Below, piece by piece: positions 1-64,000 of a DNA stretch of 64,000 bases; position 1 is the first letter of the stretch; each line of letters begins with the position of its first letter. Under the pieces are notes generated by a model. That model saw nothing but the letters and a program-made list of their open reading frames with translations. It did no database searches and was not told the DNA's origin. Source of the DNA: Crambe crambe (taxonomy: Eukaryota > Porifera > Demospongiae > Poecilosclerida > Crambeidae); assembly GCA_963924555.1 (NCBI GenBank), contig OZ004581.1, forward strand, positions 4,999,338-5,063,337, in the 5' to 3' direction. A program made the translations under genes and the position numbers.

Positions 1-1960
1 GACATAGGTGTCCTAGTGCCAATAACAGGAACTATTTAATAATGGTATGGTCTCGTTGAAAGGAGGTCATTGCAATAATTGAACACTTTCTCAGAGTGTC
101 TGTATTGAGATGTGGTTACTCTATTCAATCACCTCATTAGAGAACATCATCCAACAAGTGAGTTCCTGTACCCAATGTGTTTGTTTCCAACAATTTAACT
201 CTGCAAGCAAAATTAATGATGTACAGTAAATTGGGAAATATTTTTTCGTAGTTACAGGTTGCTTGTAATTAGATAAAGAGAAGTATGTACAGTTCAAAAA
301 AGTTCAGCAACAAGGGAGTGAACTTCAGTCAAGTAACCTCATATTACCAAACTACGAGCTAACTATTCCTACTTCACTCCCATGACAGGCCAAGATGATA
401 TAAAGATTATCATACTTTTTGCACATGCATATTGGCTGGCCTGTGGTGTGCATTATTTACATCACAACTTTTGATAGCTTATCGAATCCTAGCTTGTAAA
501 GATCATCGTGAGACTAGCTACCAGTGATCATGGGGCTGAAGACATTAGCCTTGTCCACTTCCAATGATAAGTGTGAATTCATCTTGCTTGCTACTTACTT
601 GTTACATGTAACAGTATTATCATGCTAATTGGCTTGTCAAAAGTGTGCGTGTGTGTGGGGGGGGGGCAGTGCCCCCCTTGCCCCCCTAGTTCTCTACCAC
701 TGGTTTAATGGGAGAAGAATGCATGATCATCATAAGTGCTCTCTCCAAACACACTCACCTCCCCCCCCCCCCCCCCCCCCCTTTTTGGTAGCCGTCTCTA
801 CCCCTTTAAACTGCATCCCATTTATATCTTTCTCCCTTGATAGGGTTCCTGTACCATCTGGATGCCTAGGAACTACCCCCATACATCTTTATGGTTAGTA
901 TGAGTTGCTGGAAGAGTTGGAAAGAGCTTCAAACAGGTAAATCAAAGGATTATCTGTACTCTTGGTCCCTCCCTATTTCCATAATTGCTAGTTGGTTGTG
1001 CAGTTCGGGAGGGGGGGAGTTAATAAGTGCAGGTCAGTGGGAGGTTAACAGTAGGATTTATTATTGCACTGTGGCAGTGTGCCTTGTACCTACCATGATT
1101 CTACTAGTGTGTCTACCCAACCTTTTACCCAATCATGGTGGTGAGGATAGCAGTAGTGTGAAGATTAAAATATGATTTGTATACTCTATTGTCTACTCCA
1201 TTGTGTTTAGCAGTTGGTGGCAACATTGATGAGTGGTAAACCTTTACCCAATCAGTGTGTGCAGTGTAGCTTGGGAATTGAGGGGGTGGGTTAAATTGAA
1301 GTATGAGTTTTCTATGAATTTATAGTCTTATATAGATTTATTCCACTGCATTTAGCAGTTGTCCTTAATAGTGACATCTTTGAGAAGTGACTTTTTCTGT
1401 AGTTGCCCTTCCTGTATTATAGACCTCTCTATGTGTATTAACTCTTAGTGCTCTCTTTAATTTTTCTATTAACAGTTTGAATGATAAGACTGGATTTCCA
1501 GGGTTGATGATTTAGTGTGGGATCAGAATGTGTGAGAACCCAATGTGTCTTGTAGTTCCAGGAGGCTTAATTGCAATGACAGTCTGTTATCTTCCAGTCC
1601 ATTCCTTCTTATCTGACACAATTTCAATGATTAGATAATCATGTGCAGATGTACTGCATGTCCTGCAATGTGCTTCTGGTTGAAGCTGTACACTAATCTA
1701 GGGGTTTTAGCTGGGAAATCACAAACTGCATGGAACAGCAGTTCTTAAGGTTGCAGGAGGGGCCATATTGTCCTCCCAATCATGTATATGCTCTACCCTT
1801 CTGGGATAGATGATGTTTATCTGTTGTAGGGGTCATATTGTAGTCTTAGCCCTCCCTGTCAGGTAAACTCTTTATAACATGAGTTCCTTAGCTGGAGTCC
1901 AACCTACATCTTCAGAGCTGCCTGATGAGCCTGCCATTATCTTGGCTGTGGTAGAGGTAA
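1..1960. other. No gene recognised; old repeat debris
   Basis: I see no coding region with recognisable domains here. Positions 315-386 resemble the inner stem of the palindrome at 53.4 kb (the words gggagtgaac and ATTCCTACttcactccc recur in the same order), so a fragment of that element family probably lies here. A G-run followed by cagtgcccccc at 657-690 matches the style of other small GC-homopolymer elements in the window. The stretch 1590-1690 resembles 16370-16450 (tatctgaca, catgtgcagatgt, catgtcctg, gtgcttctg in order), so it is a dispersed repeat. Confidence 0.5.
761..781. repeat. Poly-C run, 21 nt
   Basis: This is an uninterrupted run of C. Several similar C or G runs occur in the window, usually beside or inside small inverted-repeat elements. 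Run length is prone to assembly error. Confidence 0.85.
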
Positions 1961-1967
1961 GTAGGTT

Positions 1968-2135
1968 GTGTGATCAGATTGCTGTGGTCTTGCAACATTA
2001 TTATAATTAAAACCAATTTACATAGCTTCCTTTCAAGTTGCCCAACTCCAAAGCCACAGTTAAGAAGGAGGCTATGTAAAAATGTGGTTTGGAGTTTTAG
2101 ATTTTGTGTTCCAAGATCACTGCAATCTGCTGTAT
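1968..2135. repeat. Diverged palindromic MITE-like element, copy 1
   Basis: The left arm (cagattgc-tg-ggtcttgcaac, then tttacatag and cctttcaa) is mirrored by the right arm (ggaggctatgtaaa, then ccaagatcac and tgcaatctg). The element is a diverged copy of the cleaner palindrome at 4568-4738, in the opposite sense relative to its nearby homopolymer. A 27-nt G run follows at 2184-2210. No open reading frame of its own is apparent. Confidence 0.7.
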
Positions 2136-2183
2136 GGTTCTTGTAAAGGAAGTGTGACACTGAAGGTTCCTGTAGGCCCAGCA

Positions 2184-2210
2184 GGGGGGGGGGGGGGGGG
2201 GGGGGGGGGG
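2184..2210. repeat. Poly-G run, 27 nt
   Basis: An uninterrupted G run lies about 50 bp beyond the palindrome at 1968-2135. The related palindrome at 4568-4738 has a C run on its other side (4441-4466). In reverse complement the two have the same order: C run, spacer, palindrome. Confidence 0.85.
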
Positions 2211-2424
2211 TTTGTTTTGTTTGTATAAACACTTCATAGTAGCTACATTCTTTTCCAGTGAATTTACACAAGTACACCAGAACAATAGCTATTTCTTCTT
2301 GCTCTTGAAGTGGCTATATGTGAAGGTTGCACTTTGTGATTGAGAGATTGAGTGTAGTTCAGACTTTGTGGTCCCTGCAGACACTTCCACCAATGGAGTA
2401 TTACTGCACCGTTAGGACCTCTAC

Positions 2425-2580
2425 ATAATAGTTAGACAATGAGACCAAGGGATCTACGGTCTATTTAGAAACCTGAGAGCCCTGGGCTGTAGCGTCCCGA
2501 GCGCAGCAAGGGTGCTACTAAGGGCCCGAAGGTTTCTAAACAGACTGTAGATTCCGTTTGTTCGAGGTGTCTAACTTATT
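2425..2580. repeat. Inverted-repeat element, about 155 bp
   Basis: Two arms are complementary across the interval. Left words include ataatagttagaca, atctacggtct and tttagaaacc. Right words include ggtttctaaa, agactgtagat and tgtctaactta. A GC-rich centre (gggctgtagc and gctactaaggg) forms the inner stem. This is a small non-autonomous element with no coding capacity. The adjoining 2316-2430 segment recurs at 6796-6930 (tatgtgaaggttgca, gtgattgagagattgag, cacttccacca). Confidence 0.7.
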
Positions 2581-2983
2581 TAGACTATAGCCAATCACTG
2601 AAGTTGTTTAACTTACCTCAACACGCACTTGGAAACAATAACCATGGTTTTTAAATGCAACAAACATGAATCAGAGCGCACCTAGAAACAATAACCGTGG
2701 CCACCGCGATGCGTTGCTAGAATTGGACCAATTGGAATGACCATCTTTACCGCCTATGACCTAGGGCAAGTGAATTCTAAGTGCCATAAGGGGTGATTCT
2801 AAGTGCCATAAAGCATGATTCTAAGTGAATAGAATTCACCAAATGGACCAATGAGATTCCTTGATTGTGACTAGCTATAGTCTAAAGATCGGTAAGGCTT
2901 GCTGTGTTTTACTGCACTGGCCTTCTGGGAAATCTAATCTCCATCTTCCAATAAGACACTGTGGGGAGATAACCTTCAATGTG

Positions 2984-3135
2984 TACAGTGAATTGCAAGT
3001 GGGTTGTCCAAATGCAAAGCACAAATTGACTGCAATAAAAACTAGGAAAAGCCACACATCTATTCAGGAACAGCCTCAAGGTTACACAGCTCTTATAGAT
3101 TTTTATATTGGACAACCAACTTGCAATTCACTGTA
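2984..3135. mobile_element. 152-bp element with 28-bp terminal inverted repeats
   Basis: The first 28 bases start tacagtgaattgcaag and the last 28 bases are their reverse complement with one mismatch. The interior of about 96 bp is unrelated between halves. This is the form of a miniature inverted-repeat transposable element. No target duplication could be fixed with confidence. Confidence 0.75.
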
Positions 3136-4440
3136 TGACCCTTAAGTGAGAGTTTGAGCTAGTCATTGCTTGGAAATGAGGAGAACACTCTAGCTACATT
3201 CATGCATAATCATAGGTATCAAAGTGCCATTGCTGTGTAGAATCATTCCTTATGCATGTTGGAAGGTAGAGTGTATTCTGTCACCTCATTAGAATACACA
3301 TTCCATATTCAGTCCATGTTTCCAATAAATTCCTCTTAGAATAAAAATGCTGCATTCTAATTATTATTCTGCATGTATTCTGAAAATCAGACTCAATGCA
3401 GTTTGTCATTGGACATTTTCCCAGTCTATTTCTTCATTTTGTCCTGCCCTTTAAAACATAGAAACGATGTAGATGTAGCTACAGTGTCTGTGTGTCACTA
3501 TCATAAGGTACCCTTCTGGGTTGTGTGACTTGTTGAATGAATATGCAGGGTGGGAGGCATAACTTCAATCCTGCTCTAGAATCTTGTGCACTAGCTGCCT
3601 GATGAGATTTTGGGGGAAGGAAACCACTAATCTTAGTGTGGTATTCTGAGTGGGAATATGGTGGACTTCAGAATGGGGCTTATCAGCTGTTGGTGTGGTA
3701 GACTGTGTGATCTATGTATGACTTTGCAAGGAAATTAAGATCACATGCTACAAAGTCGAGTTAAGACTCCGAGTTGTGAGAAAGCAGAAAGCTGAAGACC
3801 AGGCATGTTATAATAACAGAAAGTAAGCAAGAAAATCAACATGAAAGCCGTAAATAGCATGCAAGACCAAAGGGTACAAAGCTCAAGATCATCTAGCAGA
3901 ACCTGCAAGAAAGCCTTAATAGCAAGAACAGAAGCTACAAAGTCACTAGTAGGCTGAGAAAGCTGAAAGATAGCCAAGCTATAGCTATGACCACCATAAA
4001 AGCTCACTCACTTACCATTAACAAAAAAACAAAACAAAAAACAACATAATAATGACAGTGCATGCAAAAAGTAGTCTCCTATAATTATTTATCTACCTGA
4101 AAAAATAAATCAAATGATAATAAGTTTACTACGTGCCGAGGCATCCAGTCTTTTAAAAGACTAACTTGTTATGACTATGTGAATATTCTTTGTGATTTTG
4201 TGTATAGATCATTTGGATAGTTAAGATACTTCCATCAATGGAATCCTACTCCACAACTTCTAGCAGGACTCCCAGAGGGGGTGGGCCAGTCTTGCAATGT
4301 CCATAAAGGAGAGGTGTCTTATACCATTACAGAATGAAAATGTAGAAGATATTTAGAACAGTAAAGCTAGAAGCGCTGTATAAAACTCAATAATTCATTA
4401 TTATCCAAGGGGGACATGAAATCCTCAAGAAGGGGGCATG

Positions 4441-4466
4441 CCCCCCCCCCCCCCCCCCCCCCCCCC
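4441..4466. repeat. Poly-C run, 26 nt
   Basis: This C run is followed by about 40 nt of almost pure A/T and then by the palindrome at 4568. Confidence 0.85.
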
Positions 4467-4567
4467 AAATAAAAAATTTAAAAAATTAATAAAAATTAAA
4501 AAAATACCTAATATTTATTCATAAGGTTAAAGGTTTTATCCATTAGGAAGCAACACAATTCCTGGTG

Positions 4568-4738
4568 TACAGCAGATTGCAGTGATCTTGCAATACAAAT
4601 CCAGAACAGCCAAAACCAAAAATTTACATAGCCTCCTTTCAAGTAGCCCAACTCCAAAGCCATTTGAAAGGAGACTATGTAAATTTTGGTTTTGCTGTTC
4701 TGGATTTCATGTTGCAAGATCACTGCAATCTGCTGTAT
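4568..4738. repeat. Palindromic MITE-like element, copy 2
   Basis: The arms are about 75 bp long and nearly perfectly complementary. The left arm starts acagcagattgcagtgatc and the right arm ends gatcactgcaatctgctgt. The short centre contains agtagcccaactccaaagcc. The copy at 1968-2135 has the same centre words, so both are members of one family. It has no coding capacity and would fold into a long hairpin. Confidence 0.85.
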
Positions 4739-6412
4739 CAATTTTTTAACAACAGCTATATACCAGATACACAGTGATAGTGTATGTTAGATATTCCATC
4801 CTTCTGGGTTGTATGATTTCCGCTGAAGGAATTATGCAGGGTGGTCTCTAGGGTATGTTGTAGCATACGTTTCTTAGCATATCATGTATGTTGAATCCTG
4901 TGAACTAGCCAATCTACTGCCTTATGAGGTTGTGGGGAGATATCACAGAAGGAAACCAGTATCTTGGTATGGTACTCCAAGTTTGAATAAGGTCAGACTT
5001 CAGAATGGGGCTTATCAGTTTGCATCTACCTTATTTATGTGAAGGTCACATATTTCAGTAGTGTAGGAAATACATAGATAGGCAGCAGTTATACTGTCAT
5101 TGGGTACCCCTCCCTCCTGCTTCCTTTTTTTTTTTTTTTTGTGATTTTTATGTGAAGCCAGACAATGTCAGAGGGTCCCCATTATGTGTTATGATGACGA
5201 AAACAAATCTCACATGTACATGCATGCATACATGCATTTCCTATAAATGAGTCATGACCTGAGAGTCAGCTCATGAAGAAATCTCCTCTTATCTATTATC
5301 AGTTCATGAGTATTGTAAAGCCAGCTCCATCTATTAAAACTAATTGTTTGGATAATTACTCACTCTACTGTGACCATAGCTCTGACCTTGCTAGCTCTTT
5401 TCCACATCTAGCAACAGAAATGGTACTGGGTAATGATCTCCATTCCAACAAGCATTATTATTATGAAGGTGGATGTAATTTCTTCCTTTATGTATGGCAT
5501 TCCCTTATGTAGATTTCAGGGTGGACTGCTTGTCAGTAAGGAATGAGAAATGGGTAGTGGCTTATAAGGACCTAAGTTTCCAAGGTCATGCGATGGTGAT
5601 AGTGTAAACCATAGGAAAAATTGTGTCCATGCACCTATTCACCAAACCTTCCTGACAACCAACCTACAATGGACAGTACCTACATGGTTTTGCAGAATCT
5701 TTGAAGACAGAATACCCAACACCATTCCTTATCTGGAAGTAGTAGTTAGCTAGAACAACACACAGCAGTATAGCTTATCACAACAATTTCTTGTTCATGC
5801 ACAGCAAAGTTTGTTTAGAAGTCTGACCATATCCCACTCATCTTTACTACAACAGGATATTGGTATGATGGTTATCTCCCCACAGTGTCTCCTGTGAAAA
5901 TAGAGATTTCCAGTCATGGCCAAGTTTACCATCACAGTACAGAGTGTAATGTCATCAGTCCTTTTATAATTTATAGTGGATCATGGGATATTATTATTGC
6001 AGTAAGTGAGCTGATTCTCAGAGCGAGTATTAGCTATTAGATTTAAAGCCTAAGAAGTTAAAGCACAAATAAGTCAGCTAACTATCACTCACTCACCTAT
6101 AGCTAGATATACCTTGCTCACTCCCTCGCTTGCTGTCAAAATTAATGTTGCACATTGCCCCAGTAGTCTGACATTGAGAGGGACATAAAATGGGGTGTGT
6201 CCATTATCTGCTACTTTACATCAACCTCAAAAATTTGTATGAATGACTTGTGGTTGTGTGTGTAGCTAGCTATATAGCTGGGAGAGACATCTTGTTCAAC
6301 TGACTGCATAATTAAAGATCAGACTGACTTGTAAGTTGGAATATTAGCTATATAAATTTAATGAATCATCACATCTTATTTCTACAGTTCTGGTTGGTGG
6401 GATTGCATTAAA

Positions 6413-6754
6413 ATGGCTGAGTCCAAGGAATATTCCACAATTGTCAAGTGCAGTAGGGATTTGGAAATTGTTCTGGAGGAGTCCAACAAAGATATAGCAA
6501 AGTTTCTCTTCCAGCAAGGATTCATTTCAAAAGAACGTCATGATGAAGTTATCAACCCAAAGTCACTTCTGACAGGAGCTGATAAAGCTAGCATGCTAGT
6601 GACTACTATAAGGAATCGAGTTGAACTCAACCCTCGCAATTATCACAAAGTGGTCGATTATATGCGTCAGAACATCATATTTAGAGACGTTGTTGCAATT
6701 CTGGATGCGGAGTATCAGGGAAGCACTCCACCAGGTATTGTAGGGGAAGACTAG
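6413..6754 (+). CDS. Small death-fold (CARD/DED-like) protein
   Basis: The frame encodes 113 residues from an ATG that closely follows a TTTCTACAG acceptor-like site, so this may be the first coding exon of a spliced gene. The pattern is that of a six-helix death-fold adaptor domain: LEIVLEESNKDIAKFLFQQG (residues about 17-36), FISKERHDEVINP, then KASMLVTTIRNRVELNP and a last helix YHKVVDYMRQN...VAILDAEY (about 82-102). The spacing of hydrophobic positions and the 'I-NP' turn resemble CARD-type domains of invertebrate signalling proteins. That assignment is by pattern only. A CACCAG/GTATTG donor-like site at about 6735 could join further exons; otherwise it ends at TAG as a stand-alone domain. 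It would act as a cytosolic homotypic interaction module. No catalytic domain is visible. Confidence 0.5.
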   Translation: MAESKEYSTIVKCSRDLEIVLEESNKDIAKFLFQQGFISKERHDEVINPKSLLTGADKASMLVTTIRNRVELNPRNYHKVVDYMRQNIIFRDVVAILDAEYQGSTPPGIVGED

Positions 6755-7036
6755 GTGTTACTTAGGTGTAGAGAGGTCAGCAACAAAGCATGATGTATGT
6801 GAAGGTTGCATTAATAACTTTTAGTGATTGAGAGATTGAGACTTAGAAATGAGCAATGGTCCCTGAGATAGTCCAGGCACTTCCACCAGGTGGAATATTA
6901 TACTGCACTGTTGGAACTTCTACAGATTAGCAACAGTAAGGCTTGGAAATCTTACAGATGCTAGGGGAAAATGGTAGAGACAGACTATGACCAGAGTGAG
7001 AGTTTGAGCTGGAAATGAACAACCTACATTCATGCA

Positions 7037-7804
7037 TATACGGTAGGCCGCAAAAAAAAGTTCCCGTTCCGTCCACGTAGGACTGGCGTTGAACGCCTTG
7101 ACCGTTGCAGTTTCTACACAGTCCCTCGTGCGTTTAATTTTCTATACCGTTATAACATCAAGCGTTGCACGCCTGTTCAACGTTCACGAAGAAACGGTAA
7201 GAAGCATAGCCATGTACGTACGTAGGTGAAAAAATGTTATTACAAAACGTAACCCTAAGCCTAAAAGCTTATAGAACTATGCGTAGCTATCTCTCTAGGC
7301 TGACTAGCTATCTCTCTAAGCTGACTAGCTATCTCTCTAAGCTGACTAGCTTATGTTGGCACTAGAGCTAGCTAGCTACATAGCTAGTTCTGCACTTACA
7401 GCTAGCTATAGCATACACCACCCTGATGTTCTAGTGTCAGATTTCCAGTGTGATGAAACTTTACAGACACGATGAAGGCAGAAGAAATTGTACCACCACT
7501 AGCATGCACAAGTCGATATCTAGCTACGTAGAGCTCAAGGCCTTCCTCGGAGACTGCCTGCAGGTCATCTCGCTGTCGATCTGCTGCTGATGAACGTTTT
7601 TGCTGGAATTGCTGCGTGCTTTCATACCGTAAAAACGTTTAGTAATTTCGAACCCAACTACATACGTTTAATTTGGCCGTTCAACACAAACGCCTGCTTT
7701 GCGTTCATAAAGCGTTCGCACACGGTTTTTTTTACAACACTTGAGCGTTCTACGGACGTTGTACGGCAACGCAACGGGAACCTTTTTATGATGAAGACCG
7801 TATA
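7037..7804. mobile_element. 768-bp inverted-repeat DNA element, non-autonomous
   Basis: The interval begins tatacggt and ends accgtata. Just inside, aaaaaaagttcccgtt (about 7052) is mirrored by aacgggaacctttttat (7773-7789). The ends are rich in AACG/CGTT words on both strands, unlike the AT-rich flanks, suggesting subterminal binding sites. Inside, positions 7285-7347 hold about three copies of a 22-bp tandem repeat (ctgactagctatctctctaag). No transposase is encoded. Confidence 0.6.
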
Positions 7805-8027
7805 ACCCTGTACAACACATATAAGAGGGATCTATTGGAATCAGTGTAGCAAGTTGGTAGATATCATTACTTTATTTACAAGGAATTCGTATTGCTCCAG
7901 ATTCTAGCAAAGTATAACTTTATTTAACCCCCTCCTGTGGCTATGAATATTATGAATATCATACCATTAGCCTTAGGTCTGTTATATCGACCACGTTGCC
8001 AGTAGTGATTAAGCTACTCTCCAATTA

Positions 8028-8245
8028 ATCAGAGAGTGGTAGCTCTCTCTATGTAAGGATGACGTTGATACAAAAGTGAAATTCTAGTTGATGTTCCCCC
8101 ACTTAGACTTAAGAAAAGCTACTGCGAATGATTATCCTGCTTACTAGAGCCTACTACAAAGTGCAGAACAAGTTTCAGGATCAGGGAGCTTACTATTTCA
8201 GAAAATGGCAAGCAGGTAAGTCGCCAGATTCTTCTTCTTCTCTAT
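8028..8245 (+). repeat. Hairpin-capped dispersed repeat, copy H1
   Basis: It begins ATCAGAGAGTGGTAGCTCTC, a self-complementary cap, followed by tatgtaaggatgacg, a variant of the (A/T)GTAGGGATG word that follows this cap in the other copies. The body ends in gattcttcttcttctctattat. A diverged copy with the same body lies in inverse orientation at 34145-34377. Confidence 0.65.
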
Positions 8246-8661
8246 TATCAGTCTAGTCTGGCATAGCCACACCCCCGAGCGCAAAGCGCGAGGTGGTCTG
8301 TTAGAAGTAGCAGAAAATCTGCTACTGCACGAATATCACTAGGGACATGCAAATTATGCTGGCATAGTTTTGGGCATAATGGGTTGAACTTTAATGCCAG
8401 CACAATGCTGGCATAATAGAGGATTTTTACTTCCAGGGGTTGGCAGATATGGAGGTATTGATGTCGACTCTTGAGTTCCTTTGTATAAACTGCTGAATTA
8501 GAGTAGCCACCTACGTAATTGGTGGTGGTAACTGCTGTTTCCTTTACTAAATATTCCAGCAAACTAACTTGCTGCTGATAAAATTATGATGGATGACTAA
8601 AAGAGGTTGCAATTATGCTACAATAAACCTGATTTTCTTACTAATTTTTAAAAGCATAATT

Positions 8662-8810
8662 AATACTTATTGCACACTCCTGCGTTGAATATCATGATTT
8701 ATTACTACCCAAGGTGGGAATATTTCACGAGGCCATAGGCCGAGTGAAATATGCCCAACCGAGGGTAGTAATAAATCTGATATTCAACAAAGGAGTGTGC
8801 AATAAGTATT
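8662..8810. repeat. Palindromic element of about 149 bp
   Basis: Left arm aatacttattgcacactcct through ttattactaccc is mirrored by gggtagtaataaa through aggagtgtgcaataagtatt. The centre gtgggaatatttcac...gtgaaatatgccca closes around gaggccataggccga. It abuts the left inverted repeat of the recombinase-bearing element that follows. Confidence 0.8.
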
Positions 8811-8812
8811 TT

Positions 8813-10188
8813 ATTATATATATATACGTGGATTCAAGCAAAATACATAATACATGATAGTGTCTTTACTTGTTCATAATGGTAACTGAACAGTTATAAA
8901 AGTTAAACTGACTCGTATTTCTTGAATCTACCTTTACACTCTTATTTTTGATGTTTAATGATGCCTGCATATCTTGAAGTGGCAAAGAATCGTCTGGCTT
9001 TCCACATAGTGCACTGCTCAATTTTTCAGATATTGCCAGTTTAATACCATTTGCAGTCTTGCTTGCATAGCTACGAATACTGCTTTCACTCCTATGTCCA
9101 CTCACACACATAATGTGACGAGCTTCAAATCCACATTCATCCAGAATGGTGACAGGAAGTGGCTCGAATTGAATGGTTAGTGTATTCTCTTGATAAATTA
9201 GCTAGCTTTGATATCACTTTCATCTTGTTAGCAAGAGTGTTTACACCAATACACTGATTATCGTACCAAACAGGGTCCTCTAAGTCTCCTTTTTTCTTAG
9301 GACGCTGAAAGAAAGCACTGCATTTAGGATTCAGCTTTTTTTCAATTGACTGTACTGGACACAAAATGTCTCCTGGTCTCTCAAACATAAATCCACCTTC
9401 CTCTGCTTCTGTATCTTCCCTTCTATTCTTGGTAAGTTCATCCTTCAGTTGAAAAACGTATTTCCTGCCAAAATCCAAAAGAATCCATCTGAAGCTCTTT
9501 CAAATTTTCCTGCCCACGTCTACAAAAGAAGAGCATTATCTCAAACCAAACTTTATTCTGCAGACCTGTGGGTGTTGCAGTGTCAAATGCCACACTTTGG
9601 TACAGTTTTTCAGGTCCTCCTTGGCAATAGCAGGCTTATGCTCTACTTTTGCTTTTCCTTGTTTTTTTAAAAATTCTACTACCTTTGCTTTTAATACACG
9701 GTTCGCTTCATTGAACTCGCTACCATTAATAATGTCTACATCTGGCCTACTACTCTTGATGAAACGGCATAAACCAAACCTTATGGCTGTGAGACTTGAC
9801 TTTGAGTATGGTTGTTTATCCTTTCTCCTTGTTTCTACGTAAAATTTCTTTAGCAAGTCGTTCAAAATTGGCATTGGAAATGAAGCAAAGTCTGTAGACT
9901 GACCTTTTTCTTGCGAATATAGTTGGAAAACTCCCACCGCTACTTTAGTAGCTCTCTTAGTATTCTGTATTCTGGCTATCTTTATTGCTCAGCAATGTGG
10001 CTATATCATCTTCAGTAATGTCAGCAAATCTAGTAGAACTTGCCTCGGCCATCCTAGAAAAATGGTTACTAGGCACGATTTATTTTCTGCGCATGCGTAG
10101 ACGAGGCATTGAATAATACCATTGAATACCGTGAATTATTCAACGGTAACGGACCAATCAGATTGCTTGAATCCACATATATAATAAT
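8813..10188. mobile_element. Inverted-repeat bounded element carrying a Crypton-like recombinase
   Basis: Positions 8813-8841 (ttattatatatat through gtggattcaagcaa) and 10163-10188 (ttgcttgaatccac through atataataat) are inverted copies. The recombinase remnant lies between them on the minus strand. Cryptons are not known for terminal inverted repeats, so these may be a nested MITE or a hitch-hiking arrangement. The right end also holds a small hairpin at 10107-10142 (ttgaataat ... attattcaa). Confidence 0.55.
8866..10052 (-). pseudogene. Crypton/KIAA1958-like tyrosine recombinase, frameshifted
   Basis: Read on the minus strand the N-terminus starts at ATG 10052 (MAEASSTRFADIT, then a region ending LLSNKDSQNT). 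It continues in a second frame from about 9960 (VFQLYSQEKG ... RKDKQPYSKSSLTAIRFGLC) to about 9540. A further frame (9137-9478) carries DPVWYDNQCIGVNTL and the catalytic H-x-x-R box in YTNHSIRATS. The last frame (8866-9160) carries DECGFEARHIMCVSGHRSES and the Y of SIRSYA. These are the conserved C-terminal boxes of the DUF3504/Crypton recombinase family, which cuts and joins DNA through a tyrosine. At least three frame changes break it. A TTTTGTAG acceptor-like site near 9540 shows that one break could be an intron instead. It is inactive as it stands. Confidence 0.8.
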
Positions 10189-10449
10189 AGGCATTATTGT
10201 TGAGCATAATAGGGCAGGGGTTCTGGCATTGGAGCATAGGATAATAGGGAAGAAAAAAAGCATGTCTCTAAATATCATTACCTAAGCACAGTGTGGACCA
10301 CAGTGTACACCACAGACATGCAATAGATAACCAACACCACTGCTGCTATGGAGAAACTATCCAGTGCACTGCTCTGTGTCAATAGGTTTTCTCCTTAAGA
10401 GCAATATACCTTTCATATATAGAGAAGTACCCTCTACACATAGCTAAAC

Positions 10450-12707
10450 CCTTCAGGGACCATACTCTCATGATCCAAATCACAGGCTAAAGATTTCAAC
10501 AGTGGGAGCACATGCTTGGAACAACAAGGTATCATAGAAAAAGTTGAAGGCCCAACTCCATGGGTTTCTCCAGTAATGATCATTCCGAAGAAGAATGATG
10601 AAGTGTGAGTCTGTGTCGATATGAGAATGGCAAACAAGGCCATAAAGCGAGAACGTCACCCAACTCCAGCTATCGATGACCTAATTCACAAACTCAATGG
10701 AGCTACAGTGTTTTCAAAGTTGGATTTGCGATCTGGATATCACCAACTCACCTTAGACCCAGAAACTCTATACATCACGACATTTGCAGGGTTACGAAGA
10801 TATGTCAGGTTGACTTTGGCACCAATTCTGCTAGTGAAATCTTTCAGAAAACCAAATTAGGAACATTCAAGGAACTCTGAATATCAGTGACAACGTCATC
10901 ATACGTATTTGGGAAAACACAGTCGGATCACGATAGAGCCCTCCAAGCAGTACTTCAAAAATTTGCAGAAATCAACCTAACCTTAAACCAATCGAAGTGT
11001 GAGTTCAACAAAACCTCAGTGACATTTTTTGGTTCGTGTTTTCAAGCAATGGAATATCACCTGATCCAAAGAAAGTAGAAGCCATCAAGTCACCAAAATC
11101 AGTGAGCGGTGTGAGAAATTTTCTAGGGATGGCGACCTATTGTTCAAAGTTTATCCCCAATTTTAGCAACATATCACAGCCATTACGTGATCTGACAAAG
11201 AGTGATACTCAGTTTCAGTGGGCAGAACAACAAGAACAATCTTTCAAAAAAAGTCAAGGAGCTATTAATCAGTGATGCAGTCATGGTCTACTTTGATCTG
11301 AACAGGAGCAACTGAACTATCCACCATGGGGATTATCAGCTATTCTAATTCAGAAAAGTCCAGGACAGGATGACAGAAGAATAATTGCGTACATCAGTAG
11401 AGCACTTTCTGATGTTGAAAAACACTACTCACAAACCGAAAAAGAGGCACTTGCCATTGTTTGGGCTCCATCTCTATCTATATGGAGGCCATTTCACTCT
11501 CTTTACCGATTGCAAACGACTCATCTTTGACAATCCTAAGTCAAGACCACCAGCAAGGATAGAATGATGGAATTTGAAATATGATTTTGAAGCCAAAGGA
11601 AATTCAAACCCATCTGATTTCTTATCCAGATATGCCAAAACAAGTAGCTGACGAAAGTCAAGAACTAGCAGCTGAAGAATATATTCACTTCCTCGCATCT
11701 CATGCGGTGCCAAGGATGAGTTAACAGTAAATGACGAAACAAACATTATTCTTCGTGATAGTCGCATCAAAGAAACTAATTCGAGAAAAAGTAGGAATTG
11801 ATGAGAGTATGAAACAAGCAATTGAAAAATGTGTCGCATGCCAAGCTAACGGACCAGAAAATTGCCCAGATCCATTGTAGATGTCTTGTCTACCACCAGA
11901 GCCATGGCACACAGTCCATGTGGATTTTTGTGGCCCATTCCCAACAGGAGAATACCTCTTCATAATCATAGATGCATATTTTCGCTTTCCTGAGGTAGAA
12001 ACCATTCAACATCAGCCAGAGGAATCATCCCAAAGCTGGAAAAAATTTTCTCCATACATGGAATACCAAAGGTCATAAGAAGCGACAATGGTCCAGTGCA
12101 GAGATCAAAACATATATGCAAGAAAATGGAATCAACCATCAGAAAATCACTCCACTTTGGCCACAGGCTAATTTGGAGGCCGAAACTTTATGAAACCCCT
12201 CACAAAAGCTATCCGTTCTGCTAATGTAGAAGGAAAGTGCTGGAAACGAGGATCAACCAATCTCAGATCCAACTCAAAGTGCAGCAGAATGATGAAAAGG
12301 CAAGGCTCAAGATGAAAGAAAATGCTGACAAGAGTTCAAAAGCAAAAGTTTCTAACATTGAAATTGGCGATTTGATGCTGATGCATCAAAGGAAATAAAA
12401 CAAACTCAACTAAATTCAATTCTTCCCCATTTCGTTTGGTGAGAAGGAAAGGAACAATGATATAACAGCTGTGAGAAGAGGGAAATATGTGACCCAAAAT
12501 TCGTCACAATATAAGAAAATTGACCCTCCAATTGCAGAAGCGGAGGAGGAAGAGGAGAATGATCTTATCACAAGTCGCTCTGGGACTCAATCTGAAAGCC
12601 ATTCGAGGCATGAGAATCCAAACCCTCTACAAAACATTAATGCACCAAGGCAATATCCAGCACGAAATCACAATTCGATCAGGCGTTATGGACAGAACAT
12701 ATTATGA
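10450..12707 (+). pseudogene. Decayed Ty3/gypsy polyprotein (RT, RNase H, integrase)
   Basis: Fragments in order match a gypsy pol gene. The reverse transcriptase start contains GIIEKV, PTPWVSP and PKKN (10520-10600), then RHPTPAIDDL and FSKLDLRSGYHQL (10660-10755). The catalytic YxDD region near 10885-10915 is degraded to ISDN followed by VFG. A connection segment has VRNFLGMATYCSKFIPNFS (about 11111-11170). RNase H-like AYISRALSDVEKHYSQTEKEA (about 11390) and an integrase with WHTVHVDFCGPFP (about 11905) and SDNGP (about 12085) follow. Stops and frameshifts occur throughout. I could not find long terminal repeats. It is an old, non-functional retroelement. Confidence 0.85.
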
Positions 12708-12709
12708 AC

Positions 12710-14940
12710 AGTAAGAACAGTGTTTTGTATAACTTATGGATAATAATAAACATTACCTCACTTCCTAACTCAGAATTAAACTTCCTTGCACATTCTTAAC
12801 GTTACATGTGATGAAGGATATCTTTCCATCTATTTTCGTCCTACTCCATCTATTGTCGCCCTCCCATATCATTGCACTATATCTGTTGTCGACCTTTACC
12901 CTAAAGTCATCTACAGTTTTGGAGACCATTACCGCAAAATTTGAATGCCATCATTAACTTACACACAAACAGTCCAGTAACTTGCACTTTATTATAATGA
13001 CCTAAAAAATAAATGCCAAAACATTTATTATTTAAAAAATGCAATAAAGCAATATGAAGTATCATTAAGCTATGGCAATAATGTGTCACACAGTGGGAAA
13101 ATCATGCCTTCTTCACCAGCATCCACACAATCAACATTCATCCATTTTGAGCAGGATAAGTGTGTACATTATATCCAACTTTCACCATCCACTGAATCGT
13201 CATCACTACCGAAGCGATGGCATGGATGCTCCATTGGAGTAGTACTTAATATTTTCTTTCATAACTCCAGAATACTTACCTCCTGCAGTCAGCAACTCCT
13301 AACTTGAAGACAGAACACCTTCAATGTGCTAGGACTCAAGTATGAAGAGCAGAGAACAAAGCAGTATCATTTTACAGCGACTTCCAAAATTGCCATTTCA
13401 TCTGGTCGTTCATCATCATCATCATCAAACAACTTTTTTCAGAAATGGTTCATTCAATGATGTTGATCTCAGTGGTTATTTCTTCTGTTTTATTGGGGGG
13501 GCCACTGCCCCCCCCCCCCCCCCCCCCCACTTCCTACTCCACTGTCATGAATGTAAATCAATGTATTTGAACTGCTAAATAATTTTCCTGGTGATAGCAA
13601 AACTTATTGTGTGACATAATAGAAAGAAACATTGTGCCGCTATTAAAGTTTTTCAAGTGAAACCATCACTAATGCCTGTCACTAATGCCTGTGTGACATT
13701 GTTCAACAATAAACAGCCACTGTATAGCTGTTAATGTATTAGTTTATACTAGTCTGCACCCACAGAAAATCTGTGGTAATCTTATTTTGCATTTGAAATT
13801 GCATGCCATTGGGGCTGGCTAAGCCTATGCTGTGCTCTTCTTCCTTCAGTGATGCTTTTCCTATGCATTTTTCTGGCATCTTGCTTGCTACCTAGGCTTG
13901 CTGCAGCCCTGCATTCTTTGCTGGCCTAGGTTTACTGCAGTCTGCTTGTTTTTATCTTCGCCAGCCTTGGCTAGGCTTGCTGCAGTTGCAGTAGCCATTG
14001 ACCTTTAAACCGTATTTCTCTTTTTCTTTCTTTCTCCCCTCGCCTCTTTGTAACATTGGACTGTTACAGTGTCAAGATTCATTGTTGAGTCAAGTCCATA
14101 GCTAGAAACTCGAGTGCTTGGGCATATTAAGTCGCTCTGCAGCTCGATCTGCCCTTCCTTGCTTTGAATTTACATGTTGCCGCAAGTGACATGCATGCGT
14201 GTTACCAATTGACCTTTGAACCGTGACAGACGTACGTACATACAAGCGTATTAATATATAGATTAATACAAAATAAGGATTACTTGATTATCAGAGAGAG
14301 AGAGAGAGAGAGGGGGGGGGGGGGGGGATGACCTGGAGTGCTAATTATTTTTGGTGTTATCATCACACCTTTTGTGGTGCTCATGTATGACACCCATAAG
14401 GTGTAACTTACAAGGTTGAATACTCTTTAAGGTGCTCCTAGGAAGCCATTTACTACCATGATTCATGCCACACACTCGTACTGTACTAAATCAGTTGAAT
14501 CGCCAATGTTAATTTTCTATTTAACAACCGGCGTAATGGGCACAATTTTTATTCCTTAAAGAAGCAGGTGTGTTGGTGTGCTGGTTACTCTCCACTTATG
14601 GCTATCAGGACTTCTGAAACTTTTTATATGAAGTTTTAACAGCTTCTTCACCCTCCTCTTGATAAATAATACTTTACTAGACCAATTTAAATAAATTCTC
14701 AGTGCATGAAATCATGGCTGATAAAAATACTTATTGTATTTCATTTGACTGTATAGTAAACTTTATGGTACCTATATGCTATAAAAGTTTCATGCATGGA
14801 AGGAAAAAAACAACAACAAAACAAAACTGAACAAAGAAACAAACAAACAAATAAACAAAAACTATCTTAACATTTCCAAACCTTCCAACCTTAGAAGTTT
14901 GATAGGTGGGGTCAATTGAAAATCCACAGAAATTTTGACT
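12710..14940. other. No gene recognised
   Basis: The stretch contains a C run of 21 nt at 13508-13528 preceded by gggggggccactgccc, a (GA)n run ending in a 16-nt G run at 14293-14327, and a repeated CTTGCTGCAG word at 13900-13990. An A-rich tract occupies 14805-14860. No domain-bearing frame was found. Confidence 0.5.
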
Positions 14941-14952
14941 TCTCTAGATGAC

Positions 14953-16145
14953 TCACTGAAGAGCTTTGCGTTTGTACGCAATCCAACGACTGCCTTGTGA
15001 TCGAACAGGTAGATTTCCACCATCAGGAAAATTGAATACTTCCTTGAGATCAGAAACTATGTCAGCAACTTTGCGACTTTTCTTGGGGGATTTCTCGTAT
15101 AAGTAATACAGTCTCATCAACATTTCAAGAAGATCTTGAAACAACTGACTACACAAAGCGTCCTTGCATGCCAGTTCCAATCTGTGGCTATAGCACCAAG
15201 ACCAAAAAAAGCCATGGTATAGTGCTCTTTGCATAGTACCTTTCATTCCATTTTGATCAGAGATATTCACTGATGCCCCATCAGTTCCACCTCCTACTAG
15301 AATTGCTTGCTTATATCCAAAGCAACTATGGCATTGAATCAAACCTTTTGAGTCTGCTTTTTGGGGGACTTCTGAGAAATACCTTGCACAAGATCGAACT
15401 TCTTCAGCATCATCATCCTTCAAAATAATACAAGATAACAATGAGTTCATCTTCTACATTACCAGCATCGGTTGATCCATCCATCAGAAAGCTGTAAAAA
15501 TGAGAACTAGAGAGTGATTTCACAAAGTTCTGACGTTGGGTATCTGCAATGAGATGTGTAAAATTCTTGGCGTTGTTTTATATGCCAAACCCAAGTCAAC
15601 ACCATGACGAACTTCAAGGTCATGTAGTGCAGATCTGAATGCCATTCTCTCCTTGGCCATCACATAACAAATATCAAATTTCTTTCTCAATCTATTCTTA
15701 ACTACTTCATCCAAGGTGAGGAGACTTCTGGCTAAGGGTGAATAAGCAGTAATGCTCTTGTTACTGGCTTTAGCTTGATCTGCACACAGTTTCGTCATTG
15801 CAGTTTTGTGCTGATCACTCAAGGCATGATCAGTAATATTGCTGGTCCTATGGTTTAGTGAATTAACCAGTGATCCATGCAGAAGAGAAGTTTCTTGAAC
15901 TGCAGATAGTTTGTTCATACTTCTGACAAACAGAACATGACAGAATCAACTAAAGAGGAATCATTTTGATCTACTTTACATCTGAGCCATGTTGCTCCCT
16001 GTCGTAATTCTTTTGCCATTGTTTTAAAAGTAGACAGTGATAATTTCCTCTTCTTCTTTTTACTAGGTCTAGAAAGGAACTTGGAAGTCTTTTTGCCATG
16101 TAACTTATCTCCCTGGCTAGCTACCAGTATAGGGCTAAACCACAT
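14953..16145 (-). pseudogene. hAT-family / ZNF862-like transposase remnant
   Basis: Read on the minus strand from about 16145, the first part is lysine-rich (SRPSKKKKRKLSLSTF). A second frame (15520-15918) has HRTSNITDHALSDQHKTAM, the His-containing end of a BED/TTF-type finger common before hAT transposases. At 15520-15430 a third frame reads SFLMDGSTDAGNVEDELIVI; the MDGSTD motif holds the first acidic residue of the hAT/ZNF862 catalytic core. The last part (14953-15450) has GGGTDGASVNISDQNG and SWCYSHRLELACKDAL, also typical of ZNF862-like proteins. Three frame changes and loss of the C-terminal dimerisation region make this a pseudogene. The source is a DNA transposon or a domesticated copy of one. 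Confidence 0.75.
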
Positions 16146-16464
16146 GGCTAGCTAGCTGGAAGTGAGCCAAGCAGCTGCAAGGTTTAAAAAAGCAATTATG
16201 ATCCGGTCAAGAGTGACAGTTTATATAGTTAATTGGTCTGTCATTGTGTGGTGACCGCTGTTATAATCCACTCTGCATGTGGTCTAGCAACTGGTCCCCC
16301 CCCTCCCACAATTCAAAATCATCTTCCTCATAATTATATCTGAAATGAGAGTCCATGCAAGGGCTTAATTCCAATGACAAGTTCTTTTATCTGACATAAT
16401 TTCAAAACCATGTGCAGATGTGCTAATGCATGTCCTGTGCTTCTGATAGAGATAAAAATTTACG

Positions 16465-16640
16465 TACATTACTGTGAAGCTACCCGATGTATATGTAGGG
16501 ATTGTTGGCTGGATATATGCAGAACAAAGATTGATCCTATTTGCATCCTTCATCCCTACCCTTGTTTCCTTACTTTTTCAAGCAATAGTCATCCCTACAT
16601 TTTTTTCATTTTATGGAAATGTTTTTTTCCATTTATCTAA
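16465..16640 (+). repeat. GTAGGGAT element E3, right half only
   Basis: From tatatgtagggattgttgg (16490) to catccctacattttttt (16588-16605) this matches the right arm of the palindrome at 26785-27075, with words ggctggatata, gaacaaagattgatcc and tttccttactttttc. The left arm is missing. It lies about 120 bp upstream of the death-domain exon, in its presumed 5' intron. Confidence 0.8.
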
Positions 16641-16759
16641 TGTGTCAATATCAATATTTAACACACTGAGAAAAGATTGCATGATGGCCATTGACAGGAG
16701 TCCATGTACATTGAGTGGTTTTATTGTTGTATTTAAGTTGCTCTCCCTTGTCACTCCAG

Positions 16760-17046
16760 CACAATCCCTTACTGAAGAACATCATTTCGAAGTCTTCTCC
16801 CACCTGAATAAACTCAGCAAAGAAGAGTTAGTGCGGGTTGGTACAGCCCTGGGACTACTCTTCAGGAATTGTACGGACATGAGCAAAGATCAAATAGTGA
16901 CTGCATGGTTGAAAGGAAATGACAATGTGGTGAAAGATGAAAGGGACAGTCGTACCTGGGACGCTTTGATTACTGCCCTGAAAAAATGTGGTAATAATGG
17001 AATAGCCAAGGATGTCCAGGAGGTAGCTAAAGCTTGCACCCCATGA
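16760..17046 (+). CDS. Death-domain exon (paralogue 1)
   Basis: An acceptor (gtcactccag) stands just before 16760, and the frame runs to TGA at 17044-17046. The segment is about 95 residues: an N-terminal helix with LTEEHHFEVFSHLNKLSKEE, VRVGTALGLLFRNCTDM, then IVTAWLKGND and a final DSRTWDALITALKKCG...IAKDVQEV. The final 'TWDALITAL...A' pattern is the hallmark of the last helices of the death domain, which forms homotypic complexes in apoptosis and immune signalling. A near-identical exon plan is at 31884-32152 on the other strand, including the preceding intron words (aagttgctctccctt). A GAG/GTAGCT site at about 17022 could be a donor in place of the stop. The upstream exons were not found. 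The open frame to the left is mostly element E3 and is not coding. Confidence 0.75.
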
Positions 17047-17049
17047 GCA

Positions 17050-18280
17050 TAGCATAATCTTTTTTTTTTCAAATGTAGTATATTCAAAAGAAGACAACTG
17101 AAGCTAACTGATCCAATGAACTAATTTTTGTTAGCTTAATGAAGACAAAAGTTAGGTAGCTAAATAGCTATTGATATTGTGTATGCACACTTCTCCATCT
17201 GATTATTGTTGTTTTGTTGCTGTTGCTGCTGCATGAAGGTTGAACTCAATCCTGAACCAGAGGGCAAGTTAGTATGTACAGAAAGCTGTAATATCAATTA
17301 ATCCACCATAATAGAGCTTTAGAATTAAAAAAAAAAAAAAAAAAAAGGATCAAATTCTGGTTCCAACATGATGTAATTTGTAAACTTTAACAAACTTTGG
17401 ATGTTTTGTCTGCTGTGTTGTTATTGGAGAAGTAAGAAACTTTATACATCAGGAATGCTATACCCTTACATAATATATAGATAGTTCAGTGTATCTGTGT
17501 GTTTATCTGTGTGCATCTATAAATATAACTTTTAGTGGCATGCACTGTCTAAAGGATTTTTGAGGAGATATTTTTACCTTGCATGGGAATAAAACTTTTG
17601 TATTAAAATTAAGAAATTCCAATGAAGTAAGAAAGAAAATGTAGACCTAATGAACCGAAATTCCAGAGAGTAGCTACTTGAAGGAATGGACATTAGTTCT
17701 TAAAAGGTTGCTGTCGTTCCAGGAAAAACCCTTCATAGTGTTCACCAGAAATGTCAACCTATATGTAACTCAGACATAATTATTGTCATGAGTTCAGTGC
17801 AGTAGTGCAAGCTAACTATAAAGGTCTTTTTTTTATTGAAGCTACCAGACTGCATGGAATTCAGTCCCATGCAGGTGAGTTAGTTGACCTGTACTCAGAC
17901 TTGGCATTCAAACTTGGGCTGAGGCACTAGCTACCTTGCCATTGCCCTAACCTATTACACTGCTTAGTACTTTAAACCTCATGCACTCTCTCTTCTCTCT
18001 CTTTTTTTTTTTTTGTTAGGTCACATGTTTAGCTAATTAGCTCCAAGCTAGCTGATCCTGACCTTCTTATAAAGCAGAAGAAAAAGTAGGCGAGTTTCTT
18101 GTTCCATCAAGTCATGTTCTATACCCTCCTGCTACTTCAGGGAGCAAAAAGAAGAAGAAGAAAAAAAAAAACAATAAGATCAGATAAAAGGTCCACCATT
18201 TTGTGGGCTAGTGAGCCACATTTTGCAAATAAAAATTTAATCATTATTATAGTTAGTCACGAATTAATTCACGTAAGCAT
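17050..18280. other. No gene recognised
   Basis: Only simple sequence is seen: an A run at 17326-17346, T runs near 17060 and 18003, and an A/G-rich tract at 18146-18180. Confidence 0.5.
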
Positions 18281-18282
18281 CA

Positions 18283-18770
18283 TTGGAACCAGACTAAAGA
18301 CTGATCTATTCCTCCTATGATCAGATATGACCTCTATTTATCATTTCCAGGTTGCTATTAACTCATTTCTATTTCATAGGTGTCATCTGACTCCATCATT
18401 GGAACTGGACTAAGGACACACTGATCTATGATACCAGGTATGACCTCTATATACATTTCCAAACTTATCCTGGTTTCTATTAACTCATTTCTATTTCATA
18501 GGTGTTATCTGGCTCCTTCATTGGAACTGGACCTGATCTATTCCTCCTATGATATCAGGTATGACCTCATTTCCAGGTTGCTATTAACCCATTTCTATTT
18601 CATAGATGTCATCTGACTCCTTCATCATTGGAACTGGACTAAGGAATGATACCAGGTACGTATGACCTCTATATCCAAACTTATCCTGGTTTCTATTAAC
18701 TCATTACTATTTCATAGGTGTTATCTGACTCCATCATGGAATAAGGACACACTGATCTATGATACTCTAT
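18283..18770 (+). repeat. Four tandem copies of a ~120-bp unit with splice-site-like edges
   Basis: Each unit holds cattggaac(t/c)(a/g)gac, tatgacctc, tattaactcattt or a variant, and ctatttcatag followed by (g/a)tgt(c/t)atctg. Each thus has an acceptor-like TTTCATAG and a donor-like CAG/GTATGA. The 50-58 nt segments between them differ in length and frame, so they are not convincing coding exons. Units lie roughly at 18283, 18400, 18520 and 18625. Confidence 0.6.
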
Positions 18771-18937
18771 AATTATATCATTAATTAGTGTAGTCCCCAA
18801 TCAATGAGATGTTGTGAACACCATTGATTAGCACTTTGGGATGTGGACACTTTGGTGTATTAGGGTATGTGGTCATGTGGTTGGAGATGTGTAGACCACA
18901 CTATCATGTGGCCAGCAGTGCAGTGGAGAGAATAGCT

Positions 18938-19490
18938 ATGTCTGATGTCCCAACAAGCAGTGATTCCCCACAGGTAAAATCTCAGTGTTGTAACCTAGCA
19001 TATCATATTGCTATCATATTAGGGGAAAAAGAGACCGAGGAAGTCTATGAATGAGGTCAGCTGCAAACAATCATTACATGTAGCTAGCTGCTCCTACATA
19101 GCTAATTCTAGCTCTGTATAATGATAGGTTACGAATAAATTGGATCCACAAGATGAAGAAATAAAGAAGGTAGCTATGATTAAACCACCAAAATGCATGT
19201 TGAAGTGACTTAGCTATTGATTCCAGAATTAGAACATCTGACAATGGATAGAGTTCGAAAAGCTAATACTCGTCACTGGAAACAAATTGTTCACAGGTTA
19301 TTTAATTCTCGTGCAATATGTACGTAGCTATGTATGAACATGTCATGTATGTACAGTCCCAAAAGTGGTTACAAAAGACTACCCCATACCAACCAAGTTT
19401 CATCATAATGTATATGAAGAGGACTAAAGGTCGAAGTCAGGTTGTGTGGGAAGGTATGGCAGTGGTTTTTTCATAAAGGTTTATTAATTC
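18938..19490 (+). other. Exon-like islands, unassigned
   Basis: An ATG at 18938 opens MSDVPTSSDSPQ and ends at a CAG/GTAAAA donor (18973). A second island at 19128-19169 (VTNKLDPQDEEIKK) follows an ATGATAG acceptor and ends at AAG/GTAGCT, in the same phase. Further islands near 19229-19297 (containing KANTRHWKQIVH) and 19359-19455 do not keep a common phase. The pog-type transposon inserted 50 bp further on may have broken this gene. I do not recognise the protein. Confidence 0.3.
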
Positions 19491-21142
19491 TGCTAACCCA
19501 GGACCAGATCATATGAGCAAATTTTCCATGAATGACATAGCGTAAGCCACCGATTATCGACCTACTTTGGTACCTGTAAGCGTAACTCTTGAATGCAACG
19601 GGACTAAAATTTCAAACTTGCACCAAGACGAAGGTCTATTCTTATGGAGTAAACTTGTCCAAGTCCAGTTCCCACCAGCGGTCCTACCGATTTCGTAGAA
19701 ACTGATAAAACTAGGCCCTCGAAAATCAATGATCGACTACCGTTGTAGGAGCGATATGGGGCCCCCCGGCCGTATATCACTAGTGAAATGGGGCCCCCAG
19801 GGGGGCCTCAAAGCGCTAGTATTTTGGGGCTCCCCCAGTGAAATGGGGCCCACGCACGCGTGCTGGCAATCAGCTGGGAATAGCAGCTAGCTATGTCAGT
19901 ACTCCTACACAGCCATCAAAAGAGTACTTGACAGGTGGAGTGTATCCTGATGGCTATGACAAGCAGTCTAAGAATGAGGAGGAGGAAGATCCACAAAACT
20001 GCAGCATATAAAAATTGCTATAGGCGCTAGGCTGATGTGTTGATTTGGTGGGCTGAGGTTCTTGGAGTTAGCCCCTAGAGACACTAGGTTCATGCGTGCC
20101 TGCCCTGTTCATCTAGGCATGCATAGCTAGCTGCCATGAGTTTCAGGGGGCTAACCATGTGAGGTAGGCGCCATTGACTTGGGCTAGCTGGTATGCATTG
20201 CATACAAGAGGCAAAGATACATAGTTTCTATATAGATTCCTCATAGCTATACAGCATTCTAATGGTGTGTTAGAGTCAGTTGGAGTATTATAACCACGAT
20301 CGAGTGTGAATTTTCTGACTTGCTTCATAGACTCTGTGACGTTGACCATACAGACTGAGATACTTTTCTAGTGTTATGTGACACAGCTTACTGAGTAGAA
20401 AATAGGGAACCTCACCTAGCTAGATAGCTATTTTGTGGTAGAACTATCCAGTTAATTGTGGACCAAGATGACATTTTCTCATCTAGCACGTGACATATAG
20501 CTAGAGTTTTACCACGCTTCTTCCATGCTTCTTCCAAGGTGATTTTTTTGATAAAGAGTTTGGTGCTACAGAACTAAAGCATAGTGAAACATGTTGCCAG
20601 ACTAACACCACGTGCTGGTGAAGCTGGAAATAAAATAAAGTGAAGTGAAGTATGTACAAAGGTTGTAACTTAGAGAACTATAGTATAAAAATAAAAATTT
20701 GTAGTGACTGTAGTAGGTTAAATGGCATGTTGAGCAAGGACAGCATATATGATATGTACATAGCCTGGCTTGATTAAAGTTGTTCATGAAATGTGCCATG
20801 AAAACTGTAAAAGTTGAATGACTTTTCAAGATTCACTTGAGGCATTGAGTTCCACAGCCATGATATTCTGCTGAAATAGAAGTGGCGGCCCACGATGGTG
20901 CGATTAAACTTGTACTCTAGTTTGTTGTTCAATGCTTCCCTAGTTGCATTTGTAGAGAAGCAGATGTAGTCTGAGATGTCTAGCTAGACTGGAGAAAACT
21001 ACCAATCTCTCTCTCGCATCCATGCAGTAACAATTCTTCAGCCTTGAGGATTTCATTATTCACTGAGGGGGGACAGTGAATTATGGACATTATTCACTGG
21101 TGCACTGGGACAAATTTTGGGAGGACAATATTCAGAAACCAT

Positions 21143-22686
21143 AAGCTTTTATTTTGTTAGGAAGCTTGGAAAACTGAGGGAGCCCCATATCACTGACAGC
21201 TTTTATTTTGCTAGGAAGCTTGGAAAATTGAGAGAGCCCCATATCACTGACTGGTCCCTATAGCAAAAGCTTTTATTTTCTAGGAAGCTTGGAAAATTGA
21301 GGGGGCCCCATATCACTGACTGGTCCCTATAGCTTTTATTTTGCTAGGAAGCTTGGAAAATTGAGGGAGCCCCATATCACTGACTGGTCCCTATAGCAAA
21401 AGCTTTTATTTTGCTAGGAAGCTTGGAAAATTGAGGGGGCCCCATATCACTGACTGGTCCCTATAGCAAACACTTTTATTTTGCTAGGAAGCTTGGAAAA
21501 TTGAGGGAGCCCCATATCACTGACTGGTCCCTATAGCAAAAGCTTTTATTTTGCTAGGAAGCTTGGAAAATTGAGGGAGCCCCATATCACTGACTGTCCC
21601 TATAGCTTTTATTTTGCTAGGAAAATTGAGGGAGCCCCATATCACTGATGGTCCCTATAGCAAAAGCTTTTATTTTGAAAATTGAGGGGGCCCCATATCA
21701 CTGACTGGTCCCCATAGCAAAAGCTTTTATTTTGCTAGGAAGCTTGGAAAATTGAGGGAGCCCCATATCACTGACTGTCCCTATAGCTTTTATTTTGCTA
21801 AGAAAATTGAGGGAGCCCTATATCACTGATGGTCCCTATAGCAAAAGCTTTTATTTTGAAAATTGAGGGGGCCCCATATCACTGACTGGTCCCTATAGCA
21901 AAAGCTTTTATTTTGCTAGGAAGCTTGGAAAATTGAGGGGGCCCCATATCACTGACTGGTCCCTATAGCAAAAGTTTTTATTTTGCTAGGAAGCTTGGAA
22001 AATTGAGGGAGCCCCATATCACTGACTGGTCCCTATAGCAAAAGTTTTTATTTTGCTAGGAAGCTTGGAAAATTGAGGGGGCCCCATATCACTGACTGGT
22101 CCCTATAGCAAAAGTTTTTATTTTGCTAGGAAGCTTGGAAAATTGAGGGGGCCCCATATCACTGACTGGTCCCTATAGCAAAAGTTTTTATTTTGCTAGG
22201 AAGCTTGGAAAATTGAGGGGGCCCCATATCACTGACTGTCCCTATGGCTTTTATTTTGCTAGGAAAATTGAGGGAGCCCCATATCACTGATGGTCCCTAT
22301 AGCAAAAGCTTTTATTTTGAAAATTGAGGGGGCCCCATATCACTGACTGGTCCCTATAGCAAAAGCTTTTATTTTGCTAGGAAGCTTGGAAAATTGAGGG
22401 AGCCCCATATCACTGACTGTCCCTACGGCTTTTATTTTGCTAGGAAAATTGAGGGAGCCCCATATCACTGATGGTCCCTATAGCAAAAGCTTTTATTTTG
22501 AAAATTGAGGGGGCCCCATATCACTGACTGGTCCCTATAGCAAAAGCTTTTATTTTGCTAGGAAGCTTGGAAAATTGAGGGAGCCCCATATCACTGACTG
22601 GTCCCTATAGCATGCAAAAGCTTTTATTTTGCTAGGAAGCTTGGAAAATTGAGGGGGCCCCATATCACTGACTGGTCCCTATAGCC
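21143..22686. repeat. 70-bp satellite array inside the pogo-type element
   Basis: The unit is 70 bp: ggtccctatagcaaaagc, ttttattttgctaggaagct, tggaaaattgaggg(g/a)g, ccccatatcactgact. About 24 units follow head to tail. Shorter variants of about 54 bp lack the aagcttgg segment, and they alternate with full units in a repeating order (for example 21530-21700, 21710-21880, 22200-22360), which is a higher-order structure. Each unit carries AAAAGCTTTT and GGGGCCCC palindromes. No coding capacity. Confidence 0.9.
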
Positions 22687-23017
22687 CTAGGAATATGGGG
22701 ACTACGGGGTCCCCATAACCCTAGTTGTATGGGGCCCCCCCAGCCCTAAATCTCTAGTGATTTGGGGATGGGGAGCCCCAAAACCAGGGGGGCCCCATTT
22801 CACTACTACACCGTCATCAATAAACGACCGTAGTACTATTCAGTATGCACAATTATCGACCAACTCACTTCAGACTCGCTTACTCCACGCCCATAAAACT
22901 CTACCCCTTACCAACCACTATCATGCCATTGCTCATGAAATAAGCTATATTCTCGTATGTAAAAATTCAAATTTGGTTGATTTTTGAAGGAAAAAAATGT
23001 AATAATAAAAAGTGAAT

Positions 23018-25465
23018 TTAAATGATACAATAGGGACAGAACAACTCTTTTCCCTCTTCATCAACCAGCCTCTCCTCTGCACAATCTTCATGGAGCCATC
23101 TACCACATGTACAAGAAATCCAGTCTGTACCAGCACCACTGATGACATCGTCATTGTAGTTCTGAAAACACATACAACACACATTCGGATCTATTTCTTC
23201 TCCCTCCTCATGACAATTTTTCTTTGGTGGTGGCACCTCAGTATGCAAGGACTTGCGCTTCTGTCCAGTCTCTACCCTATGTGTAATCACGCTAGAACTG
23301 GAACCAGCTGAAGCAGCCGACTTTTTTTCTCGCTTTTTTCCGTTGGGAATCTTCCTCCTTCTGTTTTCTTTTTTGTTCTTTTTCACGGGCTTTTCTCTCC
23401 TGCTCTTCTTCCCTCAATTTCTTCTTCCTCTCTCTTTCTTCTGCTTTCTTAGCTGCTTCCTGTTTTTTCAACTGCCTCTTCTCTTCCCTTTCTTTCTTCT
23501 TCCTCTCTCTTTCTTCCAACTCTTGCTTTTTCTTTTTCTCCTTCTCCTCCAAAATAGCTAAAGACGACATACTTGTTAAGAGTCTTGCTCGTGGAAGGTT
23601 TTTATACACACTAGGAGTGGAACTCTGAGGTGGTGTGATGAATTTGGATAATGAGGAAGTAGAACTACTACTGGATGCTGAACCTGGGGTCACTCTAGTT
23701 GGTGTTGAAGGAGTAACAGATGTGGTTGTGTTCACAGATGGGGTTGAAGGAGCCTGGGAAGTTTCCAGTTTCTTCACATCAGATGGCCTTGAGGGAGGTA
23801 AACTGGAGCTATCAGTAGATTTCTGTAGAATTTCAGGATGATTAATCTCAAGCCAGCTAACATAGTCTTCATCAACAAAGATATCGTACCCCTCATCAAT
23901 ACGCTTCTGAAACAGATCTTCCTGCTCCTTGCTAAAATGGTGAGAAATTGGTGTTTCTACAGTAACTGATGAGAAATGATCTGATATTGAAGCACTAAAT
24001 TTTCTGGGTTATCACTGGAATGTAACGTCTCTGGATGGTTGACATGAAGCCAACAAACGTAATCATCATCAGTATAAATATCATAACCTTCAGCAAAACG
24101 TTTCTGGAATAGTTCTTCTTGCTCTGTGCTGAAATTGGTTTCACTATCACCAGATGACTCTCCAGATTTTTTGCTTTCATCTTCTTCAGTGCTGTCTTTT
24201 GCTGAGCTGGGAGCAGTAGATGGGGGAATTTTGACTGCAGAACGATTAAGTGGGTACACACCAGATGTCTTGAATCCAGCCATGACATTGGCAGGAGTAA
24301 CAGCAAGCAGCCAAGCTTGCGAAAAGAGGGAGTTGAAGGTGAATTTTGTTATTACCCGACCTGGATTCTTCTGTGTGAAGTTGTGACACACCTTGCTCCA
24401 CTGAGTTTTAAGCGGTTTAAAAACACCAGTGTCCAAAGGTTGAGTCTCATGGGTGGTGTGGGGTGGTAAACACAGCATTACCACATCGTTGTTCCTTGCA
24501 TACCGAATAAGATCTGGTTGGTAGTGAGTGCTGTGACCATCAAGCAGAAGAAAGAGTGGTCGCTTGGACACAGCATATTCCAAGAAATGTTCAGTCAACC
24601 ATGATTGAAAAAGTTCAGTAGTTATCCATCCCTTTTCACTCGAACCATATTTCGTACCTGGAACTTCATCAACTGTCCAAGCATGATTGAAGTTTTTTGT
24701 ATCAAATATCACCAATGGAGGAATCACTTGACCAGCGGCATTTCCACATGCTACAATCGTTACTTGCCCCTTCTTCCCAGACGATCGATAACAAACTTTC
24801 TTAACTCCTCTCTTTGTAACAATATTAGGAGCCTTAGGATCCAGAGGCATCCCAGTTTCATCAACATTGTACAATCGAGAGGGAGAATCCAGCAGGTTAT
24901 GCTCCTTGAGTGTATTCTCAAGGAGGTTAAAGTATTGCTTCATAGTGTCTTTGTTGATCGCATCCATACGAATATGGGCAGTGTTATCACCACGTCTAAG
25001 TGATAAATCTTTTTGCCGTTGGATGAACCGCTGCCACCACCCATGGGTGATTCGGTTGCTTCTAAGAATCCCTTTTTCATCTGCAACAGATTGAATAATG
25101 TTCATCACATCCTGCCTTGTCTTGCCATATCCTACGGCGGCACTCTCTTTCAAAAAGCTAGCAAGTTCCTTCTCCTCTTTATTGCTCAAATATGGGACAG
25201 GACCAGGTCTCTGGTCATGGGTGACTCGTCCACTTAGCCTATCTTTGAGTGATGTCTTGGGAACTCCATGATCCAATGCTGCTTGATTTACACCACTTAT
25301 CCCCGAGCTAACAGCCTCCATTGCCGATTTCATCTGATTATCAGTCCACTGCTTTCTTTTTACAGTTGGCTTGCTTGGAGATCGTAATATCGCAGGAGCT
25401 GACTTTGATCTCTTCTTCCTTTTCGTTAGACATTTTCTCTGGCTCTGGCGACGAGGCATAGTCAT
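23018..25465 (-). pseudogene. Pogo/Tigger-like DDE transposase with PHD-like C-terminus, two frameshifts
   Basis: ATG at 25465 opens 502 uninterrupted residues. A Psq-type helix-turn-helix lies at about 43-80 (QMKSAME ... GVPKTSLKDRLSG). A second DNA-binding region follows at about 85-165. The DDE_1 catalytic core runs from about 195 to 400, with D202 (NVDETG), D309 (LLLDGHSTH) and D345 (QPLDTG), a DD35D spacing with all three acids kept. The first frame ends at 23957 after a motif EQExLFQKRxxEGYDI...DYVxWLxxNHPExL. A shifted frame then repeats the same motif (23955-23830) and continues as a Ser/Thr-rich and Lys/Glu-rich coiled region to about 23330. A run of seven A at about 23332 marks the second shift. 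The last frame ends with a PHD-like finger (CCMCFQNY ... WISCTCGRWLHEDC ... FCPYC). Such fingers are common at the end of invertebrate pogo transposases. The catalytic part may still be functional; both shifts could be sequence errors. Confidence 0.8.
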
Positions 25466-25469
25466 TACT

Positions 25470-26660
25470 ATCTACAGTTTTATGTATTAAAACAAAGTTA
25501 ACATCCTTGCTAGCTATTTTCATGATAGAAATAGGTAGCTAAACATTTCTAGATACAAAGGAACTACAATTCTGAAGCTTACCTGTCACATGCATTCGCG
25601 ACTGACACTGATTCTTTAGGCAGCCTTAGTATTAGCCAGTGGCTAGTTGGCTCGCCTTGTGCCCATTTGGACACTAAAGTTATAAAGAAAAAAAAAAAAA
25701 ACCTAGAAAGAAAGATTTTAAACAAGTAAAAGCCACTACACAACAAAAAGAAGGCCACAAAATAGCAAGATAAATAGTTACTTACCGTCATAGATATCGA
25801 TGGCAAGCAGGGTAAGTAGAAACAAAGAAGTAACTGAAAGCATAGACTATATAGGTTCCTACATGGACTGGAAACGCCTATTAAATTAATATTAACAAGC
25901 ACTTCCGGTCGTGTGATATCCGTGTTGCGCCTATTGCGCTGCAGCTGTATCTCCATGAACAGGAAAGATCACTTTAGTGGTTAACCGTACAAGCTTGTAA
26001 GTGGCTATGAAGAGGCTGAACTCTGCCAGGGAGACTATACTACAAGATGCCAAGACCCTGGGATTATTGTCAGAGCAAAACTCGAGTTAAAGTGTGCTCT
26101 AGCAGTTAAAATTGCATATAAATACTTTGTGTAATTTTATCTCCTGAAGTAGTTCTATCATCCATAGTTAATGTGGTTGAGGACTTGAAGTACATGTTAG
26201 TAAATTGTTTTAAAAGATACATATCAACTTTCTACTACATTGTTACTAACTACTACACCTTTCTTTGTCAAATAGTATACCTGCTTTGCGTAATTTTCTA
26301 GGACCAAGTTTAACCTATCCAGCTCATACTGTAATATAAGCAGTTCATATAAAGTTTGCAGTGTTGCATGGTATTGTTTTTATCCATTTGGGGTACATAT
26401 TTGGTTGTAGAAATTCACTAGACAGTTAATTGATGGAAACAGCCGCCCAGAATACAATATCCGGTAAGTATTACCATAAATATACGGAACACCGCAAGGC
26501 GGATGTAATTAATCATTTCCAGTCCATTCTGGAACCTCTATAGTCTATGCTGAAAGCCACACTACTTGCACATCTACCTCTAGCATGCTTATCGCTTATT
26601 ATCCGTAATCTACCGTATACTATACTGGTCGTTAATAGACATCGTATTGGTCGATAATAG
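25470..26660. other. Promoter side of the pogo-type element, no separate gene
   Basis: Upstream of the transposase ATG there are donor-like sites on the minus strand at about 25587 (ACAG/GTAAGC) and 25788 (GACG/GTAAGT), so an untranslated leader exon is possible. The segment 26620-26687 carries the reversed TTATCGACC words of the right end. Nothing else was recognised. Confidence 0.45.
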
Positions 26661-26784
26661 GTGCCGTCGATAATCGGTGGCTTACGCTATGCTATTGGAG
26701 AACTATTCTTCTTTCATCTGTCCCTGTATAAACATAGAAGAATAATGAAATTCTATACATAGTAAAAGAGATGAAAAAAAGACC

Positions 26785-27075
26785 AAGGGAAAAAGCATTT
26801 CATGAAATGTGTAGGGATGACCACTGCTCAAAAAAGTAAGGAAACAAGAAGGATGGAAATGGGATCAATCTTTGTTCTGTATATCCAGCCAACAATCCCT
26901 ACATATACGTCAAGTAGCTTCATATTATAGTGTAGTAATGTACGTATATGTAGGGATTGTTGGCTGGATATACAGAACAAAGATTGATCCCATTTCCATC
27001 CTTTTTGTTTCCTTACTTTTTTGAGCAGTGGTTATTCCTACATTTTTTTTCATTTCACAAAATGCTTTTTCCTTT
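26785..27075. repeat. GTAGGGAT-bracketed palindrome E1 (full)
   Basis: The outer cap (aagggaaaaagcattt, 26785-26800) is mirrored at 27060-27075. GTAGGGATgacc at 26810 opens the left stem, and AATCCCTAC at about 26890 closes it. After a loop of about 55 bp, TGTAGGGATT (about 26948) opens the right stem, which ends ATTCCTAC (about 27035). The stem of about 85 bp is nearly perfectly complementary (for example ttgttggctggatatacag and its reverse). The right cap leads directly into the piggyBac first exon and may supply its pyrimidine tract. Confidence 0.9.
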
Positions 27076-27088
27076 ATCTATTTTATAG

Positions 27089-30000
27089 ATGGATGTGGAT
27101 CACGAAGAACTGGGCCTTCCAAGCGAGGAGTGGAGTTCATACTATGGTAAGAAGTGCCAGATGCTAAAGAACTGTGACCTCTGCTGTGAGGGTGAGGAAA
27201 GATTTGAGGAGTAGTGGGGGCTGTGGCTTTTTCATAGACCTAAAAAAAAGTTGTGGGGAAGTGTGGCTGCTTCAAAAGTCCATGAGAGGGACCTTAGCAA
27301 AGCTGTGGGTGTTCTATCGACCTCAATGAAGCTACAGGAGCTGCTTTATTGACTTTAGCAAGGCCGTAAGAAGGCTGTGGGTGGGTGTGGCTGTTTAATT
27401 AGCCTTAAGGAAGTGGGTGTGGCCCTCAATGACCTTTATATAGCCTTAACGAAGCTGTGATGTGGCCAGTGAAGCTGTAGGAGTGGTCTATGAAGCTGTG
27501 GGGGTGGGTGTGGCCTCTTAGCGACCTTGATGAAGCATTAGAAACTTAATTGGTGGGTGTGACTATTTTTATTGACCTTAACGAAGTTGTAGGAGTGGTC
27601 TATGAAGCTGTGAGGGTGGGTGTGGCCCCTTAACGACCTTAATGAAGCATTAGAAACGTAATTGGTGGGTTATGACTGTTTTATTGGCCTTAACGAAGCT
27701 GTGAGTTTGGTGTTGCAGTTTCATTAGCCTTAACCAATAGGTGTGGCCCCTTAACGACCTTGACAAAGCCTTAGAAACGTAATTGGTAGGTGTGACTGTT
27801 TTTATTGGCCTTAACAAAGCTGTGGGGTGATTGGCTGTCGTATTGTCCTGTAGGAGTGGTCTATGAAGCTGTGGGTTGGGTGTGGCTGTTTTATTAGCCT
27901 TAACCAATGGGTGTGGCCCTTAACGACCTTGACAAAGCCTTAGAAACATAATTGGTGGGTGTGACTTTTTATTGGCCTTAACGAAGCTGTTGGATGACTG
28001 AAGCTGTGGGTTGGGTATGGCAGTTTCATTAGCCCTAACCAATGGATGTGGTCCCTTAAAGACCTTGACGAAGCCTCAGAAACGTAATCGGTGGGTATGG
28101 CTGTTTTTAATGGCCTTAACGAAGCTGTGGGATAACTGTGGCTGTCGTATTGTCCTGTAGAAGTGGTCTATGAGGCTGTGGGTTGGGTGTGGCAGTTTCA
28201 CTAGCCTTAACCAATGGGTGTGGCCCCTTAACGTCCTTGACGAAGCCTCAGAAATGTAATTGGTGGGTGTGGCTGTTTTTAATGGCCTTAACGAAGCTGT
28301 GGGGTAACTGTGGCTGTCGTATTGTCCTGTAGGAGTGGTCTATGAAGCTGTGAGTTGGGTGTGGCAGTTTTATTAGCCTTAACCAATGGGTGTGGCCCCT
28401 TAATGACATTGACAAACGTAATGGCCGTTCCATTAGCCTCAACAGATGGGTGTGGCCCCTTAAGGACCTTGATGGAGCCTTAGAAATGTAATGGGTGTAT
28501 GTGACTGTTTTCAACGAAGCTGTTAGGTGGGTGTGGCTATCTCGACCTTTTACATAGCTGTGGGCTAGTTATGATGCAGGGGGTGTGGATTTAATTGAGG
28601 GCTAGGGCTTTAATTAAATTATAGGAGAGGTGAGGGGTGTGGTCCTATATAAGTAAACTTATCATTTTGCAGAAATATCTAGTGACGACAGTGAGGACAG
28701 TTTAGAAGGGGAAAAAGAGGAGGAAGAAGAAGAAGAAGAAGAAAAAAATGGTGGAAGAGGAGCACCAGCAGAAGACGACGACGACGAAGAAGACCTAGAA
28801 GGAAACCTCCCAACCTCAAAGCGTCGGTGGTTAGCCAGCATCATTGGACTTCTTGCCTCTGATGGATATCCAAAGTATAGGCATAGTGGTATCAGCACTT
28901 TGACCCTGGAAAGCATACCCCTTTGGATTACTTGAGTCTATTGTGGCCAGATTCCCTAAATGACTTAATTGTGGTGGAAACCAATAGATATATATGCCCT
29001 GAAAAAGAATTGGTCGGGGTGGGTTGATGTCACTAGGAGTGAGTTCTTTCCTTGGGGTTCAGTTAGCGATGGGGATACACCGCCTGCCCAGAATTAATGA
29101 TGCATAGAGTAAGGATGAGTTATTGGGAGTAAAAGGTATCCAGAGGTGCATGCCTAGAAATAGATTCTGGGATGTTAGGTCCAATTTGCATTTGGTGGAT
29201 GATTCGGCCCTTCCTCCTCCTTCTGGTAGTAGTCTGACCTGTAAGATTAAGCCACTTCTAGATACCCTTAGTGATAGGTTTTTCATGAATTACAGTCCTG
29301 GCCAAGAGCTGGCCGTTGATGAAGCCATGATAAAGTATAAGGGTCATGCGAAGGGTAAAGTAGTGATTCCCAAGAAGCCAGTTAAGAAGGATTTTAAGAT
29401 GTGGTGTTGTTGCTCCTGTTGTGGATACCTCTGCACTTTTTAAGTGTACAAGGGAAAGCCCACCAATCCGGTAACGGGTAAGCGGGAAGCTGAGAAAGGC
29501 ATGGCTATGAGAGTGGTGACGGATCTCCTTAGACCCTTTGTAGACACGAACCATGTTGTGTATTGTGATAATTATTTTTCTAGTGGGCCTCTTGTAGAAG
29601 CTTTGGCTAAGGATAAGATTTATTATGTTGGCACTATTAAACAGAGGGCATTAGGATTCCCCGAGACTTTGAAGGGTGTTAAAGCCATCTAAAGGAAGCT
29701 TTGTTGCAAAGAGAGTGGGAGATGTGTGTTACTATGTTTTCAATGACTGTAAGGTGGTGTCCTTTGTGAGTAATGTGTTCCCTGAGAGCATGACAGATCA
29801 AGTGCCACGGGTTCAGAGTGATGGTAGAATTAGGTATCAGTTTGTCCCCCCACTATTGCCAGCCTATAACAAGTACATGGGTGCAGTAGATCGCCTCAGT
29901 CAGCTTAGAAAGACCTATGGTTATGATAGGAAGTCCGAGACGTATTGGTTGCGTGTCTTTTTCCAGTTTCTAGACTATGCAGTAGATAATGCCTTTATTT

Positions 30001-30307
30001 TGTATAAGCATAATTGCAGGCATTTTGGTGTGAAACTGTCCAAGCTATTGGAGTTTAGATTGGAATTGGTTCGTCTTTTGTTAAAGGATAAGAGGTGTAG
30101 AGAAAGGCTCCCTAGTAGCTGTAGTAGGGATGAGGTCAGAGCTGCATGTAGACTACTGAAGTTGGCTTGCCACGGGGTAGGTGTGAACAGTGCCTAATGA
30201 AGAGGGATGAGAGGGATGGCCGGGTTCGATTCACATCCTACGCATGCTTGATTTGCAGAAAAAGACTGTGCACGATACCTTGCTTTGGAGACTACCATGG
30301 ACTATAG
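27089..30307 (+). pseudogene. piggyBac-type transposase, interrupted and frameshifted
   Basis: A short first exon (27089-27146, MDVDHEELGL...SSYYG) ends at a GTAAGA donor. A TTTTGCAG acceptor precedes 28673, and the phase is kept (1). The acidic N-terminus (SSDDSEDS, long E runs) is typical of piggyBac. The frame stops at 28933. Later pieces give the DDD core: the first D in AVDEAMIKYKG (about 29310), the second in VYCDNYFSS (about 29560), the third in YNKYMGAVDRLSQ (about 29880), then YWLRVFFQFLDYAVDNA. A C-terminal zinc-binding segment (CEQC, CLIC and CFGDYH) ends at TAG 30305-30307. Breaks include in-frame TAG at 29105-29107, TAA at 29441-29443 and shifts near 28990, 29690 and 30175. All three catalytic acids remain, but the gene is dead. 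Confidence 0.85.
27240..28540. repeat. Minisatellite filling the piggyBac intron
   Basis: Phrases such as gcctTAACgaagctgtggg, ggtgggtgtg(g/a)ct, gtggtctatgaagctgtg and cccttaacgacct recur in a composite unit of roughly 200 bp, most regular at 27590-28430. All copies have the same orientation and drift by point changes and small indels. The array lies wholly between the donor at 27147 and the acceptor ending at 28672. Confidence 0.85.
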
Positions 30308-30309
30308 TT

Positions 30310-31090
30310 AGCTGTTCTATATAGTCACCACCATAATCATAATAATCATCATAATCATAGTTCACAGCAATGTTCATTCAATCATTCATTTATTCATTCA
30401 TTCATTCATTCATTCATTCTATTATTGAATCGGTTAATGATATTAATATTGCTGATGTTGTATTGAAGTGATGTGATTGAGTATGCATGCATGCAGTGAT
30501 GCACACAACTGAGATCGAGAGGGTGCATCATCTGGGAGTTTAGACTGGGTGCATGACATGAAGCAGTTCAGTGTAGTTATCTAGTATGATTATAAGGAAG
30601 GAGCTGGTCAACAGTGTGATGTGATGACATGATGCACAAATGAAGAGTGAGGTGTGTGGTGGGCAATTTTACTGGGTGTGTGATATGAGGGAGTTCACAT
30701 GAGGGTCTAATTAGGGTAGAAGTTGTCTCAGTGATAGTACAGGTTGGATGGAAGAGCTGTGGTCGAGATCAATAGGTCTACCATATGTTGGGGAAAGGTA
30801 AAGTAGTGTACATAGAAGATTACAGCTATTTTAATGAAATTCATAGCTAATCTTGAAATAATGCTCCGTGTTAATGCGCATGTGTGTAATTGGCTAATTA
30901 CCTTCGTTACATGCAGAAACAACCACTAACTACTAGCTACGAAAATAACCAACTAAGTACTAGCTACATAAAAACTGCTAGCTAGCTATGCCGTGGCCTT
31001 ATTCCTTCTTCTGCCCAGAAATGATGTGCTAAGTTAGCCGAGGCAGTGGAAGAGCTACTACTTTGGCTATTTATGAACAGCGTACTATTA
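30310..31090. other. No gene recognised
   Basis: A (TTCA)n microsatellite lies at 30375-30418. No domain or stable frame was seen in the rest. A tRNA B-box-like word at about 30215 belongs to the piggyBac remnant. Confidence 0.5.
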
Positions 31091-31093
31091 GCA

Positions 31094-31235
31094 TGTGATA
31101 GCATGGTTAGCTGTGGTATTTTGGGATTAATAGCACTTGTAATGCAGTAAATAGCACTCGGCTTCGCCTCGCGCTATTACCCCTGCATTACTCGTGCTAT
31201 TAATCCCAAATACCACAGCTAACCATGCTATTACA
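31094..31235. repeat. Palindromic element of about 142 bp
   Basis: Left arm tgtgatagcatggttagctg ... ggtattttgggattaatagc is mirrored by gctattaatcccaaatacc ... cagctaaccatgctattaca. The central loop is actcggcttcgcctcgcg. The loop style resembles the palindrome at 8662-8810 (gaggccataggccgag). It is followed by a C run at 31372-31391. Confidence 0.85.
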
Positions 31236-31371
31236 TAAACATAATACTTAGTGTAAACTGCTAGTAGTCCTTTCTCACTATAATGCACACCGTACCATTG
31301 GCCATGCAGTCTTGTGCAGCCGACTTTCATTAACTGCAAGTCACAACCATGCATCAGTACACATACCTCTG

Positions 31372-31391
31372 CCCCCCCCCCCCCCCCCCCC
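31372..31391. repeat. Poly-C run, 20 nt
   Basis: An uninterrupted C run preceded by acatacctctg; one of the homopolymers listed elsewhere in the window. Confidence 0.85.
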
Positions 31392-31712
31392 TTCAGTAGG
31401 CACATGAGTGGTGTAGCTATATAGCTACGTACATCTCTCAATTATGTAATTCCTTGAATAGAAGAAACAACCCAAAAATGATCTATCGATCCATGATGCC
31501 ACACAGATAAGCTTATACTACTCGATACACTAAGGGGTAGTTAGTTTCCGAGATTTCTAACAATAACACAGCTGTCTGGACCAGGATTGAGTTCAACAAT
31601 CTCCATGCAGCCGTAGGGGGAAGGGTGCATGCAGCAGCAACAGCAATGAAACATAACAATCACTGCAGCAATATGCATGCGCAATATCATTTTTTAAGTA
31701 ATAAAATCAAAC

Positions 31713-31743
<31 letters not shown>

Positions 31744-31883
31744 AACAAAACAAAACAAAAAAGACACAAAATCAGTAGCTATTAGTGAGCTTCAGTGGTC
31801 TTCTTTTCAATATGCTACATGATAATGATAAAGATAATGTTATAGCTACTCATGGGCAATATAGCTTTATTTATTATAGCTAC

Positions 31884-32152
31884 CTTTTGGACATTGTCAG
31901 CTACTCCACTGTAACCGTTACTTTTCAGGGCAGCAATCAAAGCGTCCCAGGTTCGACTATCCCCTCCATCTGATGCTGTTAGCACATTATCATTTCCTCT
32001 CAGCCATGCACTCACTATATCAGTTTTGCTCATGTCCTTACAATTTGTGTAGAGTAGTCCCAGTGCTGTACCAACCAGCACTAATTCATCTTTGCTGAGT
32101 CTTTTCAGGAGGGGGTTGACTTCAGGAAAATGATCTTCAGTAAGGGATTGTG
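31884..32152 (-). CDS. Death-domain exon (paralogue 2)
   Basis: On the minus strand a TTTTCACTCCAG acceptor precedes 32152, and a CAAAAG/GTAGCT donor follows 31884. The encoded segment of about 90 residues has LTEDHFPEVNPLLKRLSKDE, VLVGTALGLLYTNCKDMSK, IVSAWLRGND and RTWDALIAALKSNG...VADNVQKV. It matches the death domain at 16760-17046 residue by residue over most of its length, and the intron just upstream also matches, so the two arose by duplication and now lie 15 kb apart in opposite orientation. Palindrome E4 lies 40 bp upstream in the intron. The partner exons are not recognised. The protein would take part in homotypic death-domain complexes. Confidence 0.75.
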
Positions 32153-32192
32153 CTGGAGTGAAAAGGGAGAGCAACTTAACTCAATTTATATA

Positions 32193-32467
32193 AAAGGAAA
32201 AAAAATTATGTTAAATAAAAAGGCCATGTAGGGTTAGTCTGTAATTTAACAATTTCTGTCAAAAAAAATAATTATGCTGCCTTCAATAATAATCCCTACA
32301 TCACTGCCTCCCACCAAGCTGCTTTAATAAAAGTGTTCTGCTTGGTTTAGGCAGTGATGTAGGGAATATTATTGAAGGCAGCATAATTTTGATTTTTTGA
32401 CAGAAACTGTTAAAGTACAGACTAATCCTACATGGCCTTCTTATTTAGCTTAAATTTTTTTTCCTTT
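32193..32467. repeat. GTAGGGAT-bracketed palindrome E4 (full)
   Basis: Cap aaaaggaaaaaaaatta is mirrored at the end (taaattttttttccttt). The stem is bracketed as catGTAGGGTTagtc ... taATCCCTACatcactgcc, loop, ggcagtgatGTAGGGAata ... actaATCCTACatggcc. The stem sequence (gtctgtaatttaacaatttc, then ttatgctgccttcaat) is unrelated to the stems of E1, E5, E6 and E8, yet it is self-complementary over about 70 bp. Confidence 0.9.
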
Positions 32468-32469
32468 CA

Positions 32470-33465
32470 CTTGTTTTTGTACGACCTAAAGGTTGAATAT
32501 TGTTTTTAAGTAAAAATAGCTGGTTGGTGCGTGCATACGTGCACGTGATAGTGACAGACGCGTGTGCATGACAAATGATGCCATTTTTAAATGGCTGACA
32601 TAGTTATAATGAAAAGTCGTTCGATATGAGTGATTATTTTGAAGGGAAACTGTGGATATAACGATGGTAAAAGCACATTGTGTGGTTATAACTGGCACTC
32701 CCTCCAGTGCTCATAAATAAGTTTGCATAGGTGGATTTTACAAAAGGAGCTGTACTACACTATAATACTTATACATAAGGACATGTAAAGTGACAGATCA
32801 AGAGTGTAGCCAAAAAGGCAGTATGGCAGCAGTGATGTAGGGTTTATGCCAATTTTATGACAGTTAGCAGAGAAATGCAGTCCATGCAGTGATGTAAGAT
32901 TTGTTAATTCTGTGACAGTTAGCAGAGCAAATACAGTACATAGACAGCACCTTGTTTCCGTACTTTTTATAGTCATGTACTCCAGCCTACATCACTTTCA
33001 TTTAGAAGAAATGTTTACTTTCACTTGTTATTATTATTAATGAGCGTGGGTGTTTTCTTCCGTGTCAAGCCTACATAAAACAATTTCAATGAGTCATGAC
33101 CTGAGAGTCAATCATACTGTTTTATTGGATATGATCAATTACTATCATATCATTGGTTATTTTCGTAGCTAGTAATTACATATTGATTAACTTCGCTTCA
33201 GAACTTCACTTTTCAGAACAGCAGAACTTCGTCATCTGAAGCTTCCTATAGATGTGAAATTCCCTAACCATTGAAGGGTAACTAAAACTGGTCATCGCTG
33301 CTCACGATCACCACATGTGCAATTTTTTTTACACTGCGCGCGAGTGATATATTGCAACGCATGCGAAGCGAAATTAAAATCCTCGAAAATTTTATAATCT
33401 ACCTTGGTATGAAATTTTAATTCCTCGAAATATCATATGGTATTACAACATTACAACAAGTGAAA
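32470..33465. other. No gene recognised
   Basis: A direct duplication of about 60 bp occurs at about 32830-32885 and 32888-32940 (gcagtgatgta, tttatgccaatttt/ttgttaattc, tgacagttagcagagaaat/gcaaat). A segment gagtcatgacctgagagtca at 33090 recurs at 5250 and 38347. Nothing coding was found. Confidence 0.45.
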
Positions 33466-33662
33466 ATCTTTGTGCTGTATATCCAGCCAACAATCCCTAC
33501 ATACAGGTAGCTTCAGATTATAGTGTACGTATATGTAGGGATTGTTGGCTGGATATACAGAACAAAGATTGATTCCACTTCCACTCCCTACCCTTGTTTC
33601 CTTACTTTTTTGAGCAATGGTCATCCCTACATTTTTCATTTCACAGAAATGTTTTTTTCCCT
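33466..33662. repeat. GTAGGGAT element E2, left arm truncated
   Basis: Positions 33466-33567 form a palindrome (tgtatatccagccaacaatc ... gattgttggctggatataca) around the same loop words as E1 (gtagcttcagattatagtgtacgta). To the right the arm continues as in E1 to catccctacatttttcattt and the cap at about 33660. The matching left outer arm is missing. Confidence 0.85.
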
Positions 33663-33887
33663 TACTTGTTCCTGATCTTTTTATGTATCTCTCGAACCAC
33701 AGCTATGATTTCTGGATAAATCCACTCCAAATTCTACCAACTACGATCTTTTGTACTCGTCAATCGATGTAAAAAGGAGACACTACGGAGCACAGTACTC
33801 GACTAACTTAATTATTTTATAATACGCATGCGCATGTATTTGATATCCAATTATTTGAAATTATAATATTACTCAACGCATAAATGC

Positions 33888-33962
33888 AAGAATTCATTCT
33901 TCTATGTGTATGCAGGGACAGAAGTTTCTTGAGATGCATAGTTCTCCAATAGCATAGCAGCC
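33888..33962 (+). repeat. Paralogue of the pogo-element right flank
   Basis: Read forward, this segment (cattcttctatg, gcagggacaga, tagttctccaatagcatagc) matches the reverse complement of 26688-26750, the DNA just outside the right end of the 7.1 kb element. The match stops at the insertion point. It marks a dispersed repeat into which the transposon inserted, or a shared host segment. Confidence 0.6.
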
Positions 33963-34098
33963 CAATGATTTATCAGCGAGTTAAGGTTTGTTTTGTTGAG
34001 CTATACTTGGAGGTCGAGGATGCAGATGAATCTGAAATAGAGTCTACTGGTAGATGGACTAAAATCCTAGAGTTCGAATAGTCTATGATCATGTTGTC

Positions 34099-34144
<46 letters not shown>

Positions 34145-34151
<7 letters not shown>

Positions 34152-34377
34152 GAGAAGAAGAAGAATCCAGCGATTTACTTGCTTGCTATATTTCTGAAAC
34201 GGTAAGCTCCCTGGTCCTGAAACTTGGTCTGCACTTTTTAGTAGGCTCTAAGTAGACTGGATAATCATTCACAGTAGCTTTTGTTAAGTCTAAGTGGCGG
34301 AATTGTATTAGTCTATATGCGGCACGCGCCGCCATCCACGTCATCCCTACATAGAGAGAGCTACCACTCTCTCTGAT
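34145..34377 (-). repeat. Hairpin-capped dispersed repeat, copy H2, with (TAA)n tail
   Basis: On the minus strand it starts ATCAGAGAGAGTGGTAGCTC, then tatgtagggatgacg. The body parallels H1 at 8028 (cacttagactta, aaaagctactg, gaatgattatcc, aagtttcagga, gggagcttac). It ends in a run of TAA/ATT triplets at 34099-34152. Confidence 0.7.
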
Positions 34378-34778
34378 TTCAAAACTCTGAAAAAAGGGGG
34401 TCCCCTGCCCCCACTGGAAGCAGTTGTTTTTTCCTGCATGTATGCAGGCAGAAAGATCTTGCTGTAGCTACCAATGATCAGATTTTGCTAGCTAGATCAT
34501 GCAAGTATCTTTTGGCTTTATGTTCAGCAGAAGGTCATAGATTTTTTGTAATGTTATGGAGTGTACAAAGAAAGGGAAGAAGAGGTAATTTAAGGTAATC
34601 AAAATCCTTGATTTTTATATAAATAAAGTTGGAGAGTATTATAATACAACGACTTAGCTATAACTTTTAAGCACTCAATTAATCTTACCTTTGTTGCTTG
34701 TAACACCACCAAGCTATAATGTTAAAAATAATTTAGTGGATAATTTATATATATTACCAAAGCGTAGTAAGCCTTTAC

Positions 34779-35722
34779 CTTAGAGCGTACATCAGTAGTC
34801 TGCTTGCATTCGATACATGTGACAACATCTTTTATTTCTTCTCGTCCATAGCACACATAAGGAAGAATACACTGTGAGCAATTCTCGACTGGGCACTTTA
34901 CTTCAAAGGGCCCTCCATAGTACTTCAGTCCTTCAAGACTGCTATCCATACATATTGAAGAAAGATTGTTATGGATATCCTTAATGTGCTCAAGTTTATC
35001 TTCACAGGAAGACCTGTGCAACAAAATAAATCAGAAGTGTAACAGTAGTAGATATGTATAAAGTTATCACAGCTAGCAAACTTACAAAACACCAACTTTG
35101 AGTCCGTGAGAATCTCTCTCATATTCCACTTTCCAGTGGTAATCTTTGACGTCATTGAGAACACACACAGTGCTGGTGAAAATATCCTCAGGTGAGGAAG
35201 TTTTAGAATCACCAAGTAGCAAGCAGACCAGCTGGTAGTAAATTTGGGCAGGAAGAAACTTCTCAAAATCAAAGTACATATAGAACCAGGGACGATTTTC
35301 CAACTGGTCTTTTAACTCTTCTTTCCTTTCCTCTGTTAGCTCTGGAAGCATGCAAGGGATGAGATACTCGACTTTGTCATCATCAGGATTCTTTTTAATC
35401 GGATAGATAAGGCAATAAGCTTGAAATATCAGGCAGAGCTGTTCAAAACTTATATCTGCATTATCAGTGAAATTTTCCCAGCACTTTTGAAGAACATTGC
35501 TATCAGCTCTACCTTCTTCCAGAGCATCCTTCTCCGAAGGCTTTAGCTTTTTAGCCACATCAGCTGTGCTCTGCTTTCCGTCCTCACCTTCCTTGTTTGA
35601 TGTTTTACTCTTGAACCCCAAAATGACAGTCATCACATTGAACAGCCACTGTCGACGGAGAATCACTAGGTTCTTCAATTCATCATACTCATGATCATAT
35701 AAAAATAGTTGTGGCAAGTTTT
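34779..35722 (-). CDS. COR-domain protein, two internal exons
   Basis: Two exons are supported on the minus strand: 35722-35086 (acceptor TTCCAG, donor TTTT/GTAAGT) and 35013-34779 (acceptor GCACAG, donor AAG/GTAAAG). They join in phase. The first exon shows COR features: LKNLVILRRQWLFNVMTVIL at its start, then an acidic/lysine linker, and later LEEGRADSNVLQKCWENF, ISFEQLCLIFQAYCLI, VEYLIPCMLPEL and WFYMYFDFEKFLPAQIYYQL. In Roc-COR (ROCO) proteins this domain follows a GTPase and drives dimerisation. The second exon has a Cys-rich pattern (CPVENCSQC, VTCIEC) consistent with a small zinc-binding segment. No Roc GTPase exon was found upstream, so the gene is partial or encodes COR with a different partner. 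Stand-alone and death-domain-linked COR proteins are known in invertebrates. Confidence 0.65.
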
Positions 35723-35729
35723 CTGGAAC

Positions 35730-36376
35730 CAAAATAAGTAAATTTGCTTTAATAATAACATCATGCACAATGCATTATACATGATTATTTTTGATATGTG
35801 CATTTAAAGTTAGCCTTAATTTTTTATCCACTTCTTTTTTGCTCCATGACCTGACTGAGTTGTTAGTTGGACTTCCACAATATTACAACGATTTCTTTTA
35901 TACGAAAAAAGCAAAATTCACGCAAACCATTCCACCCTGCTGTTAAGCTTAAGGAGGACTTTGATGGCTAATACTTTGCTTCAAAATCTAGCGCCAATTT
36001 TTTTTTCAATAGTCTGGCCATAGTAGCCCTGGTTTCTTGCCTTTTGTAATATAAACCATAACTGCTGCAAGAGAAGTAATGCTATATGGCACATTTAAAA
36101 AAAATGTTGCTCTGGAGACATTGCATTTCTGTTCAAATGTATTGCTAAAACCTATGTAAACAGAACCAGAACTGATGCAAGCACTTCGCTGCATTTTATG
36201 TAAACTGGACCACAGGGTTCTCTTCAGGCATCTTAAATACCTTCAGTTCTTCCCCATAATGCCTTAATCATTAAGTGGTGATAGGTTTTCTCTCAGACTA
36301 CACAAGGAGTCATCTCAGAAAACTCAATTGTCAGGCTCTCCCTTTACGGTTTTCCCCTATGCCTTCAATAAATCCA
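35730..36376. other. No gene recognised
   Basis: This is the upstream side of the COR gene. No further exon with a clear acceptor/donor pair and a recognisable domain was identified. Confidence 0.4.
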
Positions 36377-36386
36377 GGGGAGAACC

Positions 36387-36984
36387 TAGTCTGGCGTTGC
36401 CAACCCTTTACATTCCCTTTATTAGTGGGTGGGGGGAGGAAAGAGTCTGGTCTGGTGTTGTTAGCATCAACGACTTGTGCTGAAGGAATTTGCATTAACT
36501 ATACAGTGGCACGTGATAAAATAAAAGCGCGCAAATGTTGTTGCGAAAACAGTCTATCTGAGATGGCTACTTCAGATGAGATGGCTACTTTAGACTTGTG
36601 CCTGGCTTGTGGCAAATCAGCTGTAAAGAAGGACAGACGGACAGATGAGTTCTTGGAGGAAGCGGTAATACTTGTGAGCAAGTAACAGCAAAGACATCGT
36701 GCTCCAATATTCCTGCAACTGTTTTGGCTTGATAGTTCTTACTCCAAGCTCCCTGAATGCTTTAGCTAGATGCTACAGTCTCGAACTCGGCCACGGTTCA
36801 TTCACGCAAAGTTTTCAACCGTTTTTATTCACTTCCCTTAGCCATGTGCCTGGAATCCAATTATCAGGAATACTGCAATCTGATTGGGGCACAACAGTTG
36901 CGCCAGCACAAGTCGTTGATGCTAACGACACCAGACCTTTTCCTTCCCCCACCCACCAATAAAAGGGGTCGGCAACGCCAGACT
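36387..36984. mobile_element. 598-bp Mutator-like element with ~100-bp inverted repeats and 10-bp target duplication
   Basis: The left arm (36387-36490: agtctggcgttgccaaccc, ggtgggggg-aggaa, gtctggtgttgttagc, atcaacgacttgtgctg) is mirrored by 36890-36984. The ten bases ggggagaacc stand directly on both sides (36377-36386 and 36985-36994). A 9-11 bp duplication with long terminal repeats is the usual signature of Mutator-like elements. Inside, ATG at 36562 opens a short frame with LCLACGKSAVKKDRRTDEF, ending at TAA 36682-36684; its CxxC looks like half of a zinc knuckle, and a donor-like site is not clear. A relic of the same end (gacgccagact) is at about 37811. Confidence 0.7.
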
Positions 36985-36996
36985 GGGGAGAACCCT

Positions 36997-38630
36997 GAAC
37001 CAGAATGTTTTTAACTAGCTACTACAATCTCAACTCAGTCTGGACCTTCACCTTAATCCCATGATGAAGACTTATACAATTTGGAGAAGATGACCACATA
37101 TAAGTTGTATAAAAGGCTTACCCACTTACCCATATTAGAATATTTGAGCTTTGATGTCTGTTTTTATTTTATTTCATTTATTTATTTTTATTTTAATTTT
37201 TTTATTTTACTGGTATAGAAGGAAATAGAAGGAAGCCTACCCGGCATCAGGTTACAAGTGACCTGCTGTAACTTAGGCCCCATTTACACTGCATTTTGTT
37301 TTGATATTATTTATAACAATAATAACAATAATAATAATAATAATAATAAAATAATAATAATAATAATAAATAAATAAGTCACCATTTCAAAAGTATGCAA
37401 GGTCGTGTTTACCCTGGAAATTAAAAACGGATGGGATATGCACCTTGAATGCACTAGCTCTGCAGCCAGAGAGCCCAACCATGATAGTCAGTTTGTACAT
37501 GGTCCTTCCCTTGTGGTACTGGTCTTCCTGTTTACAAGGTATAAGTCTCCACTTAGGAGCCCATTTTCCTGGAGTTGTTATGTACTATAATCGTATAAGT
37601 TTTCGGAGGTTTAAATTCGTGATTTCTGCTATAATAAAAAATTTCTGCAGGCTTAGCAAACACATGGAAAATAATGCATGCGCATAATAGCTATATCATT
37701 GCCTGCTGCTGGGGCCAAGTGACATGCATGATGGCTACCTTCTCGTGATTCGTGGCTACTACAGAGAAATCTAGATAGTCCTCCAAAAAGAAGAAAAGCT
37801 GGGCTGGTGACGCCAGACTAAAATCTAGATTGCTACGGAAGGCGAGATGCTTCGTTGTAGAAGAGAGACAGGTAACGGCCATGATCTTGGAAATGAAGCA
37901 CGATACTTTTGTTTCACGGACTATCTGTTCCAGGTTTTTTTCCAGCTGCTATCGATATTGCATCGCACACGCATGCGCATCGTCGTCATATATGATGTCA
38001 TAATACTAAGACTTCGTTTATTATTTTCGAGGATTCTGATTGACTACGAAAAAAACGAAAATAAAACCCCATCGAAAATTTATACGATTACAGTATGTAA
38101 AGAGAAGCTTTCTAAGTAGCATGTTTCCAGAGCACTGGTAACTTGTATAATGCAGCTACATAGCTTGAAGGCTCACTCTTGATCGGGTGTCTTTATTCAG
38201 TGGAATAGAACGATGGAATGGAATGGAATGGAATGTTAAAAATGAACATGCAAAATAGTCTAAACTAGTAGAGCTAGCTATACTAGGTCAAATTACGAGT
38301 GTGGCAGAAGACGGCCTTCAGTCCTGCAGCCTTTAAGCCCACAGCAATCATGACCTGAGAGTCAGCGAGCAAGTGCAGCTGCGCTTGCTCACTGAAATTG
38401 GTTTCTTTCAGTAACCCGTGTTGACTTTATCGCGCATTTGCACGCTAAAGCGCACTAAATCGCGACAATAAACAGCGCGTGTAGATGTTATTTTACACGA
38501 GATTACGTGAGATTATTGCCGTTTTTACGCCTTTTTCTGCAGAATTATATGATAAAGCACGCTTAGCGCGTATCTCCGACGTATTATTGCGTACTTACGC
38601 GCTTTAGCAGATCATACGCGTAATTGCGCG
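36997..38630. other. No gene recognised
   Basis: Contains AT-rich simple sequence at 37150-37210, (TAA)n at 37315-37378, and a GGAATGGAAT run at 38205-38234. From 38410 to 38640 CG-containing words (cgcgc, tacgcg) are frequent, unlike the flanks; I see no gene in them. Confidence 0.45.
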
Positions 38631-38641
38631 CTGAATTCTAC

Positions 38642-39765
38642 CATAGATATACTAGACTACGTACACGGGATTGGAAACAGGGCATGCGCGCGTAGAATTT
38701 ATTGACCATCCGTGTAGGTACCTGGCGAACAGAGAAATCTTACACAAAATAAGAAAGAGGGTGAAAGGAAAGGTACTTAGCGCAGCAATAATTATGATTA
38801 TAAGTGAAAAGGCTCAATGACCTATAGCTGTAGTAGTTTATCATGTCAGTTTAGTCTATTTACTGTTGCTATGGAAGAAAAACGTGGAAACAGTGACTGA
38901 AAAGTTTTGTGGCACTCCTACTACTAAAATAGAAGTCTAGCTGCCTTACTTTTGGCATAAAATTAAAGATACTAGTTGACCATATGTACTCAAGTAGTTT
39001 TAATTTTGTGCAGGGCTGGAGATGGCATGCCATTTGCCATTGATGGTTTAAGAAGCCATTTCACTATGTTGTTTTCTTATATGAGGAGATGAGATATCTT
39101 CTTGTATCAGGGGCAGGAAAGGATACACTGGGGCAGCTTTACTCTTCATCTTGATACCTCAAAATAAGTATTATCATAACAAATCTCTCGATGAATTGGA
39201 TGTTCAGCAGTGCACTATCAGTACTTGTGATTATCATTTTTTTATTATAACATGAAAGGAAATATGTGTAAAGTGACAGTATTAGTTGTTACATTATAGT
39301 ATCCTTCTTTACTATAGCTTTTCTTGACAGCCAGCCATGGGTAATCTGAAGAAACAGTAACATCGACATGATTTTTTACAGGCACCTTTAAAAAGTACAT
39401 ATGTACATATAAATGATCACTACCTAACAGATTAGTGGGAAAAAAGAGACTACACTTTTAACATCCAAGCTCCAGAGGTCCACAAAGTCGAACTACCATT
39501 GTTACTCGTAATTATACCCTCTAACACTTGAGAAACCAGCCTTTTTAAGAACTATGCTTGTTTAGCACTATACTAGCCCACTCTTTGCATTCTTTGAACT
39601 TACCAATTGGCTATAGTTTAGCAGAAATTTGGCACACTACTTCTCCTCCCCTGCTTGTTTGGGGCAATTTAGCACGAACAGCTGCCTACACGGATTGTCA
39701 GTATTGTCGTTATGGGCGCACGTGACCTGTTTCCAATCCTGTGTACGTAGTCTAGTATATCTATG
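38642..39765. mobile_element. 1124-bp DNA element with 40-bp inverted repeats and 7-bp target duplication
   Basis: The first 40 bases (starting catagatatactagactacg) and the reverse complement of the last 40 bases differ by a single base. Both flanks are attctac (38635-38641 and 39766-39772). The interior is AT-rich and has no transposase, so it is non-autonomous. A 7-bp duplication does not fit hAT (8), Mutator (9-11) or Tc1/mariner (TA), so its superfamily is unclear. Confidence 0.85.
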
Positions 39766-39874
39766 ATTCTACACGGGAAGTAATTTTGTATGTGATGGAA
39801 TTAAAATGTTAGGTGTAATATAAAGCACATGAAGTCAAAAGTGCAGACATTAATTTTAGCTGAATACAGGAAAC

Positions 39875-40335
39875 ATCAGAGAGTGCGGTAGCACTCTCTA
39901 AGTAGGGATGGCAGGTCAAAGTCCATAGGACAGTATGAACTAAAAACTCTTCTTTCTCTTCTACCCTTACTCTACAGGTTCTCAGAAGGCTACAGTGAAT
40001 TATTATATCTACAAAGAAGAGAGGAGAATGTTCAAAAGCCAAAAATTCATTCGCCAACATAAGAAAAAAACGAGTTCTAAAATTGACTTTTCGTTCTTTT
40101 TCTTTATCAGAGAGTGCGTTAGCACTCTCTATGTAGGGATGGCAGGTCAAAGGTCATAGGACTGTATAAACTAAAAACTCTTCTTTCTCTTCTTACCTCT
40201 ATTCTACAGGTTCTCAGAAACCCTGGTCCAAGACCTACATCTACACAGAAGTGGGAAGAATGTTTAAAAACTCCAAATTCATTCGATAACATCGGAATAA
40301 AACGATTTCTAAAATTGACTTTTGTTCTTTTTCTT
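39875..40335 (+). repeat. Hairpin-capped repeat, tandem pair H3 and H4
   Basis: Two head-to-tail units of about 230 bp start at 39875 and 40106, each with ATCAGAGAGTGCG(G/T)TAGC and the mirror ctctcta(a/t), then GTAGGGATGGCAGGTCAAAG. The bodies share ctaaaaactcttctttctct, attctacaggttctcagaa-type words and aaaattgacttt...gttctttttcttt. The second ends in (TAA)n. Copies elsewhere: 50505-50722 (minus), 53947, 56118. Confidence 0.85.
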
Positions 40336-40344
40336 TATAATAAT

Positions 40345-40545
40345 AATAATAATAATAATAAGGATAATAAATATAAGATCGATGTATTGACTCACTGGCT
40401 GCAGTTAGCAGAATTATGTTAATGTCATTTCTTAGAGGGGCACCTAGAGACTGATCTTTTGCTATTAGTTTTGACTAAGGTTCTACTTTGCTAATCAGCG
40501 CTATCTATAGTATGCGAACACTATCTACGCCATTGTTAATTTAAT
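40345..40545 (+). repeat. Dispersed repeat R, copy 1
   Basis: Words in order: aaggataataaatataagatcg, actggctgcag, gcacctagagactgatct, tttgctattagttttgacta, cgccatt. The same order occurs at 52391-52600 and 54124-54352 (plus) and 50285-50470 (minus). It always adjoins a hairpin-capped repeat or a GTAGGGAT palindrome. Confidence 0.8.
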
Positions 40546-40659
40546 GGGTAAATGGTCGTCAATTACGTAGCAACAAGCGCGCGCCGGTTACCGTATTCAA
40601 ATGCAGCTGCTTCTGTGTTACTGAGTCCTAGATCTACAGTGCAGTTTGATATTTCTCCT

Positions 40660-41080
40660 GACACATTCTCTGACTTCAGCTGCTTGCAACTTGGAACTCT
40701 CTCTATTCTTTCAGAAAAAAAACCTCTGTCCCTCTAGTAGCAGTTTTGTGTAACAAGGTACATTAAATGCCATAACTGTACTTATTATTATTTATAAATG
40801 TTTCTCCCTGTGACTTCAGCTGCTTTGCCACTGTCAAATTTGGTTTCTTGGTCTATGTGTTCACTGTGTCCTACAGAGCAGTTTGATTTCTGAAAAATTC
40901 TCTGACTTCAGCTGCTTGCAAATTGGAACTTTCTATTCTTTCAAGCAATCCTTTGTTCCTCTAGTAGCAGTTTGTATAACAAGGTACATTCAATGTCATA
41001 ACTGTACTTATTATTATAAGTGTTTCTCTGTCTGACTTCAGCTGCTTTGCCACTCTCAACTTGAAATTCTTTCTTCGCTG
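40660..41080 (+). repeat. Tandem duplication upstream of the Helitron gene
   Basis: Two units of about 240 bp share ctgacttcagctgcttgcaa, cctctagtagcagtttgtgt-type words, aacaaggtacatt and cataactgtacttattatta, at about 40670 and 40905. It ends about 80 bp before the Helitron start codon and may hold its promoter. Confidence 0.75.
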
Positions 41081-41163
41081 TCTTTCTGACTTCAATCTCC
41101 TCTGTCTCTCACTTTGTCTCTCACTTTTTCACCTTCAGTGAGTTGTAACATGCCAATATAAGT

Positions 41164-44100
41164 ATGCCCTCAAAAGAACAAAAGAAAAAGGCTAATAGGA
41201 GAGAAGCTAATAGAAGGTACTACCAAAAAAATAAATTTTCCTTAAATGCACAATCACGAGAATATAATGTAGTTCACAAACAGGAATTAAGGGCACGATC
41301 ACAAAAATATAATATAACTCACAGACAAGAATTGAAAGCACGATCAAAACAATACAATAGAGCTCACAGACAGGAATTGAAAGTGCTATCACAAAAATAT
41401 AAAATAACTCACAGACAGGAAATGAAAGTACAATCACAAGAATACAATAGAGCTCATAGACAAGAATTGAAAGCACGATCACAAGAATACAATAGAGCTC
41501 ATAGACAAGAATTAAAAGTACGATCACAAGAATACAATATAGCTCATAGACAAGAATTGAAAGTACGATCACAAGAATACAATAGAGCTCATAGACAAGA
41601 ATTGAAAGTACGATCACAAGAATACAATAGAGCTCACAGACAAGAATTGAAAGTACGATCACAAGAATACAATAGAGCTCACAGACAAGAATTGAAAGTA
41701 CGATCACAAGAATACAATAGAGCTCATAGACAAGAATTAAAAGCTAAAGCACATAAATACAATAGAGGTCACAAAAAACAATTAAGTGCTTATTACAGGC
41801 AATACTATAAAATAAATAGCACTCACATCAAAACAGCTCAAAGACATTACTACTCTATTCATAAAGATAAGAAAATGGTTGCGGTTAGGAAATATCAGCT
41901 AAGAAATGCCAGGAAGATTTTGAAGTGGGCAAGAAAGTATTATGCTGAGCATCGTGCACGCATTGGTGCTAACAGGAGGCGAAGGTATGAACTTACTGAG
42001 CCTAAGCCTCTTACTAAAGAAAATTATATCAGAGAAATAACCAAAAAATTAATCAGTAATAGTCATGCCTCTAGACAAATGCTGCAGTCCTTTAAAGATC
42101 AGCATGAAAAAATAGCTCTTAAAATGACTGCAGCAACCTCTAGACGAGCTGCATCCTCTATAGCAGCTACAAGGTTGGTGAACAAGGTGCTGCAGATACG
42201 AAGGCATCTAGCTGGCTCCTTGTTAAAAATGGTAAGAGCAATTAATAAACTAAGCATATCCACTGAGAGTGATTTGGGTGAGGGTTCACATTGTGTTCAT
42301 GGTGAACCATATTATTATGAAAGTTCCTATGTTCATAATAGACCAAGCATTATTTGTATTGATGAGCATGGAAAATATAGATTGCTTGATGATGGCAAAA
42401 ATACCGTGGAGCATGTGGTTCCACGCTCATGGAAATGCAATGACACATGTAGGACTCTATCACAATCTGATTTGTCATGCATTATTGAATTCAAATCAGT
42501 ATTTAACGAGTCCCTGCAGAAAATACGTAAAGTTTTGGATGAGTGTGATGAATGTCCAAATAGCAAGTATGCTAAGGTAATCATTGTCCCAGCAAATGAG
42601 CCTGATAGTAACGTAGTACACTATAACTCTGTGGAATTAAAGGGACATAGTTTGATCTGTCACATTGGCAGTGATTGCAAAAGTAAGCTGAGAATCCTAA
42701 GAGCAGCATCGACTCACTATCCTGTGTTGAGGTCGTTCTTAAGATGTGTGTACTCAGCATTAAATAGCCATAAAAATATTGCTTCCCTTGATGAAGCTCT
42801 ACACCGTGGAGACTTTAACAGCTTAATGAGGGATTTTGAAATCACCTTTGATGATCTATTCAGTAATGAAGTCAATCTGTCTCATGAGCTTGAAAGTAGT
42901 TTCGCAAAATGTGTGCTTAGAAGACCAGATTTAGAAAAGCACCTTCAAATAGAGCACGCCGAAGTGATGGCAAAATATAAAAAAAAATTAGAAGATTATC
43001 CTCAGAATCCTTGCTGTAGCTGTAATATGCTCTTTTGTCTCAAGCAAGGCTCAAAAATTACTTTCAGTACAGAACTCGGCAACGTGTGGCCGGATTTAAA
43101 AGATTTCATCCTTAAGGATGACCCTAATGCTTCAAAAAAGACTCTGTTCATATGCACGTATTGCAGGTCTTATTTGAGGTCCAATAAAATGCCACCAAGA
43201 TGTGTGCTCAATGGTTTACAAACCTCTCCAATACCCAGAGAGCTGAGCGTGTTGGATGAGTTGAGCAAACAGCTCATTCAACGAGCGAAAGCTTTTCAAA
43301 CTATAGTCAGGTTGGGCACTTATACAAACAAGGTGCCATCCTACAATTCGCTTAAAGCCTGTAAGGGTAACATGTTTTTCTTACCCCTACCCCTGGACAA
43401 GACTCTAGAGACTCTTGATGGGGTTGAAGGATCTCTTGCTAACCCTGAACTTTACATTATAGTGAACAGTAAGCCCACCAAAGGCAATGTAGTGTGGCGA
43501 AGCTTAGTAGATGTAAATCAGGTAAAGGTTGCTATCAAGAAGTTAAAAGAGTGCAACTGGCTCTACAAAGATGTCTGTGATGAATCTGTAGACTCTGCTG
43601 CCAAGGAGGTTATTGAAGTGGTAAGTAATACCTCTAGTACTGTGCTGGAAAAAGCCTCAAGTAGTGATATTGCTGGGTTCCAGTGCTACACACTGAGAGA
43701 TATGAATGACAAACTCTCCACCAAAGATGACCTACAACAATATAAAATGCTAAGCGTGCAAGAGGAACCTTTGAGTAGCACTCAAAGGCACCTCGATACC
43801 ATGTGTTTCCCAGTCCTCTTTCCGGACGGAAACTTTGGTAAGTACCACCCTAGACAGGTGCCAGTATCCCACAGTGAATACGATAAGTCCCGTCTGTGGA
43901 ACAATGACTCTCGCTTTAGAAAAGACCCTCAGTATGTCTTTTATCTCCTAAAGGAGAAGGAGTCAAGGGAGTTAAAAGCTGGTGTGTATAATTTGCTTAA
44001 GACATCAAAATCCATTCCCACAACAGTGACTAACATTCTCCAGAAGGTCACAGCCAGTGACCAAAAACTGGAAGCTAACCTGTCCACTATGTTTCAGTCC

Positions 44101-47100
44101 ATTCGTGGCACGAAACAGTATTGGTACAGGAGGAAGGGTGAATTAATGTGCATGTTGCGGGAACTGGGGCCTCAAAGCCTATTCCTAACCTTCAGCTGTG
44201 CAGAATATGAGTCACCTGACATAGCTGAGTACCTAAGAATTGTCAACAATGTTCCAGACAAATACAGCATTAATAAACTCTCCACTGAGGATCCTGTTTC
44301 GGTATCGAGGCAGTTTTCTCACAAATTTCATGCCTTCTTTCAGGCATTCATTGTAAAGGGTGAAGTCCTGGGTCCAGTAGAGCACTTTTACTGGAAAAAA
44401 GAGTACCAGGCACGTGGAGCACCACACTATCATGCGGTCCTATGGATAAAGGATGCACCAATTATAGGTAAAGATGATCCAGATGTGGTGCTGTCCTGGA
44501 TTCAGGAAAGAATCACTTGCCACATTCCTGACAAGGAAAACAATCCAGAACTGCACCACATGGTTACAAGGTACCAGTTGCACAAGTGCAGCGATTACTG
44601 TAGAAAGAAATGCAAGCGTGGGTCTGTGTTTCTAACTACGTGCAAGTTTGGATTTCCACGTCCAGAAAGAGAAAGTGCTGTTATAAATAATGTAGATTCC
44701 AGCTGTAAAAAGTTCCAAAAAATATGTGAAATAGCACGAGCACCTAGCGAAGTAAGGGTTAATGATTACAATCCCTTGCTTCTTCTGAACTGGGGGGCAA
44801 ATATGGATATACAATTTGTGGGTGACAGGGACATGGTTGTATCCACTTATGTCAGTGGATATGTTACCAAATATGAGCATGGTCACCTGCAAGAGCAGTA
44901 TGAGGGCATTACAGATGACAAGAGCCTATGCAGCAAGCTTTTCAGTATTGGCCGCATGTTCTTAAAGTCTCGTGAATGCGGAATGCATGAAGCTGCTGAC
45001 CACTTGAGTGGAGACCACCTCTATGAGAAATCTGTTGCCATTCAATGGGTTGATGTTCGCATGCCTCACAAAAGGCAGCGTAGGGTAAAAACGCATGCCC
45101 AGTTGTTAAAAATGAAATCGGAAGATCCGGAGAGTGAAAATATATTTACTCATAATTTCCTATCCACTTACTACCCACAAAGACCTGACGACTTGGAGGA
45201 CATCTGCCTTCATGACTTTGTTGCCAATTACAGCTGGCATGAAACAGACCATAAGGGGGACAGAATATACAGGAAACTCAACAAACCTCGATTGGTCAAC
45301 CACAAAATGTTTGATCCTGCAAAACAGGAAAACAGAGAAGATTACTATTACTCTCTGATTCTTCTCTTTGTACCCTTCAGAGATGAGGGTGCTCTTCTAA
45401 GAGAAAATGAAACTGCTGAAGAAGCTTTCAATCGTCTCCTGCCCCACAGTGATGATTGTTCCAATTATCACAGGAGGCTACAGACGATGCTCAATGCTGA
45501 GACTAAGGTGAGAAAAATAAATGAAGCAAGAAAGGCAGAAATCATGAAGAACTTAGAAAACAAAGAGCATGATAACATGCAGATCCTTGGAGAGGCTAAG
45601 CATGCAATGAAGGACATACAGGACATGAATCAGAAAATGCCTGACAACCTCACTCTAGAACAAAGGGAGAACATGTTGAACACCGACCAGAAAAGGGTCT
45701 ATGACACCATCCGTAATAGTTTGATACACCAGAAACAACATGAAGAGGGCCAGTGTCTCTGTGACTACAAGCCCTTTGCAATGTTTGTCAGTGGTGTAGG
45801 CGGTACTGGTAAGTCTTTCGTAATAGAGGCCGTAAAGGCATTAGTTGACAGCTTATGGACGTCAGAGGGTTTGAAGTGTGCTATCACTGCGCCCACTGGC
45901 TTGGCTGCGTTCAATGTTGGAGGTGTGACCATACACAGGCTGTTCCAGTTGCCTATCGAACACGAGGGCAAGGAAGCTGGCTATTGGTCACTGTCAAAGG
46001 ATGCTCAGAAAGTGATGAAAACGACACTTCGTTCCCTTAAGTTGCTTGTCATTGATGAAGTGTCCATGGTGTCAAGTCTAAACTTGACCTATGTGCACAT
46101 GAGAATGCAAGAAATCTTTGGGGAAGATCACTGGTTTGGAGGAAAGAATGTCCTCTTTGTTGGGGACTTACTCCAACTCCAACCAGTCAATGGCAACCCT
46201 GTGTTTGAAAAAATGAGTAGGGCTGCCATTGTCCACAAGTTAGGATGCATTGGATCAATAAATATCTGGAAAGACTGTGTCCGTTATGACGAGCTCACAA
46301 TTAACGAAAGACAGAAAAAAGACAGTCAGTTCTCTGATATTCTAGGTAAAGTGAGATGTGGTGGTCTCGCAAAAGAGATTCTTACAATTCTGAAAGAGCG
46401 CGTTATTAATGTTCCAGTAGTTGAAAAGCTGGTGCAACTGCAGGAGTCGGGAAAAAATCCCGTGTGCCTGTTTCCAACCAGAAAACAGTGTGATGTGCTC
46501 AATGAGGAAATGCTGCGCAACTTGGAGTCAGAAGTGCATGTCATACCATGCGCCGATGACGTAGACGAGACGCGAAGCACTGCAAAATGGCACCAAAAGG
46601 CAGCCAAACAACTTGAAAAGCTAAATCAGGACTGCAACAACACTGCAGGGTTGGAAGCTGTCCTGAAGTTGGCCGTGGGTGCCCGTGTAATGCTCAGGCG
46701 AAACATTGATGTTAAAGCAGGTTTAGTGAACGGTGCCATCGGCACCGTCCTTGGCGTGTTCTCAGAAAGAGTTTCAATCAAATTTGACCACTTAGAGAGC
46801 ACCTGTGATATTGAAAAAATAAAGGGAAAGTTCATGGTACTTAAGAGTTATTATGTGTCCCGTACCCAATTTCCTTTAATCTTGGCCTATGGGGTTACCA
46901 TCCATAAATGCCAGGGCCTGTCGTTAGACTGTGCTATCGTAGATCTGTCAGACAAGGTATTTGCAGATGGGATGGCCTATGTAGCACTCTCAAGAGTGAG
47001 GTCTCTAAATGGACTGTACCTGACTGCATTTGATGCACAATCCATTCGGGTAAGCAAAAATTGTGTAGCAGAAGTAAACAGGTTGAGACAATTGTTTAGA

Positions 47101-48435
47101 AAAGATCTCCCTCTTTATGAAACTCCAACTGCATGTGTCTCCAGAAAAAGAAAGCTCACCGGCACGTGTGATGTGGAGCCACAATCAAAAAAGATATGTG
47201 GTCCCACAACGAAAAAGCTTCAGCCTGAGCCTAAGTCAAAATCAGCAAGGTCTCAGTCTCGCCAGAAGAAAGTATGGCCGTTCAAATTCCACTCTGTGGA
47301 TGAACAGTGGCAACGTACTGCTTGCCACTCACTGAACATAATTTTTAAGCAAAAAAATACAATATTTCAGGGAAGTGGGGAAAGACCGCTGACACGTCCA
47401 GACATGAGAAGGGTGAAGAGAGTTAAGGGTGACGGAAATTGCATGTTCCGAGCCCTCTCTCTAGTGGTGACTGGGAGTGAAGACCAGCATCATGCCATTC
47501 GTACTAGAATAGTGGAGCACATGAGAAGTATTGCCCACCTCATGCTGGGACACATCAAGAGTCATACTGGTTTTAATACTTGCCAGAATATTGATGAGTA
47601 CTTGCAGAAAAGCAAAATGGCTGAATGTAACACTTGGGGATCCGACATTGAATTACTGTGCTTTGCACACTTATGTAAAGTATGTGTGTTCTCTTATTCT
47701 ACAGAATCAAGCAACTGGGACAGATATGGTCCCAATAATGTTGACAGAACAATAACTGTAGATGTGACCGCAAAGTCCATATACCTGTTTCACCCTTCTG
47801 GCCATTATGATGTAGTGGGATCCACTCTAAAGCCTCCAAACTCTACACCAGACTGGTTGGAACAATCCAGAAACACTGAGGTATGGAATGATCTAAGGTT
47901 TCACTCTGTTGACTCAGAGTGGCAGTTGGAAGCTTGTAATTTACTAGGCTTGCCATTACACGGTCCAAATGGTGTGAGCCCAGGTGGCCCCAATTTAGCC
48001 ATAACACGTCCTGCTTCTTATAAATCAATCCAAGGAGATGGTAATTGTCTGTTCAGATCCCTTTCATACCTAATAACAGGCTCATATTGTCACTACAGAG
48101 AAGTCCGTGAAAGAATTATAGACCACATGCGAAATGTATTTGAGCCGGTTTATGTTAGTGATTATTTAAGGAGCACTAACATGGACCAAGATGGGATTTG
48201 GGGGACTCATAATGAAATTACAACTCTCTCACATTTACTGAGAACCCCAATATATACTTTTGTGCCTGATTCACATAACTGGGTCAGAATAACTCCTGAG
48301 GCAATGGATCAGGACTTTATCATTCCAATGACGCAAAAGGCAATGTATTTAGAGAATCACAGGAATCATTTCAATGTGGTTATGACTGTGAAACCAATCC
48401 CTAATATTAGTAGTGACCCTATCGAAATAGATTAA
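41164..48435 (+). CDS. Helitron Rep/PIF1-like helicase with two OTU domains
   Basis: One uninterrupted frame of 2423 codons encodes a rolling-circle transposase. Residues about 30-209 are twelve tandem 15-residue repeats (RSQEYNRAHRQELKV type), very basic and helical. A Cys-rich segment and a DUF6570-like region (SPIPRELSVLDELSKQLIQR) follow to about 800. The Helitron N domain contains LGPQSLFLTFSCAEYESPD. The Rep site has H1088-Y-H1090 (metal binding) and tyrosines Y1229, Y1233 and Y1237 in STYVSGYVTKY. The SF1B helicase has Walker A GVGGTGKS (1544-1551), DEVSM (from 1631), GDLLQLQPVNG and a C-terminal TIHKCQGLSLD and AYVALSRVRSL. Two OTU-type cysteine protease domains end it: D2090/C2093 with H2214, and D2292/C2295 with H2402. 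The intact frame implies recent activity. The TC and CTRR ends of the transposon were not fixed. Confidence 0.93.
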   Translation: MPSKEQKKKANRREANRRYYQKNKFSLNAQSREYNVVHKQELRARSQKYNITHRQELKARSKQYNRAHRQELKVLSQKYKITHRQEMKVQSQEYNRAHRQELKARSQEYNRAHRQELKVRSQEYNIAHRQELKVRSQEYNRAHRQELKVRSQEYNRAHRQELKVRSQEYNRAHRQELKVRSQEYNRAHRQELKAKAHKYNRGHKKQLSAYYRQYYKINSTHIKTAQRHYYSIHKDKKMVAVRKYQLRNARKILKWARKYYAEHRARIGANRRRRYELTEPKPLTKENYIREITKKLISNSHASRQMLQSFKDQHEKIALKMTAATSRRAASSIAATRLVNKVLQIRRHLAGSLLKMVRAINKLSISTESDLGEGSHCVHGEPYYYESSYVHNRPSIICIDEHGKYRLLDDGKNTVEHVVPRSWKCNDTCRTLSQSDLSCIIEFKSVFNESLQKIRKVLDECDECPNSKYAKVIIVPANEPDSNVVHYNSVELKGHSLICHIGSDCKSKLRILRAASTHYPVLRSFLRCVYSALNSHKNIASLDEALHRGDFNSLMRDFEITFDDLFSNEVNLSHELESSFAKCVLRRPDLEKHLQIEHAEVMAKYKKKLEDYPQNPCCSCNMLFCLKQGSKITFSTELGNVWPDLKDFILKDDPNASKKTLFICTYCRSYLRSNKMPPRCVLNGLQTSPIPRELSVLDELSKQLIQRAKAFQTIVRLGTYTNKVPSYNSLKACKGNMFFLPLPLDKTLETLDGVEGSLANPELYIIVNSKPTKGNVVWRSLVDVNQVKVAIKKLKECNWLYKDVCDESVDSAAKEVIEVVSNTSSTVLEKASSSDIAGFQCYTLRDMNDKLSTKDDLQQYKMLSVQEEPLSSTQRHLDTMCFPVLFPDGNFGKYHPRQVPVSHSEYDKSRLWNNDSRFRKDPQYVFYLLKEKESRELKAGVYNLLKTSKSIPTTVTNILQKVTASDQKLEANLSTMFQSIRGTKQYWYRRKGELMCMLRELGPQSLFLTFSCAEYESPDIAEYLRIVNNVPDKYSINKLSTEDPVSVSRQFSHKFHAFFQAFIVKGEVLGPVEHFYWKKEYQARGAPHYHAVLWIKDAPIIGKDDPDVVLSWIQERITCHIPDKENNPELHHMVTRYQLHKCSDYCRKKCKRGSVFLTTCKFGFPRPERESAVINNVDSSCKKFQKICEIARAPSEVRVNDYNPLLLLNWGANMDIQFVGDRDMVVSTYVSGYVTKYEHGHLQEQYEGITDDKSLCSKLFSIGRMFLKSRECGMHEAADHLSGDHLYEKSVAIQWVDVRMPHKRQRRVKTHAQLLKMKSEDPESENIFTHNFLSTYYPQRPDDLEDICLHDFVANYSWHETDHKGDRIYRKLNKPRLVNHKMFDPAKQENREDYYYSLILLFVPFRDEGALLRENETAEEAFNRLLPHSDDCSNYHRRLQTMLNAETKVRKINEARKAEIMKNLENKEHDNMQILGEAKHAMKDIQDMNQKMPDNLTLEQRENMLNTDQKRVYDTIRNSLIHQKQHEEGQCLCDYKPFAMFVSGVGGTGKSFVIEAVKALVDSLWTSEGLKCAITAPTGLAAFNVGGVTIHRLFQLPIEHEGKEAGYWSLSKDAQKVMKTTLRSLKLLVIDEVSMVSSLNLTYVHMRMQEIFGEDHWFGGKNVLFVGDLLQLQPVNGNPVFEKMSRAAIVHKLGCIGSINIWKDCVRYDELTINERQKKDSQFSDILGKVRCGGLAKEILTILKERVINVPVVEKLVQLQESGKNPVCLFPTRKQCDVLNEEMLRNLESEVHVIPCADDVDETRSTAKWHQKAAKQLEKLNQDCNNTAGLEAVLKLAVGARVMLRRNIDVKAGLVNGAIGTVLGVFSERVSIKFDHLESTCDIEKIKGKFMVLKSYYVSRTQFPLILAYGVTIHKCQGLSLDCAIVDLSDKVFADGMAYVALSRVRSLNGLYLTAFDAQSIRVSKNCVAEVNRLRQLFRKDLPLYETPTACVSRKRKLTGTCDVEPQSKKICGPTTKKLQPEPKSKSARSQSRQKKVWPFKFHSVDEQWQRTACHSLNIIFKQKNTIFQGSGERPLTRPDMRRVKRVKGDGNCMFRALSLVVTGSEDQHHAIRTRIVEHMRSIAHLMLGHIKSHTGFNTCQNIDEYLQKSKMAECNTWGSDIELLCFAHLCKVCVFSYSTESSNWDRYGPNNVDRTITVDVTAKSIYLFHPSGHYDVVGSTLKPPNSTPDWLEQSRNTEVWNDLRFHSVDSEWQLEACNLLGLPLHGPNGVSPGGPNLAITRPASYKSIQGDGNCLFRSLSYLITGSYCHYREVRERIIDHMRNVFEPVYVSDYLRSTNMDQDGIWGTHNEITTLSHLLRTPIYTFVPDSHNWVRITPEAMDQDFIIPMTQKAMYLENHRNHFNVVMTVKPIPNISSDPIEID
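41251..41790 (+). repeat. 45-bp coding tandem repeat in the Helitron N-terminus
   Basis: Twelve in-frame 45-bp units (cgatcacaagaatacaatag, agctcacagacaagaattga, aagta) encode the 15-residue repeat. The central units are almost identical and the edges drift, which points to recent unequal exchange. On the opposite strand this makes a long hydrophobic open frame that is only a shadow. Confidence 0.92.
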
Positions 48436-49250
48436 GACAAAAGAGATAATTATTCACTTAAAGCTTGAATAAATCAATGTGCTATGTACTTCTCTCCCAA
48501 GTGCAGGAGTAAATTGATGACTTTGAGAAGAGAGAGAACGATGAAAATCTCAAGTTCATCCTCGTATCCTTATTAAAGAGATATGCAACTGTTGTTGCAG
48601 TGTAATCAGTGGCAAGTAGACCTCAAATTGTAACAGTCACGTTTGTACATGCTGGGTGTTGTGTACCCAGCTCGTGACTTGCACATGCATCTAAGCATGT
48701 GTCAGGTGTTGTGTACCTGATTATGTCATGTTTGTACATGCCAGGTGTTGTGTACCTGAGCTCATGACAAAAAAAAAGGCAATTTAAGAACTACACATTG
48801 CCACTGTTAATTATTATATAAGTTAAAATTAGCATGGGTATGCCATGCTGACGAGCTGAAACAACAGTGAAACAAAACGATCCAAGATTAAAATCCGGGT
48901 CATTTTGTCCATGGCTCCCTGTTAATGTTAGTGTATGTATGTATGCTTTTGTCTACTTTATGCAGGTGTGATTCAACGACTATAACGGATAGAAAAAAGT
49001 TGTGAATGGGTATTTCCAACATATTTATTAATGCCCACCTAATGGCTAGGACCATAAATTGAAGGGGAGGCAGGGGGAAATGATCAGTTTTACACACTTA
49101 GAAAACTTATCCTGTTGCTACTATTGTTAGTATCCATGGTTTCAGCAAAAAATTGTTTACCGTAGCATTAGGGAACATAAAATTTAAAGATTTAAAGATT
49201 TAAGGATTTACCATGTACAAAATGAGCTGTCTACGTACATTACAGCTAAG
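48436..49250. other. 3' flank of the Helitron gene
   Basis: Contains the hairpin cluster at 48636-48768. The segment 49030-49170 recurs at 50738-50885 (aatgcccacct, atggctaggacc, cttatcctgttg, tagtatccatggttt). No gene was found. Confidence 0.5.
48636..48768. other. Cluster of covarying hairpins, three loops GTTGTGT
   Basis: Three stems close on the same loop gttgtgt: CTGGGT/ACCCAG (48652-48670), CAGGT/ACCTG (48703-48719) and CAGGT/ACCTG (48742-48757). Units 1 and 3 are enclosed by an outer stem, gtcacg/cgtgac and gtcatg/catgac. Paired changes keep both stems (C-G to T-A in the outer, T-A to C-G and G-C to A-T in the inner). A further stem gcacatgc/gcatgtgt lies between. This suggests selection for a folded RNA or single-stranded DNA form, downstream of the Helitron gene. 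Confidence 0.6.
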
Positions 49251-49251
49251 T

Positions 49252-49530
49252 ATAACTCCTGAGGCAATGGATTAGGACTTTATCATTCCAATAACACAAA
49301 AGGAATCACAGGAATCATTTCAATGTGGTTATGACTGTGAAACCAATCCCTAATGCTAGTAGTGACCCTATCGGAATCGATTGACAGAAGAAATAATTGT
49401 TCACTTAAAGCTATGTACTTGAATAAATCAATGTGCTATGTACTTCTCTCCCAAGTGCAGGAGTAAATTGATGACTTTGAGAAGAGAGAGAATGATGAAA
49501 ACCTCAAGTTCATCCTCGTATCCTTATTAA
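49252..49530 (+). repeat. Duplicate of the Helitron gene 3' end
   Basis: This segment repeats 48289-48576, covering the end of the second OTU domain (aactcctgaggcaatgga, atttcaatgtggttatgact) and the following untranslated DNA (cttctctcccaagtgcagga). A deletion of about 20 bp and several changes have broken the frame. It is a partial copy, not a separate gene. Confidence 0.9.
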
Positions 49531-49573
49531 TGCTATTGTATGTATGTATGTATCTAAATGCGATTCTACTACT

Positions 49574-49839
49574 ACAAGTAAGCGCAAAAAATTTCTTCTA
49601 AATAAAAAGGTTAAGTAGGGATAGCTTAAAATCTAGCTGGGCTATAATATAATGTACTGCAGCCTTGTATGAAAATAATCCCTACATTTATATCCACTAC
49701 CTATAGCTAGCTATGGCAGTTGTAAAAGTAGGGATTATTTTCATACAAGGCTGCAGTACATTATATTATAGCCCAGCTAGATTTTAAGCTATCCCTACTT
49801 AACCTTTTTATTTAGAAGAAATTTTTTGCGCTTACTTGT
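49574..49839. repeat. GTAGGGAT-bracketed palindrome E5 (full)
   Basis: Cap acaagtaagcgcaaaaaatt (49574) is mirrored at 49820-49839. The stem is bracketed as taaGTAGGGATagc ... atAATCCCTACattt, loop (tatccactacctatagctag), aaAGTAGGGATTatt ... gctATCCCTACttaacc. The stem (aaatctagctgggctata, tgtactgcagccttgtatga) is a near-perfect complement over 75 bp. The loop is shared with E6, although the stems differ. Confidence 0.93.
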
Positions 49840-50466
49840 TTCTATCCTTTTTTCATAGTGCTTGAAGTTGAATATAAGTTTGTGTATGTAAAGAATTGAG
49901 TGGCAGTATTGACTGTCACTTCAACTGAGAGTATGCAGTGATTATTAATGTGACATGAGTATCTCTTTCTTTTGTAGGTACATACACAGTCTCTGCATGG
50001 TTGAAGAATTTGTTTAGCTATTTAAGTTTTGTCTATTATTTACTTTACAGCAACAGCAATGTAAATGACATGTGCATGGCATGGTGAAGTGAGCTGACTA
50101 CACTACAGCCAAGTACTGGCTATAAACACTACTATAAGATGAGCATCTGTACTGTAATTCAGCAAGGAGTGACTGTAACATCATCAGATAAGAATAAATA
50201 GCGATTAAACTGAAGACCTATAGCGAGCTTAGCTAGCTTAAGAAGCTTACGTGGCTCCGCCCATAAGCCCCGCCCCCTAACGACGTGCGCTTCAAAATGG
50301 CGTAGAAAGATTAGCTAGTGCCGAGTGCTATCGAATAGTGAAGTAGAGCCTTAGTCAAAACTAAGAGCAAAAGATCAGCCTCTAGGTGCCGCTCTAACAG
50401 ATAGCCAAAGCAGAATTTTGATGACTATAGCCAGTAAGTCGGGGCGTCGATCTTATATTTATTATC
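49730..50466. repeat. Left arm of a ~0.7-kb inverted duplication
   Basis: This segment is the inverted counterpart of 52391-53035. Matched words include gcttgaagttgaat, gaagaatttgtttagctatt, gaagtgagctgac, agatgagcatctgtactgta, attcagcaaggagtgact and ccgcccataa. It includes the right half of palindrome E5 and a minus copy of repeat R (50285-50470). The arms enclose 1.9 kb that holds the CCCH gene. Confidence 0.85.
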
Positions 50467-50504
50467 CTTATTATTATTATTATTATTATTATAAAGAAAA
50501 TGAA

Positions 50505-50722
50505 CAAAAGTCAATTTTAGAACTCGTTTTTTTCTTATGTTAGCGAATGAATTTTTGGTTTTTGAATACTCTCCTCTCTTCTTTGTAGAAGTAGTATCTC
50601 ACTGTAGCCTTCTGAGAACCTGTAGAGCAATGGTAGAAGAGAAAGAAGAGTTTTTAGTTTATACAGTCTTATGACCTTTGACCCGCCATCCCTACTTAGA
50701 GAGTGCTAGCGCACTCTCTGAT
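50505..50722 (-). repeat. Hairpin-capped repeat, copy H5
   Basis: On the minus strand it starts ATCAGAGAGTGCGCTAGCAC, then taagtagggatggcgggtca. The body ends with the words aaaattgacttttgttcattt and a (TAA)n run at 50467-50492. Confidence 0.85.
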
Positions 50723-51132
50723 AACAGTGAATAGTATTTCTTAATGCCCACCTAGCTAATGGCTAGGACCTTAAATTGAAAGGGACGGTTAGTCTAACAG
50801 GATTGATCAGAAACCTCACTTGTAAAGCTTATCCTGTTGTTAGTATCCATGGTTTGAAAAAAAAAATTGTTGCATTACCATGGTTACTGTTAAATTTTGG
50901 GTGTGTATCATTTGGAGTACTGGACAGTGTGGCTCAAACCACTACAATTATTCATGTATGGTAGTACTTGTACTACAAGTATATTGTTCTCATTTACTGC
51001 TGGCCTGCTAGACTTAGTGACTCCATGGTAAAAATTAACCCTCTTATACCTACATGCAGGGGTTAACATGTATACTGAATGATTTCTATTTAAGCAAGCA
51101 TGTTGTGCTAAATGTATCATTTCTGGCTAAAT

Positions 51133-51637
51133 ATGGACAACGAAGGTTAGTAGTTATTGGATCTACACATTTTCAATTCTTCATGTTTCTATATCAATAT
51201 AGACTCAAATAATGAGAGCGGCAGCCATTCAGGTAAAATTAATAATTTGTTGTAGTTATCGTTTTCATTTAATTACAGCATTGTTGTGTTTATTACATTG
51301 ATCATTGCTTTTGTAGGAAACAAAGAAAATACTGAAAAAGAAGATCGAGAAATACCCCCAAAGAAAAAAAGTAAGTAGTATTCACCTTCTTCCATAATAG
51401 CTGCTTCACAAAATTGGAATCAAGTAGTTTGCAGATATTGGTTGAGGGGGAAATGTAAATTTGGTGAAAAATGTGTCTATAAACGTAAGTTTAAGGCTAT
51501 AGCTGTCTCTATAATACTAATTTTCCTACTCTCTTTACCCTACAGATTCAGCTAGTTTCCCCAAAAAAAGAGCTGGAATAAAAAAAGAATATTACATATT
51601 TAAAAAAGTTGACAAACTAATAATAGAAAAAAAATAA
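51133..51637 (+). CDS. Small CCCH zinc-finger protein, five exons
   Basis: Five short exons join in phase: 51133-51145, 51203-51232, 51317-51370, 51401-51484 and 51546-51637 (with TAA). All introns are GT-AG and in phase 1. They give a 90-residue protein. An acidic/Ser-rich start (MDNEDSNNESGSHSG) is followed by a KEDREIPPKKK segment, then a single CCCH finger (C-x7-C-x5-C-x3-H in VCRYWLRGKCKFGEKCVYKH), then a lysine-rich tail. CCCH fingers of this form usually bind RNA. Intron 3 is only 30 nt, and reading through it meets a stop, so it must be spliced if the gene is real. The exons are too short to stand out as open frames. The gene lies between inverted arms at 49730-50466 and 52391-53035, so it may be cargo of a mobile element. 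I do not recognise a named family member. Confidence 0.6.
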
Positions 51638-52137
51638 GTATGTAGCTACAATTATTATAAAAAAATTATGTACAATTATTAATCCATCGAAATGCTGTAG
51701 CACCTAGCTAGCTAGCAACAAGCATGGACATGCCTAGCTTAAAATGATTATGCAGAGAAGGAGAATACAGCTGGCCATGGCATGCACCAGCCAGCTAGCT
51801 TGCTAGCAATTGCGGAGGAGGGCAGTAGAGCTCTGTTGCACATGCGCCAAAAATTTGAAATTCCCGCGGAATCTTGCAAAATGCTGAGTGTGCATTCTCT
51901 TGCTTGTGCCTTGAAAAATCTCACTCGAGAAGGTTAATTGTACACCAAAGGTAGTCACCAGTCAGCTCTTACTTGAAGTCCAAATTCGAGTGTAATTTCA
52001 AAAGTTCAACAGTACGCATGCGTAGTAGTCAGTTTACGGGCCCGGGCTGTTGCAAAACTATGACGGTGTATGATATCACAGCATGTAACTACGCGAATGA
52101 GCATGCGCTTAGAGCACTCTAAGAAAAAAGGATGGAA

Positions 52138-52372
52138 ACAAGTAAGTGCAAAAAATTTCCTCTAAATAAAAATGTTATGTAGGGATGGCTCTAAAATCTA
52201 TGAATCGCAGCCTCGTATCGAAACAATCACTACATTTACATCCACTGCCTACAGCTAGCTATTGGCAGTTGTAAATGTAGTGATTGTTTCGATACGAGGC
52301 TGCGATTCATAGATTTTAGAGCCATCCCTACATAACATTTTTATTTAGAGGAAATTTTTTGCACTTACTTGT
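52138..52372. repeat. GTAGGGAT-bracketed palindrome E6 (full)
   Basis: Cap acaagtaagtgcaaaaaatt is mirrored at the end. Brackets: tatGTAGGGATggc ... acAATCACTACattt, loop tacatccactgcctacagct, aaatGTAGTGATTgt ... gccATCCCTACataac. The inner bracket carries the change GTAGTGAT on both sides, so it was copied with the stem. The 60-bp stem (aatctatgaatcgcagcctc) is perfectly complementary. A (TAA)n run follows. Confidence 0.93.
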
Positions 52373-52390
52373 AATAATAATAATAATAAT

Positions 52391-53035
52391 AAGGATAATA
52401 ATAATAATAATAAGATCGACGTACCGACTTACTGGCTATAGTCATCAAAATTCTGCTTTGGCCATCTGTTAGAGCGGCACCTAGAGGCTGATCTTTTGCT
52501 ATTAGTTTTGACTAAGGCTCTACTTCACTATTCGATAGCACTCGGAACACAGCTGTTAATCTTTCTACGCCATTTTGAAGGGGGCGGGGGTTATGGGCGG
52601 AGCCACGTAAGCTTAAGTTTAGCTATAGCCAAGGTCTTCATTCATTATCTGATGATGTTTCAGTCACTCCTTGCTGAATTACAGTACAGATGCTCATCCT
52701 ATAGTAGCATTATAGCCAGTACTTGGCTGTAGTGTGGTCAGCTCACTTCACCATGCCGTGTACATGTCATTTACATAGCTAGCTGTTGCTGTAAAGTTTT
52801 ATATCAACAAAACTTAAATAGCTAAACAAATTCTTCAACCAGAGACACTGTATGTACCTACAAAAGAGGTTTATGTAGAGCTGGCTTTGTATAGTACTGT
52901 ACTGTAGCCTCCCTCATTCAACTTCAAGCACTAAGAAAAAGGATAGAAACAAGTGAGCGTAAAAAATAAAAAGGTTAAGTAGGGATAGCCTAAAATCTAG
53001 CTGGGCTATCTATAATGTGCTGCAGCCTCGTATGA
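52391..53035. repeat. Right arm of the ~0.7-kb inverted duplication
   Basis: Mirror of 49730-50466. It starts with repeat R copy 2 (52391-52600, plus) and ends in the half palindrome E7 (52949-53033), whose cap acaagtgagcgtaaaaaata and taagtagggatagc match the E5 right arm in reverse. A frame of 78 residues across 52496-52732 is not considered coding. Confidence 0.85.
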
Positions 53036-53039
53036 AAAA

Positions 53040-53420
53040 AATCTTCGCGATATTACCTCATAAAAGGGGTGGGGCAATTAATAGCAGTTCTCCTCATATA
53101 ACACCTGCACAGGATGTGGCCATTTGATGGCATCCACTATTATGATCACTACACCAAATGCATAAACTCCCCATACTCCTCCCTCAAGCAAGACATACGT
53201 ACCATCTCAATAATTATTTCAGTGATCACATATGTAACAATTAGCTAATGCTGTTCACTTTTTAAAATATTCACTCCTTTCAGTACTCCATTACACTGCA
53301 GATGATCATCCTTCAAACTCTCCTCCCTGAACAGAATGAAATACTGATCATTAAATAAATTTAGTTCAATCAAGGAAGCCTTTAGTGTCTATCAATTTTC
53401 ATAATCACAAAGAAAAAGAA
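53040..53420. other. No gene recognised
   Basis: AT-rich spacer between element E7 and palindrome E8; no repeat or domain recognised. Confidence 0.45.
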
Positions 53421-53425
53421 TGCAA

Positions 53426-53872
53426 ACAAGTGAATGCAAAAAATTTCTTCGAAATAAAAATGTGAAGTAGGAATGCTATTATAACTGCAGCTTCATTATG
53501 AAAACCAAGTACTGCAGCATCAAAGCAGTATGGCCCAAAAATCTAGCTGGAATATGTATTATAACTGCATGCAAGAGAGTGAACTTAGTGAAGTGACCCT
53601 TACCCATCATCAAGTACGAGATACTATTCCTACTTCACTCCCTTGGCCCTTGATCATGGGAGTGAAGTAGGAATAGTATCTTGTACTTGATGATGGGTAA
53701 GGGTCACTTCACTAAGTTCACTCTCTTGCATGCAGTTATAATACATATTCCAGCTAGATTTTTGGGCCATACTGCTTCGATGCTGCAGTACTTGGTTTTC
53801 ATAATGAAGCTGCAGTTATAATAGCATCCCTACTTCACATTTTTATTTCGAAGAAATTTTTTGCATTCATTG
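53426..53872. repeat. GTAGGGAT-bracketed palindrome E8, the longest (447 bp)
   Basis: Cap acaagtgaatgcaaaaaatt is mirrored at 53852-53872. Brackets are gaaGTAGGAATgc ... actATTCCTACttc, loop cactcccttggcccttgatc, gaaGTAGGAATagt ... gcATCCCTACttcac. The stem is about 165 bp per arm, with only a few mismatches, and would fold into a very long hairpin. Its inner part resembles 315-386 of this window. None of the other palindromes has this stem, apart from short words such as aaatctagctgg that E5 shares. Confidence 0.93.
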
Positions 53873-53946
53873 CAATAGTAATACACATTACCATATTGGA
53901 AGATCTTGCTAGGATAAATTGGTGCTTGACTCATTGAAATTGTTCT

Positions 53947-54352
53947 ATCAGAGAGTGCGCTAGCACTCTCTAAGTAGGGATGGCGGGTCAAAGGTCATAA
54001 GACTGTATGAACTAAAAACTCTTCTTTCTCTTCTACCCTTGCTCTACAGAGGCTACAGTGAATCATTACATCTACAAAGAAGAGAGGAGAATGTTCCAAA
54101 ACCAAAAATTCATTCGCTAACATAAGGATAATAAATATAAGATCGACGTACCGGCTTACTGGCTATAGTCATCAAAATTCTGCTTTGGCCATCTGTTAGA
54201 GCGGCACCTAGAGGCTGATCTTTTGCTATTAGTTTTGACTAAGGCTCTACTTCACTATTCGAGCACTCGGAACACTAGCCAATCTTTCGACGCCATTTTG
54301 AAGCGCACGTCGGTAGGGGGCGGGGCTTATGGGCGGAGCCACGTAAGCTTTT
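53947..54352 (+). repeat. Hairpin-capped repeat H6 joined to dispersed repeat R
   Basis: ATCAGAGAGTGCGCTAGCAC (53947), then taagtagggatggcgggtca and the standard body to about 54120. It runs straight into repeat R (aaggataataaatataagat, ccatctgttagagcggcacc, cgccattttgaagcgcacgt), which ends gggcggagccacgtaagctt. In the other copies the two parts are separated by (TAA)n. Confidence 0.85.
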
Positions 54353-54368
54353 CAGTTTAATCGTTTAG

Positions 54369-55080
54369 GTAGCTACATACCTTGGGGAGATAAGGCAGGA
54401 ATTGATTAAGACTACCGGTACTGATGTACATAAAAGCACAATTGGTAGATTCCTACATTTGTCTGGCTTCACTAGGCAAAAAATGGTTACCACTGCGCTA
54501 CAAAGAAGCAACCTATTAAGATGTCAATACCTTATTGATATGTCCATCTACCAAGGTCACCCAGAACTATTTGTTTTTGTTGATGAGACTGGTGCTGACC
54601 GACGTGATAGTATGAGAAAATTTGCGTACAGCATGAGAGGTCAACCAGCTGTTGTTAGCAAATTAATGGTTCATGGGCAACGGGTCTCAGCCATTGTGGG
54701 AATGTCCTGTGATGGAATACTTGACTTCATTACAAGTAAATCCACAAATACCAGCCTAAGCTTTTTCCACTACATCGAGAAAGCACTAGTGCCTTACCTA
54801 CAGCCATTTAATGGTGTCAATGCACGGAGTGTAGTTGTGTTGGACAATACACCATACTTCACCAGTAGTGCTAAACACAGGAGCTCTAGTGCAGTTCCTC
54901 CCCCCCTACAGCCCCGATCTGAACCCAATAGAGTTGGTTTTTTCTAAAGTCAAATCAGTTATGAAAGCAAATGAAACAGTTTGGGGTGATTATGATGCTG
55001 AGACTACACTAACTGCAGCTCTCGGTACAGTTATAAAGTCTGACTGTGAAGGCTGGATTGCACACTGTGGGTACATGTAA
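54369..55080 (+). pseudogene. IS630/Tc1-like DDE transposase, frameshifted
   Basis: The frame is open from 54369 without an early ATG, so the DNA-binding N-terminus is lost or on another exon. It has a helix-turn-helix tail (VHKSTIGRFLHLSGFTRQKM), the first catalytic D in FVFVDETGADRRD, and the second in VVVLDNTPYF, where the usual N-x-x-x-H of the family is changed. A frameshift between about 54855 and 54890 leads to the last box PPYSPDLNPIELVFSKVKS in another frame, ending at TAA 55078-55080. This is the IS630-Tc1 family, which cuts and pastes DNA at TA. It is probably inactive. Confidence 0.85.
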
Positions 55081-55086
55081 TCAAAT

Positions 55087-55887
55087 TTAGTATTGGTCTA
55101 GAGTAAGTAAAATTTTGTTCTTTTGTTTGTCAAACTCTGTTTCTGTAAGTATTCCATCGTGCAATAATTCCTTCAGTCTCTTTAAATCCTCTAGACAATT
55201 ACGACGTAGTGTTGCCACTTCTGTTGGAGACAAAGTATTAGCATCTTTGAGGCTTCCTTTCTTTGGTTTAGTTCCAGCCGACCCAGTAATAAGTGGGATT
55301 GGTGGGGGTACCTCATAGCTATCATAACGCCCCAACTTGATAAGTTTAGCCCACAATCGTAATTTAGGTGCCTCCATTAAAGGATTCTTGGTTTTCAGTT
55401 CATCAAATATACCATCTTCCTCCTCCAGGTCTTCATCATTTATAGTTTTTCGCTTTTTCGGCAATGGCTCATCATTAGATGACGATGATGATCCTTTACC
55501 TCTCTCACACCATAAAGTAATTTTAGATCCAGGCTTAAAGTTACGATACATAACTTCTAGGTCACGATTTTCCATAATCCAGCATTTAGTAGGTTCAAAG
55601 TACCCCAACTGAATATTTGTGGTCGAAACATCATCTGGGAATGAATCCATTAGCTTTATTTTCACCTCAGCTACTGATGAAAACTTGCAACTCTCATCGT
55701 GCCAGAATCTTACCACATAGTCACTTTTCTTCTTAGAATTAATCAGCCGTACGTAGTAAAGGTAAGTTTCTTTTTCAGGTGTAGCAGAAGCTTGACTAGA
55801 TACTTCATGATGAGCTGGCTGGCTAGTGGGTTCAAAAGAATAGGCACGAGCCTGAGGTTCCACTGGTGAATAGGAGAAGTAGCCCTG
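55087..55887 (-). CDS. Unknown protein with a SHOCT-like C-terminal hairpin
   Basis: A CTTTTCAG acceptor precedes 55887 on the minus strand, and the frame is open to the stop at 55087 (about 266 residues). No ATG lies near the start, so it is the last exon of a spliced gene. The first part (YYVRLINSKKKSDYVVRFWH ... GSKITLWCERG, residues about 40-125) has a beta-rich spacing that could be a ubiquitin-like or PB1-like fold; this is a guess. A serine run and a basic KKRKTI follow. The C-terminus (CLEDLKRLKELL, GILTETEFDKQKNKIL) matches the two-helix pattern of SHOCT domains. It ends 6 bp from the stop of the converging IS630 transposase. It may be transposon-associated. Confidence 0.55.
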   Translation of the reverse strand, partial: QGYFSYSPVEPQARAYSFEPTSQPAHHEVSSQASATPEKETYLYYVRLINSKKKSDYVVRFWHDESCKFSSVAEVKIKLMDSFPDDVSTTNIQLGYFEPTKCWIMENRDLEVMYRNFKPGSKITLWCERGKGSSSSSNDEPLPKKRKTINDEDLEEEDGIFDELKTKNPLMEAPKLRLWAKLIKLGRYDSYEVPPPIPLITGSAGTKPKKGSLKDANTLSPTEVATLRRNCLEDLKRLKELLHDGILTETEFDKQKNKILLTLDQY

Positions 55888-56117
55888 CTGAAAAGCAGGC
55901 CAATTTGGGTAGGATATAGCTAGCTAAGTATTCTTTGACCTGTCACACAACTGAATTGAAAACTCAAGAAGCTAGCACATGGCAGGGAAAGCAGCTGCTT
56001 GATGTAATTAGTAGGTTATGCTAAAATAAACTTTCCATTGTTCAACCCCTACATTCCATATATGGAAGCTATGACTGATTTCAGCCTATTGCAAACATTC
56101 TGCAATCTCCTGTATAT

Positions 56118-56206
56118 ATCAGAGAGTGCGCTAGCACTCTCTAAGTAGGGATGGCGGGTCAAAGGTCATAAGACTGTATAAACTAAAAGCTCTTCTTTCT
56201 CTTCTA
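56118..56206 (+). repeat. Hairpin-capped repeat, truncated copy H7
   Basis: ATCAGAGAGTGCGCTAGCAC, then taagtagggatggcgggtca and ctcttctttctcttctac. It is cut off at 56206 by the next element. Confidence 0.85.
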
Positions 56207-56492
56207 CATAGGCGTAGGAAGCAATTTAACTTTGGGGGGGCTAGATTTTGAACTTTGTAGTGGACTGCATGGCTGTTAGGCCACGGCAAGGGGGGGGGGG
56301 TGCGGGAGGAGGATGTACCTCTTCCCACGTGGAGCATGAAGCAAAATTTCAACTACTTCTTTGAGGCTAGATTTTTTATTTGCACCATCATAAAAATTAA
56401 TATTTCCGAAGTATTGTATAGCTAACTGTACTGATTAGCTAGAAATATTGGGGGGCTATAGCCCCCTCAGCCCCCCTGGTTCCTACGCCTAA
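56207..56492. mobile_element. MITE with ends TAGGCGTAGGAA / TTCCTACGCCTA
   Basis: The first and last 12 bases are inverted copies, followed inward by G-rich (ttggggggg) and C-rich (cagccccccctgg-like) blocks. The interior holds no gene. It interrupts hairpin-capped copy H7, so it is the younger insertion. Elements with this end are widespread in invertebrate genomes. Confidence 0.75.
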
Positions 56493-56981
56493 GCCCCGTT
56501 TACACGTAGGATTCAAACCGGTGTCATAAAGTTTTGGGGACCCCGTAGTTCTAGGGACCCCCCATCCCTAAAACTACCATAGATATGGGGACCCCCTCAT
56601 AGATATAGGGACCCCCCCACCCCCAATCCTCGCGCGCTTTATACAGCATTGGACAAAAGTGAGGGAGAGCAAAATATTCAGTTCAAGCTGGGTAAGTTAG
56701 CCTAGCTATAGCTAATACATCATGTAAACTGTTTTAAGGCAGAGTTCGAGGCTGTCATATGGACCACAGTTTCGATCATAGCCAAGTTTGATACAATACA
56801 AATATATACATTATCCTAGCTTGCATTAATTCTTATTCATATTTTAATCATTACTACAACAACTACTATTATTTTCATAATTATATTTTATTTTATAATA
56901 ATACTTATAGTAGTAATAAAATTATAATAAATACTACTACTAATAATAATAGGTAATAATGATAATAATAATAATAATAAC

Positions 56982-57048
<67 letters not shown>

Positions 57049-57190
57049 GGTCAGATTCCTCTATATACCATACTTTCAGCAAAAATCCAAAATGAAAAGT
57101 ATAGATTTAACAACCTCCAATAATATCTGTAGATTCAACAACACCTATAACAGCACAAAAGGGTTACTATTGTACATTCAATAATGGAGT
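56493..57190. repeat. Simple-sequence tract and start of the satellite region
   Basis: Positions 56530-56630 hold repeated gg(g)gacccc / atagatatgggga words akin to the satellite that follows. A long (AAT)n microsatellite with few interruptions lies at 56950-57048. Confidence 0.8.
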
Positions 57191-59500
57191 GGGTCCCCAT
57201 ATTTACAAAAGGGCCTAAATTTTGGATGAGATACATATCATAGATTTGGGATGGGATCCCATCCTGATGCAGATTGTAGTTCTCTATGCAGATAGTCTCA
57301 TGTAGCTGTATATATAGCCAAGAAAGCGGTTGCTGAATATCTTATCATCGTATGTATGTTGATCAAAGGATATCTCATAGCTATACATAGTTAGATGTAT
57401 TCTCCATTGTAGATATGGGGACCCCGTCCCCAAAATTAATGTATATGGATCAAAGGATATTACATACAGAGATATAGGTACTATTCTCCATTGTAGGGAT
57501 CAAAGGATATCTCATACATAGATATGGGTACCATTCTCTATTCTCCATCTGTAGATATGGGGACCCCATCGTACTATGTTGATCAAAGGATATCTCCATT
57601 CTCCATTGTAGATGTATCCCCAATATTTGTTGATCAAAATATCTTCACCATTCTCCATCTGTAGATATGGGGACCCCATCGTATGTATGTTGATCAAAGG
57701 ATATCTCATAGCTACATAGCTGGATACGTATATATTACCATTCTCCATTGTAGATATGGGGACCCCGTCCCCAAAATTAATTAATGTATACTGATCAAAG
57801 GATATTACATACACAGATATATATTGTAGATATGGGGATCCCTAAATGTATATTGATCAAAGGATATCTCATTCTCCATTGGACCCCATCGTACTATGTT
57901 GATCAAAGGATATCTCATACACAGATATAGGTACCATTCTCCATTGTAAATGTATGGGGACCCCATCCCAATCAAAACAATTATCTCATTCATGAATCTA
58001 CACGATTCTCCATCTGTAGATATGGGGACCCCATCCCCAAATGTACTTTGATCAAAGGATATCTCATCCAGGTACCATATACTCCATCGTAGATATGGGG
58101 ACTCCATCATATGTGTTGATCAAAGGATATCTCATTCACAAATCTACTCATCGTAGATATGGGGACCCCATCGTATGTATGTTGATCAAAGGATATCTCA
58201 TAGCTATACATAGCTAGATGTATAGTTACCATTCTCCATTGTAGATACGGGGACCCCGTCCCCAAAATTAATGTATATTGATCAAAGGATATTATATACA
58301 CAGATATAGGTACCATTCTCCATTGTAGATATGGGGATCCCCCAAATGTATATTGGTCAAAGGATATCTCATACATACCATTCTCCATTGTAGATACATA
58401 GATAGAGGTACTATTCTCTATCTGTAGTTATGGGGACCCCGGCCCATCGTACTATGTTGATCAAAGGATATCTCATACTTTGATCAAAGTACATTCGGGG
58501 ATGGGATCCCCATATCTACAGATGGAGAATGGTACCTAGCTATATCTAGATGAGGTATCTTGTTTGATCAATATACATTGATTTTGGGGATGGGGTCCCC
58601 ATATCTAGGATGGAGTAGCTATGGTGCATACCTAGCTAATATCAATGTAGATTCGTGGATGAGATATCCTTTGATCAACACAGTCCCCATATCTACAATG
58701 GAGTATGGTACGCACCTAGTTGAAGATTCGTGGATGAGATATCCTTTGATCAAAGTACATTTGGGGATGGGGTCCCCATATCTACAGATGGAGAATGGTG
58801 TAGATTTGTGAATGAGATATTTTGATCAACAAATTTTGGGATGGGGTCCCCATACATCTACAATGGAGAATGGGATATCTCATCCACGAATCTTCATAGA
58901 TATAGCTAGGTACCCCCAAATGTATACTGATCAAAGGATACCACTCTCTGGGACCCCATTAATATCTCATCCATGAATCTACACCATTCTCCACCTGTAG
59001 ATATGGCCATGAATCTTCATTATTATTATTGGAACCAACCATAGATATGGGGATCCCATCCCTAAATGTACGTTGATACCTCATCATAATATTCCTAGAT
59101 ATGGGGACCCCACCCCCAAATTTATGTTGATCAACATATCTCATCCACGAATCTATTTATCATGGAATCCTTAATCTGTAGATATGGGGACCTCATCTCA
59201 TCCACATAGATATAGGTACCATTCTCCATCTGTAGATATGGGGACCTCATCATGTTGATCAAAAGATATTTCATCGACGAATCTTGGATTGTATGTTGAT
59301 CAAAGAATATCTCATCCACGAATCTACATAAGTATAGGTATCATTCTCCATTGTAGATATAGGTACCATTCTCCATATCCCAGTTGATAAAGATATAAAT
59401 TTACATACATGTAGATATAGGTACCATCTCCATCTGTAGATATGGAGACAGTCTCCATATCTACAGATGCAGAATGGTACCTATATCTTATATCTTTTTT
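57191..59500. repeat. Irregular satellite array with orientation switches
   Basis: A composite unit of about 70-100 bp recurs: accattctccat(c)tgtaga, tatggggaccccatc, tgttgatcaaaggatatctc, atacacagatataggt. From 57400 to about 58480 it reads forward, from about 58480 to 58880 it is inverted (gatgggatccccatatctac, gatggagaatgg, gatgagatatcctttgatca), and from 58890 to 59460 it is forward again. Many open frames here are by-products of the repeat. It ends about 400 bp upstream of the integrase-USP gene. Confidence 0.9.
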
Positions 59501-59916
59501 ACCCTATCCCAGGAAGCTATCTAGTAGATAGGGGACACCATCCGCTAATTTTGATATCTCATCCCTAGCTATGTCAAAAGTTGAGTAGCTATTCTTGGCA
59601 TTAGTAGCTATGTACATGTGTGTGAAAGTTCTCCTCTCCTCCAACGAGCCAACATCACATTTTATGGGCAAGCAGAAGGTGATATGCAATGATCCAGATC
59701 AGATGAGAGTTTGAACTCACTCTCAATGTCTGATTTCTCTCTGTCCCGATTCTTTGCTCTCACGGGCATCACTGGGGCATTCAGTGGTGGCAATTTTAAT
59801 AGCATTTATACAAAGGAGTTGAGTCAGACTGATAGCAACATTTGTCATCATAAGAGCGATTTTTAAACTGCTACGTAAGCTTACGTACGTACGTACGTCG
59901 ACTTAAGATTGCGCAT

Positions 59917-62900
59917 ATGCATGTCAACTCGTGCGTCGTGATGGAAGGAAAATTTAGTTTCAGACAAATCTTTGACTACATCAACTCTGGATTCTATCCA
60001 GAGGGTTTGGAAAAACAAGATAAACTCTCTTTACGGAAAAGAGCGAAATACTTTATCATAGAGGAAGCTCAGCTCTACTATGTTGGGGGTAAAATTATTA
60101 CTATTAAAATAGTCTAAATCAGTAGCTAGTTTCATTTATAGGAAAGAGAACAGTTCCACCAAGGCTGGTGATTGAAAATGTTGATCAACAAAAGAGAATC
60201 ATATCAGCAATTCATGATGCCAACCATCTGGGATTAAATAGGACTTATGATCTCATTTCTAAAAAATATTACTGGCCTTTGATGTACAAAGAAGTTTCAG
60301 CATATGTAAGTGTTAGCACTAAAGTGTTAGCACTAAAGTGTTAGAATATTTTACCACTGTCACATTCATATAGGTTCAGACATGCAATCAGTGCCAAAGA
60401 AGTAATAAAAAATTAAGGAAAGAAAGTGGTACACTTCATCCTATTCCTGTCACATCTCAATTATGGAGCCAAATAGGAATGGACCTCATAGGACCACTAC
60501 CTCAGACTCCTCGTGGCTACAAATATATTATTACAATTACTGATTACTTTTCCAAGTGGGCTGAAGCTGCCCCTCTTACAGATAAAACTGCTGGAAATGT
60601 TGCTAAATTTGTGTACAGTGTGAGTTTTTCACCATAAACTTAAAATATAAATATTTACACTAATTAATTTGTAGTGCTTATGCACTGACAAAGCTATTTT
60701 TGGTGCAGGCTTGAACATGCTTATGCACTGACAAAGCTATTTTTTGGTGCAGGCTTGAACGTGCATGCATGCTTATGCACTGACAAAGCTATTTTTGGTG
60801 CAGGCTTGAACATGCTTATGCACTGATAAAGCTATTTTTGGTGCAGGCTTGAACATGCTTAGCTAAAGCATTATTTTTCATGCTGCAGACTTGAACTTGA
60901 ATAGTGAATGTGCCTCTGATGTATATTACTGTGTTTAATGTGAACAGGTGATGTGTCGATATGGTTGCCCAGAAGTCTTAATCACTGACCAAGGAAAGGA
61001 ATTCGTGAATGATCTCTCAGCACAGCTCTACTCTATGACAAATACTGAGCATAGAATCACCACTGCCTACCATCCACAGGTGTTTTATATACATGTACAT
61101 ATTATCCAAGTTCGCTATCTTACCTATAGTTATATTGTTTATAGACCAATGGGCTCACAGAGCGTTTCAATCAGACTCTTACCAGATGCCTGGCTAAAAT
61201 GTGTAATCAAGATCATAATGACTGGGATGAGAAGATTGATACCATTTTAATGGGATATCGGGCATCAAGTCAAGCCTCGACCAAACACTCCCCTTACTTC
61301 ATGTTATTTCAAAAAGAGATGCGTCTTCCAATTGATAACGAAATAATTCCTATAGGAAATATTATTGAAGAAGGAGATTTGGACAAGACAATGGAGATTT
61401 TATTACAGAAGAAGAAAGAATTATTTCAAAAAGTTGAGAGCAATATAAAAATATCCCAGCAAAAGCAAAAGGAGACCTATGACAGAAAGCATCTCCCCAA
61501 GGAATTGGCTCCTGGAACCGAAATCCTGATTGAAAATACTGCTCAAAAAGAAAGAAAGGGAGGAAAGTTGGATGATGCATTTCTAGGACCATATACAATT
61601 CATAAAAGTTTAGGGAAAGGTATATACAAGGTTATGAACCAGAAAGGTGTGATTCTTAAAAAGAAAGTGAATATCAGCAGGATAAAAATGTACAAGAAGA
61701 GAGATGAATCCATGGTAATGCACCCCATTATCCATTATAGCTAGTTAGCTAGCTACCTTTCCAAAGTAAAAGACTTTAGCAAATTCTTAATTGCACCAAT
61801 GCAGCCTCCTCCATCACCCTATCAGCAACTTCCTCCATCTGACAAGGTGTCCCATTCCAAGGTGAAAACATGCACTTGCACTTCCAATTTCGCTAGTTCT
61901 ACCTTCATACCTTTGAACATGCTTGCAGCCTCCTCCATTATCCTACCAGCAACCTCCTCAACCATCTGACAAGGTGCCCCATTCCAAGGTGAAAACATGC
62001 ATTTCTAATTTTGCTAGTTCTACCTTCATACCTTTGAACATGCTTGCAGCCTCCTCCATCATCTTATCAGCAACCTCCTCAACCATCTGACAAGGTGCCC
62101 CATTCCAAGGTGAAAACATGCACTTCCATAGGGGGAGGAAGGTCATCTATTTTGGGTGGGCTGAGTGTAAAAAAGTGTGACCATACTAGCACGCAAAGCG
62201 TGCCATCTAAGGGGGTCTGGGGGTATTTTGGATTTTAAGCCTCGCATTCTCTGAGGTTCTAGGGTGATGTCTCAAATATTGAGGGGGCTCAGCCCCCACC
62301 TTCTGAACATTGGGGGGGGGGGGACTTTAGCCCCTCCAGCCCCCACCTTCCGCCTCCTATGACTTCTAATTTTGCTAGTTCTGCCTTCACTTTGAACATG
62401 CAGCCTCTGGATCCCCCACCACCCTATCAGCAACCACCTGACAAGCACCCCCATTCCAAGGTAAACATGTATTTCCAATTTAGTTCTGTTTTTAATATGC
62501 AGCCTTCTCTATCACCCTATCAGCAACCACTTCAACCATCTGACAAGCAGCCCCATTACAAGGTCCATAGTTATATCTCAGCCAGTCTAGACTTTATAGT
62601 GTATAGCTAATACTTCAGAAGTTTTGTGGAATTCCCAATAAAGAGAACAGCTGCTGGTTGATATCAATTGTTCAACTGCTGAATACAACAAGTTTATATC
62701 AATTCCTTTATGGTAAGTGTATTTATCGATGAGCCATTTGTGATAATAGTGTGATGTTATTAATTATAAGGAATGAAAAATATGAATCAAGTTCAGGCTG
62801 AGTATTGCAGAATTTTCAAAGCATTGAAGTGTCATCAGTCTGTCAATATTCTACTTTTGAAGGTGTGGAAGGTCATATTGATGTATGTAATGATCTTAGG

Positions 62901-63946
62901 TATAATCATTTATAGTCCATGCTCAAGCCAAGTCTTGCTAATTGTCATCATCAGGACGCTGCAGAGGGTTTGCAATCATTAACAGGCCATTTGGTTGAGA
63001 GCATTGATGTAAGTTATTGTATAGGAATTCACTCACTTATACATAGCTAATATGTAGCTATAAATGCAATTCTTTTACACATGATGATGACAGGAATACA
63101 AGTGTGACAGACTGTTTACTACATCTTATTTGACTCAATCCTATTGTACCTTTTGCCACAATGGAGGAACTCGTGAGGTATAATAATAATAATAATATAA
63201 ATGATTTTAACCTGATCCTTTAGTTCATTGATGGAGTATTGGAAAAGAATCCAATCCTTTATTGTTCGCTCGGTAATAGCCGGAAAGAAATCACTGTAGA
63301 AGATCTGATTATGTTTGATCATAACATTGATAGAGTCATAAAAGGACCAAGTGATAGGTAACAGCTATACTTGAAATTTAGTACATGCAGACTTGTTTGT
63401 ACAATCTATGGTGTATAGACAATGTTCGATCTGCCGAAACTTGGGAGGAATTCATGTATCTTCAAAGCTTAAAACTCTGCCAGAGTATTTGTCTATAGTG
63501 TGTAAGAGAACTTTAATCTATGGAAGAAAACGATCAGGACCATCCAAGCGATCTAATAGACAAGTCATTATTCAGAGGTGCTTGAATAATCATAGTTTGA
63601 CACTAATAGCTAATATGCATATGTATTACACTGTACAGGAACATAAAACTAAAGCTTGATGGTAGGACTATCGAGTATCAATTACAAGGATTTATTGTAA
63701 GTTTCTTAATGAGTATTGAAAAGAGATTATAGCGATTATACTGCAGGTACATCATGGTACTACAGTAACAAGTGGTCACTGTAAGATTGAATATTACTAA
63801 CATTGAATGAATAACTGCATAATTTGTCTTCAATATTCACAGATGATACTTATCTGACTCAGCAAACCTGTTCTTCTTTGGTCCACATTAATGATTTACA
63901 TATTTCAGAAGTGGAAGGCAATACTATTGACTCTACATATATCAAG
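59917..63946 (+). CDS. Gypsy/Ginger-type integrase fused to a USP deubiquitinase, 19 exons, 3' partial
   Basis: Exons: 59917-60088, 60142-60305, 60374-60619, 60948-61079, 61145-61714, 61805-61861, 61929-61988, 62050-62109, 62404-62460, 62503-62562, 62619-62712, 62771-62862, 62916-63008, 63094-63177, 63224-63357, 63419-63577, 63639-63696, 63747-63780, 63843-63946. All introns are GT-AG and all phases agree, giving about 810 codons before the window ends. The integrase has an HHCC finger (H82, H86, C116, C119), catalytic D149, D208 and E244 (DD35E), and a GPY module (G386-P-Y). Residues 429-526 are proline-rich repeats. From 527 a USP fold starts: Cys box IPNKENSCWL (C538), HHQDAAEGL, a zinc ribbon (C637/C640, C694/C697), His box HHGTTVTSGHY (H775) and ND in HINDLHISEV. 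The exon 12 donor could also be at 62871. A second ATG (59941) may be the true start. It is either a Ginger-type transposase or a domesticated gene. Confidence 0.82.
60676..60860 (+). repeat. Four tandem ~45-bp repeats in intron 3 of the integrase-USP gene
   Basis: Each unit is gcttatgcactga(c/t)aaa, gctatttttggtgcaggc, ttgaacatg. Each carries ttttggtgcag, which looks like a 3' splice site, although no coding frame follows it. The array accounts for much of the largest intron of the gene. Confidence 0.9.
61805..62562 (+). repeat. Array of five duplicated proline-rich micro-exons
   Basis: Exons 61805-61861, 61929-61988, 62050-62109, 62404-62460 and 62503-62562 are 57, 60, 60, 57 and 60 nt. 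Each follows a (t)gcag acceptor and ends CCAAG or ACAAG before GT, in phase 0. They encode variants of PPP-S-YQQPPQPSDK-PHSK. The introns between them are also copies (gctagttctaccttcatacc, tttgaacatgc). The whole exon-intron unit of about 121 bp was therefore duplicated as a block. The peptide would form a flexible Pro/Gln linker between the integrase and protease parts. Confidence 0.85.
62127..62361. mobile_element. 235-bp MITE in the intron between micro-exons 3 and 4
   Basis: Ends cataggGGGaggaaggt and accttccgcctcctatg are inverted copies. The target acttc is duplicated on both sides (62122-62126 and 62362-62366). The neighbouring intron copies show the uninterrupted site, so the insertion is proven by comparison inside the window. 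The interior has GC homopolymers (for example 62319-62332) and a gcacgcaaagcgtgc hairpin. Confidence 0.85.
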
Positions 63947-64000
63947 GTAGCTATAATGAATGTTATTATACTAAGTAACATTAGTTCACTCAAGTGTTTT

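Follow-up and report, generated by a model that had tools for sequence, protein, structure and literature searches.

The window, a stretch of 64,000 nucleotides from the sponge Crambe crambe, carries towards its right edge a many-exon gene in which an integrase is followed by a ubiquitin-specific protease (USP) domain, and the gene lies inside an element bounded by inverted repeats. The window edge truncates the gene; positions past that edge are given in extended coordinates, which carry the window numbering on beyond it. The features are as follows.

56518..56521, no strand: left CCGG, the target-site copy (from comparison of the ends between copies)
56522..56633, + strand: left terminal inverted repeat, starting TGTCATAAAG (from aligning it, with gaps, to the reverse-complemented right end)
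59917..61714, + strand: exons 1-5, integrase/transposase (H2C2, DD35E, GPY), residues 1-428 (from the splicing model, Pfam and PDB)
61805..62562, + strand: exons 6-10, five proline-rich mini-exons of 57 or 60 nt, phase 0
62619..63946, + strand: exons 11-19, USP (C19) domain
64643-64684, + strand, extended coordinates, outside the window: exon 20, end of the USP
64930-65984, + strand, extended coordinates: exons 23-31, ULP1/C48 domain (H927, D944, Q989, C995)
66033-66973, + strand, extended coordinates: exons 32-36, tail without a Pfam match, and the stop codon
68944-68947, extended coordinates, outside the window: right CCGG; the last base of the element is 68943

Between 59917 and 63946 we found the 19 exons and 18 GT-AG introns, with phases all consistent, that a preliminary description of this DNA had reported. 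That description took them for an intact gene; the exons are indeed open, but the gene goes on for 17 further exons over ~3 kb beyond the window, its stop lying at 66973 in extended coordinates. The whole model has 36 exons and 35 introns, one of them GC-AG (after exon 27), and a single open frame of 1,243 codons, in which integrase, USP, ULP1 and tail are assumed to make up one predicted polypeptide. The ULP1/C48 domain and the further tail are in the same frame and, lying outside the window, were beyond the view of the earlier description. Exons 6-8, the first three mini-exons, sit inside a 121-bp tandem repeat. An alternative donor for exon 24 with an alternative acceptor for exon 25 was set aside, the donor not being conserved in other copies. 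Because splice sites were picked with the frame in view, the open frame alone is weak evidence. Independent support for the gene model comes from the recurrence of its exon layout in a diverged family (family B, 40% identical in the integrase to 68% in ULP1): 22 of the 34 introns found in its copy C11a share position and phase with the window gene, as do 15 of 26 in C10 and 13 of 24 in C5.

The catalytic and metal-binding residues were likewise found where the preliminary description had placed them. The integrase has H82, H86, C116 and C119 (H2C2), the acids D149, D208 and E244, and LGPY at 385; the USP has ENSCW at 535 (Cys 538), CTFC at 624, CSIC at 681 and SGHY at 760. In the 19-exon chain, Pfam matched Integrase_H2C2 (2.8e-19), rve (3e-10) and UCH (1.5e-16; 61.2 bits against a cut-off of 23.9), so that a profile search does detect a USP domain after 62619. 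This UCH match, the Cys and His boxes, an Asn as third residue (C538/H762/N779; Asn or Asp in this class) and the two zinc CxxC pairs place the domain in peptidase family C19. For the full frame, searched as a draft model in which a handful of residues at exons 24-25 differed, the matches were C48 (2.5e-22; 80.2 bits against a cut-off of 20.7), H2C2 (3.3e-18), UCH (4.3e-15) and rve (1.1e-9), and the best PDB match of the ULP1 part, also searched with the draft, was SENP5 (2.1e-22). With the C48 profile and all four of its His, Asp, Gln and Cys residues present, this part belongs to the ULP1/SENP peptidases (C48). No OTU domain was matched by Pfam on the full frame, and the final 201 residues had no Pfam match up to E 10.

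Among PDB sequences the integrase matched Ty3 integrase (1.6e-26) and PFV integrase (5e-23). The USP matched single PDB sequences weakly (best 4.5e-4), and a four-row USP profile matched 46 USP/Ubl-hydrolase sequences, the best being USP14 (1.2e-7). Pattern searches for relatives of the USP gave 147 matches in viral contigs and 161 in bacterial and archaeal genome contigs, none of which was confirmed. A Peptidase_C48 search of the sponge's own genome returned eight matches, none at the loci of the families described here, probably because their exons are short. Upstream of the zinc finger, FYPEG at 26 and LYY at 53-55 were picked out by eye in looking for the YPYY motif of Ginger1.

The element measures 12,422 bp in the window copy (contig C1), 12,241 bp on contig C14 and 16,509 bp on C6. 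Its inverted repeats are imperfect and gapped, ~115 bp long, and the element runs from TGTCA to TGACA; the terminal sequences are TGTCATAA and TTATGACA, each end reading inward as TGTCATAA. CCGG flanks both ends in all three copies read at both ends (C1, C14 and C6), while the outer flanks differ. In a blastn comparison of the window copy with C14, the alignment extends, with gaps, from 56517 to 68947. Across the 143-Mb assembly, the 22-base end taken without CCGG occurs exactly 80 times (40 forward, 40 reverse) against none for a reversed-pattern control, and CCGG precedes 61 of these 80 zero-mismatch ends. Exact ends face inward as pairs within 20 kb 25 times (548-16,509 bp) and outward never; one same-direction neighbour was also seen. 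Eighteen of the 25 inward pairs span 548-1,861 bp, a size at which they are most likely non-autonomous derivatives.

Four close copies, on contigs C14, C6, C8 and C3, form family A together with the window copy. Over aligned residues their integrases are 98%, 99%, 95% and 100% identical to that of the window, respectively. Spliced alignment gave stops/frameshifts of 1/2 in C14, 0/3 in C6, 4/4 in C8 and 2/3 in C3, some of them possibly alignment artefacts, and C3 has no exons 6-12 and only part of exon 5. The window copy has none and is the sole one of the five with all 36 exons open; with every close copy damaged, the element can at most be presumed active today. In the linker, exon 9 of C14 and C6 carries a 9-nt in-frame change relative to the window copy. 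The dN/dS values between the window copy and C8 were 0.33 (integrase), 0.47 (USP) and 0.41 (ULP1); those of C14 and C3 rose locally to 1.1-1.5, from a very small number of changes, and within-family values were altogether higher and noisier than those between families.

Taken together, the inverted repeats, the CCGG on both sides in three copies and the presence of multiple copies identify a Ginger1-type DNA transposon, bearing out a comparison with Ginger made in the preliminary description. In the portions of the source paper available to us, Ginger1 elements are described as having TGTNR ends, CCGG targets (75%), an H2C2-DDE-GPY transposase and, at its C-terminus, either OTU or Ulp1 but in no case both (Bao, Kapitonov and Jurka 2010, PMC2836005). 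The window element has inverted repeats of ~115 bp, within the Ginger1 range of about 40-270 bp; TGTCA at both ends; a 4-bp CCGG (CCGG or CCGT in Ginger1), read from the element flanks, as target duplication; a transposase with H2C2, DDE and GPY/F; and, of the two alternative proteases, the Ulp1 type. The USP is absent from the published description. We are highly confident of the anatomy of element and gene as described above. With good, if slightly lower, confidence we take the whole to be a Ginger1-type cut-and-paste DNA transposon whose single visible gene combines integrase, proline-rich linker, USP, SENP-like ULP1 and a conserved tail.

The same domain order was found in diverged families. 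Loci were read with our own spliced protein-to-DNA aligner, each case being accompanied by one reversed and four 3-mer-shuffled DNA controls. In family B, copies C11a, C10 and C5 were read from the integrase on, and C11b, C16, C9 and C6b partly. C11a scored 679 for the integrase, 806 for the USP and 572 for ULP1, against 79-130 for reversed and shuffled controls (95-122 for the USP), and aligned with the window gene over residues 15-1237, with 603 of 1188 identical; the aligned window residues were 4-983 for C10 and 2-983 for C5. Identity to the window gene in C11a was 40% for the integrase, 63% for the USP, 68% for ULP1 and 53% for the tail, and for integrase/USP/ULP1 it was 41/61/63% in C10 and 40/64/61% in C5. 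The linker, 61714-62619, was the least conserved part: identity with six B copies was 26-34% across 63-84 codons. USP was followed by ULP1 in seven of seven diverged USP loci, all of family B. C11a has two stops and three frameshifts, every one in the integrase; C10 has one stop, and C5 three stops and four frameshifts.

Family E (on C13) has integrase, USP, ULP1 and tail in this order, with scores of 291, 586 and 324 for the first three against 75-129 for controls. Its aligned part is free of stops and frameshifts, and its integrase differs at two of the four H2C2 residues in our alignment. A second copy, at C5:7079, is known from matches alone. Family F (C9:4370) carries an integrase and a USP, interrupted by one stop and three frameshifts, and no ULP1 was seen in the ~0.9 kb read past the USP. 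Wherever the alignment covers them, the USP catalytic Cys and His are conserved in A, B, E and F (in the C6 copy of B the Cys position is unaligned), and all four families have Asn or Asp as third residue, save for Ile in the C5 copy of B; family B shows GHYTAY...HFND. The fusion of integrase and USP claimed in the preliminary description thus holds as one open frame in the window copy, and the pair recurs in diverged families. Neither CCGGTGT nor ACACCGG occurs in the 13.2 kb read of C11, and, the ends of B, E and F not having been found, it is by their copy number and domains that these families are taken for transposons.

Comparison of the window copy with seven B copies gave dN/dS of 0.12-0.14 for the USP and 0.08-0.21 for ULP1, values that are rough since dS, at about 1.5-3.1, is near saturation; for the integrase between A and B, dS was saturated. 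Within B, USP values spread from 0.13 to 0.92, as decay of the copies once inserted would predict. A recent swap was considered for the integrase being less alike (40%) than the USP (63%) between A and B. It is needless: within B (C11a against C5) the integrase is also the more divergent, at 86% identity against 94% for the USP, and a rate difference suffices.

Two further families conflict with this pattern. The integrases of C (C1:5345) and D (C9:2644, C14:1724) are 58-69% identical to that of the window, against 40-41% for B. No USP signal was obtained in C (spliced score 128 against controls of 129-157) or in the C9:2644 copy of D (101 against 83-108). Instead, the tail of family C holds an Ulp1 (C48, 9e-5) and a PHD finger (3.9e-8), and one frame of the C9 copy of D holds, by eye, an Ulp1 end and a PHD-like Cys/His pattern. 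The SENP-like ULP1 of the window gene barely aligns with the Ulp1 of a local Ulp1-PHD family (28 aa, E 0.001). An integrase tree of 14 rows, four of them gypsy-like outgroup (E, A_C6, C3 and other gypsy rows being left out), grouped A+C+D (98/99), A+C (87/90) and B+F (100/99). Among these local sequences A, B, C, D and F formed one clade apart from the outgroup (100/100), with E, too diverged, omitted. In AU tests, monophyly of the seven USP rows was rejected (p 0.018) and that of the C plus D rows was not (p 0.065); each grouping had been defined after viewing a first tree, and the tree program flagged long branches. The conflict between integrases and tails in the tree and AU tests makes at least one replacement of a whole tail probable. 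Either the USP-ULP1 tail would have moved into A, or an Ulp1-PHD tail would have replaced it once in C and D.

Could the locus instead be a domesticated gene, in which a transposase joined to USP and SENP domains of the host has been retained for a cellular function? The window copy alone of five keeps all 36 exons open, and purifying selection on USP and ULP1 is seen between families, as such a gene would have it. Yet the whole gene is enclosed by inverted repeats and CCGG, near-identical copies lie on five contigs including the window's, 18 of the 25 inward end pairs (0.5-1.9 kb) resemble non-autonomous derivatives, and the family B copies (seven read, four of them partly) likewise diverge and decay. 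The multiple copies with inverted repeats and CCGG speak against the single-copy host gene built from a transposon that the preliminary description had offered as one option, and we regard domestication as very improbable. A gypsy retrotransposon integrase misread as a gene was also dismissed, the ends being inverted repeats and Pfam finding no reverse transcriptase in the gene. That the transposon instead holds two or three adjacent genes, a transposase and a separately transcribed USP-ULP1 gene, would accord with the poor conservation of the linker at 61714-62619 and with splice sites chosen by the analyst. We consider this improbable too: no stop separates the integrase and protease parts in the window copy, all five linker exons are symmetric (phase 0, multiples of 3), the linker change in C14 and C6 (9 nt, exon 9) is in frame, and classical Ginger1 proteins, as far as described in the portions available, also fuse proteases C-terminally (Bao et al. 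2010, PMC2836005).

The reading we prefer is therefore a Ginger1-type transposon with one fused protein. Going by gypsy-type integrases and by what other Ginger1 elements do, the integrase part at the N-terminus would bind the inverted repeats and carry out strand transfer at CCGG, joining the element to such sites. On the same chain, USP and ULP1 might strip the transposase, or proteins at the donor and target sites, of ubiquitin and SUMO, and the complex might thereby be spared degradation, eviction or silencing until transposition or repair is done. Shielding of the transposition complex from ubiquitin and SUMO control is a role that we predict from the domains and propose tentatively, at somewhat less than even chances. 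In SUMO-targeted ubiquitin ligation, a SUMO-then-ubiquitin relay evicts or destroys DNA-bound and crosslinked proteins and builds silent chromatin. One chain holding both a deSUMOylase and a deubiquitinase could undo this relay, and the pair might be a cassette moved between Ginger1 integrase lineages, a rather unlikely idea by our estimate; if true, the USP-ULP1 cassette would be a transferable counter-defence module. By analogy, the proteases may act on host defence and not on the transposase, removing SUMO and ubiquitin from factors that silence chromatin, whether at the element or in the germ line. Authors describing Helitron VTD domains speculate, in the part of that paper we draw on, about overcoming limits to transposon inheritance in the male germline (PMC9741609). 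Bao et al. suggested a part for such proteases in transposition or repair (PMC2836005). We hold action on host defence to be less likely than not.

Looking forward, Ulp1, OTU and VTD domains in transposons have long hinted that ubiquitin or SUMO limits transposition. A protein that combines two proteases predicted to differ in specificity, along with sister families bearing a similar integrase and another tail, offers a natural comparison, and the predicted USP and ULP1 activities would be separable in an assay. The conflict between integrases and tails further suggests that protease tails behave as replaceable parts.

In the literature searched, neither a Ginger element carrying a USP nor one carrying two kinds of protease came up; the search covered publications, with Repbase and NCBI proteins outside its scope, and unpublished or unindexed examples are likely enough. 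Set beside published Ginger1 elements, as far as the available portions describe them, the window element shares TGTNR ends, CCGG copies (75% there, 61/80 here), N-terminal H2C2, DDE and GPY, a C-terminal protease and GT-AG introns, and differs in having a USP and two different proteases in one protein (PMC2836005). At 12.4 kb and with 35 introns it exceeds the 2.6-7 kb and 0-4 introns given there, which counts against the Ginger1 reading. The same paper mentions T. vaginalis XP_001314237.1 (transposase_11 plus Peptidase C19), where a DNA transposase is likewise linked to a USP-type domain; going by that description, this is another transposase family, from a protist, with no ULP1 mentioned. 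Mutator elements with Ulp1, cited there, have a SUMO-protease domain in a DNA transposon, with another transposase and no USP mentioned. Helitrons are rolling-circle elements with other protease families (VTD, OTU), but, according to the portion of the report consulted, they too are DNA transposons with deubiquitinase domains, the VTD ones described as active, and sometimes carry two kinds per element (PMC9741609).

The following features in the window include two that belong to the Ginger1-type DNA transposon with the integrase-USP-ULP1 gene:

21198-22685: tandem array of 1.5 kb, with a 70/140 bp unit
23957-25465, minus strand: frame of 502 aa with DDE_1 and a Psq helix-turn-helix
41164-48435, plus strand: Helitron open frame of 2,423 aa in which two OTU stretches accompany the Helitron_like_N and PIF1 helicase domains
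54402-54947, plus strand: DDE_3 fragment from another transposase (Pfam 3.1e-12)
56895-59400: dense direct and inverted repeats centred on GATATGGGGACC and GATCAAAGGATATC, in the stretch that separates the element's left end from exon 1
61805-62562: proline-rich mini-exons

The repeats ahead of exon 1 are also present in the C14 and C6 copies of the element, and possibly serve as subterminal repeats bound by the transposase. Among the mini-exons, exon 9 encodes DPPPPYQQPP, a predicted PPxY-type motif; such motifs bind WW domains or NEDD4.

Judged by its domain content, the 2,423 aa frame is a Helitron with tandem OTU proteases, and the genome holds many more OTU matches in open frames 2.2-2.5 thousand residues long. 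The minus-strand frame is presumably a pogo/Tigger-like transposase.

Two further families with an integrase were found in the same genome:

L056:936-1746 with L037: family C, a Ginger1-type element with a Ulp1 + PHD tail
L063 (C13 copy) and G000:C5:7077330-7080502: family E, a distant integrase-USP-ULP1 family

The two loci listed for family E are probable copies of it, with the domain order read from the C13 copy only. The family C integrase shares 69% identity with that of the window.
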